Shown in pieces: positions 1 through 43,180 of a stretch of DNA of 43,180 nucleotides. Source of the stretch: Okeania sp. SIO1I7. Lineage in GTDB: Bacteria > Cyanobacteriota > Cyanobacteriia > Cyanobacteriales > Microcoleaceae. How positions within the stretch are numbered: position 1 is the first letter of the stretch; each line of letters starts with the position of its first letter. The DNA lies in assembly GCA_010672585.1 (NCBI GenBank), contig JAAHGF010000027.1, positions 1-43,180 on the forward strand, given 5' to 3'. The position numbers were made by a program, and so were the translations under genes. Below the pieces are notes generated by a model. It saw only the letters and a program-made list of their open reading frames with translations. It made no database searches and was not told the DNA's origin.

Positions 1-76
1 TTTGCCATTCTGAGTCACTCATATCACTTGGGTATGGTTGACGTTGAGGGTTGGCGATCGCAGGTAGACGACTCAT
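1..76 (-). CDS. IS5-type transposase, N-terminal fragment cut by the window edge
   Basis: An open frame on the minus strand starts with ATG at position 76 and runs off the left edge after about 25 codons. It reads MSRLPAIANPQRQPYPSDMS followed by DSEWQ. The YPSDMSDSEW signature is the usual start of IS5-family (DUF4096-type) cyanobacterial transposases, which begin with YPSDLTDEEW or close variants. The rest of the gene lies outside the window, so neither intactness nor the exact IS group can be judged. A HIP1 octamer lies inside the fragment. Recognition rests on one short motif, so confidence is moderate. Confidence 0.55.
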   Translation of the reverse strand, partial: MSRLPAIANPQRQPYPSDMSDSEWQ

Positions 77-569
77 TAGTTATAAAATGGAGCAAGTATA
101 GTAAAGAATAACACTATATTCACTTATAACTTAACTTTCTTTAGATTTACTTTATAAATCAGCTCTAAAGTCTCCCCTTTTAAATCGCTAAACTTGCTTG
201 ACTCATCATACTGATAAATATATTGTTCTATCCTAAAATAATAGAAAAATTTATATTAAGTTTCGATAATTATAAGACTTACGCACTTTAATGTATTTCC
301 GTCATTGCGACCCATAGGGAAGCAATCTCAAGTCCTAGTTTTTCGTACCTCATGGGTAAGTCCTGATATATATACTAGCTAATAATGAGATAGATAGGGA
401 TTTTTTGTGCTATAATTCAAGTAACCAATTACAAAACAAAGTGATGGCTAAAATTAGCATAAACTAAACTAAACTGATAATTTAAACATAGATAAATCTT
501 TAACCTATCAATTATCAAGATTTTTATTAATAGATAAATACTTCTAGGAAATTTTTCCATTTCCCAGTC
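77..569. other. Gene-free A+T-rich spacer with one MITE-like repeat
   Basis: No plausible gene was found between the transposase fragment and the broken Uma2 gene. The only recognisable content is the small inverted-repeat element at about 274-367, described separately. The remainder is A+T-rich sequence without clear promoter or RNA signatures. Confidence 0.5.
274..367. repeat. MITE-like element, family with GGACTTACGCA ends
   Basis: The left end reads AAGACTTACGCA and the right end, read on the minus strand, ATCAGGACTTACCCATGAGG, giving an imperfect terminal inverted repeat around a roughly 94-bp body. The right half, including the stretch around ACTAGGACTTGAGATTGC, is repeated in the opposite orientation at 9606-9652. 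This supports a dispersed non-autonomous element rather than a chance palindrome. No transposase with matching ends is visible in the window. Confidence 0.6.
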
Positions 570-1167
570 ATGTCAACCACCAAAATGCCACTAAATTTCA
601 CAGAATTACCCCTACGTCTGCTAAGTTAGGAATTTTGCACCAGGATGAACAGGTAGAATTAATCGCAGGACAAATTATTCGCAAGATGTCACCTCAAGGA
701 AGTTCCCACGCTGCAGCTATTCGACGAGCAGACCGCTTGTTTAGTCAATCTTTAGGAAAAAGGGTTTCGGTGCAGAAACAACTTCCGGTGATACTGAATA
801 ATTTTTCTCAACCTGAACCAGATATTGCAGTAGTGAAAGTAGACCCTCTTGATTATGATGACTCTCATCCTACAGCAGAAGATGTGTATTTGATCGTGGA
901 GATTGCTGATAGTACTCTCAAAAGTGACTTGGAGGTGAAAGGAAAAGAGTATGCAAAGTCTGGAATAGAGGATTATTGGGTGTTGGATGTGAATCATCGC
1001 CAGTTGTATGTCAACCTACTAAGGATGGATATCAACAGGAAATGATTTTAGGGGAAGATGATGCGTTGGCGGTGCCTAGCGGCAGCTACATCGCTCCTAG
1101 AGAATTTCTTGATTGTGTGATTTTAGTTGGGGAGTTGTTGCGACCTATGGTAACAATTAATAATTAA
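570..1167 (+). pseudogene. Uma2 family (DUF820) endonuclease-like protein, broken by frameshifts
   Basis: The family start is recognisable at ATG 570 (MSTTKMPLNFTELPLRL) but hits a stop at 627-629. The family sequence resumes in another frame with LGILHQDEQVELIAGQ and continues through DIAVVK, YLIVEIADST and the DYWVLDV core. A second frame change near 1010 is needed to recover the C-terminal part, QPTKDGYQ to LLRP, ending at 1167. The N-terminal gap also lacks about eight residues normally present after LPLRL, so a small deletion probably caused the first shift. Uma2 proteins have a PD-(D/E)XK-like fold and are abundant in cyanobacteria; their function is not well established. The C-terminal piece contains an insertion-like stretch encoded by a small palindrome near 1061-1100. 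Confidence 0.75.
1061..1100. repeat. Small palindromic insert inside the Uma2 remnant
   Basis: Around GGCGGTGCCTAGCGGCAGC the DNA can form a hairpin. It adds about a dozen residues (ALAVPSGSYIAP) between GEDD and REFLD, where Uma2 proteins normally have only a few residues. It resembles the small mobile palindromes seen at 34355-34400 and 37741-37875 in this window in being G+C-rich and self-complementary. Confidence 0.4.
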
Positions 1168-1186
1168 TAATTAATAATTAATAATT

Positions 1187-1318
1187 AGACATCTCCAGAA
1201 AATAAACTTACCCTTTATTTAACATTAGCTAGAGTTGTAAAAGTCAGTTTCTGGGCATCATTTTTCGTACCTTTTTCCTAAAAATCTATTCCCTGTTACC
1301 TGTTGTCGGAGATGTCTA
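1187..1318. repeat. Inverted-repeat element with TAGACATCTCC ends
   Basis: The sequence starts TAGACATCTCC and ends GGAGATGTCTA, a perfect 11-bp terminal inverted repeat 132 bp apart. It follows a run of TAATAATTA repeats (about 1147-1186) that may be the target. A single copy of the same end, GGAGATGTCTAATTAATC, occurs at about 19373-19390 beside CCCCTACT repeats. The body encodes nothing obvious, so this is best described as a MITE-like or solo IS-derived element. Confidence 0.55.
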
Positions 1319-1350
1319 TTACCTCTGCTTAATTCCTTTTTGAAAATACT

Positions 1351-1938
1351 ATGAATCAACTATTACCTTTAGATTTTTCTCAGCAAGACTTACGACATCG
1401 TGATTTTCAAGGGCAAGACCTGACAGGAGCTAATTTTAGCGGTTCTGACTTGAGAGGTTGCAATTTTCAGGATGCTATCCTAGTAGAGGCCAATTTTCGA
1501 GGTGCAAAAATCGGACAATGTAGGAGCAAAATTAGGACTTTGATCGCTCGTTGTGCTGGAGCGGCGATCGCTGTTACTATTGCGAGTGCTTTTGCGAGTT
1601 TTGTTGCTGGTGGAATGGCGGGGGTTGCTGCTTTAATTGCAACTGGAGTTGTGGCGGTTGCTATTACTAATGCGGAAAATGAAATTATTGCTGCGGTTTT
1701 AACGGGTACTTCAGCAGTTATTGGTTCGAGTGGTATTATCTCTTTTTTTGCTGGAAATATAGTTAAGGCATTGTTATTATTTTTGTGTTCCGAAATAGTT
1801 TTTGGATTGGCGATAATTTTGTTTTTTCAAGTTGTTATCAAGTTGGAGAAGTTATCAAAAACATCTTTTGAGGATGCAAATTTAACTAATGCTATTTTTG
1901 ATGAGGCAGTTATATCAAATCCGGTTAAACAGTTATAG
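1351..1938 (+). CDS. Pentapeptide-repeat protein with central membrane segments
   Basis: The 195-residue product begins with about nine pentapeptide units (A(D/N)LXX type; for example DLTGANFSGSDLRGCNF) over residues 14-57. Residues about 68-161 are hydrophobic and glycine/alanine-rich, with roughly four possible membrane helices. A second short pentapeptide run (TSFEDANLTNAIFDEAVI) follows at 171-188. The membrane region therefore looks inserted inside a pentapeptide quadrilateral helix. Pentapeptide proteins are very common in cyanobacteria and usually of unknown function; no enzyme motif is visible. The ATG at 1351 is the only good start in front of the repeats, and no neighbour suggests an operon. 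Confidence 0.8.
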   Translation: MNQLLPLDFSQQDLRHRDFQGQDLTGANFSGSDLRGCNFQDAILVEANFRGAKIGQCRSKIRTLIARCAGAAIAVTIASAFASFVAGGMAGVAALIATGVVAVAITNAENEIIAAVLTGTSAVIGSSGIISFFAGNIVKALLLFLCSEIVFGLAIILFFQVVIKLEKLSKTSFEDANLTNAIFDEAVISNPVKQL

Positions 1939-2462
1939 ATTTGTTAAGTAAGGAGGAGTCAACCCACCCCTAGCCCCTCCCAGGAGGGGAAGAAAGAAGA
2001 AGAAAGAGTAGTAAAGGAAGAAAGTTTTTTGTTTGCGCTCTTATCCGGACAAGATATCATACCTCTTTTCACCAACGCCAAAATAACCTAGCTATTTGTA
2101 GCAAATATCGATCATGCTTGTTACACAGGGCAAATATCCCTACTCCCTTATTTATAACGCAAATAGGTTAGGACATTTATCAATGCTCAAACTCAGTCAG
2201 ATACTATATCATTTCCGGTAGCATCGTTTGTGTATAAAATTAAGGTGACACTCTTGAGAAAACCTTCTGCCTACCCCCCCCCTTTCAAAGGGGGGTTGGG
2301 GGGGATGCTTTCTGCCTTCCTTCCACCAAAGTCTAATTATTCAACCGGACATGATATTACTTTTGACTTTTAACTTTTGACTTGCGCGTAGCGCTATATA
2401 AGTATTCAAGCGGACATGATATAATCAGTCTTTTGCTATAAAGTTCCACATCCAAAATAACC
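1939..2462. other. Repeat-filled spacer upstream of the FAD oxidoreductase
   Basis: No gene is seen. The spacer holds a CCCCTCCCAGGAGGGG palindrome near 1976, an end-like sequence TCCGGACAAGATATCATACC near 2044, a full MITE-like element at 2206-2357, a CCCCCCTTTCAAAGGGGGG palindrome inside it near 2277, and a lone end CGGACATGATAT near 2414. The segment at 2018-2077 is similar to 12993-13048. Confidence 0.6.
2206..2357. repeat. MITE-like element, family with ATATCATGTCCGG ends (copy 1)
   Basis: The left end is ATATCATTTCCGGTAGCATC and the right end, read on the minus strand, is ATATCATGTCCGGT, giving a 14-bp inverted repeat with one mismatch. The element is 152 bp long. It shares both ends, its length and an internal GTGTATAAAATT block at the same offset with the element at 10629-10779, which identifies the two as one family. 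It encodes no protein. A CCCCCCTTTCAAAGGGGGG palindrome lies in its middle. Confidence 0.65.
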
Positions 2463-4547
2463 ATGAGCAACAGTATATTAGACGATCGCTTTTTTACCAG
2501 ACCCACCGATGGTCAAATTTTCTCATTTCCCATATTAATAGTGGGTGGTTCCACTGCAGCATATTCGGCAACCCTGGGTGCATTAAAAGCGGGTGCAAAT
2601 GTTTGCCTGGTGCAACCAAAACAAATATTAGGCGGACAATTTACAACTCAAGCATTACCCGCTTCCGACGACCCTCAACTAGACAAAAAATTTAATCCAG
2701 GGGAAATATATGAAGATAAAGTAGACCGAGACAAATACGCCTTTTCCCAGACTCAATGGCAATTCCGCGAACGTAGTCGGGAACTCCAACCAGTTAATGG
2801 TAAGAAAATTGATAACCCTGGTGGGGGTTGGGTAAGTAATTTTGCCACGACAACTGTAGTTATGGCACAAGCGCTTAACGAAGCGATCGAAGATTTTCTC
2901 AGCAACGGCAAATTAACCCTCATTCCTTTTGCTGAACCTGTAGAAATTTTGTTTAGTCAATCTCCCAATGAACGACGACAGGTAACGGGTGTTATATTTC
3001 AGGATGTGCAGAATAATCAACGTTTCACCGTTAATGCTCAAATTACCATTGAAGCGACAGACTTGGGAGACTTACTAGAATTGGGAAATATTGAATCCAG
3101 AGTCGGACAAGAATCACAAAACGACACGGGTGAACCACTTCTTCCCCAACAACCTTTTCCCGAATGTCAACAGTCAATCACTTTTTGTGCTGTTGTGGAA
3201 AAAACTGCCCAGGGAGCAGGTGTTCCCATCGGTAAACCAGAAGGTTATGGTGTCGAACCTTGGTTACAGACAGATAAATTTACCAGCATTTATCAAGGAC
3301 GAGCATTTTTTGAGCGGTTTGCAATTTTTACTTATCGACGGATAAGACGTCTCAAGGAAGGATATATTCCAACTACGAGTAATGGTGATGTGACTATCCT
3401 CAATTATGAGTCCAATGATTATAAAGTCGGTTTGTTGACTGGGGTGAGTCGGAGCGACCGCCAAAAACATCTTCAGCAAGCACGGGAGTATACTCAAGCT
3501 TATATCTATTACCTCCAGTCGCAAACATTGAAAACCAACAACTGGATATTAATAGGTAAGGTAGGGGAATTAAAACCACGGGGAGACTTGACTTGGACTA
3601 ATGATGGTATTGCTCTGGAACCCTATATCCGCGAAGCAAGAAGAGGGATAGCATTAACAACTATTGTTTATCGAGATACTGCGCAACAATATTATGGCGA
3701 ACAAGCGCGGGGACGTTGTTTTGAGGATAGTGTTGGTATTGGTCATTATGCTTTGTTTGATATTCATCCCACCGATAACCCGAACCATCTTGTTTTTAAC
3801 AGTAAAGATGAGATGAAATGTTTGCCTTTTACTATTGCGTTAAAAGCAATGGTGCCTATCAATACGGATAATCTAATTTTATCGGCGAAAAGTATTGGTA
3901 CAACTCATTTGAGTAATTCTGTATATCGGATGCACGCTGTTGAATGGGCGATCGGGGAAGCGGGGGGTCATTTAGCTGCTTTTGCTCTGAATGAGGGGGT
4001 GGATATTCGGACTATTGCTACGAATAAACGACTGATTTATAAATTTCAGGGTTTGTTAACTCGTAATCAAATTCCCCTATTTTGGTATAACGATATTTCC
4101 CATGACGACCCAGACTTTGAGGCGATTCAAATTCTTGCGGTGGCAGGTTTTGTACGGACTGAGAATTACAATCATTTATATTTTCTACCAGAGGGAACGG
4201 TAAACCGAGCAGTTGTTTCGGTAGCGGTGGTAAATGTGATGGGTTTTGAAATGCTTAATCCTCAGTTTCCCACTTTTCTCGATGTACCGAAGGAGCATTT
4301 TGCCTATCGTGCAGTTGAAACTATGGCAGCAAAAGGTATTGTTTCGGGAGTGGGTAATGGATATTTTGCGCCAAATTTACAATGTACGCGGGAGCAGTTA
4401 GCGTTTATTGTTGGTAAAAGTGGAGATTTTGATGTGTTTCAGTTATTTGGGTCTTCTGGTACACCTCTGGATGCTCAACCTTTGAAACGACGGGAGTTAT
4501 CTCGGATTTTGTATATGGTATTGCGATCGCAATATGGTATTGATTAA
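2463..4547 (+). CDS. FAD-dependent oxidoreductase with C-terminal SLH segment
   Basis: The 694-residue product opens with an FAD-binding Rossmann motif (IVGGSTAAYSATLGALKAGA, about residues 26-45) and an ILGGQFT motif at 55-61, as in the FAD_oxidored family. Later parts include TIEATDLGDLLELG, an arrangement seen in this family where the FAD domain closes. Residues about 597-657 (FLDVPKEHFAYRAVETMAAK, then GIVSGVGNGYFAPN and CTREQLAFIVGK) match an S-layer homology module. SLH modules normally anchor exported proteins to the cell wall, but no signal peptide is visible, so the location is unclear. The substrate is not identifiable. The gene converges on the STAND gene at 4596, with a hairpin between them. 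Confidence 0.85.
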   Translation: MSNSILDDRFFTRPTDGQIFSFPILIVGGSTAAYSATLGALKAGANVCLVQPKQILGGQFTTQALPASDDPQLDKKFNPGEIYEDKVDRDKYAFSQTQWQFRERSRELQPVNGKKIDNPGGGWVSNFATTTVVMAQALNEAIEDFLSNGKLTLIPFAEPVEILFSQSPNERRQVTGVIFQDVQNNQRFTVNAQITIEATDLGDLLELGNIESRVGQESQNDTGEPLLPQQPFPECQQSITFCAVVEKTAQGAGVPIGKPEGYGVEPWLQTDKFTSIYQGRAFFERFAIFTYRRIRRLKEGYIPTTSNGDVTILNYESNDYKVGLLTGVSRSDRQKHLQQAREYTQAYIYYLQSQTLKTNNWILIGKVGELKPRGDLTWTNDGIALEPYIREARRGIALTTIVYRDTAQQYYGEQARGRCFEDSVGIGHYALFDIHPTDNPNHLVFNSKDEMKCLPFTIALKAMVPINTDNLILSAKSIGTTHLSNSVYRMHAVEWAIGEAGGHLAAFALNEGVDIRTIATNKRLIYKFQGLLTRNQIPLFWYNDISHDDPDFEAIQILAVAGFVRTENYNHLYFLPEGTVNRAVVSVAVVNVMGFEMLNPQFPTFLDVPKEHFAYRAVETMAAKGIVSGVGNGYFAPNLQCTREQLAFIVGKSGDFDVFQLFGSSGTPLDAQPLKRRELSRILYMVLRSQYGID

Positions 4548-4557
4548 ATATTTTTGT

Positions 4558-4580
4558 AGGGGTTTGGTTATTAAACCCCT
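4558..4580. terminator. Hairpin between convergent genes
   Basis: AGGGGTTT and AAACCCCT form a perfect 8-bp stem around a 7-base loop, 11 bases after the oxidoreductase stop and just beyond the stop of the opposing gene. No strong T-run follows on either strand. It may act as a bidirectional terminator, but a mobile palindrome is also possible. Confidence 0.45.
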
Positions 4581-4595
4581 GTACAAGACTAACTA

Positions 4596-7500
4596 TTAAT
4601 TATTACCAATTCTGTTCATATTATAAATATTAATGATATTGTCTTTATCAAATATAGATACAGTTCTAATTTCATGAACACTAGGAATAGAAAAAGGTTC
4701 ACTACTGACTAATTTTTGTTGAAATCCAATAAAAACTATAGCTAAGGAGGAGGTTTTAATAAATTGTTTCAGATAATTACTTTTAATCAAAAGACCAAAA
4801 TCACTTTCTGTAGAAACTTCAGTAATTTGAACAACTTTTCCTTCATCTATCCAACTAGATTTAGTATTCCATTTTAAGTTTCCAAAATTAACTAACTCTG
4901 GCACGGGAACATTCAAACTTGGGATAGATTCTTCTTGACTACAATCATATTCCCAGTCATTACCTCTTAATAGTTCAATAGTTGTAAATTCAGCATTGTC
5001 TGTACCTGGTAGATTGTATTTTAAGGATATTTCCCCAGTTTCAAAACGCTGCTGAGAAGCTATGGTATTTGGATACTCTCCCATCAATAATTTATAATCA
5101 TTTGGCAGTTGTAAGTCTAGAGAAAATTTAGTAGAAGATAATTCTTTTTTGATAGCCTCAATATCAGAAAAAGGTACAAATACTGTTCTAATAATGGTTA
5201 CTAAATCTCGACAGGGGTATTTGGCATTAGTTTGATTAGATACAACTTTTTTCAATGAAGAATTTAGTGAAATATGCAACCATTTTTCCCCTCGATTATC
5301 GGTAGTTTGTATTATTTGTTCTATGTTAGGAAAATCCTGTAATTTTATCCATTCATTATTACTTAAATTTGAGACTTTCTCGAAATCATAATCAACAGGT
5401 TTATACCATTCTGTATTAATTTTTGGTTGAGATAAAAAAGCTCGTAAATCAGTAGAATCTATATCTCGTATATCTATACCTTGTAATCTTGGGAGAGAAG
5501 TTTCATTTTCCCATGAATTTATTTTTCTTGGTAAATGGTCTGCTAAAATTCCTGCTAAACGTTGTAATAAAATCCAGTAATATTTTTTGCCTAGTCTTTC
5601 TGTCCAAATTTGTCGTCCTCTTCCACTTCCATATTTTCTGAGAAGAGATAAATCGTATTTGTAGCATTTTTCATTTAAACCTGGATAACCTAATTCAGAA
5701 ACACTTTTAATAAACCAACGATGAATTTCTTGTTGTTCTATTCTTGGATTTTCAACACTGTCATCATTAGAAAGAAGATGAGATTCTAACATAGAACTGG
5801 CAAAATCAGTTTCAGTTAATGTATCCAGGAATAATTCATTTAGATTCATATTTTCTTGGGAAATATCTTGCTCTATTTCTAGATTTTTAACTAATGTATC
5901 GAAGAATAATTCATTTAGATTCATATTTTCTTGGAAAATTTCTTGCCCTATTTCTAAATTTTCAACGCTGTAATAATGAGAAAGAACACGACCTTCTAAA
6001 ACATATCTGGCAAAATCAGTTCCACCGAATCCACCAGGAAATTCATCCAGATTCATATTTCCTTGGAAAGCATCTTGCTCTATTAAATGAGCAATATCTT
6101 CTTCTGACGGAATTTCAATAAATTGACTATTGTAAGGTGGTCTAAACTTACTAGCATCAATAGTATCGCTTAACAAATTCCGAGTATAAGCTAGTTCAAT
6201 AATTAATCTTAACCAATCACGGATAAGAGCATTTTCAGGAATCTTTTCTATATCAAAAACCTGAGTATAAATTGTATTGGCAACATCCCGAAGCAAATCA
6301 TTACTATCTAAAAGTAAAATTCCACTATAAGCAGCTAAACTTACCCTTTCCAAAACATAATCATCATCAATATCAAGAAATCGAACTAGAGTAATTTTAA
6401 TAATACTAGAATGACTCATAAAAAGTCTGGTTAAACCTTTAGTTGCTCTATCTCTAACTCTTCTATCTGAAGCAGCACAACACCAACTTAAAAATATTGC
6501 CCATAAACGGCTTGTTTCTTGACTAAATGAAGATAAATCTGCTTGAAGCGACCATTCAATTAAACGCCAAGCTCCGCCTTTTTTCTCAAAATCTTCCTGA
6601 ATTAAACCAGACCAAAAAGGGTCTCTACTTGTTAAACTATGTTGATTTAATAACTCATCAATAAATTCAGCATTAAGTGGATGATTTGGAATTACAGCAA
6701 TTCCAAAAATGGCATCTAAAATTGTGGGACAAGAATTAGAATTAGATAATCCTTCAATAACTAACTCTTTAGTTTTTTCAGAAAAAGTTTTAATAGCACG
6801 CCATTGAAATCCAGAACTAATAATTGGCAATAAAAAATTGTAACGGTCTATATTTTCATTTTGGATAACATCACTTAATTCTACCTGAAACTTCTCAGGT
6901 AAAATAATCGAAAATGCTTCTAGCAAACCCTTATTTTGACTGAGATTTTCATCAGAAGTATCAGGAATAATAATATCCCTTAAGTTATCAACTAATTGTA
7001 TAGTATTAGGATTAGTAGAATTCGGTGGGTAAGATTCAATTCCCTCCAATAAAAACAAAGCAATTAAAAAATCTGCAACACGCTCAAATGTAAAACGACA
7101 AAACCATTTTTTAGGTGCAAGAGGTCTACTTCTTTGTTCAATTAGAGCAATTAATCCTTCCTTTTCTAACTGAATAAATAGTGAGCGATCGCTATCATTA
7201 ACAAAAAATATTTGGTTGACAATTTCTTGCGCTGTTTCTTTTGAAAGTAGGCGAGTTTTTGATTCAGCCATTTTTGTAGCTAAAGCATTAACAGCTTGAG
7301 TCACATTTTCATCTCTTTTATCGTAACGGCAAACTTCTGCTATTCGTTTATTTTTTTCCTCCAGTAATAAGCGTAAAACATAAGTAAATCCCACACTACC
7401 AAGAGGAATTGAGCTAAATCCTAAACCTTTTATCCCCTGACAAATTAAATGTAAAAATAAAGGATTAGTAAATTCTGATTGTAGTAATGGAGTAGCTGGT

Positions 7501-9080
7501 GGATCTAACTTATAAAATTCAAAAAATTGTTTAATCGCATCAAATTCACGCCCAAAAAAACCATTATGTTCAAACTCAATAAATTTCTTTCTCAAATTTT
7601 CATCAAATACTTCATCTAAATAAGTATCGCGACATGAAACACATAATTTTAATCTAGGAAAATGAGTAATTTGTTGAACTAAAGGTGCTAACCAAGATAT
7701 TTTCCACTTTCGCCTTTCTGGTGATTCATTAAGTGCATCAATATAAATTATTGCAGATTTTTCAGTTGCTTCTGCTGCTGCATCAATCATTCCCCAAAGT
7801 TCATCTCGGTTGATATTTCCAGAGAATCCCAATTTATTAATAATAATTTTCCAAGGTTCACCTCCAGTAAAATCTTCACCATAAAATATTAGACATATTT
7901 GTTGTTTTTGATGAATATATAGAGCATGGTCTACAATAGCGTGAGTTTTACCAACTCCAGCACATCCCCGAAGCAGCATAAATTGACTTCTAGGCAAAAG
8001 AAATTCTTGAGTATTTATCCATTCAAAAATTTTCTCTAGACATTTAAGTAAATCGCGAGTAGTATCTAGCTTTGCAGCAGGAAAGTGCAAATTATATTCA
8101 GATTCAAACTGTCTAAATCCAGGAGTATCTGCATTTTTACCATGTTCTTCAAGAAGAGCATGGTGAAAAATTTGTTCAACTTTTGTTGTATCTTCTATTA
8201 AATTATCAACCTGTAAACTAACTTTTTCTGCATCAATATAAAATTGATAATCTTTACTTAAAATCTGTTTCAGGGAAATAAGTTTATTGGTAATAGTTTC
8301 AACTATTCGACCGCTATTTTCTGATAAGTCATTATCAACTTTTACATGATTATCCCATCTTTGAAAAATATCTGTAAATTCTTCAAAATATTGATGTTTT
8401 TTTTCTTTCCAACTATCTTGATAGGCAAAAGCATTTAAAGCATCAAAAGCAGGAACATTTACAGAAAGTTGAGGATAATAACGTTGACCAGCTTGAAATT
8501 TAGCATCATTTAATCGTTGTTGAAGCCAATTATTTGTCATTACTTCGCCGTAAAACCAATAGCGACGTAAACCACCATTACTATCAACACGAAGCAAATA
8601 ATCTCTAAGTACACTTTCACTCCAAAATTCAATGGAAAGATGAATATTCTTTGATGCTAGTTCTTGTAGTTTTTTCTTTTTCCATTCTTCTAAATCATCA
8701 ATTTTTCCCTTTCCTCTACCTGTTCGTCCCGTAAAGTTGAATGAAATACAAAATATGTATTGTGTAAGTTCAGGATGATTTTTGACTGCTGCGTTCAGTG
8801 ATGTATTTAATTGCTTAAATTGAGAAATTTCTAATTTATCTCTTTCAAAATATTTAGATTGAATTGCCCACTTATCACCATTTGGCAAAATCCAAAGTGC
8901 TTCAACTCCACCATCACCACCAGCACCTCGAAAACGTTGAAATTGACTATCATTTAGTAATTTAAAATTTCGATCTGAAATATTAGGCAAACGATGAAAT
9001 ATTTGACAGCATAATTCTTCAAATGCTTCTCTTAAACCACCATTATAAGGACGAATTTGTTGAAAGTTTATTTCTAGCAT
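4596..9080 (-). CDS. Mrr-like nuclease/NACHT (STAND) ATPase, Avs-type antiphage candidate
   Basis: The 1494-residue product has a PD-(D/E)XK fold of the Mrr/restriction endonuclease type at its N-terminus. RGAGGDGGVEALW carries the acidic residue (D56) and WAIQSKYF supplies the QxK variant (Q74, K76). A NACHT/STAND ATPase follows, with Walker A RGCAGVGKT at 371-379 and Walker B IIYIDALNE at 444-452. The long C-terminal half is helical and repeat-like, as expected for a target-sensing region. This order matches Avs (antiviral STAND) proteins, in which binding of a phage protein triggers oligomerisation and nuclease activity. Residues about 999-1115 contain a partly tandem duplication. The frame is intact and lies in an accessory region with no evident operon partner. 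Which Avs type it belongs to cannot be decided here; other NACHT nucleases remain possible. Confidence 0.85.
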   Translation of the reverse strand: MLEINFQQIRPYNGGLREAFEELCCQIFHRLPNISDRNFKLLNDSQFQRFRGAGGDGGVEALWILPNGDKWAIQSKYFERDKLEISQFKQLNTSLNAAVKNHPELTQYIFCISFNFTGRTGRGKGKIDDLEEWKKKKLQELASKNIHLSIEFWSESVLRDYLLRVDSNGGLRRYWFYGEVMTNNWLQQRLNDAKFQAGQRYYPQLSVNVPAFDALNAFAYQDSWKEKKHQYFEEFTDIFQRWDNHVKVDNDLSENSGRIVETITNKLISLKQILSKDYQFYIDAEKVSLQVDNLIEDTTKVEQIFHHALLEEHGKNADTPGFRQFESEYNLHFPAAKLDTTRDLLKCLEKIFEWINTQEFLLPRSQFMLLRGCAGVGKTHAIVDHALYIHQKQQICLIFYGEDFTGGEPWKIIINKLGFSGNINRDELWGMIDAAAEATEKSAIIYIDALNESPERRKWKISWLAPLVQQITHFPRLKLCVSCRDTYLDEVFDENLRKKFIEFEHNGFFGREFDAIKQFFEFYKLDPPATPLLQSEFTNPLFLHLICQGIKGLGFSSIPLGSVGFTYVLRLLLEEKNKRIAEVCRYDKRDENVTQAVNALATKMAESKTRLLSKETAQEIVNQIFFVNDSDRSLFIQLEKEGLIALIEQRSRPLAPKKWFCRFTFERVADFLIALFLLEGIESYPPNSTNPNTIQLVDNLRDIIIPDTSDENLSQNKGLLEAFSIILPEKFQVELSDVIQNENIDRYNFLLPIISSGFQWRAIKTFSEKTKELVIEGLSNSNSCPTILDAIFGIAVIPNHPLNAEFIDELLNQHSLTSRDPFWSGLIQEDFEKKGGAWRLIEWSLQADLSSFSQETSRLWAIFLSWCCAASDRRVRDRATKGLTRLFMSHSSIIKITLVRFLDIDDDYVLERVSLAAYSGILLLDSNDLLRDVANTIYTQVFDIEKIPENALIRDWLRLIIELAYTRNLLSDTIDASKFRPPYNSQFIEIPSEEDIAHLIEQDAFQGNMNLDEFPGGFGGTDFARYVLEGRVLSHYYSVENLEIGQEIFQENMNLNELFFDTLVKNLEIEQDISQENMNLNELFLDTLTETDFASSMLESHLLSNDDSVENPRIEQQEIHRWFIKSVSELGYPGLNEKCYKYDLSLLRKYGSGRGRQIWTERLGKKYYWILLQRLAGILADHLPRKINSWENETSLPRLQGIDIRDIDSTDLRAFLSQPKINTEWYKPVDYDFEKVSNLSNNEWIKLQDFPNIEQIIQTTDNRGEKWLHISLNSSLKKVVSNQTNAKYPCRDLVTIIRTVFVPFSDIEAIKKELSSTKFSLDLQLPNDYKLLMGEYPNTIASQQRFETGEISLKYNLPGTDNAEFTTIELLRGNDWEYDCSQEESIPSLNVPVPELVNFGNLKWNTKSSWIDEGKVVQITEVSTESDFGLLIKSNYLKQFIKTSSLAIVFIGFQQKLVSSEPFSIPSVHEIRTVSIFDKDNIINIYNMNRIGNN
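5737..6085 (-). repeat. Internal tandem repeats in the STAND gene
   Basis: Within the coding frame, units containing GNMNLDEF, ENMNLNELFFDTLVKNLEIE and ENMNLNELFLDTL recur. Flanking blocks LEGRVLSHYYSVENLEI and LESHLLSNDDSVENPRI are also related. The DNA of the two central units is almost identical, so the duplication is probably recent. It lies in the putative sensing half of the protein and keeps the reading frame. Confidence 0.75.
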
Positions 9081-9159
9081 AAAAATTCTGAGTATAATTT
9101 ACTTTTTTATAAATTGGCAATCCCAAATTAACATTAGAGTCAGAACTTTTTTTTTCATC

Positions 9160-9408
9160 TCAATTATAAGAATACTTTACCAACTTAACCCTTTCTTTTT
9201 CTGACAAATTTTCCTCTAAAACACTAATATTTTCCACAGGAATATTAACTTTAACCTTCTCACCAATAGCATATTGATTCAGATGAAAAGGATTAATATT
9301 TTGTCTGCGGATAACTATCTTAGCTTTGTCAGTTAAACACACCACATAACGAGTATCTGTACCAATATAAACAATATTTTCTACTATCCCTGAAAAATCA
9401 GATTTTTC
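9160..9408 (-). pseudogene. Polyamine ABC transporter ATPase (PotA-like) C-terminal remnant
   Basis: The frame gives SGIVENIVYIGTDTRYVVCL, then TDKAKIVIRRQN and IGEKVKVNIPVENISVL before the stop. This matches the TOBE domain at the end of PotA/CysA-type ABC ATPases. The whole ATPase domain is missing. The upstream border coincides with a CCCCTACT repeat block at 9409-9459, so the gene appears cut by a repeat or recombination. A translation from the internal ATG at 9345 would give only 61 residues and is unlikely to function. Confidence 0.65.
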
Positions 9409-9459
9409 AGTAGGGGAGTAGGGGAGATTGAAGTAATTATAGAATTATCAACATATATT
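9409..9459 (-). repeat. Dispersed repeat with CCCCTACT units (copy 1)
   Basis: Read on the minus strand this is a TATGTTGATAATTCTATAAT block followed by CACTTCAAT-like sequence and CCCCTACT units. It closely matches 19297-19345, where the same order occurs on the plus strand with more CCCCTACT copies. It marks the truncation point of the PotA remnant. Confidence 0.6.
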
Positions 9460-9460
9460 A

Positions 9461-9652
9461 TCAGGACTTACGCACGAGGCACGAAAATTTCTAAGCACGG
9501 GAGCAAGATCCTCCCACTACTATGCCTCGTAACAAAAATAATGACAATGCAACACCATTAAAAATTGAACATAACAATATTTTTTCCACTTTGGTACAAT
9601 ATAATATCAGGACTTACGCATGAGGTACCAAAAACTAGGACTTGAGATTGCT
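9461..9652. repeat. Two partial copies of the GGACTTACGCA element
   Basis: TCAGGACTTACGCACGAGGC starts at 9461 and ATCAGGACTTACGCATGAGG at 9606. The second copy continues through ACTAGGACTTGAGATTGC, matching the inverted copy at 274-367. No convincing right ends are visible, so these look like truncated copies. The first copy carries a CACGGGAGCAAGATCCTCCC stretch that is also found, inverted, near 10488-10510. Confidence 0.55.
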
Positions 9653-9770
9653 TTCCGTTCCGAAATGCTCCGTAAACAACGGTGTCTCAAAAAAAATCTG
9701 CTGAGTGCTGACCGCTTCTTTAAAATTGGATAAAAGACTCTATCATTATTTTCAGCAAAGGTAAAAAATT

Positions 9771-10373
9771 ATGGTTACAACTAACTTAGTTCAGACAATA
9801 GCTGTTAATATTCCCAAAGAAATTAATCTCAAAATTACTCACGAACAATTTGTTGAGCTAGCACTGGTTAACCGAGATTTACAATTAGAAAGAACTGCCA
9901 AAGGAGAATTAATTGTTATGGTGCCAACAGGAAGCGGTACCGGAAATCGTAACTCAAGTATTACAGGACAACTTTGGTTATGGAACCATCAAACAAAACT
10001 GGGGAAAACTTTTGATTCTTCTAGTGGTTTTCATCTGCCTAATGGTAGTAGTCGTTCTCCCGATGCAGCTTGGGTAAAACAGGAAAGATGGGATAGTTTG
10101 ACTACGGAACAAAAAGAAACTTTCGCCCCTTTATGTCCTGATTTTGTAGTAGAATTACGTTCTAAAAATGATACTATTTCCGAGTTACAGAAAAAGATGA
10201 AAGAGTATCAATCAAATGGTGCAAAATTAGGTTGGTTAATTGACAGTAAAAATCGGCAAGTAGAGATTTATTGCCAAAATAGGGAAGTAGAAATATTGGA
10301 AAATCCTAATAGTTTATCTGGGGAAGATGTATTACCTGGATTTGTTTTAGATTTGACAGAAGTTTGGGGTTAA
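9771..10373 (+). CDS. Uma2 family (DUF820) endonuclease-like protein
   Basis: The 200-residue product is a full-length member of the Uma2 family. It shows the early EQFVELALVNRDLQLERTAK region, the SRSPDAAWV motif (acidic residue of the PD-(D/E)XK-like core) and PDFVVELRSKND, whose E-x-R/K pattern supplies the second part of the site. The C-terminal GAKLGWLIDSKNRQVEIY follows. Uma2 proteins occur in large numbers in filamentous cyanobacteria; a nuclease function is predicted from the fold but rarely tested. ATG at 9771 gives the usual family length. It stands alone, next to repeats and a truncated transporter gene. Confidence 0.85.
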   Translation: MVTTNLVQTIAVNIPKEINLKITHEQFVELALVNRDLQLERTAKGELIVMVPTGSGTGNRNSSITGQLWLWNHQTKLGKTFDSSSGFHLPNGSSRSPDAAWVKQERWDSLTTEQKETFAPLCPDFVVELRSKNDTISELQKKMKEYQSNGAKLGWLIDSKNRQVEIYCQNREVEILENPNSLSGEDVLPGFVLDLTEVWG

Positions 10374-10853
10374 TAACCACATCTATTACATAGGAAAATA
10401 GGGAAGAGATTAAACATTTTCCTGCCTTGGTGGTGGTGCATCGTCATGGTTGTGCATTGCCATTATTTTTTTGACAAAGCACAACCGTGGGAGCATCTTG
10501 CTCCCGTGTCATATTATTTCTGTGTGGGGTGCTCTTGAAAAGATATTGGGAAGTAGATGAACTGATTGAGCATTGAACATTGCTTCCAGACGAGATAACT
10601 TTATTGGGTAACAAAAATGGGGTAAATAATATCATGTCCGTTGGTATCGGAGCGTGTATAAAATTGGGGAAATATTTAGCGCCATTAATGGTTTTTCCTT
10701 CTCTTAAAGCTTCTTCCTTCTTCCAACTTCGGTCTTCCTTACCTTCTCTATACAATACCGATGCTACCGGACATGATATAACAGCTAATCGCTTGGGAAC
10801 TTAAAACAGATCTGTACAAGTTAAAGTTAAAGTTGATAAACCAAACTCCTATT
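10374..10853. other. Repeat-filled spacer between Uma2 and TAXI genes
   Basis: No gene is supported. The spacer holds a GGGAGCATCTTGCTCCC palindrome near 10490 and the 151-bp MITE-like element at 10629-10779. Open frames across it on both strands have no family resemblance and coincide with the repeats. Confidence 0.55.
10629..10779. repeat. MITE-like element, family with ATATCATGTCCGG ends (copy 2)
   Basis: The left end, ATATCATGTCCGTTGGTATC, pairs with the right end, whose minus strand reads ATATCATGTCCGGTAGCATC. This gives a 22-bp terminal inverted repeat with about three mismatches. Length (151 bp), ends and the internal GTGTATAAAATT block agree with the element at 2206-2357. It carries no gene. 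Confidence 0.7.
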
Positions 10854-12431
10854 TTAAGATTGAGTAGATTGATAGCTTGTCAAAGGAACCGTAAGGTTAT
10901 TATTATCAGTATGATGGGTATTATTATTGTTTAAATTCACATAATGACTAATAAGTTGGGTAAGATGAATGAAAGTCTGAATATCAATTTGACGTGATAA
11001 TAACATTTCTCGATATTTCTCTTCTAAATTTTCCAGCTTATCCTTAACTTCTTCTGGGCATACTTCCGACATAGATTGCCATTCATCAATTAATTCTATG
11101 GTATTTTGAATATCTTTCTGATTTTGTTTTTCTTGCAAAATTCGGCATTCTTCTACCAGCATCTTTGTCATTTCTTCTAACTTTTCATAAGCTTCTTTAG
11201 GTAAATCTCCCTCAATCAACATTGACCTATGTTGCTGCCTTAATTCTTCTACTTCTTTAAGAGCTTGAATTGGATTTTCTTCTAAATTTAAACTAATGTT
11301 ACTGAGAGCTAAACGGCTATTTTTAATCATATTGAGACACTGTTTATGACGCCACATTCGCAACAAAAATCCGAGAATACCTGTAGATATAACAATAATT
11401 ATACCTGCCTGTAAATCTTGGTTTTCCTCCAAGTAGCGCATCCAAACTTGTCTGGGGTCACCTTGCTCAAATGCTTGCTGGGAACCAGGATGAAGATATA
11501 CCAACCCACTCTGTAATAAAGAGCGAGTATTTCCGTTCGCAAGTTCTGGGTAAAATAATGAGTATTGTCGAGAAGATGAGATAATTGACCAAGTTAAAAG
11601 AGCAATTTTTTCCTTACTGACATCAGGACGAGTTACCAAAGCAGCAGCAGTAGAAATAGTAGGCAAATCTTCCTTAGGTATTGGTGGTAGAGGAATATAA
11701 CTACCCTTTGGCATAGTTGCACTTTGATATGATTCTGGAAATTGAATAGTTAAGTAGTTAATAAAGGCAGTTGATATCGGAACTAACCTGAGCAAGGGAG
11801 GTTTTGCTAGCTCTGCTTGAATTTTCTTACTGCTTCCCACCGGACCAACATAGACGAAAGCATCTATTTCTTTCTGTTTCAGTTTATCTAATCCTTCTCT
11901 GATATCAATATTCGCTTCAATAATGTTTAGATTTGTGGCACTAAATAGTCGTCTAGCAGTGAAGTAAATACCGCTTTCCGGAGCACCAAAAATGACTCGC
12001 TTTCCGTCAAGGTCAGTAAAAGTATCGATCTCTGAGTCAGATTGTGTAATTAGGTGTAAATATTCATGGGCAAGAACAGCTATTGCTTGGACTTTGCCCA
12101 TTTTCATTGCTTCGCTGGCGACATCTAGTTGAACTAGAGCAAGGTCCGCTTCTCCATTGAGTAGGCGTTTGAGGTTTTGTTGCGAACCGTAGGAATCATA
12201 ATTATCGCGGACTTTTATTTTCCCTACTTCACGAGCTGAAGTTACTATTTGCCTGCCTATATTCTCATAAGCACCTCCATTAGCACCACTAGAAAGGGTG
12301 AGACTGTAGCGTTGAGTAGTGCAACTCGTTAATGCGATCGCCCATAAAAATATACCTCCTATTCCTATTAATTTACTAGGTAGCTTATGATGAGGATATA
12401 TAGCAGTTGATAATTTAGTAAATATATGCAA
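10854..12431 (-). CDS. TAXI-family TRAP-type solute-binding lipoprotein with C-terminal membrane helix
   Basis: The 525-residue product has a hydrophobic signal ending in a lipobox (ALTSC, Cys37), so it is probably an exported lipoprotein. Residues about 40-330 match TAXI-type TRAP transporter solute-binding proteins: LSSGANGGAYENIGRQI, NLKRLLNGEADLALVQLDVA, LDGKRVIFGAPESGIYFTAR and DAFVYVGPVG. A membrane helix follows at 342-360, then about 165 cytoplasmic residues that are charged and probably coiled coil. Classical TAXI proteins are soluble and end near residue 330, so the tail is unusual. No TRAP permease gene is adjacent. The ligand is unknown, and a role in sensing rather than transport is possible. 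Confidence 0.8.
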   Translation of the reverse strand: MHIFTKLSTAIYPHHKLPSKLIGIGGIFLWAIALTSCTTQRYSLTLSSGANGGAYENIGRQIVTSAREVGKIKVRDNYDSYGSQQNLKRLLNGEADLALVQLDVASEAMKMGKVQAIAVLAHEYLHLITQSDSEIDTFTDLDGKRVIFGAPESGIYFTARRLFSATNLNIIEANIDIREGLDKLKQKEIDAFVYVGPVGSSKKIQAELAKPPLLRLVPISTAFINYLTIQFPESYQSATMPKGSYIPLPPIPKEDLPTISTAAALVTRPDVSKEKIALLTWSIISSSRQYSLFYPELANGNTRSLLQSGLVYLHPGSQQAFEQGDPRQVWMRYLEENQDLQAGIIIVISTGILGFLLRMWRHKQCLNMIKNSRLALSNISLNLEENPIQALKEVEELRQQHRSMLIEGDLPKEAYEKLEEMTKMLVEECRILQEKQNQKDIQNTIELIDEWQSMSEVCPEEVKDKLENLEEKYREMLLSRQIDIQTFIHLTQLISHYVNLNNNNTHHTDNNNLTVPLTSYQSTQS

Positions 12432-12730
12432 TTTTTTATCTCCTTAAAAGGAAAAATGTTATGCCTAGAATAATGCGATGATTTATAGTTAACTATTACT
12501 ATGCATGACTACTAATTCTCTAATCCAACTGAAATTATATCATGTCCACTTAAATTAGCGATCGAAAAATATCTTGTTTTTGGCTGAATAGCAGAAGGAA
12601 GGACTAAAGAACTAAAAAATCTTGTGTTGTCTGAGTTTTAAGTTTTTGATATATCCTCACCTTTCCTGATACTGGTATAATATAAGACATTCTATAGAAC
12701 CCCTAAACGGATCTATTTAAAAACAGAGGA

Positions 12731-12780
12731 GGAGATGGGGAGATGGGGAGATGGGGGGATGGGAAGATGGGGAGATGAGA
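12731..12780 (+). repeat. GATGGGGA minisatellite (copy 1)
   Basis: About six tandem units of GATGGGGA with small variations are visible. The same unit recurs at 14353-14386. The runs of four G at regular spacing could form a G-quadruplex, but that is inference. Confidence 0.75.
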
Positions 12781-13049
12781 GTATTTTTCTACTTGCTTGG
12801 TGCACCTCTGTTCCCTGTTCCCTGTTCCCTGCTATAGAAATTGAATTTTGCTAGATAGACGAATGTCAATTTGGGATTTTTCTGCCCAACTATGAGCCTA
12901 AAATATTAACACGCATGAGCATCAATAGCTGAAAAATTTGCACTTTTTAAAGCTCCCAAAAAGGCACTTACCTTTGAAACAGGGGTAGAAGGAGAAAGTT
13001 TTTTGCTCCCCCTCTTATCTGAGGATATCATACCTCAAATCAGCAACGC

Positions 13050-13235
13050 CTTGAGATACTCCCGACGTTGCACTTGAGCGACAACGCAGGATTCTTCAAC
13101 CCACAAAGGAGTTGCAGTTTATACAGAGGTGATGTCCTCCCCCTGTCTCGATTCAGTACACCATTTTCTGGCTTTTCCATACGGCACTGAATCGAAGATT
13201 AAAGTGCGGGAATTCCCGCCAGCAAAGCCTTAAAA
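13050..13235. mobile_element. IS605/tnpB-type end region, remnant without transposase
   Basis: The stretch ACTCCCGACGTTG then CAACGCAGGATTC forms a hairpin of the kind found at ends of cyanobacterial IS605-type tnpB elements. It closely parallels the hairpin at 28794-28828 (TCCTCCCGACGCTG, then CAGCGCGGGATTCC). A GCGGGAATTCCCGCC palindrome follows near 13206 and could also serve as the rpmA terminator. No tnpB or tnpA coding sequence remains between them. Confidence 0.4.
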
Positions 13236-13256
13236 ATAGACACTTATCAAAACTGT

Positions 13257-13544
13257 TTAAGCTTCAGCAACTGCGACATTAGTCTCTTGAGTTACTGGAT
13301 AAACGCTCACTTTTTTCCGACTTTTACCTTTTCTTTCAAAAGTCACTACACCCTCAACTAAAGCAAATAAAGTATAGTCAGTACCGACACCAACATTATT
13401 GCCTGGATGGAATTTGCTACCACGTTGCCTGACAAGAATATTACCCGCTTTAACAACTTGACCACCAAAGCGTTTAACACCTAATCTCTGGGAATTAGAG
13501 TCGCGACCGTTACGAGTACTACCAGTACCTTTCTTATGAGCCAT
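13257..13544 (-). CDS. rpmA: 50S ribosomal protein L27
   Basis: L27 sits near the peptidyl-transferase centre of the large ribosomal subunit. The product shows the diagnostic start [20 protein letters not shown], then [17 protein letters not shown]-like [13 protein letters not shown] and [10 protein letters not shown]. The start was set at ATG 13544 because GGAGGAAAT lies just upstream of it at good spacing and because L27 begins MAHKKG. A longer frame begins at 13556 but would add MEEI in front. The product is then 95 residues. The gene follows rplU by about 40 bp on the same strand, the usual rplU-rpmA operon. Confidence 0.97.
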
Positions 13545-13584
13545 AATTTCCTCCAAATTTTATTATGTATAATAACTTCTATAC

Positions 13585-14097
13585 TTATTCTGCCTGATTT
13601 TCTGGTTTTTCTTCAGATACATTTTCAACTTCTGCTGTAGTTTCTGAAGCTTGCTCGCTAATAGTTTCTACTGATTCTTGAATTTCTGTAGCTTCAGTTG
13701 CTGTTTCTGTAACAGTTTCACTTGCTTCTGGAGTTACTTCTGTAACCGAAGTCTGAGATTCTACTGCTGTTAATACTTTGCCATTAATACTTATGGAGTC
13801 AATCATTAGACGAGTAAGTTCTTGGCGATGTCCCCTTTTCTTACGAGTTTTCTTTTTAGGCCGCATTTTGTAGACAATAATTTTTTTGCCCCGTAAGTGT
13901 CTCATCACAGTGCCTTTGACAAGAGCACCTTCTACAAGAGGTTGACCAATATGAACATCTCCCTCATGTTGAACTAGAAGCACATTATCCAGAGAAACTT
14001 GATCTCCCTCCGCTGCTTGTAGAAGGTCAATATCGTAAAAGCGACCTGCTTCTACCCTCAGTTGTTTTCCACCTGTTTCAATAATTGCGTAACTCAT
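13585..14097 (-). CDS. rplU: 50S ribosomal protein L21 with long acidic C-terminal tail
   Basis: L21 binds 23S rRNA and L20 during large-subunit assembly. The start [18 protein letters not shown], the [20 protein letters not shown] core and the downstream LTRLMIDSI are typical. The ribosomal part ends near residue 105-115. It is followed by about 60 residues rich in E, T, V and S (for example [20 protein letters not shown]) that standard L21 (about 103 residues) lacks. Extended L21 proteins are known in cyanobacteria, but this tail is long and repetitive. The gene heads the operon with rpmA. Confidence 0.96.
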
Positions 14098-14352
14098 TAA
14101 ATTTGTGTTGATAGGTTTGCCGTACAGGTAGCTGGTTCTAACACTAATACCTTAAATGGTATTGTAGTTAGTTAAAATGGGCAAATGCCTTGATTTATTT
14201 ACCAGCTTTTATTATGTCTGAACCTGGTCCGAGCAGGATTTAGACACACAATCTCCAATTATCTCTGACAAACGTAATTTTTGTCAAGTAGGGGCTAATG
14301 GCTATTAGCTAGGGCATAATTACTGGACCGACACAGCTAAAATGGTGCGTTA

Positions 14353-14386
14353 GATGGGGAGATGGGGAGATGGGGAGATGGGGAGA
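14353..14386 (+). repeat. GATGGGGA minisatellite (copy 2)
   Basis: Four near-perfect GATGGGGA units stand here, the same unit as at 12731-12780. The two copies flank the rplU-rpmA pair. Confidence 0.75.
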
Positions 14387-14682
14387 AAAAGACACCTAGA
14401 AACAAAAATAAGAGTGCACAGTTTTAGGTGTGTCAGTCTACTACGTTAACGCTGTTCTTAGAAACCATAGATTATGTCAAGCTGTTAATTACCCCTACAA
14501 ATTGTATAATGATCTACGCAACTATATTACTCCGAAGCAAACAGATTTGATATAATATAAAATTCCCTCGGGTTCGGTATAAAAAAATGTTCCAACCGAT
14601 GCGCCATTGTCAAATATTTCTTGATATTCCCCTCCTGGCTCCCCTCCAGGGAGGAGCGGGGGTGGGTTTGGTTAGGGGTGGT

Positions 14683-14732
14683 TCCCCCTGTCCCCTGTTG
14701 CCTGTCCCCTGTCCCCTGTTGCCTGTTGCCTC
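14683..14732 (+). repeat. CCCCTGT/TGCCTGT tandem repeats at the 3' end of hmpE
   Basis: Seven or so units of 6-7 bp alternate between CCCCTGT and TGCCTGT. They lie immediately beyond the hmpE stop codon. The related CCCTGTTCCCTGTT unit occurs near 12808 and near 29155. Confidence 0.7.
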
Positions 14733-14743
14733 CCATATTAAAA

Positions 14744-17700
14744 TCAATGACCACCACCGCTCAATACATCTCCAACAGCTTTACCTTCTAGTATACTAAC
14801 CGCCCCTTCTAATAGCTTCTCTTCAATATATGGCTTGGTAAAGTACCCCTTTGCTCCCAACTCAAATGCCATTTCCATGTGTTTTTTGGCACCACGAGAT
14901 GTCAACATCGCCACAGGTAAAGTATTCAAATTAGCATCTTTTTGCATCCGAGATAATAACTCGAAGCCATCCATCCGAGGCATTTCAATGTCACAGAATA
15001 CCAAATCACACGGTAAACCTGCGCGCATTTTTTCCCAGGCATCCTTACCATCCCTTGCTTGTTCAACTCGATAACCAGCTTTACTAAATGTCATGGATAA
15101 CAATTCACGGACTGTAATTGAGTCATCAACAATTAATACTGTTAACTCACTCTTTTGCTGCATAGGCAAAGAGGCCTCATCTTCTTCGCTAGATGACCAC
15201 ATATTACCCTCATCTCGGCGTAGTCTTCCTGTTGCTAGGTTAATTAATTCAATGACATCTGCGATCGCTACAATATTACCATCTCCTAAAACTGTTGCTC
15301 CAGCAATACCAATAGGTTTAGGTATAGGACCCTCTAGTTGTTTAATTACAATTTCCTTCTGTTGCTCTAAAACTTGATCTACTTGCACCGCCAAAAATAT
15401 GCCAGCAGAAGCAGAGCGCAAAACAACAATTGAAATCATATCTTCCTCAGCATTCATACCATACACATTACCGCGACGAAGATGACGATTATAAATCAGC
15501 AGCTCTCGTAAGTGACGGAAAGGCAACTTTGAGCCACGCCATTCTATATAATTTTCCTCGTTTTCTCCTGTTTTAATATCCTCCTTAGACACTTTAATCA
15601 TATCTTCTACCCCATCCATAGGAAAAGCAATCCAGGAGCGATCGCTAATACAACATAATGCTTTCGAGATACTCAAAGTCAGAGGTAATCGAATTGTAAA
15701 CATTGTACCTTTACCAATAGTAGAGTCAATAGAAATAGTACCTCGAATTTCGGTTAAATTAGTTTTCACCACATCTAACCCTACTCCACGACCTGAAAAA
15801 TTATCAGCCTTATCTTTTGTACTAAAACCCGGATGAAAGAGCAAATCATAAACATCAATGTTAGACATCCCCTGAGCTTGTTGTTGAGTAATTACACCTT
15901 TTTCTATCGCTTTTTTCTTTACTTTTTCGGGATTAATTCCCGCTCCATTATCTGCAACCGAAATCACCGTTTGATTACCTTGGTGAAAAGCACGAATTGT
16001 GATTTTACCTTTACGAGACTTACCTGCTGTTAAACGTTGTTGAGGTGTTTCAACTCCATGAGTTATGGCATTATTAATTAGATGTTTCATTGGGTCAGAA
16101 AGCTTATCCTGAATCATTTTATCAATTAAGGTTTCTTTTCCTTCTACCTGTAAATTCACCTCTTTGCCACATTCCATTGAAATGTCTCGCACAGCACGAG
16201 GTAATAGTTGTACTGTTTGAGAAAATGGTATCATTCTTGCCTTGTTTAACCCCTCTTGTAGTTGAGTTGTCACCTGTCGGAGTATACGAGTTACTTTTTC
16301 TGCGTCATCAACCAGAAATTCAATATCAGAGGAAGATTCTCTTACTCGGACAATATATTCTATGGTTTCCTGAGCCAATAAATGGAAAGGAGTGAAATTT
16401 TCTACCCGGTCAAGATCGAGAGAGTCATCAAATTTTCTCTTTCCACTTATCTTTTCGGTGGCTTTATTAGATAAATTAGAGGTCTGAGTAGAATGATGTC
16501 CTTGACGACTGTCCCAAATGGCTCTTTCTAAAAGGGTTTTTTCATACAAGTCGTGCATTCGTTGTCCAGCATCACTTAGTAGCATTACCTGATGGAGCAG
16601 GTTATCTAGAAACTGGCGCATTCTTTCTTGACCTTGTTCTAAACTATTACGATTGACTACTAGCTCTCCTACTAAGTTACTGAGGTTATCTAGTTGTTTT
16701 GCAGGTACTTTAACTGTTTGCTCTGGAGGGCGTCTATTTCGGCGAGGAGTATTAGTAGTAGAAGCTCCACTAGATTTATAAGTATCTATATTAGGAGTTT
16801 CTAATAATTTATCTAAGTCACTAAATGGATCTTCTTCTGGTGGTTGTTTTGTTATACTGGCAGCTTCATCGGTAGGAGGTGTCTTTTCTACAACTGCTGT
16901 CTTTGATTTGAGTTTTGAATTAATTTCTGTACCATTTAATAGTTTTTCTAGTTGTACAAAAATATTGTAATTATCTAACTTTTCTCCATTTAGTATTGCT
17001 TCTAATTCAATAAATTTATAGTCTTCTGATTCTATTTGATTTTTAACTGTTAATTGTTGATTTTTTTCTGACTCTACAGAAGTTGTTTCACTTACTACAT
17101 CATCTAACAACTTATTTAAGTCTACATCATCTACAGTTTCGGGGTTTTCTACGGTAGGCCACAAATCTTCTATATTTACTGAAAGTTCTGAATTTTCTTG
17201 AATTTCATTTTCATTATTGCTCTCAATTAAACTATCTAATGATTCATTAGAGTCTAAGTTAATAAAATCTAGATTTGGATCGTTGAATAAACTATTCAAA
17301 TCATTATGTTCATCTTCCCAATTTACCTGCTCCACATTGATTGATTTCTGTGAGTATGACAATTCTAAATCTTCTCGATCGAATAATTGGGAAAAACTGG
17401 ATGTCAAATCCTCTGATTCTATTTGATTTTCTTGTTGTTCATTTACTATTTCTAAATCTTCAAACAGTGCTTCTAAGTCTGCTACTTTTGAGTTTAAATC
17501 ATTTTTGGTTTGAATTTGGCTTTGATTATTTTCTACTTTTACATCATTTTTATTTTCTTGTTCTTCATCTTGGATTGCCAATAATTCACTAAAATCTTCA
17601 TCTAATTGAGATTTTTTGTTGGTCTTTTGGGGGATTGATTTGATATTTTTTTGCGGATTATTTTTTGGTGAATCTACTTGTGAATTCCAGTAATTTTCAG

Positions 17701-19153
17701 AGTTTTTTACATCTTCTAATGCTGCCAAATCTCCCTCGTTTATAGCATTGAATAGGTCATCCAAATCTTCTGTCTGTTTTGCTTTACTATTATCTAGTTG
17801 TAAGTTAGTATTTTGCTTGTTAACATTACTCTGATTTTGTAGTGTATTTTCTGTACTTTTACTAAACAAATCTGACAAATCTTCGTCTACTGGAGTTAAA
17901 AAACTAAATTCATTATGATTTTTTATTTTCGATGATTGTACAACTTCATTAACATCAAATAATAAGTCGGACAAATCACCAGAATCATCGCTGTCAATTT
18001 CAGATATCTTTAACTCCCCTGCTTCCACATTACCTTGATCTAGTATTTCTTCTTCTTCCCAACTAGAATCTAATTCTGGTGTTTCTCCTTCAAATAAATC
18101 TGCTAAACTATTTAGTTCTTTTACTCCAACTTCTGGTCCTTGTCTTACTTCTTGTCGATCTCCTAGTAAGTCATAGTTATTATTATCTATCTCCGTAGCT
18201 TCTAAGCTATTAAACCAGTCATCTATAGATTCTCCTTTTTTAGTTAATATGTCATTTCTATTGTTTATTCCCTTATTAATGTTAGTTGGGTTTTGTTGAT
18301 TGTTTGTTTCATTTAACATATCTATTTCACCTATATTTTGGTTGATATATTCTGATTTTTTCGTTAAAGCTTTTAAATTTTCATCTATTACTATTTCTTG
18401 CTCTCGATTATCTATGATTAATTCTTGAGCTTGTTTCAAATTTTTAATTATGTTATGAGCAAGAGTATAGTATGAATTTTCGGTGTTAGCGATCGCCTTG
18501 TCGATCACCTCTATTAATTTTAACCAATTTGATGACACAGGATATTGTTTGCCCTTGTCTGCTAAAAAATTACATATGTTTTTCAATTTATTCCTTGTAC
18601 TGGCATCATCATTTTGCTTGAATAAAAGCAACATTTCTCGCATTTTTTCTGAGACTTCTGCCATGAAAAAACTTTGTTTTTCACCACTTAATGCTGGTGT
18701 TTTTCCGACAATTATCCCCTTAGTTTCTCCTGCTAAATCATCTAGGTGTTCTTCTAAATCTTGAAATACTGGTTCTAATTTCTCTAGTTTAGTTTTTTCT
18801 TCCTTTTCTGTTAAACCAGAGTTGGAAAGTTGTTCTAATAATTCTTGTAAAGTATCTAAAACACTTAAAAATAAAGATTCTAATTTATTATCTACTTGGA
18901 TGGAAGTTTCTCTCAGGATTTTGAAGCTATCTTCTAATCTATGAGCAATATTTCGTACACTATTAATTCCTAACATAGCAGCTCCACCTTTAACAGAATG
19001 AGCTGCTCTAAATAATTCGCTTAATAGTTCTTGATCTGCTATAGTATTTGGTAAGTTTAATATTCCATGTTCTATAGTATTAAAGTGGTCTTTTGCCTCT
19101 TCAATAAAATAGCGTATAATTTTTTTTGTTTGTTCTGTTTGTTCTATTTGCAT
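14744..19153 (-). CDS. hmpE: Hybrid CheA histidine kinase with receiver domain (HmpE/PilL type)
   Basis: This is the kinase of the pilus-type chemotaxis system. With ATG at 19153 the product has 1469 residues; a TTG at 19192 would add 13. The N-terminal Hpt domain carries the phosphorylated histidine in FRAAHSVKGGAAMLG (about His52). A long acidic, low-complexity linker follows, then the CheA dimerisation and kinase region with KHLINNAITHGVE (N box), ISVADNGAGI (G1) and GRGVGLDVVK (G2). A CheW-like domain comes next. The C-terminal receiver has VLIVDDSITV, DLVFCDIEMPRMDG, MLTSRG and TKPY. The linker contains repeated DLxxLF motifs also seen in hmpD. Order and orientation relative to hmpA-D match the cyanobacterial hmp locus, known in Nostoc to control motile filament formation. 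Five neighbours make this assignment firm. Confidence 0.93.
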   Translation of the reverse strand: MQIEQTEQTKKIIRYFIEEAKDHFNTIEHGILNLPNTIADQELLSELFRAAHSVKGGAAMLGINSVRNIAHRLEDSFKILRETSIQVDNKLESLFLSVLDTLQELLEQLSNSGLTEKEEKTKLEKLEPVFQDLEEHLDDLAGETKGIIVGKTPALSGEKQSFFMAEVSEKMREMLLLFKQNDDASTRNKLKNICNFLADKGKQYPVSSNWLKLIEVIDKAIANTENSYYTLAHNIIKNLKQAQELIIDNREQEIVIDENLKALTKKSEYINQNIGEIDMLNETNNQQNPTNINKGINNRNDILTKKGESIDDWFNSLEATEIDNNNYDLLGDRQEVRQGPEVGVKELNSLADLFEGETPELDSSWEEEEILDQGNVEAGELKISEIDSDDSGDLSDLLFDVNEVVQSSKIKNHNEFSFLTPVDEDLSDLFSKSTENTLQNQSNVNKQNTNLQLDNSKAKQTEDLDDLFNAINEGDLAALEDVKNSENYWNSQVDSPKNNPQKNIKSIPQKTNKKSQLDEDFSELLAIQDEEQENKNDVKVENNQSQIQTKNDLNSKVADLEALFEDLEIVNEQQENQIESEDLTSSFSQLFDREDLELSYSQKSINVEQVNWEDEHNDLNSLFNDPNLDFINLDSNESLDSLIESNNENEIQENSELSVNIEDLWPTVENPETVDDVDLNKLLDDVVSETTSVESEKNQQLTVKNQIESEDYKFIELEAILNGEKLDNYNIFVQLEKLLNGTEINSKLKSKTAVVEKTPPTDEAASITKQPPEEDPFSDLDKLLETPNIDTYKSSGASTTNTPRRNRRPPEQTVKVPAKQLDNLSNLVGELVVNRNSLEQGQERMRQFLDNLLHQVMLLSDAGQRMHDLYEKTLLERAIWDSRQGHHSTQTSNLSNKATEKISGKRKFDDSLDLDRVENFTPFHLLAQETIEYIVRVRESSSDIEFLVDDAEKVTRILRQVTTQLQEGLNKARMIPFSQTVQLLPRAVRDISMECGKEVNLQVEGKETLIDKMIQDKLSDPMKHLINNAITHGVETPQQRLTAGKSRKGKITIRAFHQGNQTVISVADNGAGINPEKVKKKAIEKGVITQQQAQGMSNIDVYDLLFHPGFSTKDKADNFSGRGVGLDVVKTNLTEIRGTISIDSTIGKGTMFTIRLPLTLSISKALCCISDRSWIAFPMDGVEDMIKVSKEDIKTGENEENYIEWRGSKLPFRHLRELLIYNRHLRRGNVYGMNAEEDMISIVVLRSASAGIFLAVQVDQVLEQQKEIVIKQLEGPIPKPIGIAGATVLGDGNIVAIADVIELINLATGRLRRDEGNMWSSSEEDEASLPMQQKSELTVLIVDDSITVRELLSMTFSKAGYRVEQARDGKDAWEKMRAGLPCDLVFCDIEMPRMDGFELLSRMQKDANLNTLPVAMLTSRGAKKHMEMAFELGAKGYFTKPYIEEKLLEGAVSILEGKAVGDVLSGGGH

Positions 19154-19523
19154 ATTTTTTATAGTTCTGGGTTCAACAGTATATCTTTTCAACTACTAAC
19201 TTTTTTTTGCATCCATTGAAAAATATGCCAGTCTTTTATTCTTTCAAATATCATCCATTAAATCTTAACTTTATTATATAGAATCCGGTTATATAGTATA
19301 TGTTGATAATTCTATAATCACTTCAATTTCCCCTACTCCCCTACTCCCCTACTCCCCTACTCCCTCTTTTGGTGGAGATGTCTAATTAATCTTTTGACTT
19401 TATCAAAATAATTGGGTCTAAAACCCCGCCTTTTAAGACGAAATATTTTTGGAGGTTTGCTCAAATCCCCGTTACAAAAATCAATTCTGACTTCTGACTT
19501 TTGAATTCTGACTTCTGACTTCG
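19154..19523. repeat. hmpE-hmpD spacer with CCCCTACT repeats
   Basis: The TATGTTGATAATTCTATAAT block at about 19297 and five CCCCTACT units at 19330-19364 match 9409-9459 in inverse orientation. A GGAGATGTCTA end (19373-19383) matches the ends of the element at 1187-1318. CTGACTT repeats lie at 19487-19520. These insertions separate hmpD from hmpE and could weaken co-transcription. Confidence 0.65.
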
Positions 19524-22500
19524 TTATTGCTCTGCTGGGTCTACCCGGAAACGCTCTACTGAAGTTAATAGATCCCGAGCAACACCCACTAAATTTTGTA
19601 GGGAGCTATAAACTCGTTGAGATTCTTGAGAAGTTTCTTGAGCAGTCAATTCTACTGCCTGCATCACCTTTGATACTGATTGAGCTACTTCATTTTGTTC
19701 TACTGTATCTGCAGCGATAGAACGTACTAACACATCAATTCTTGTTGTAACTTGAACAATATCTTCCAGAGATTGCTTTGCTTCTTCTGCTAACTCTGTT
19801 CCTTTAATAACGTGCTGAGTTGCTTCTTCCATTCCAGTCATCACCCCTCCTGTTTCAGTTTGGATTTGCATCACTGTATGTTCGATGTTCTTAGATTCTT
19901 TAGCTGACTTATCTGCTAATTGTCGGACTTCATCTGCTACTACAGCAAATCCCTTGCCTGCTTCTCCTGCTCTAGCTGCTTCAATACTAGCATTCAATGC
20001 CAACAGATTTGTGCGAGAGGCAATACTAGAAATTGAACCTACAATCTTAGAAATTTCCTGGGTAAACTCTGATAAGCGCTTAACTCTTCGAGTTGCATCT
20101 GCCACACCCTCTCTGATTTGGAGAATACCAGCTACAGTACGGTCTACTGTTTCCCCTCCTTTCAATGCTAAAGCTGCTGCTGACCTTGCTACATCTTCAG
20201 TTTCGCGAGCATTTTCAGCCACCCTTTGAATAGCATCGGTCATTACTTGCACAGACTGTAGAGTCGCTGCCAACTCTTCTGCTTGTCGCAAAGCATCTGT
20301 GGATAAACCCTGAGCAAAAGTTGCACTATCCATAGAACCCCTACTCACCTTTTGAGCAGCTTCTTTTACCTGATGTACAATTTCCCGTAAATTTTGAATT
20401 GTTAAATTAAAGGAATCTGCGACTGCCCCCAAAACATCAGCCGTAACTTCTGCACTAACAGTTAAATCTCCACGAGCTGCTCCTTCCACATCATCCAGTA
20501 AACGAATTACTTGCCGTTGTAAGTCTTCTTTAGCTTGTTCATTTTCTTCTGCCTTCCTTTGAGCATCAGTATAAGTTGCTTGAATCACCTTAGCCATGTG
20601 ATTAAACTTAGCAGCAAGTTTACCAAATTCATCTTCTGAATAAACCGTTGCTCTAGCTTTTAAGTTCCCGTCAGAAATAATATCGAATTGAGTATGTAAA
20701 TCTTTGTTAGCTCTTTCTATTTGTTTTGTGGTCAGATTACCAAGACCATAAGCAGTTAAAAAGCTACTTACTCCTGCAATACCCGTCATAATCCAACCAG
20801 TGCTACGCAAATAAGAAATTACTTCTGTTTTTTGCTCTTGATACGCTCTGTAGGAGACAAAATTACTAACAACCGCTACCGCAATTAAAGATACCAATCC
20901 TGTTCCTATGGCTGTGTATAGTTGTTTTGTAGGTAGGGAAGCATTTTCCCAGAATGCCAACCCACCTTGTTCAACCATTACAGTTGTATCTACAGCCTCT
21001 CCTTTAATTTTACTGAAGGTTGGGAGCTGATTATCTATGGGGATAGTTTCTTCATTATCAATCGCACTAGGATCGGTTCTGTTGTCAAACAAAGCTCCTG
21101 TTGTAGCACCCACTACCATTCCTGTGTCCATTGCTTCTATATTGGATGTTGCAGTACTCATATCGGGAGCAGTCATATCGGTCGGCATTTCCATCTCATC
21201 AGTTAGAGACCCATACTCTTCAAAATCACCAAATTCATCATCTTCTAGAAAACCATTTGTTTTTCTACCTTTAGTATTTCCTTCTTCATCTATATCAAAA
21301 GCTTCGCTGAATGCTGCTTCATCAAATTCATTGATCTCAAAACTATCCAGTTTTTCTGTTGCTCCTGTACCTAAATCTTCTATATTATTCCATTGTTCAT
21401 ATAATCCATCTCCTAATTCATCTATTCCATCAATATCTTCTGTTTCTTCCCATCCGAAGCTATTATTATTTCCCATCAACAAAGTGGCTTGATCTAAATC
21501 TGAAAAATTACGGTTAGGCTTTTTATCTTCCGTTTCTGGAGTTATTCGTAAACGAGAATTACTGCTTTGTATATTATTTGTTTGTTCAGTAATCATCCCT
21601 TCTGAACTATCTAAAATTTCATCTATTACGTTCTCAAAATCATCATTAAGTTCATCTAAGTCTAAGTCTTCTATTTGACGTTCTTTTTCCACATTTGAAT
21701 TAACCGTATTATTTTTGATCTCTTCATAATCTGTCCTGTCATTTCCTGCTATTTCTTCTTCTTTCAATAATTCTGCTTGTTGCTTGTTCCAGATTTCATC
21801 TAAGTCTTCATTCAAACTAAAATCTGATATTTTTCCAGATATACTTTCTAGGCTCTCACTACTATTTAAAACAGCATCATCTAGCAATTTTTCTGTATCT
21901 TTATTATTTTCTATCAATAACCTATCTTCTGATTCTTGGTCATCTTCACCAAAAGGTTCTTCATATTTTGTGAAATCAGATAAATCTTCTAAATCTTCAT
22001 ATTTTTGATGACTAGAATTACCATTTGTACTAAAAGGATTATTATCTTGATCTGTCAGTTCTAAATCATCTAAATCTTCTAAATCTAATTTATCAAATCG
22101 ATCTAAATCAAACTTTTCAGTTATTAATTCATCGTTATTTTCATCCAGAAAAAGTTCTTTATCTGTAATATTCTCTAAGTATTTTGTATCTAATTCTAGG
22201 CTATTTTCATCCAGAAATAATTCTTGGTCTGCTATAGATTCTTGAGAGCTATAAATCTCTTCTTCCATAGCCACTTCATCCAGATTGTCATCAAAGTTAA
22301 TATCTTCTAGAAATTCTTCTGATTCACTAGCATCAGGATTATTTGTAATAACTTGTTCACTATCACTTATACCTTGTTGAGCATAGTTAATAAAATCTGG
22401 GTCGTCAGTTAGGTCTAATACCAAATTATATTGTTCTGTTGCCACATCATATTGATGGAGTCCATAACAATATATATGACCACAAAGAAGACGAGCACTA

Positions 22501-22625
22501 GGGTCTTCTGGATAATCCTGAATTAAATTATAAATTAAAGCTGCTGCTTCTTCATAATTACCTTGACTGTAGGCATCTTCTACTTTTTGATAATCTTGTA
22601 AAAAGTCTGTGCTTGATGATGTCAT
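19524..22625 (-). CDS. hmpD: Methyl-accepting chemotaxis protein (HmpD/PilJ type)
   Basis: This 1033-residue receptor should feed signals to HmpE through HmpC. Residues about 1-90 look like TPR units (for example [20 protein letters not shown]). A long acidic region to about residue 550 carries DLEDL/DLSD-type motifs. Two membrane helices lie at about 567-588 and 605-629, separated by only about 16 residues, so there is no periplasmic ligand domain. HAMP-like repeats follow, then the MCP signalling domain with the hairpin tip region [20 protein letters not shown]. The usual sensory input is therefore probably cytoplasmic. The ATG at 22625 fits. hmpC lies 145 bp upstream and hmpE 370 bp downstream on the same strand. 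Confidence 0.93.
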
Positions 22626-22770
22626 GCTGTCCCTCTCTCAATATAATTTTATTATTTTTTAGTTTTTAATTTTATTGTTGACGGAATTGGGAATCAGCCT
22701 CAGTCAGAAATTTTAATATATAAACAATTCAATCAAACAATTATGTTGACTTACCAATTTTGACTTTTAT

Positions 22771-23289
22771 TTAGGCTGCCCATCGAGCCGAGCGAATAAT
22801 TGCTTCTTGATCCAGTAACCTGAGAACCTGTTCTCCCTTTTCATCAAAAATCCACTCTCCTTTTAAGAAGGGAGCCATGCCATCTGCAATATTTGTGGAC
22901 ATTTTTAGCTTCTTTTCATCAAGCCACTCCATTTCCACGATTCGTTCAACTGCTAATCCTAATATAGTGTCTTGGTCTTCTACTGCAATTACAGGAATCT
23001 CAGATTTATCTGCATTGATGAGGACTTGATCTCCGAGGAATTGACCTAAATCAGCTACCCAAATTACTCGTCCCCTTAAATTTATCGTACCTAAAAGTAA
23101 AGGAGAAACATTTGGAATTGCTGTAATACCTTCTGGAGATTGAGAGATAACCTCTCGAATATCCATTGCTGGTAAAGCAAACTCATTGCCTGAAGGTAGA
23201 TAAAACCGCAGATGAAGTTCACCTTCAGGATTTTCTAGTTCTTGAATTCCAGTACCTTGGCCTGGTAAAAAGTCTTGATTTCCTACCAT
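22771..23289 (-). CDS. hmpC: CheW-like coupling protein (HmpC/PilI type)
   Basis: CheW proteins join the receptor to the CheA kinase. The 172-residue product shows the CheW fold signature: LRFYLPSGNEFALPAMDIRE, the ITAIPNVSPLLLGTINLRGR loop and WVADLGQFLG. It closes with a variable C-terminal helix (EAIIRSARWAA). It starts 18 bp after hmpB and belongs to the same transcription unit. The position between CheY and MCP genes supports HmpC rather than the CheW of a different system. Confidence 0.93.
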   Translation of the reverse strand: MVGNQDFLPGQGTGIQELENPEGELHLRFYLPSGNEFALPAMDIREVISQSPEGITAIPNVSPLLLGTINLRGRVIWVADLGQFLGDQVLINADKSEIPVIAVEDQDTILGLAVERIVEMEWLDEKKLKMSTNIADGMAPFLKGEWIFDEKGEQVLRLLDQEAIIRSARWAA

Positions 23290-23307
23290 AGTTCTGAAAA
23301 ATTTTAC

Positions 23308-23673
23308 CTATCTTCTTAACAATTGTTTAACTGTTCCTACAAGTTCTGTGGGCTGGAATGGTTTAGCAATGTAAGCATCTGCACCTTGCTTTAAACCCCA
23401 GTAACGGTCAAATTCTTCTCCCTTAGAAGAACACATAACTACTGGAATATTCTTGGTTTTAGGATCGGATTTAATCCTCCTACAAACTTCATAGCCGTTC
23501 ATTCTTGGCATCACAATATCTAGTACCACTATATCTGGTTTAGTATTCTTAAGTCGTCCCAAAGCTTCTACTCCATCATTAGCTACAGTAACTGCTAATC
23601 CACTATTTTTGAGAAGCTGGGAAATCATTTCTCTTTGGGTAACGCTATCTTCTACAACTAGAACTTTACTCAT
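23308..23673 (-). CDS. hmpB: CheY-like response regulator (HmpB/PilH type)
   Basis: The 121-residue product is a stand-alone receiver domain. It has the acidic pair E8-D9, phosphorylation site D52 in IVVLDIVMPRMNGYE, the conserved serine in VVMCSSKG and K104 in AKPF. It should accept phosphate from HmpE. A frequent role of this gene position is PilH-like control of pilus dynamics. It is followed by hmpC after 18 bp. The gap to hmpA upstream is about 875 bp and contains tnpB debris, so hmpBCDE may have its own promoter near 23680-23760. Confidence 0.93.
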   Translation of the reverse strand: MSKVLVVEDSVTQREMISQLLKNSGLAVTVANDGVEALGRLKNTKPDIVVLDIVMPRMNGYEVCRRIKSDPKTKNIPVVMCSSKGEEFDRYWGLKQGADAYIAKPFQPTELVGTVKQLLRR

Positions 23674-24549
23674 TTTTTTCTACCTGATAGCTTTGGTTTA
23701 GATTTATTGATAGTTAAAACATATATATTTATTAACATTTTTCTAGATTGGCTTTTTGCCCTAGCTCAATTAATTGAAATTTAGAGCCACCAATAAATAT
23801 CTATTTTCAATATTTCATGTTCTGGTCACTCTTCTTTATGATAACAGTATTGGTATTTATTAAGTTGTTTTATCTACTTAATAGGTAAGTTTTTCACTCT
23901 AATAATTTCCTTTAACTGTGCATATTTAGACATTATAGTTCTGTCTAAAATTAAATACATATTTTATTACATACAATCTATTTGTTGTTTTAATTTGACA
24001 ACTTAATAATGGACAATTAATCATTATTCTCTTTAGCTTAATGTAATATAGTTTACCCAGAAACTTTATCTGTATTAAGTTCCAATCTCAATTTTTTTTG
24101 GCCCGCTGACTAAAATTCAGATGGCAGCCAATGGTATTTCAAATGATATTATATTTTCTCTTGACAATCTTCTATCATAAATGTTGAAAGAGGACTCCGG
24201 TTATAATCGCTCTTATTTAATGGTAAGACGGGGCGTATAAACTGCGCGGGAAAACGACGCAGATAGCCTAGAGATGAATTTCAACCAGAAAAATAATTGA
24301 GCAATACACGAAATATTTTTGGCGTTATAATTGTATCAATAGCCGTGGGACACACGGTTAAACAAAAGCGCACCGCCTGCGAGTCAACGGTTTCCGAGGG
24401 CGTAAAGATGGAGCAAGAAAGCTTGTGGAGATGGTAGTAGCGGGGGTACAACTCAGTTTATTTGATTTGATTTGTTACCTAGTCCGAGAATCTTTGATAC
24501 AAGAATCTCCCGTTATAATCGCTCTTATTTTAATGGTGAGAGTTATGGA
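23674..24549. other. Spacer between hmpA and hmpB with tnpB remnant and direct repeats
   Basis: The left part (23674-24190) shows A+T-rich sequence without a gene and may contain the hmpB promoter. The right part holds a direct repeat, TTATAATCGCTCTTATTTAA near 24202 and TTATAATCGCTCTTATTTTA near 24513, about 310 bp apart. The tnpB remnant lies between the copies. Confidence 0.6.
24321..24437 (+). pseudogene. tnpB (IS605 OrfB type) C-terminal remnant
   Basis: One frame reads VSIAVGHTVKQKRTACESTV, then SEGVKMEQES before a stop. The VGHT and ACE spacing resembles the tail of cyanobacterial TnpB proteins. The catalytic part is absent. It lies between two direct repeats (24202 and 24513), probably the ends of the decayed element. 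The match is short, so confidence is limited. Confidence 0.45.
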
Positions 24550-25779
24550 TTAAGTATTTTGAAGTTTTGACAAAGTTCTGTCAACTTGAGAGTTTGTGGC
24601 TACTCCTGGTCCAATGTACTGTTCTACCAACATCAGTAACTCACTTTCTCCAAAAGGCTTGGTCAGGTAGTGCGTAGCTCCAACTATTCTGGCCTTAACC
24701 CGGTCTATAAATCCTTCTATACCAGTGAGCATAATAATAGGTGTTTGGCGAAATGCTGTAGAGCTACGTAGCATTGCACAAATTTCATAGCCATCTAGTT
24801 CAGGCATAGCAATGTCGCATAGAATTAAGTCTGGCTTCATCAGAAATACTTCACCTAATGCTTTGAGAGGATCGCTTAAGCTAGTTGCTTTATAACCATT
24901 CTGATTGAGAATTGATTCAACCTTTTCCCGAATAATTACATCATCATCAATACATACTACTTTCTGAATTCTTGTTTCTGGTTGTAATGGCTTTGGTTTT
25001 TTGACCATACTTGTTTCTGAAGATTGATCTATTAGTTGTAGTTGTACTATCCCTTTTTGCACGAATGGATATATGGCCTTAGCTACTGTTAATACATCTC
25101 TGTTTAGATATCTAGCAATTTGCTGCATAGATGTCTGGCCATCTGACCAATTTTTTAATCTATTATATATATGGGGTTGTAATTTTTTCTGTAACTGAGC
25201 TGGATCTGAAATGACTGGACATTGTTCAGCAGACTGAATATATGGAGAAAACTGATTCCACTCTTGTATCTGCTTCATGATTTTGGCCAACAACGAGCTG
25301 ATTTCAAAGGTTGTTAACTGAGGTGTGAGAGCTGGACTAAGATCGAAGATAAATGATCCTCGACGAAGACTTAGTAAATTAAAGAGAGTTTCACGAACCA
25401 TATTATGTATAATTCCACGTCCCTGAGCTGGTGTCAGAATTCCTTTTTCAAGCATTGCCCATAAATATCCATATTCAGGTGCATGAACAGAGGCAAAAGA
25501 AGGAACTTTAATATTGTCAATCTCTTTATCTGCTTTGTAGCGACGTAAATAGTCTCTTAAACGAGATAAGCTACCCGCACTCTGGGTGGCATAGATGATT
25601 TGACCATTGAGAAAGAATACAAACCAAGATGGTTCTGTGGGGAAGTGGTGTTGGGGTTTGGCAACATTATTGTTAACTGGTGAGCTGTAAGACTCCACAA
25701 ACAGTTCACCAGTTCGCTGACCTAACTCTATAAGTTGCAGGATGCTGCGGATATCAATTTCACTCAAATTTCCCTGCAT
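24550..25779 (-). CDS. hmpA: PatA-like response regulator, PATAN plus receiver (HmpA/PilG type)
   Basis: The 409-residue product starts with a DUF4388/PATAN domain (MQGNLSEIDIRSILQLIELG, then QRTGELFV). This domain is found in PatA-type regulators of heterocyst pattern and phototaxis. A C-terminal receiver domain begins near residue 270, with VVCIDDDV, the phosphorylation site in LILCDIAMPELDGYE (about D321), IIMLTG and TKPF. The order PATAN-receiver matches HmpA and Synechocystis PilG. It is probably the output regulator of the kinase HmpE, and PATAN regulators have been linked to pilus-polarity control. The gene diverges from hmpF across a 950-bp spacer. Confidence 0.9.
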   Translation of the reverse strand: MQGNLSEIDIRSILQLIELGQRTGELFVESYSSPVNNNVAKPQHHFPTEPSWFVFFLNGQIIYATQSAGSLSRLRDYLRRYKADKEIDNIKVPSFASVHAPEYGYLWAMLEKGILTPAQGRGIIHNMVRETLFNLLSLRRGSFIFDLSPALTPQLTTFEISSLLAKIMKQIQEWNQFSPYIQSAEQCPVISDPAQLQKKLQPHIYNRLKNWSDGQTSMQQIARYLNRDVLTVAKAIYPFVQKGIVQLQLIDQSSETSMVKKPKPLQPETRIQKVVCIDDDVIIREKVESILNQNGYKATSLSDPLKALGEVFLMKPDLILCDIAMPELDGYEICAMLRSSTAFRQTPIIMLTGIEGFIDRVKARIVGATHYLTKPFGESELLMLVEQYIGPGVATNSQVDRTLSKLQNT

Positions 25780-26731
25780 GCAGCTTGTAAAATATAACTA
25801 TAACTTTTGATGAACAATTTCAATTTATATATATCTAGGGAAGATTAAAATACCCTTTCATTTTTTCAAAAACAAGTAAGTATGATCATCAATGAGAATA
25901 TGCTTTAAGATAGTTAATGTTATCTTAGGGAAAACTATCTAAACTATACTCTGATCTGACTACTTATGTTTCAAGCGCAGATGTCTAAATATCATAAGGC
26001 ATTTGTGCAATAGTACCAGAGTTTATCGTATCTTATAAAGTAGATATAGCTAAAATTTTATGGTATTGCTATGCTTTATGTTACTTTTATAGTTGCTTTG
26101 TCAGATTAATAAAAATACATATTTGTGATTATGGAACATGATTTTTTACAATTATTAATTTTTCAAGTAATAATATATTATTCCCAACTTCATACTACCT
26201 ACCTACCTATTATTTCAAAACCTGAGAAGCTATAGTTATACCCCTTGCTTTAATTATACTTTGATTCCTCACTTTTAGATAAAACCTCATAAAGCAAAAT
26301 TTTATTAAGATATAGTTTACATAATTTTTATTACTTAAATTTATAATTTTTGTATGGCTACAAAAAATCATAAACATACTTATTAATAAATTTCAAAAAT
26401 ACAATCAATAGGGAAGTAATATAATACTATAATATAGTCATAATTAAAGGACTAAACTAGATTCTGAAGAAAAAATTTCAGTTAAAAGTATGTTGACTAT
26501 ATTATTGGGTTGCCTATAACCTAAAACAATAGTATCTTGATGAAAGTTAAGGAACGATAGAATACTACGATAAAATATATGATTGTAAAACTTATCCTAT
26601 AAGTCACTTAAGTAAAAAAAATTAATATTTCTTAAATTCAAGGCACTATAGTAATAGTCTTTGCTTTACTGGTAACATAAAAAACTACAAAAATCAAGCT
26701 TTTAGCATAGAAACCTCAAGAGGATAACAGT
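25780..26731. promoter_or_regulatory. Divergent A+T-rich spacer between hmpA and hmpF
   Basis: About 950 bp without a credible gene separates two divergently read motility genes, so promoters for both directions are expected here. No binding motif was recognised. A minor CTACCTAC repeat occurs near 26199. The A+T content is visibly higher than in flanking genes. Confidence 0.4.
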
Positions 26732-28471
26732 GTGCTGTATTTAGCAGAAGTACAAAAAAGACCAAGTGGTTTTGGTCTAGGTGGTGGTAAAACTGATTTG
26801 AAGCTACTAGCCTCTCAGCGTGGTGAACATAATTGGGTGGCTGTACCGGGAGAAGAAGTTATTCCAGCTGATGAAGCTAAGGAATTTTCTCCTGGTTCAT
26901 TAGTATTAGTAGATTTGAACAATAGTAAGCAGGTGCAGCAAATTCAAGATGCTGCCCGTCAGTTGGTAAAAATTCTGCAAAATTTCTCTCGCTCTCAAGA
27001 AAAATCTAAAACACAATGGGAGGAAATAGAGCAATGGAAAGCTTCTCTAACTTTTCAGGCCCAAGAATTGAATCGTAGAGAAATGGAATTGCAAGCTAAG
27101 GAAGAGCAGCTTGAAGAACTACAAGCCGAAATTGATAGGTTGGAGCAACAACGTCAGGAAATTAGTCAAGCTCAAGAAGCATCTCAGCAACTTCAGGAAC
27201 AGATAGAAAAAAACCGAGAAGAATTAGAAGCCGCTCGTTTAGAATTACACAGGCAACAAGAAGAGTTGGATAAAAATCAGGGACAATTGTCTCAAGGGGC
27301 AGCTTTAGATGAAGACCAATCTCAGTATATTCGAGATGTGCTGACTTGGTTGAATGAGGCGATCGCTCCTACAAATCTTTTGGGAGAAAAGTTAAGTCAG
27401 TCTCTAGAAATAGTTAGTTCTCAACAGGAAAGTCTAGAGCAACATGGACAACGATGGAAAGAACAGCCAAATACTAATTCTAGCGAAGAACAACAGGAAG
27501 ATATAGAAAGTTTGGTTAGTCATGTCCAAAACCAATGGGTAGAATGGCGACAAGACAGGGAGTCTTTAGCCGAATCTATTTCGGAATGGAGGTCGCAACA
27601 AACTTTATTGGCAAGTAAGCAAGAGTATCGTCAAGTATTGAATAGTCAAATAGAGATACAGACACAACTTTATGAGCAACTGAGTCATCTAGCAATAACA
27701 TTAGAAAATGATGGTATTACTCAGAAAGTAGATGTTGAAGCTCTGGAAAAAATTTCTCTTAATGAGTTAGAGCAACTGGTTCAAAGTTTACAACAAGACT
27801 TACAGAGAGATATGAGTTTTGTTAAAGACCAGGAAGAAGAATTGGCATTACAGCGACAAGAAATGGATGCTTTGCAAAGAAGAATAGACCAAGCTACTGA
27901 ATATGACAGAATTAGCTTAGAGTCAGAGCTTTCAGATGAACAAGATTGTTACAGAATGTTAAATGAATCTTTAGTAGGTTCCCAAAGAAATCTTAAGGAA
28001 AGACAAGAAATATTAAGTCAACATCAAGAGGTTCTCTGGCGCAGATTAGGTAGTTCTTCTGGCCAACAACAGCAAAATAAAATAGACTTAAAGCCTACTT
28101 TATCACAGGTTGATGCTCAAAGGCAGAAGCTGACAGAGAATTTACAAAGTTTAGAAGCTGAAATTCAACAGATACAAACAGATATTGCCCAAAAAGAAGA
28201 AGTTATTAATAGTCAAACTCGGCAACAAGAAGCGAAAAAAAATGAAATTGAACAGCTAGAGTCGAGTTTGCGGGAAAAGCAGAAGGCAAATTCACAAGTA
28301 GGAAGTGGAGCTATTTATCAAGAAGTTATGTTACCTATGCAAGATTATCTTGAACAAGTCAGACAGCAACTAGAAGAAGTAGCAGGAGGAGTAAATCAAA
28401 TACAGGGTATAGGGACACAGGTGGAGCAGTTACAGCAAGTCCTTGAAAATATAATTGGTCAACCGGATTGA
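26732..28471 (+). CDS. hmpF: Coiled-coil pilus motility regulator (HmpF type)
   Basis: The 579-residue product has a conserved N-terminus (MLYLAEVQKRPSGFGLGGGK, then TDLKLLASQRGEHNWVAVPG). The remainder, about residues 75-570, is almost all charged coiled coil. HmpF is a cyanobacteria-specific protein that in Nostoc localises with the pilus motors and is needed for motility. There it is encoded divergently beside hmpA, as here. The start is GTG at 26732, supported by AGAGGA about 7 bases upstream; translation from it gives the family N-terminus exactly. No second gene follows in the same operon. Confidence 0.88.
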   Translation: MLYLAEVQKRPSGFGLGGGKTDLKLLASQRGEHNWVAVPGEEVIPADEAKEFSPGSLVLVDLNNSKQVQQIQDAARQLVKILQNFSRSQEKSKTQWEEIEQWKASLTFQAQELNRREMELQAKEEQLEELQAEIDRLEQQRQEISQAQEASQQLQEQIEKNREELEAARLELHRQQEELDKNQGQLSQGAALDEDQSQYIRDVLTWLNEAIAPTNLLGEKLSQSLEIVSSQQESLEQHGQRWKEQPNTNSSEEQQEDIESLVSHVQNQWVEWRQDRESLAESISEWRSQQTLLASKQEYRQVLNSQIEIQTQLYEQLSHLAITLENDGITQKVDVEALEKISLNELEQLVQSLQQDLQRDMSFVKDQEEELALQRQEMDALQRRIDQATEYDRISLESELSDEQDCYRMLNESLVGSQRNLKERQEILSQHQEVLWRRLGSSSGQQQQNKIDLKPTLSQVDAQRQKLTENLQSLEAEIQQIQTDIAQKEEVINSQTRQQEAKKNEIEQLESSLREKQKANSQVGSGAIYQEVMLPMQDYLEQVRQQLEEVAGGVNQIQGIGTQVEQLQQVLENIIGQPD

Positions 28472-29176
28472 AGAAGGCAGAAGGCAGAAGGGAAAATTGT
28501 ATAGGGATTCTTTGACACGCCACTCCGTGTCTACAAACCCCAAGCAATTTTAAGCACCGTCATTTCAGTTATCAGTTATCAGTTATCTATACCGACAACT
28601 AAAGCCGGAGGCTAGAAAAATACTGAACTGAATATTTTTTCATCCCCTTAAAAGGGGAGGCTTTGGACTTTATTTTTTGGTAATAGATGCTGGGGTATCA
28701 AATTGAAGAAGGCAGAAGGCAGAAGTGAAAGTAGTTACATCTTAAATTTGTGATTTATTCCTACAATGAAAAAATCAATATTCCTTGACATCCTCCCGAC
28801 GCTGACCTACACCTGCAGCGCGGGATTCCCATCCATCATTCAAACAGACACTCGCTGAAGGAATGACTCAGGGCGGGTTGACACCTCACTGGAAAATGCT
28901 GGCTTGCCAGTCTAACTCTTCCTCCGTGTCCGTTTAACCTCTCCGAGTGCCCCTCGGCGACTTGATTAAAAGGCGATAGTAGTCTCAACCTTGGTTTTTG
29001 GTTGAGTAACACTTGCATTTTAACAAAACATCTGTAAAACCGCTCTTATTGATTGGTTTTCCCATGCGACGTTCCCCTACGGGAGAGTGCGGGTCTTCAA
29101 ACAACGTTGAGATAAAATCTAAAAATCCAACCTTTTTTATTATTTTTTTCTTTCCCTGTTCCCTGTTCCCTATTCC
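28472..29176. other. Spacer between hmpF and tilS with repeats and an IS605-like end
   Basis: The spacer holds GAAGGCA tandem repeats at about 28471-28490 and 28704-28725, a CAGTTATCAGTTATC repeat near 28566, a CCCCTTAAAAGGGG palindrome near 28645 that recurs at 36464, the IS605-like region at 28785-29100, and CCCTGTTCCCTGTT units near 29155. No complete gene is seen. Confidence 0.55.
28785..29100. mobile_element. IS605/tnpB-type remnant with end hairpins
   Basis: A hairpin is formed by CCTCCCGACGCTG and CAGCGCGGGATTCC (about 28794-28828), a structure resembling ends of cyanobacterial IS605-type tnpB elements and the one at 13050-13235. A second hairpin with CCCCTACGGG lies near 29076. Between them no TnpB protein frame survives. 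A CGCTCTTATTGATTGGT stretch near 29041 resembles the direct repeat around the remnant at 24321. The block probably holds a decayed element or a copy of its RNA-coding end. Confidence 0.4.
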
Positions 29177-30214
29177 CTATGAGAGTAATAAAATCCAAGG
29201 ATGTCGAACTTTAGCGATCGCTCCACCAGGAAATGGGTCTGTTTGAGAACGGTTAGGAGCATCAATTAGATTTGTTAGTTTTTCAATATGACTGAAATTA
29301 GGATGAATAGGTAAAATTTTTTGTAAGATACGTCTTATTACTCTTCTTTGTAATGCTAGAGGAACTTCGCGTAATACTAAACGGTTAATATATTTGACCT
29401 GTTGAGACTCAAGCTCAGAAATATTCAGATTATCTATATCTATATTTGTCACTTTCTCTAATAGCTTTTCTGTCTCATTTTCCAGATAATCTACTTCTGC
29501 ACTTAGTATTTCTGCCGTTTGTGCCAGTGCTAGTTCAGCTTGAGGATTAAACTGGCGTAGGATAGGAAATAATTCCAGGCGGATACGATTACGAGCATAA
29601 CGTAAATCTTGGTTTGTAGAATCTTCCCAAATACCAATTTTTTGCTTTTGACAAAATTCGCCTGTTTGACTACGAGTAATTTCTAATAAAGGGCGTATCA
29701 GTAATAAAGAGGAATTTTCTGTCAGAGGACGTTGCCAAGTCAAAGCTTGTAGACCATCAGTACCACTACCACGAATTAAATTATAGAGGAGAGTTTCTGC
29801 GCGATCGCTTGCTGTATGGCCAGTTACGATGTATTGACAATTGGACTCTAAAGCAATTTTACTTAAGGTTTGATAACGCCATTTTCTAGCTTCTGCTTCA
29901 CTTTGATAAACTCGGTCCGCTACTGCTAAAAAGAATGGCAGTTGCCAATTTGTTGCTAATTTTTTCACATAATTAGCATTAGCTTCTGAGTCTGGTCGCC
30001 ATCTATGGTCACAATGAGCTATTGCTAAATACCAACCCCATTTTGATTGTAAATCTAACAGTAATTTAGTTAGGCTTATGGAATCTTGACCACCAGATAC
30101 TGCGATTAATATTCTTTGGTTTTCTGGTAATAATTTTCGTTGACGTAATGTTTTATGTAGTTGGTCATGTAGTGGTGTCCAGTTTTGATTTTGAGATTGA
30201 TTTATATGGGACAT
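29177..30214 (-). CDS. tilS: tRNA(Ile)-lysidine synthase
   Basis: TilS attaches lysine to the wobble cytidine of tRNA-Ile2 so that it reads AUA; the gene is essential in most bacteria. The 345-residue product shows the N-type ATP-pyrophosphatase P-loop ILIAVSGGQDSISL (motif SGGQDS at 40-45). Also present are LAIAHCDHRWRPDS, YIVTGHTASDRAETLLYNLI and YARNRIRLELFPIL. The C-terminal domain is short compared with E. coli TilS, as is usual in cyanobacteria. The neighbours do not suggest an operon; the gene stands between a tnpB-type remnant and an intact tnpB element. Confidence 0.95.
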   Translation of the reverse strand: MSHINQSQNQNWTPLHDQLHKTLRQRKLLPENQRILIAVSGGQDSISLTKLLLDLQSKWGWYLAIAHCDHRWRPDSEANANYVKKLATNWQLPFFLAVADRVYQSEAEARKWRYQTLSKIALESNCQYIVTGHTASDRAETLLYNLIRGSGTDGLQALTWQRPLTENSSLLLIRPLLEITRSQTGEFCQKQKIGIWEDSTNQDLRYARNRIRLELFPILRQFNPQAELALAQTAEILSAEVDYLENETEKLLEKVTNIDIDNLNISELESQQVKYINRLVLREVPLALQRRVIRRILQKILPIHPNFSHIEKLTNLIDAPNRSQTDPFPGGAIAKVRHPWILLLS

Positions 30215-30241
30215 GGAATCATATAGATTATTTAACGAAAT

Positions 30242-30290
30242 GTCGGGCAGAATTCCCTGATCCTCTGTAGGTTAGGGATGAATGCCCGAC
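30242..30290. other. Left-end hairpin of the tnpB element
   Basis: GTCGGGCA at 30242-30249 pairs with TGCCCGAC at 30283-30290, and CCCT with AGGG extends the stem. It lies about 80 bp upstream of the tnpB start and 27 bp before the tilS start. In IS200/IS605 elements the left end carries a subterminal hairpin recognised by TnpA, so this is a reasonable candidate. A terminator is less likely because no gene ends here. Confidence 0.5.
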
Positions 30291-30372
30291 CAACAAATAA
30301 ACCGCAAAGCGTCCACATTTTGTTATAGTGTGTTACGATCATTTACTATCAACCCTAGTTCACCTGAAACTA

Positions 30373-31581
30373 TTGTATAGAGCTATCAAAGTCAGAATCT
30401 ATCCCAACCCTCAGCAGTGCCAAAAACTAACTCAAGTCATGGGGGCAGCCAGATGGTGGTGGAATTATGCTTTGAATTTGTCCAATCAAACTTACAAAGA
30501 AACAGGTAAAGGGTTAACTCAAATAGCTCTCAACCAAGTTTTACCATTACTCAAAAAATCAGAAGAAACTGCATGGCTAAAAGACTGTTACTCACAAGTT
30601 TTGCAGTCCACAACCCTGAACTTAACTAAAGCTTTCAAGAACTTCTTTGACAAAAGAGCTAAATATCCAAGATTCAAGTCCTATCATGGCAGACAATCAG
30701 CCCAATATCCTCAGAACTGTCAGGTAGTCGAGAATGGGGTAAAAATCCCTCAAGTAGGAGTAATCAAAGCATCTATTTATCGGCTATTTGATGGTCAACT
30801 AAAAACCGTAACCATTACTAAGACACCAACCCGAAAGTATTACGCTTCATTATTATTTGACACAGAACTTGAAACTCCGGAAGTGGTTGTTACTGGTAAG
30901 GTTATTGGTATAGATTTAGGCTTAAAAGATTTTTGTATTACCCATAATGGAGAAAAAACATCTAAATATACTAATCCTAAACACTTCAAAAAACATCAAA
31001 AAAACTTAGCTCGAAAACAAGCTAAATTAGCCCGTAAGAAAAAAGGAAGTAAATCAAGACAAAAAGCTCGTAAGCTAGTAGCTAGAGTTCACGAACGTAT
31101 TAGCAATGCCCGCCAAGACTTTCTACATAAATTATCTAGGAAAATTGTCAATGATAATCAAGTAGTGGTTGTGGAGAATTTGAATGTCAAGGGTATGGTT
31201 TGTAATCATAACTTAGCTCAAGCTATTTCTGATGTGGGATGGGGAATGTTTATCAATTTTCTTGACTATAAACTACAGCAAAAAGGCGGTTTATTGGTTG
31301 AGATTGACCGCTTTTTCCCTAGCTCTAAAACTTGCTCTAACTGTCTGTATCAAATATCGGAACTGCCATTAGATATGAGAGAATGGATTTGTCCGAGTTG
31401 TGGTACACACCATGATCGAGATGAAAATGCAAGTAAAAACATAAGAGCAGAAGGTATCAGGCAATTATCGGTCTTGGGAACCAGGACTGCTGCTGAAGGA
31501 GGGGAAGTAAGACCAAAAGGTGGGCGTAAGTCTGTCTTGAGGCATTCCCCTGTGAGTTCAGAAGCCCCAACTTCAGCGTAG
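30373..31581 (+). CDS. tnpB: TnpB, RNA-guided nuclease of an IS605/IS1341-type element
   Basis: TnpB is a programmable DNA nuclease guided by an element-encoded RNA that helps the transposon to persist. Three RuvC parts are present: VIGIDLGLKDF (Asp), VVVVENLNVKGM (Glu) and HDRDENASKNI (Asp). A zinc ribbon stands between them, CSNC then CPSC. The start is uncertain: TTG at 30373 gives the family N-terminus LYRAIKVRIYPNP, while GTG at 30328 adds 15 residues. The frame is intact, so the protein may be active. No tnpA lies beside it, so the element is a solo tnpB type that would need a TnpA from elsewhere. An RNA-end hairpin overlaps the stop codon. Confidence 0.93.
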   Translation: MYRAIKVRIYPNPQQCQKLTQVMGAARWWWNYALNLSNQTYKETGKGLTQIALNQVLPLLKKSEETAWLKDCYSQVLQSTTLNLTKAFKNFFDKRAKYPRFKSYHGRQSAQYPQNCQVVENGVKIPQVGVIKASIYRLFDGQLKTVTITKTPTRKYYASLLFDTELETPEVVVTGKVIGIDLGLKDFCITHNGEKTSKYTNPKHFKKHQKNLARKQAKLARKKKGSKSRQKARKLVARVHERISNARQDFLHKLSRKIVNDNQVVVVENLNVKGMVCNHNLAQAISDVGWGMFINFLDYKLQQKGGLLVEIDRFFPSSKTCSNCLYQISELPLDMREWICPSCGTHHDRDENASKNIRAEGIRQLSVLGTRTAAEGGEVRPKGGRKSVLRHSPVSSEAPTSA

Positions 31582-31599
31582 CAAGTTGGGGTAGTTCAC
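31565..31599 (+). ncRNA. Predicted omega-RNA 3' hairpin and right end of the tnpB element
   Basis: CCCCAACTT and AAGTTGGGG form a perfect 9-bp stem with a 9-base loop, overlapping the tnpB stop codon. In IS605 elements the omega RNA overlaps the end of tnpB and stops at the transposon right end, after which the guide begins. The element end is probably near TAGTTCAC at 31592-31599, and the guide would read from about 31600. The extent of the RNA upstream cannot be fixed by eye. Confidence 0.5.
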
Positions 31600-31816
31600 T
31601 TCAAAGAAATAAATTGAATGTTTTTAGCTAATGTAGTTAATTTTGCTTTAATATATTTCTGTGAAACTCACTTCTTAAATCAGAACTCGTTAATTTCTGT
31701 GGATATTTTGTGGTGTGAAATTTAAGGTCTTTTTTGAGATTACTTTAAGATAGTGTTTTTTGCATTTCCAAAATTATACCTATTATCTAGTATCTAAAAA
31801 CCCCAACGTTGTAGTT

Positions 31817-32383
31817 ATGAATGTCTCTTTAGTTACTACCACCGAAGCTGCTTTTTTACTTAATATTTCTACTGGTAGGTTGCGGGAGTTGCTCAACCAA
31901 AATCGAGTTATTGGTGCTCATAAGCGAAAAAGACTCTGGATGATTCCCCTCAACCATTGGGGAATGCCAGAAATTAAACCCGGTCGTCGTGGTCCTCAAG
32001 GAACTTGGAACAAGAATAGACGGACAGGTAATACCTTTATTCATGTTCTACGAGATACTATTGACTACAACCGAGACAATAAAACTTCTCATCCGGCAGT
32101 TGCAGTGAAAGTGGGAGGCAAAAAGGATTATTGTCATGCCCTGAAAATTCATGGACCTTGCCAAATAGTTTATCAACCCCATGACCCCAATAAAAGTCAA
32201 GCTGGTGGGGCTCGTCTGTGGATTGAAGTACAACCACAACATATTGTGGAACGGGTGTATTTTTCAGATGGAGATTACGGTCCGCCTCCAGAAGTGGTTG
32301 AGCAAAGAGCGAGATTCAAGAATAAAAAATCAAAAGCCAAAAAGAGAAAGCCGAAAAAGAAGGGTAATAAGAGAAGAAATTAA
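31817..32383 (+). CDS. Excisionase-like HTH protein with basic C-terminal tail, function unknown
   Basis: The product starts with an apparent helix-turn-helix of the MerR/excisionase type (TTTEAAFLLNISTGRLRELL, then NQNRVIGAHKRKRLWMIP). A central region of about 110 residues with no family recognised follows. The last 30 residues are very rich in K and R (KNKKSKAKKRKPKKKGNKRR), suggesting nucleic-acid binding. ATG at 31817 was chosen because it sits directly before the HTH; a TTG at 31760 would add 19 residues with no resemblance to known starts. It lies just beyond the tnpB element but has no transposon-like ends of its own. The role is unknown. Confidence 0.7.
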   Translation: MNVSLVTTTEAAFLLNISTGRLRELLNQNRVIGAHKRKRLWMIPLNHWGMPEIKPGRRGPQGTWNKNRRTGNTFIHVLRDTIDYNRDNKTSHPAVAVKVGGKKDYCHALKIHGPCQIVYQPHDPNKSQAGGARLWIEVQPQHIVERVYFSDGDYGPPPEVVEQRARFKNKKSKAKKRKPKKKGNKRRN

Positions 32384-32897
32384 ATAATTTATATAAATAG
32401 TTAGTTGGAGAAATAAGACTTTTGAGCAGTGTCTATGTTCTGTTCTATTTTCTGCTGTCTAGTTTTAGCTATTTATATCAAAAAAGATGTAGCGATCGCC
32501 AAAATAAGTCTCAATTTTATACTTCATTTTACAGTTTCCCCTTGGAGGTTATAAATCTAGTTAAGAAGCAATCTTAAAGAAGAAAGAATCCCATACCATA
32601 ACTATATTATTGAATTTGGGAACATCGAAGGAGTCAACTTTTTGCATTTAAAATATTGAGGTAATGTTGCGAATTTGATAAACTACATTCCCATATATTA
32701 AAGTTTTGCCTCGGATCTTAATAATTGATGTTTTAATTTCAACTTGCTCTGTTGATGTTGAATCGTCCAGTAAAAAATCACCAAGCATTATCCTACCTCA
32801 TAGTAGTTCTGAGAATTCAGATAGAATGCACCATTAATAACTCTATTTTTAAATTATAGCAACACAATTCTGATGAATATATCTATTATCTATTCTC
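32384..32897. other. Spacer between the HTH gene and ruvB
   Basis: Apart from the small frame at 32648-32788, nothing recognisable was seen. There is a HIP1-like GCGATCGC at about 32492 and A+T-rich sequence on both sides. No terminator for ruvB was identified. Confidence 0.4.
32648..32788 (-). CDS. Small 46-residue protein, possibly a truncated DUF6232-like start
   Basis: An ATG at 32788 follows GAGGTAGGA at good ribosome-binding distance and opens a 46-residue frame. The part QVEIKTSIIKIRGKTLIYGN and VVYQIRNITSI resembles the N-terminal half of small membrane-associated cyanobacterial proteins (DUF6232-like), where a beta-strand region precedes two membrane helices. The membrane part is absent here and a stop follows NITSIF. 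It is either a truncated gene or a very small protein. The match comes from memory of the family and is weak. Confidence 0.35.
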   Translation of the reverse strand: MLGDFLLDDSTSTEQVEIKTSIIKIRGKTLIYGNVVYQIRNITSIF

Positions 32898-34052
32898 CTA
32901 CAACTTCAAACTCAACTGCTCATCCGGCGGAGTAAAACCCAAATGCCTCCAAGCTGCAGAAGTCACAACCCGACCACGAGGAGTGCGCTGCATAAACCCA
33001 ATTTGCATCAAATATGGCTCATAAACCTCCTCAATAGTTTGAGCATCCTCCCCTGTGGCTGCTGCCATTGTCTCTAAACCAGCAGGCCCACCATTATAGT
33101 TTTCAATCATCGTCCTTAATAAATTACGGTCTGTCCAATCTAAACCTAGAGGGTCAACATTAAACAACTCTAACGCTTCACTTGCTACCTCAGCATTCAC
33201 AGGGGTCAACTTTTTCACTTCCGAATAATCTCTCACCCGTCGGAGTAAACGATTAGCAATTCGAGGCGTACCCCGGGAACGACGGGCAACTTCTTCAGCA
33301 CCATCCTCTGTAATAGCTGTATTTAAAAGTTTTGCTGCTCGGAGAATAATTAGACTCAGTTCATCAACCTCATAAAAACGTAACCTCTGGATAATTCCGA
33401 AGCGATCGCGCAGAGGGGAAGTTAGAGACCCTACCCTAGTAGTTGCTCCGACTAGAGTAAAAGGTTTGAGAGGAATACTCCGAGTCTTAGCAGTTTTACC
33501 TTGACCCACTGTAATATCTAACCGAAAATCTTCCATCGCCGGATATAGAATTTCTTCCGTCATTTTGGAAAGGCGATGAATTTCATCTATAAACAGAACA
33601 TCCCCTTTTTGTAAACCTACTAGCAACCCTACTATATCTCTAGGTTTTTCAATGGCAGGAGCAGTAGTAATTTTACAGTTAACTTCCATTTCTGCTGCCA
33701 ATATTAGAGACATGGTAGTTTTCCCTAACCCAGGCGGGCCATAAAGTAGTAGATGATCTAAAGGTTCTTTTCTCGATTTGGCCGCCGAAATCGCAATATT
33801 TAATACTTCTTTCAGGTCTTTTTGTCCGATATATTCCGCTAACTTTTGGGGTCTGATTTTTTCTTCGTTTTTATTATTATTTTTGTCTTCAGCAGTTGCC
33901 TCTGCTTCTAATAAAGCCTCTATTTCGTCTGTTTCAGTTTTGGATTTTGATTTTTTGGTTTTATATGAACTTTTACTTTCTGAGGCTAAGAAAATGTTTT
34001 TATCTGGCCTTTCTGGTTGTGGAGATTGTTTTTTGGAAGATATTATGGCCAT
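32898..34052 (-). CDS. ruvB: Holliday junction branch migration helicase RuvB
   Basis: RuvB is the AAA+ motor that drives branch migration with RuvA. The 384-residue product shows Walker [18 protein letters not shown] (GPPGLGKT at 105-112), Walker [12 protein letters not shown] and the arginine region [14 protein letters not shown]. The C-terminal winged helix ends with [18 protein letters not shown]. About 65 N-terminal residues before the conserved [12 protein letters not shown] are lysine- and glutamate-rich low complexity; the family average is about 340 residues. ATG at 34052 begins [11 protein letters not shown]. No ruvA is adjacent, as in other cyanobacteria. Confidence 0.96.
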
Positions 34053-34147
34053 AACTGGGAAATGAGAGCTAAGTTATTTATTGACTATCATAGTTCATAA
34101 AAATATAGTCACATAAGACATATCGTTATTTTGCAGGTGTTATCCTG

Positions 34148-34243
34148 ACGCTCGTGTTAGCGCAGCTCCTCCGGAGGAGGCACTACAACACCACGCCAGT
34201 TGCTTCAAGTCGGGAAACCCGCAAGGGCGTACTGGCTTCTCTA
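34148..34243. repeat. Cluster of small G+C-rich palindromes upstream of ruvB
   Basis: AGCTCCTCCGGAGGAGGC near 34163 is self-complementary, and AGTCGGGAAACCCGCAAGG near 34208 forms a second hairpin. They resemble in style the palindrome inserted into the tnpB gene at 34355. They lie between the ruvB start and the end of the broken tnpB. Confidence 0.6.
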
Positions 34244-34253
34244 TCCCATAGTC

Positions 34254-35470
34254 AAAAACAAAAGGGAGCTGCTTTTCTCATAATGTTCAAAGAACCATTA
34301 ACATCAGCATTAATTAATCCTTTGTTGGCGGTACGATACAAACCTCTTTGTCTTGATGCAGTCGCTCATGGGGGAAACCCCCAAGACCGCGCTGCATCGC
34401 TTTACTCTTTTTCCTGAGAAAGTGACTTGATTTTTCTGACCTTTTCTGTATACAGGAAGAATATCATTATCTATAAAACTTGCTTTTGAGGTATAAGATT
34501 CTTCTGTAATTATTACATCTATCCCTACCATCTTAGCTTTATAAGATAACATTTCTATTAACTTGTTATAGGGGACAGATACAAAATTTTGATTATTTTT
34601 CTTCCCTAGATTTATCTTCTGCTTCCAGTCTTCATTGTGTCCTATTATTACTGTTCCTATTTTCTGATTAATCAGGGTATTAATAATTAAACGAGATGAT
34701 TTATGAAGATAGTCATTGATTTTGAATTCTCTCTTATTACAAAGCTTTTTTAGTCTCTTACTTGATTGATTTTCTTGGAGTTGAGATTGTAGGAAGCTTT
34801 TGACTTTATTATAGTATTGATTTATAGATTTTAACGGTCTGCCATTTATCAAGATTGGTTTGATTCCGGCGCTTATTAAAGGTTAATGTAGCTAAGTTGT
34901 TTAATCCTATATCAATACTGGCACAACGATTTTTTTCTAACTCGTATTGTTTTTGAGTAGCTTCATAAATGACCTCTATTACATAATGATTAAGTCTAGG
35001 GACGAGACGAATTTGTTTAATTTGTGAAGTAGGTACTAATGTTTTTAGATAGATCCCTGTTTTACTGGGATTAATAATTCCTTGCTTTAATTGCCTCTTG
35101 CTGATAGCTTGTGTTGTATAAACTACAATATTTCTTCCCGTTACTTTATTTTTATATCTAGGAAGACGAGGATGAGATTTAAACTTTGATGGCTTGGTGT
35201 TGATAAATTTTGTTCGCTGCTAAAAAGCTTTTCGGTGTTTCTATCTAGTATCATCAAGATTTGTTGAGATACTTTGGCTGGCATTGCTTGATAATCTGAT
35301 TGGGTAGAGAGTGTTTTTTGCAGATCGTAATAGTCAAGATAAGTATTTTCAAATATGAAAGACTTACGAACCAAATAATTAGCATAATTATAGAGATTTT
35401 TCGACAAGAGACATAGTCGGTCAATTTCCAGATAAAACCGATGATTTTTTGTATGGGATATGTCTCTCAA
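34254..35470 (-). pseudogene. tnpB-type gene broken by frameshifts and a palindrome insertion
   Basis: Pieces on the minus strand add up to one TnpB-related protein of a lineage different from the intact copy. The N-terminal piece at 35470-35141 has LCLLSKNLYNYANYLVRKSF. A middle piece in a second frame has RNIVVYTTQAISKRQ and the RuvC motif SIDIGLNNLATL. The C-terminal piece at 34852 downwards has IGHNEDWKQKINLGKKNNQN and TFSGKRVKR. After an insertion at about 34350-34400, the frame shifts and RGLYRTANKGLINADVNGSL then NIMRKAAP closes the protein at about 34254. At least three frame changes are needed, so it is not functional. In this lineage the zinc ribbon is reduced or absent. Confidence 0.8.
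34355..34400. repeat. Mobile palindrome inserted in the tnpB pseudogene
   Basis: GATGCAG and CTGCATC frame a GGGGGAAACCCCC core. Removing about 47-50 bp at this point restores the expected order GKRVKR-GLYRTANKG, so the palindrome is an insertion into the gene, just before the last catalytic motif. It shifts the frame. The style matches small mobile palindromes of filamentous cyanobacteria. Confidence 0.75.
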
Positions 35471-35640
35471 CTAATCTCATAAATCAAGGGGGTTAGATTA
35501 TATTAATATTCGATAATTTAGGATTTTTTATGATTATTTAGTCTGGAATTATTAGCCAATTTAATTGTAGCATTAAATATCAGGCCTTTAGACTATATTT
35601 ATGTACAATGTTTATCATACTAGAAAGTATATTTAAGAAA

Positions 35641-36189
35641 ATGTCCCAAACTATGAAATCAACATCATTGTCCGTAAAAGAAAATATAACATTTGAAGAA
35701 GCACTCGCCCTGACTCAAGAAATAATGTCCGAGATGGAAACAGGCCAGCTATCGGCAGCAAAGATAGAAGAAGTAATTGGAGATTTAGTCAAGAGGAAAG
35801 ATACTGCTAGAGCATTTTTTGCTATTTATCTGAGAGACCCTAGACCCTTAGTAGATAATCCCTCACCATCAATTATCAGAGCCTTAGAATCATCTCCAGA
35901 AACAGTGACAGAATTATTAGTCAAAAGTCTAGCCATGTCTTCTGGAATGGTAGTCCACCATCAACGAAACCAAGACCAAGAGGCAGCTAATGAATCACAA
36001 ACAGTGCGATCGCGCATCACAAAACTAATAAAGAGCCTAAATATACCAAGTATACAAAGCAATATTCAGGAGCTATATCAAAGCACAACTACAGATCGAG
36101 GTAATTACAAAGACTTTCTCCAACAATGGGGTTACGACTGCGAACAATTAAAGGCCATTGAAAAAGCAATAGAACCCTTACTCAACTAG
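35641..36189 (+). CDS. Conserved cyanobacterial protein of unknown function
   Basis: The 182-residue product, with ATG at 35641, has ITFEEALALTQEIMSEMETG, then LSAAKIEEVIGDLVKRKDTA, RAFFAIYLRDPRPLVDNP and ESSPETVTELLVKSLAMSSG. The C-terminal part includes NYKDFLQQWGYDCEQLKAIE. I recognise it as resembling a conserved hypothetical protein of filamentous cyanobacteria; no enzyme motif, signal or membrane segment is visible, and it is probably soluble and helical. An upstream ATG at 35608 would add 11 residues and cannot be excluded. No neighbouring gene hints at its function. Confidence 0.75.
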   Translation: MSQTMKSTSLSVKENITFEEALALTQEIMSEMETGQLSAAKIEEVIGDLVKRKDTARAFFAIYLRDPRPLVDNPSPSIIRALESSPETVTELLVKSLAMSSGMVVHHQRNQDQEAANESQTVRSRITKLIKSLNIPSIQSNIQELYQSTTTDRGNYKDFLQQWGYDCEQLKAIEKAIEPLLN

Positions 36190-36637
36190 AAAATATTGTT
36201 TGAAGTAAATTCAAACTTATTAGTATATCATGTATATCTGGCAACAACTTGAGATAGAAAAAAGTATTTTTGCCAATCCCCTGATATAATCTCAAAAATC
36301 GTACCTATCTACTGGCAGAGAATTATATTCATTAATTGATAATGGATAATTGATAATTACAAGAAGGTTAAAACCGAGAGGATTGAAGATAAGGGAATAT
36401 TATTTCTTCTCTTGGTCGGTTAGAGATGGCTCCGAGACCTCGCCATCTCTCGACCGCTTTTTTCCCCTTAAAAGGGGAAGCTTTAAACCAGAATTATTTA
36501 ATTATCAATTATTAATTATTAATTATTCGGTAAAAACTTCTTGTTCAGTAGGTAGAGACATTTAGATTACAAGCGTTTGTCATCAGACAATTTTGCTTGA
36601 GTTTGGTGTAGAGGAAAAAACGGAAAATAGTAGGACT
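36190..36637. other. Spacer with hairpins before the export operon
   Basis: No gene is supported. It contains the strong hairpin with T-run at 36414-36463, a CCCCTTAAAAGGGG palindrome at 36464-36477 that also occurs near 28645, and TAATTAT repeats near 36500 similar to 1147-1186. The promoter of the export genes should lie in the last 100 bp. Confidence 0.45.
36414..36463 (+). terminator. Strong hairpin followed by T-run
   Basis: GGTCG at 36414-36418 pairs with CGACC at 36451-36455, and AGAGATGGC with GCCATCTCT extends the stem; TTTTTT follows within three bases. The structure looks like an intrinsic terminator, but it stands about 225 bp beyond the nearest upstream gene, so it may be a mobile palindrome instead. 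Confidence 0.5.
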
Positions 36638-37489
36638 ATGAAAGGAGTTGTCCGCAAAACTAACAGGGTTAGTAGTTGGCTAACCATGACAAATACTTAC
36701 TGGTTGGTAAATCTGAACCTGCTATTGACATTAGTACGAAGAGATTTGGAAGCTAGATATAAAGGCTCAATTTTGGGTAATTTATGGCCATTACTTAACC
36801 AACTATCCCAACTTTTAATTTATACTTATGTATTCTCAATTATTCTTAAAGTCAAGCTTAATCTAGAAGGGCTACCTGAAGATAGTAAGGTGACATTTGG
36901 GTTATGGTTATTTGCTGGGTTAATTCCTTGGCTAGCTTTTACTAATGGATTAACTCAAGCTTCTGGATGTGTGGTTGGACAGCCCAACTTAGTCAAAAAA
37001 GTAGTATTTCCCCTTAGTTTATTACCCTTAGTTCCGGTTTTTTCAACTTTTATAGAAAGTACATTTGGATTAATAGTTTTAACAGGAATGGTATGTATAT
37101 CATCTGGGGTACTTCATCAAACATTATGGCTATTACCGATAGTATTTTTACCGCAGCTTTTATTGACGGCAGGTTTAGGTTATTTCACCGCAGGATTAAC
37201 AGTATTTTTACGGGATATTCCTCAGACTTTAGGAGTAATTTTAAATCTTTGGTTTTACGTTACACCAATAGTATATCCAGCATCTGTAATTCCTGAAAAT
37301 TGGCGAATATGGGTATTTTGGTGTAATCCTTTAACAGCGATCGCTGAAGTATATCGAGACCTGGTTTTAGTAGGAGAAATTAAACACTGGGGAGAGTTAG
37401 GAATTGCTGCTTTGATGTCTGTATTAATATTTTATTTTGGCTTGTGGGTTTACATAAAATTACGTCCGGCTTTTGCAGATGTTTTATAA
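36638..37489 (+). CDS. ABC-2 type polysaccharide export permease (Wzm-like)
   Basis: The product (283 residues from ATG 36638) has about six membrane helices and the family motif LVRRDLEARYKGSILGNLWP near its start. Other typical parts are GLIPWLAFTNGLTQASGCVV, NLVKKVVFPLSLLPLVPV, TAGLTVFLRDIPQTLGVILN and VTPIVYPASVIP. These are features of Wzm/TagG-type permeases that export O-antigen or other glycans across the inner membrane with a Wzt ATPase. The start at 36638 is preceded by TAGTAGGA; a TTG at 36593 would add 15 residues. The Wzt-like gene follows 416 bp later, separated by repeats, so co-transcription is possible but not certain. Confidence 0.9.
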   Translation: MKGVVRKTNRVSSWLTMTNTYWLVNLNLLLTLVRRDLEARYKGSILGNLWPLLNQLSQLLIYTYVFSIILKVKLNLEGLPEDSKVTFGLWLFAGLIPWLAFTNGLTQASGCVVGQPNLVKKVVFPLSLLPLVPVFSTFIESTFGLIVLTGMVCISSGVLHQTLWLLPIVFLPQLLLTAGLGYFTAGLTVFLRDIPQTLGVILNLWFYVTPIVYPASVIPENWRIWVFWCNPLTAIAEVYRDLVLVGEIKHWGELGIAALMSVLIFYFGLWVYIKLRPAFADVL

Positions 37490-37905
37490 ATAGCATTCAG
37501 CTGTCAGCTATCAGCCATCGGCTATTGCTTTTAGTTTAGGATAAAAGCTTTATAGCGTTTCTCAGGCTAATGAGGTATACCTATTTCTTGATTTCTTTTT
37601 CCTATTCCCTAAAACAAACAAATTTTGTACCTCACCAGCATGGGAATTGCTATATTAATTATCTTATTACAAAAGTTGCTTCCCTTGACCTTAAAGTATA
37701 TATTAATTTAAACACTTTTCTTAAAAAGTAAAGTCTTGTTGCTGAGAGCTGACAGCTAATAGCTGTTTGCGCAGCATTCCGTAGGAAATGCTTACCAAAA
37801 TAATAAGTTAATAACTCATAGCTGAGAGCTGACAGCTAATAGCTGTTTGCGCAGCATTCCGTAGGAAATGCTTACTATAAAAGATTAATATTTCCCAGAA
37901 GATTA
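37490..37905. other. Spacer between permease and ATPase genes
   Basis: No gene is present. It holds CAGCTATCAG-type short repeats near 37498 and two exact 55-bp repeats at 37741-37875. The repeats end about 30 bp before the Wzt-like start codon. Confidence 0.6.
37741..37875. repeat. Two exact 55-bp direct repeats with hairpin ends
   Basis: GCTGAGAGCTGACAGCTAAT, then AGCTGTTTGCGCAGCATTCC and GTAGGAAATGCTTAC, occur at 37741-37795 and again at 37821-37875, period 80 bp. Each contains the hairpin GCATTCCGTAGGAAATGC. The same core occurs as a palindrome near 39412. Confidence 0.85.
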
Positions 37906-39339
37906 ATGGCTGAAACTGTAATTTCACTGCAAAATGTTTCTAAATGCTTTAAACGATATCGGCATCCGGTAGACCGTTTAAAAGAAATTCTATTCCCAGG
38001 AAAAAGTCGTGCTGATGAATTTTGGGCAGTACAAAATATAAGTATAGAAATAGAAAGAGGGCATACTTTAGGAATTGTGGGGCGGAATGGTTCGGGAAAA
38101 AGTACTCTTCTACAAATAATTGTTGGTACTCTTACACCAACAACTGGAACGGTAAAAGTTCAAGGTAGAGTTTCTGCACTTTTGGAACTTGGGAGTGGAT
38201 TTAATCCAGAGTTTACAGGTAGACAAAATGTTTTTTTTAACGGTCAATTATTAGGATTAAAACCATCAGAAATAGAAGAAAAATTTGAGCAAATTGCTGG
38301 TTTTGCCGACATTGGAGATTTTATTGACGAGCCTGTAAAAACTTATTCTAGTGGAATGTTTATTAGGTTGGGATTTGCTGTGGCGACAAGTGTTGATCCA
38401 GATATTTTGGTAGTTGATGAAGCACTTTCGGTGGGAGATGAAGCATTTCAGAGAAAGTGTTTTGCTCGTATTCAAGACATTCAAGAAAGAGGAGGAACAA
38501 TTTTATTTGTATCTCATGCTGCTTCAACAGTTGTACAACTTTGTGATTCAGCAATTTTGATGGATCGTGGTGAAATGTTGCTTTATCATGCTCCTAAATA
38601 TGTGGTATCTAAATATCAGAAGTTAATTTATGCTTTTCCTGATAAAATTCCATCAATTAGGGAAGAAATTAGTCAGATTCCTAATTTAATAGTTAAGGAT
38701 TTATTGGATGATGAAGAAACAGATGAACAATCATCTCAATCAGAACAAAGTAGTGAAAATAAGATTGCAAAATCAACAGAATATGAAGAAATTTATGACC
38801 CGGAAATGATACCTTCAAATACGATACATTATCCTAACAAAGGGTCGGAAATTATTGACCCTCATATTATTACTTTGGATGGTAAGAGAGTAAATCATTT
38901 AATTAATCGTCGAGAATATTACTATACTTATACAGTAAAATTTATTAACTCTACATCTAAAGTTAGGTTTGGAATGTTGATTAAAACTCTGAGTGGATTT
39001 GAGTTAGGTGGAGCATCATTACATGGTTATACTAAATCAGTAGAATATGTAGAAGCACAACAGAAAGTTATCGTTAAATTTAAGTTTAAATGTTTGCTAA
39101 ATCCAGGGGTATATTTTTTAAATGCTGGAGTTGTTGGTATGGCAGGCGATCATTTGACTTATTTATCCCGTTGCATTGATATTGCTATGTTTAGAGTGCA
39201 ACATTGTAGTGATTCATGTGGTACAGGAGTAGTTGACTTTTTAATAGAACCTAGTTTAAATATTGACAATGATACCCTGAATAACTGGGAAGAAAAGGAG
39301 TCAGGAGTCAGTCATCAGGAGTCAGGAGTTTGGAGTTAG
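37906..39339 (+). CDS. ABC polysaccharide export ATPase with Wzt-type C-terminal domain
   Basis: This 477-residue ATPase has Walker A GIVGRNGSGKST, the signature YSSGMFIRLGFAVAT, Walker B ILVVDEALSVGDE and the switch histidine in ILFVSHAAS, with LELGSGFNPEFTGRQN typical of the Wzt/TagH group. After an acidic linker at about 255-320, a C-terminal Wzt-like beta domain follows (LINRREYYYTYTVKFINSTS, then GFELGGASLHGYTKSVEYVE, LNPGVYFLNAGVVG). In known systems this domain binds the modified end of the glycan and links chain capping to export. The last residues (KESGVSHQESGVWS) come from an AGGAGTCAGGAGTCAG-type repeat, so the 3' end may have been altered by repeat insertion. It pairs with the permease upstream. 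Confidence 0.92.
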   Translation: MAETVISLQNVSKCFKRYRHPVDRLKEILFPGKSRADEFWAVQNISIEIERGHTLGIVGRNGSGKSTLLQIIVGTLTPTTGTVKVQGRVSALLELGSGFNPEFTGRQNVFFNGQLLGLKPSEIEEKFEQIAGFADIGDFIDEPVKTYSSGMFIRLGFAVATSVDPDILVVDEALSVGDEAFQRKCFARIQDIQERGGTILFVSHAASTVVQLCDSAILMDRGEMLLYHAPKYVVSKYQKLIYAFPDKIPSIREEISQIPNLIVKDLLDDEETDEQSSQSEQSSENKIAKSTEYEEIYDPEMIPSNTIHYPNKGSEIIDPHIITLDGKRVNHLINRREYYYTYTVKFINSTSKVRFGMLIKTLSGFELGGASLHGYTKSVEYVEAQQKVIVKFKFKCLLNPGVYFLNAGVVGMAGDHLTYLSRCIDIAMFRVQHCSDSCGTGVVDFLIEPSLNIDNDTLNNWEEKESGVSHQESGVWS

Positions 39340-39614
39340 CAGTAATACAAATATGTTAATAGTTGCGTGAAAAATTTTACTGTAACGATTGAAGGAGGAA
39401 CAAAGAAAGTTGTAAGCATTTCCTGCGGAATGCTTACAGAAAGTTAATTTTAAAGTAGATGTAAATACTTTTAATTACAACCATAGATAAGTTAAATAAA
39501 AAAAAGTTACTTTTCTTATGCAAAATTAAAAAGATAGTTACAGTAAAATTGTCTGTAAAATTATTAAAAACTTGTATTTGTACTTCTCCTAAAACCTAAC
39601 AACTATTTAAAAAT
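39340..39614. repeat. Spacer with GTAAGCATT palindrome
   Basis: GTAAGCATTTCCTGCGGAAT followed by GCTTAC at about 39411-39436 is an almost perfect palindrome, related to the 55-bp repeat core at 37741. The rest is A+T-rich and should hold the promoter or leader of the methyltransferase gene. Confidence 0.55.
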
Positions 39615-42296
39615 ATGAATCCTGAAAAAAATGAAATAGATAATCAGCTAATTATAGATACATTTATTCAAGACCAAACGAGAAAACCTGAAAAAGTCAA
39701 AGTAAATATTCATCCACAAGATGAAATGTATCTATATGCTTTGAAAAATACTGAAGGAAACATTGATGAAGCACTACTACGATATTTTTCTAATGGCAAA
39801 AGAATATTAGATGCAGTTAAACAAATTGTAGAATGGCATTTTGATGGCTTTGAAAATATCTCTTCTTTTCTAGATTTTGCGAGTGGTTATGGGCGTTTTA
39901 GTAGATTTTTAGTTCAGGAAATACCAGCTCATAAAATTTGGATTTCTGATATTTATTCTCAAGCAGTAGAGTTTCAAAAAAAATTACTTGGAGTAGAGGG
40001 GATAGTTTCAACTAATCATCCTGAAGATTATCAGCTCAATCAAAAATTTGACTGTATTTTTGCCTGTTCATTTTTTAGTCACACTCCCCAAAAAACTTTT
40101 AGTGGTTGGTTAGAAAAGTTATATAGTTTGTTGACAGAAAACGGCATATTAATTTTCAGTACCCATGATTTATCTTTAATGACTATAGAAGCAGAAACAG
40201 ATTCAGAAGAAATTTACTTTACTCCAGAAAGTGAAAGTCTTTTTCTCAATACTGAAGATTATGGGGTTACTTATGTAGGAGAAAAATGGGTAGGTAAAAT
40301 TATTTATCAAGCAACTAAGGGAAAAGCAAAATGGCATCGGATTAAAAAAGGTCTTTGTGGATATCATGATCTATATATTCTGTGGAAGGAGGAAGGAAGA
40401 AGTCAGAAGGAAGAAGGAAGAAGTCAGAAGGAAGAAGTTATAAAATCAAAAGTCAAAAGTCAAAAGTCAAAATTCATAAAGGGAGAAGTTGCAAAGGGAG
40501 AAGTTGCAAAGGAAGAAGTTATAAAGGAAGAAGTTGAGGAACAAAGAGATAAATTATTAAACTTTTATTGTCATCCTGATGGTGGTTGTAGAAGTATCGA
40601 AGTTACATCCACAGGAGACATTTATATAGAAGGATGGGCAGCAGATATTAATCCTAAAGAAAAAGTAGAAGAAGTAGCTGTTTTAGCAAATGGAATAAAA
40701 GTAAAAAGCTGTTTGCCAAAATACGAAAGTCAAACCCAAAAATATCAATGGTCATGCACCATTAACAGTGAATATTTATCCCCAGATGGCACGATATTGG
40801 TCAAAATTATTAATAATTTCCATTTAGAGCGAGTCGTTAATATTTTTCCAGTTAATTCCATCGTCTTATTACCACCAAACCATCTGTTACTCAGAATTAG
40901 TGGAAATTCCAGTGTTAAAGCTTTTCTTAGTTCATTCGATGACCTCAAATATACAGTAAAAAATTATCTGCAAAAAGCAGGATTTGATTTTCATCAATTT
41001 GAGAATATTCTAGATTTTGGCTGTGGAGTAGGACGTTATTTAATGGCATTTAAACCAGAACTTTTGCCCAATCAAAAACTATTTGGTTGTGACGTTTTTC
41101 CTGAATGTGCTGAATGGTGCGAAGAAAATATCAAATTTGCCACAGTCAAACATAATAATATTCAACCTCCATTACCTTTTGAAAATAATCAATTTGACCT
41201 AGTTAATGCTGTCTCAGTATTCACACACCTACGTTTAGATTTACAACATCTTTGGGCCTGGGATATTTATCGAGTATTACGCCCTGGTGGAATATTATTT
41301 ATGACACTTCACGGACCTCAATTTTTTCCAATAATTTATGATATTTTTCGTACTGGAAATACTCATCAAGCTGAAATGTATAGTATTGGAGAAGAGGGAT
41401 TATTTTTGTATCTAGACCATCAAGGAGAAACAGACGGTCAAGGTCAACATACTGTTGCAGCATTACATACACTAGCGGCTTATCAGGAAATATTTTCTAT
41501 GTTCAAACATATTCAAAGATTTCCTCAAAGTACCATGGCAAATGGGCAAGATTTATATATTTTACAAAAGCCAATTTCTGGTGGTTTAGTTGCTCAACCT
41601 TTAAGTAGGAAGAAGGAAGAAGGAAGAAGGAAGAAGAAAGAAGTTGGAAGGAATAAGTTGGAAGGAAGAAGTTGGAAGGAAGAAGTTGCAAATATCAAGT
41701 TAGAAGTCTCAGAAGTCAGAAGTCATAAGTTAGAAGTTAAGAATTTTGGCAAGAAGGAAGAAGTTGGAAATGCAAAGGAAGAAATGATAGGAAAAAAGAT
41801 AGAAGTGGAAAAAATACTCATATCTGATAATGAAGAAACTAAAAATTTGTCGGATAAAATATTGTCTGATAGCCAAACAAAGAGGCAAGTAAAAACAGAA
41901 GTTGAGGAACTACCTTTTTTTGATGGTGGAGAAACTTGGAAATTTGCTGAGAAAATTTTACCGGGTAGTCATCAATGTCAGACTGAAATTAAATTTCAAA
42001 TTGAAGGTCAAAAAAGATTTCGAGTTTATCCACAAATAGAACCTATTGCTGCTTATTCAATAGAATGTGAAATTGAGATTATTAAAAGTGAGGATGGAAA
42101 AATATTAGTACAAAAAACTATTGCCTTGAATCACAATCATATATTTGGCAAAACTAATTATGCGGTAGTAGAAGTAGAAATTCCTCAGTATTTTGGGGAA
42201 GTAGTTGTCAGATTGAATGCTGTAATTACAGACAGAATATCCCTAGCACTAGAGCAGGAGGTAATGGTGTCTTGGAATTTTGCCAATTTTGCTTAA
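39615..42296 (+). CDS. Double SAM methyltransferase protein with repeat-derived linkers
   Basis: The 893-residue product carries two class I SAM methyltransferase domains. The first has ISSFLDFASGYGRFSRFLVQ (about 83-102) and FFSHTPQ. The second has ILDFGCGVGRYLMAF (about 465-479) and VLRPGGILFMTLHG. Between them, after a linker at about 257-312, stands a beta-rich module (IYIEGWAADIN, about 316-412) resembling modules in glycan-related proteins. A second linker covers about 665-736, and a beta-rich region ends the protein. Both linkers are K/E-rich and encoded by the same short repeats found between genes in this window. Following a Wzm/Wzt pair, the protein probably methylates the exported glycan, possibly its end; the substrate is inferred from context only. 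Confidence 0.8.
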   Translation: MNPEKNEIDNQLIIDTFIQDQTRKPEKVKVNIHPQDEMYLYALKNTEGNIDEALLRYFSNGKRILDAVKQIVEWHFDGFENISSFLDFASGYGRFSRFLVQEIPAHKIWISDIYSQAVEFQKKLLGVEGIVSTNHPEDYQLNQKFDCIFACSFFSHTPQKTFSGWLEKLYSLLTENGILIFSTHDLSLMTIEAETDSEEIYFTPESESLFLNTEDYGVTYVGEKWVGKIIYQATKGKAKWHRIKKGLCGYHDLYILWKEEGRSQKEEGRSQKEEVIKSKVKSQKSKFIKGEVAKGEVAKEEVIKEEVEEQRDKLLNFYCHPDGGCRSIEVTSTGDIYIEGWAADINPKEKVEEVAVLANGIKVKSCLPKYESQTQKYQWSCTINSEYLSPDGTILVKIINNFHLERVVNIFPVNSIVLLPPNHLLLRISGNSSVKAFLSSFDDLKYTVKNYLQKAGFDFHQFENILDFGCGVGRYLMAFKPELLPNQKLFGCDVFPECAEWCEENIKFATVKHNNIQPPLPFENNQFDLVNAVSVFTHLRLDLQHLWAWDIYRVLRPGGILFMTLHGPQFFPIIYDIFRTGNTHQAEMYSIGEEGLFLYLDHQGETDGQGQHTVAALHTLAAYQEIFSMFKHIQRFPQSTMANGQDLYILQKPISGGLVAQPLSRKKEEGRRKKKEVGRNKLEGRSWKEEVANIKLEVSEVRSHKLEVKNFGKKEEVGNAKEEMIGKKIEVEKILISDNEETKNLSDKILSDSQTKRQVKTEVEELPFFDGGETWKFAEKILPGSHQCQTEIKFQIEGQKRFRVYPQIEPIAAYSIECEIEIIKSEDGKILVQKTIALNHNHIFGKTNYAVVEVEIPQYFGEVVVRLNAVITDRISLALEQEVMVSWNFANFA
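40384..40550 (+). repeat. Coding minisatellite, linker 1 of the methyltransferase
   Basis: GGAAGAAGTCAGAA units, AAAAGTCAAAAGTCAA units and GGAGAAGTTGCAAA units follow one another, encoding EGRSQKE, KSKVKSQKS and KGEVA-type peptides. The GAAGGCAGAAG and AAAGTCAAAAGTC types also occur outside genes (28471, 28704; 2361 on the other strand). The frame is kept. Confidence 0.85.
41608..41820 (+). repeat. Coding minisatellite, linker 2 of the methyltransferase
   Basis: GAAGGAAGAAGGAAGAAG-type and GAAGTCAGAAGTC-type units encode a highly charged KKEEGRRKKKEVGRNKLEGR-like peptide. GAAGTCAGAAGTC occurs, inverted, in the hmpD-hmpE spacer at 19487-19520. Reading frame is kept through the whole block. 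Confidence 0.8.
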
Positions 42297-43180
42297 CATC
42301 AGGAGAAAAATTAAATGAAATTATATGCAGTAATAGAAGTAGAAAATCCTCGGTATTCTGGAGAAGTAGTTTTCAAATTAAATGCTGTAATTACAAACAG
42401 AATATCTCTAGGAACAGAACAGATAGTAGTGGTTAACGGTCGTTAACCCAGTACCTGGAAATTTTGCCAATTTTGTTTAACATCAGGAGAAAAATTAGAT
42501 GAAATTATATGGAGTAGTATAAGTAGAAAATCCTCGGTATTCTGGAGAAGTAGTTTTCAAATTAAATGTTGTAATTACAAACAGAATATCCCTAGTGCAG
42601 AATGGGGGGAAATAACTGACCAGTGACAAAATCCTCAAACAATTACAAATCAAAAATGATTGACTTTTAACTTCCCCATCGTGGCACTAGCAGTAGAACA
42701 ACAAAGTAATGGGAACTTGGAATTTTGCCAATTTTGCTTAACATCAGGAGAAAAATTAAATGAAATTATATGCAGTAATAGAAGTAGAAAATCCTCGGTA
42801 TTCTGGAGAAGTAGTTTTCAAATTAAATGCTGTAATTACAAACAGAATATCTCTAGGAACAGAACAGATAGTAGTGGTTAACGGTCGTTAACCCAGTACC
42901 TGGAAATTTTGCCAATTTTGTTTAACATCAGGAGAAAAATTAGATGAAATTATATGGAGTAGTATAAGTAGAAAATCCTCGGTATTCTGGAGAAGTAGTT
43001 TTCAAATTAAATGTTGTAATTACAAACAGAATATCCCTAGTGCAGAATGGGGGGAAATAACTGACCAGTGACAAAATCCTCAAACAATTACAAATCAAAA
43101 ATGATTGACTTTTAACTTCCCCATCGTGGCACTAGCAGTAGAACAACAAAGTAATGGGAACTTGGAATTTTGCCAATTTT
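42271..43180 (+). repeat. Exact 445-bp tandem repeat derived from the methyltransferase 3' end
   Basis: CTTGGAATTTTGCCAATTTT begins units at 42271, 42716 and 43161, so the period is exactly 445 bp. Compared by eye, the two complete units look identical; the third is cut by the window edge. Each unit holds two degenerate copies, 184 bp apart, of the methyltransferase C-terminal coding sequence: YAVIEVENPRYSGEVVFKLN and related, which mirrors YAVVEVEIPQYFGEVVVRLN in the gene. Stops interrupt these copies, so no new gene is called. The rest of the window holds nothing else. True array or assembly artefact cannot be told apart here. Confidence 0.9.

Follow-up and report, generated by a model that had tools for sequence, protein, structure and literature searches.

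Sequence comparisons support the assignment of the gene at 4596-9080 of the 43,180-nucleotide stretch of Okeania DNA analysed here (the window) as a divergent cyanobacterial Avs2, a member of a known family of antiviral receptors. With a probability of roughly 0.8, drawn from sequence, structure models and analogy to characterised Avs proteins, we take its product to be an Avs2-type antiviral STAND nuclease that would be triggered by a phage protein and act by abortive infection. The recurrent exchange of effectors among its relatives is more novel than the window gene itself.

The gene is a single open reading frame with zero internal stops (Table 1). The original prediction of an intact 1494-codon frame holds in position, length and intactness, with the strand corrected to minus, since the plus strand in the same frame is rich in stops. 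A second Okeania genome (G002) carries an intact copy that is 91% identical, and this conservation, together with the Avs2 profile match described below, argues that the window gene is not a chance frame. The dN/dS ratio is high between the two Okeania copies (0.54) and lower between the window gene and the copy in genome G127 (0.36), values that point to moderate purifying selection.

Table 1 Positions of the receptor gene, its parts and its surroundings in the window, and of related loci with other effectors
Feature	Position	Strand	Basis or note
Avs2-type STAND receptor nuclease, 1494 aa, ATG to stop	4596..9080	-	Open reading frame, PADLOC, profile match to 9o4e
Predicted nuclease domain, residues 1-180 (D56, E60, Q74, K76)	8541..9080	-	Alignments, predicted fold, profile
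Linker region, residues 181-341; residue 181 (MTNNWLQ) is where the nuclease-less Nostoc relative becomes homologous	8058..8540	-	Alignments
STAND ATPase region, residues ~342-700, approximate boundaries by eye	6981..8057	-	Sequence matches including 9o4e
Walker A GCAGVGKT, residues 372-379	7944..7967	-	Sequence
Walker B IIYIDALNE, residues 444-452 (D448, N451, E452 invariant in 9/9)	7725..7751	-	Sequence, alignment
Predicted C-terminal sensor region, residues ~701-1494	4599..6980	-	Homology with Avs2 9o4e
75-bp tandem duplication, 2.1 copies, in-frame	5810..5966	-	Inside the ~70-residue insert
Accessory block, no homologous DNA beside the flanking genes elsewhere in the genus (3 genomes compared at the 10918 end, 2 at the 4560 end)	4560..10918	.	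Genome comparison
Nuclease-less Avs2 core of G517 with upstream pentapeptide-repeat, membrane-like partner	L014:5766-11684		Shared N-terminal stretch
EAD10-type Avs2 cores preceded by a caspase gene	L066:5862-12440, L067:8318-13316		
Nuclease-less Avs2 with upstream small BELL-like protein, common VGGD..V...TQ-like stretch	L068:5944-10693, L069:3398-8108		

The PADLOC Avs2 profile PDLC02164 aligns with residues 2-1461 of the protein over profile positions 2-1465 of 1504 (916 bits, E 9.3e-276). Avs2 models make up six of the seven PADLOC models listed for the window protein and are the six best, the seventh being a weak PDC-M16A match (0.01), and no Avs1, Avs3, Avs4 or Avs5 PADLOC model was among the matches at E <= 1 for the whole protein. 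The earlier reading of a nuclease followed by a STAND ATPase and a long C-terminus, and its assignment to the Avs proteins, is thus upheld, with the PADLOC models placing it in type 2; the best match is this defence family and not a non-defence NACHT family, the outcome that had been named as contrary. The NCBIfam Avs2 equivalog NF041813 scores 653.5 bits over 3-1287 of 1317, below its cut-off of 1000 bits, which is a naming threshold rather than a biological property and bars the strict equivalog name; because this cut-off is missed, we treat the protein as a divergent branch, "Avs2-type, divergent". The sole Pfam match for the whole window protein was NPHP3_N, just under its cut-off. A profile built from nine homologs aligned with 9o4e, the Avs2 of solved structure, at positions 172-1484 (E 5.5e-287), which takes in the STAND and C-terminal parts. 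The N-terminal domain showed no alignment with the N-terminus of 9o4e in this match, and the effector therefore appears to differ from that of the solved Avs2. Among relatives, the best PADLOC match was Avs2 for all seven proteins checked (G002, G127, G019, G517, G551, G471 and G447), a check that left out G422, G545, G573 and G566.

The N-terminal 180 residues are predicted to form a nuclease. The D56, Q74 and K76 of the proposed QxK-type motif are found at these positions, and in a first nuclease alignment of nine homologs they are invariant together with E60. In a second alignment of five sequences, three of them absent from the first, E60, Q74 and K76 are invariant and sequence L076 is without D56. 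Since D56 is missing in L076, and the profile match to the solved Avs4 nuclease places Q opposite D56 and E opposite E60, the acidic catalytic residue may be E60 rather than D56; Q74 and K76 stand as proposed. The nuclease of G127 (L018:4568-5186) contains an extra hydrophobic stretch of ~27 residues that is lacking in the other eight aligned nucleases.

An AlphaFold2 model of residues 1-180 based on five sequences was fairly confident (pLDDT 80.1, pTM 0.81), and the order of its helices and strands is what we take to be that of PD-(D/E)xK enzymes. A Foldseek search with this model gave zero matches under E 0.001; the solved structure nearest to it was that of the Avs4 nuclease (8dgf_B; probability 1.00, TMq 0.53, E 1.4e-3), after which came EcoO109I, a Pyrococcus repair endonuclease and a chain of a McrB-McrC assembly, and from rank 7 on non-nucleases such as Rag GTPases were interspersed. 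A profile restricted to the nuclease domain matched Avs4 8dgf (E 4e-4), aligning the Q-x-K motif, and gave a weak match to LlaBIII (E 0.026). Motif and predicted fold thus point to an N-terminal nuclease effector, with the nuclease fold anticipated for these residues borne out by the model. The label "Mrr-type" fits in part: the Pfam Mrr model gave no match at E <= 1 for the whole window protein, and the label therefore rests on the motif and on the similarity to Avs4 and LlaBIII.

Both Walker motifs, proposed at about residues 371-379 and 444-452, are present, and G372, G375, G377 and K378 as well as D448, N451 and E452 are invariant in all nine homologs, in keeping with a STAND ATPase. The C-terminal sensor is predicted from the homology to the characterised Avs2 9o4e; a model of residues 340-1494 from six sequences was of low confidence (pLDDT 50, pTM 0.35) and too poor for a fold search. 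An insert of ~70 residues that contains the tandem duplication occurs in both Okeania copies and is lacking in G127 and G517, the two relatives closest to them. Set beside Avs2 (PDLC02161-02166; 9o4e), the window protein shares its length, STAND domain and C-terminal sensor, and the PDLC02164 match spans the nuclease part as well, but it differs in its score under the NF041813 cut-off, its N-terminal domain and this private Okeania insert. Its N-terminal nuclease is what it has in common with Avs4 (8dgf), by profile and as best Foldseek neighbour, whereas the models listed for the whole protein include none for Avs4 and the core is that of Avs2. By sequence and model, the predicted effector resembles that of Avs4 and the remainder is Avs2.

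The gene is present in two of the five genomes of the genus, and in the others homology of the flanks stops at the edges of a block, which agrees with the accessory region that had been proposed. In these three genomes, homology beside gene 2463-4547 ends at window 4559, homology of gene 10854-12431 starts at window 10919, and no match of at least 150 bases adjoining the flanking genes continues in between; the contig of G001 ends 44 bases past the 4559-side edge, and that side is informative in two genomes only. Where the sequence continues past the flanking genes, the neighbours are different. A clean empty site was considered and rejected: in the stretches compared from the other three genomes, the flanking genes do not lie side by side, and our claim is therefore limited to a rearranged accessory block. 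Just upstream of the Avs2 gene lie an orphan TOBE_2 tail resembling the end of an ABC transporter ATPase (window 9160-9408, minus strand) and dispersed repeats (AGGACTTACGCA with flanks; window 9460-9680), for which 43 matches are listed in the same genome, itself included, with 40 of 454 candidates scored. Uma2-family proteins (Pfam) are encoded at window 635-1045 and 9771-10373, the second within the accessory block together with the Avs2 gene. Further along the window, PADLOC gives Cas12f-type matches at 30328-31581 and 34310-34852 that look TnpB-like by eye, the second being short and perhaps truncated.

Across a sample of the phylum, a protein search matched 8 of 386 genomes, and the Avs2 profile matched 61 of 386 at E <= 0.001, of which 8 exceeded 100 bits and most others were short and low-scoring. 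Relatives occur in 74 of 72,556 plasmid records (one of the five inspected among the 40 listed is annotated as avs2), and two of 50,697 records in a phage collection match, covering 46% and 24% of the protein. Contigs of a viral collection also carry relatives. One such contig (L077:4917-9473) encodes a fused-nuclease Avs2 that is 85% identical to one from a Vibrio plasmid, and its neighbours are long proteins with repeated Ig-like stretches, as judged by eye.

Matches occur in 11 of 217 genomes from the family to which G127 belongs, inferred to be the Nostocaceae, and we examined nine of these relatives, leaving out the weak ones in G443 and G569. The nuclease is fused in G127, whereas in G566 the nuclease sequence is present in a frame broken by an in-frame stop, in G447 the open frame, to which this observation is confined, begins near the nuclease end, and in G517, G551, G422, G471, G545 and G573 the receptor starts without a nuclease. 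The core of the Nostoc paludosum FACHB-159 receptor (G517) is 69.6% identical to that of the window from residue 180 on, its homology with the window protein starts sharply at residue 181, and in place of the nuclease it has a short stretch containing NRNINTGGGNYNERIEGDYIQGN. The N-terminal effector appears to be an exchangeable module, as it has been swapped in a relative whose core is ~70% identical.

Proteins encoded near these nuclease-less receptors carry stretches that resemble the receptor N-terminus. Directly upstream in G517 is a gene for a pentapeptide-repeat protein that has a long hydrophobic stretch and nearly the same letters as the receptor N-terminus. In G551 and G422 the gene directly upstream encodes a caspase (tested with Pfam only in G551), and the caspase C-terminus is similar to part of the receptor N-terminus; the receptor starts with EAD10, which is above the Pfam cut-off in G551 and assigned in G422 from a near-identical N-terminus by eye, without a scan. 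A second EAD10-NACHT gene lies downstream of the EAD10-type core in L066. The upstream gene in G471 and G545 overlaps the open frame of the receptor and encodes a small protein whose start is hydrophobic and whose C-terminal stretch is similar to the receptor N-terminus; that of G471 has weak unrelated Pfam matches only, and the label BELL is given by the description in excerpts of PMC7889193 and not by a model. In G573, the stretch is common to two other proteins of the locus and not to the adjacent upstream gene.

Local alignments between the receptor N-terminus and its partner scored 121 in G517, 51 in G471 and 58 in G545, the caspase partners scored 66 (G551) and 61 (G422) and the downstream EAD10 protein of G551 scored 122, with 0 of 1000 shuffles reaching any of these values. 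The two sharing proteins of G573 scored 70 and 68 (0 of 1000 shuffles), and a third neighbour scored 37, which 21 of 1000 shuffles reached. A sharing protein ranked top among the open reading frames of its locus in 6/6 nuclease-less loci, in G551 the downstream EAD10 protein with the caspase second, and the margins were small in G471 (51 versus 39) and G422 (61 versus 46). The best score for the N-terminus of the window protein was 36 over 33 window open reading frames, against top scores of 51-122 in the six nuclease-less loci. In the other three fused-nuclease loci, the best neighbour scored 32 (G127), 32 (G002) and 47 (G019), and given this last value, scores of around 50 exceed the background by little. 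A pentapeptide-repeat gene at window 1351-1938 resembles the Nostoc partner in type; we rejected it as a partner because another gene separates it from the receptor and no window open reading frame stands out in sharing the N-terminus. For a tree of 17 cores, three switches between a fused and an in-trans state are required, each of them forced by starred branches; the placement of G517 beside the window pair has a support of 93/93, below the star, and seven rows are long-branched.

Judged by characterised Avs proteins, the C-terminal region of the window protein would bind a phage protein upon infection, most likely TerL, the large subunit of the terminase, and perhaps a second protein as in Klebsiella Avs2. 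The STAND domain would bind ATP and the protein would oligomerise, the N-terminal nucleases would become active and cleave the DNA of both phage and host, and death of the infected filament cell would precede phage release. The mechanism of Avs1-4, including TerL as trigger of Avs1-3 and Ksap1 as a second trigger of Avs2, is covered in excerpts of PMC12931631 and PMC12724215.

The same architecture and the same fatal outcome could be coupled to a phage protein other than TerL, fitted to the phages of filamentous cyanobacteria, an idea we hold as tentative and as the less probable of the two. More than one trigger each is reported for Avs2 and Avs5 in excerpts of PMC12931631 (Ksap1 for Klebsiella Avs2, JADA for Avs5), and a distinct ligand would be consistent with the insert private to Okeania and with the blocks from residue 1251 to the end, which share only 49-62% identity with those of G127, roughly as little as the nuclease end and linker do (50-60%). 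However, the core matches 9o4e and the plasmid relatives over most of its length, and between the Okeania copies identity is 94-100% in the four blocks from residue 1301 to the end, both of which would speak against a separate trigger.

We consider it improbable that the protein serves filaments as a general stress-death switch or is a NACHT/STAND regulator outside defence. The nuclease-less relatives are linked to EAD10 and caspase, which excerpts of PMC8195603 place among the parts of regulated-death systems in multicellular bacteria, but the best matches are to a defence family, the sole Pfam match lies below its cut-off and the gene is sporadic in its presence, also on plasmids. Even less credible is a decaying remnant without function, a reading suggested by the in-frame stop in G566 and the dN/dS between the Okeania copies: frames are intact in two Okeania genomes, G127 and G019, the motifs are kept, and dN/dS against G127 is the lower value. 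An Avs2-type antiviral nuclease hence stays our preferred reading of the window gene.

For the wider family, we lean modestly towards a view of Avs2 as a portable phage-protein sensor for which filamentous cyanobacteria have repeatedly swapped the fused nuclease for separate effectors, namely a pentapeptide-repeat membrane protein, a caspase or a BELL-like membrane protein, by means of short homotypic stretches that are probably amyloid or EAD10. The window gene would represent the fused state, with the swap falling between species whose cores are 70% identical. The six relatives may resemble BASS amyloid NLR-effector pairs and EAD-coupled STAND systems in that their N-terminal stretch is common to a nearby protein, whereas the window protein carries its nuclease fused and its N-terminus recurs in no neighbour; the relatives' shared stretches are candidate BASS-type motifs, and the amyloid is putative. 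Excerpts of PMC7889193 describe BELL proteins and speak of a blind spot as to what amyloid NLR pairs do biologically in filamentous bacteria, with their outcome to be explored. EAD8-coupled STAND proteins with a trypsin partner appear in excerpts of PMC10907252, and in-trans coupling of STAND proteins as such is therefore already known. We found no co-occurrence of AVAST, amyloid and NLR as whole words in the papers searched, and a prior mention is possible in the primary Avs2 papers (Gao 2022, Bechon 2024) or in Dyrka 2020; among the matches listed, no title or abstract beginning concerns a cyanobacterial Avs2 paired with an amyloid, EAD10 or caspase partner.

On its own, the window gene extends Avs2 by a divergent member from a cyanobacterium; its relatives matter more. 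If the view of Avs2 as a portable sensor is true, a class of receptors whose viral ligands are known would signal into the amyloid-motif and caspase pathways of bacteria. Ligands of Avs2 are reported for enterobacteria, and with the shared cores a comparison of domains, instead of blind screening, could show directly if a caspase or a membrane effector of a filament responds to TerL.
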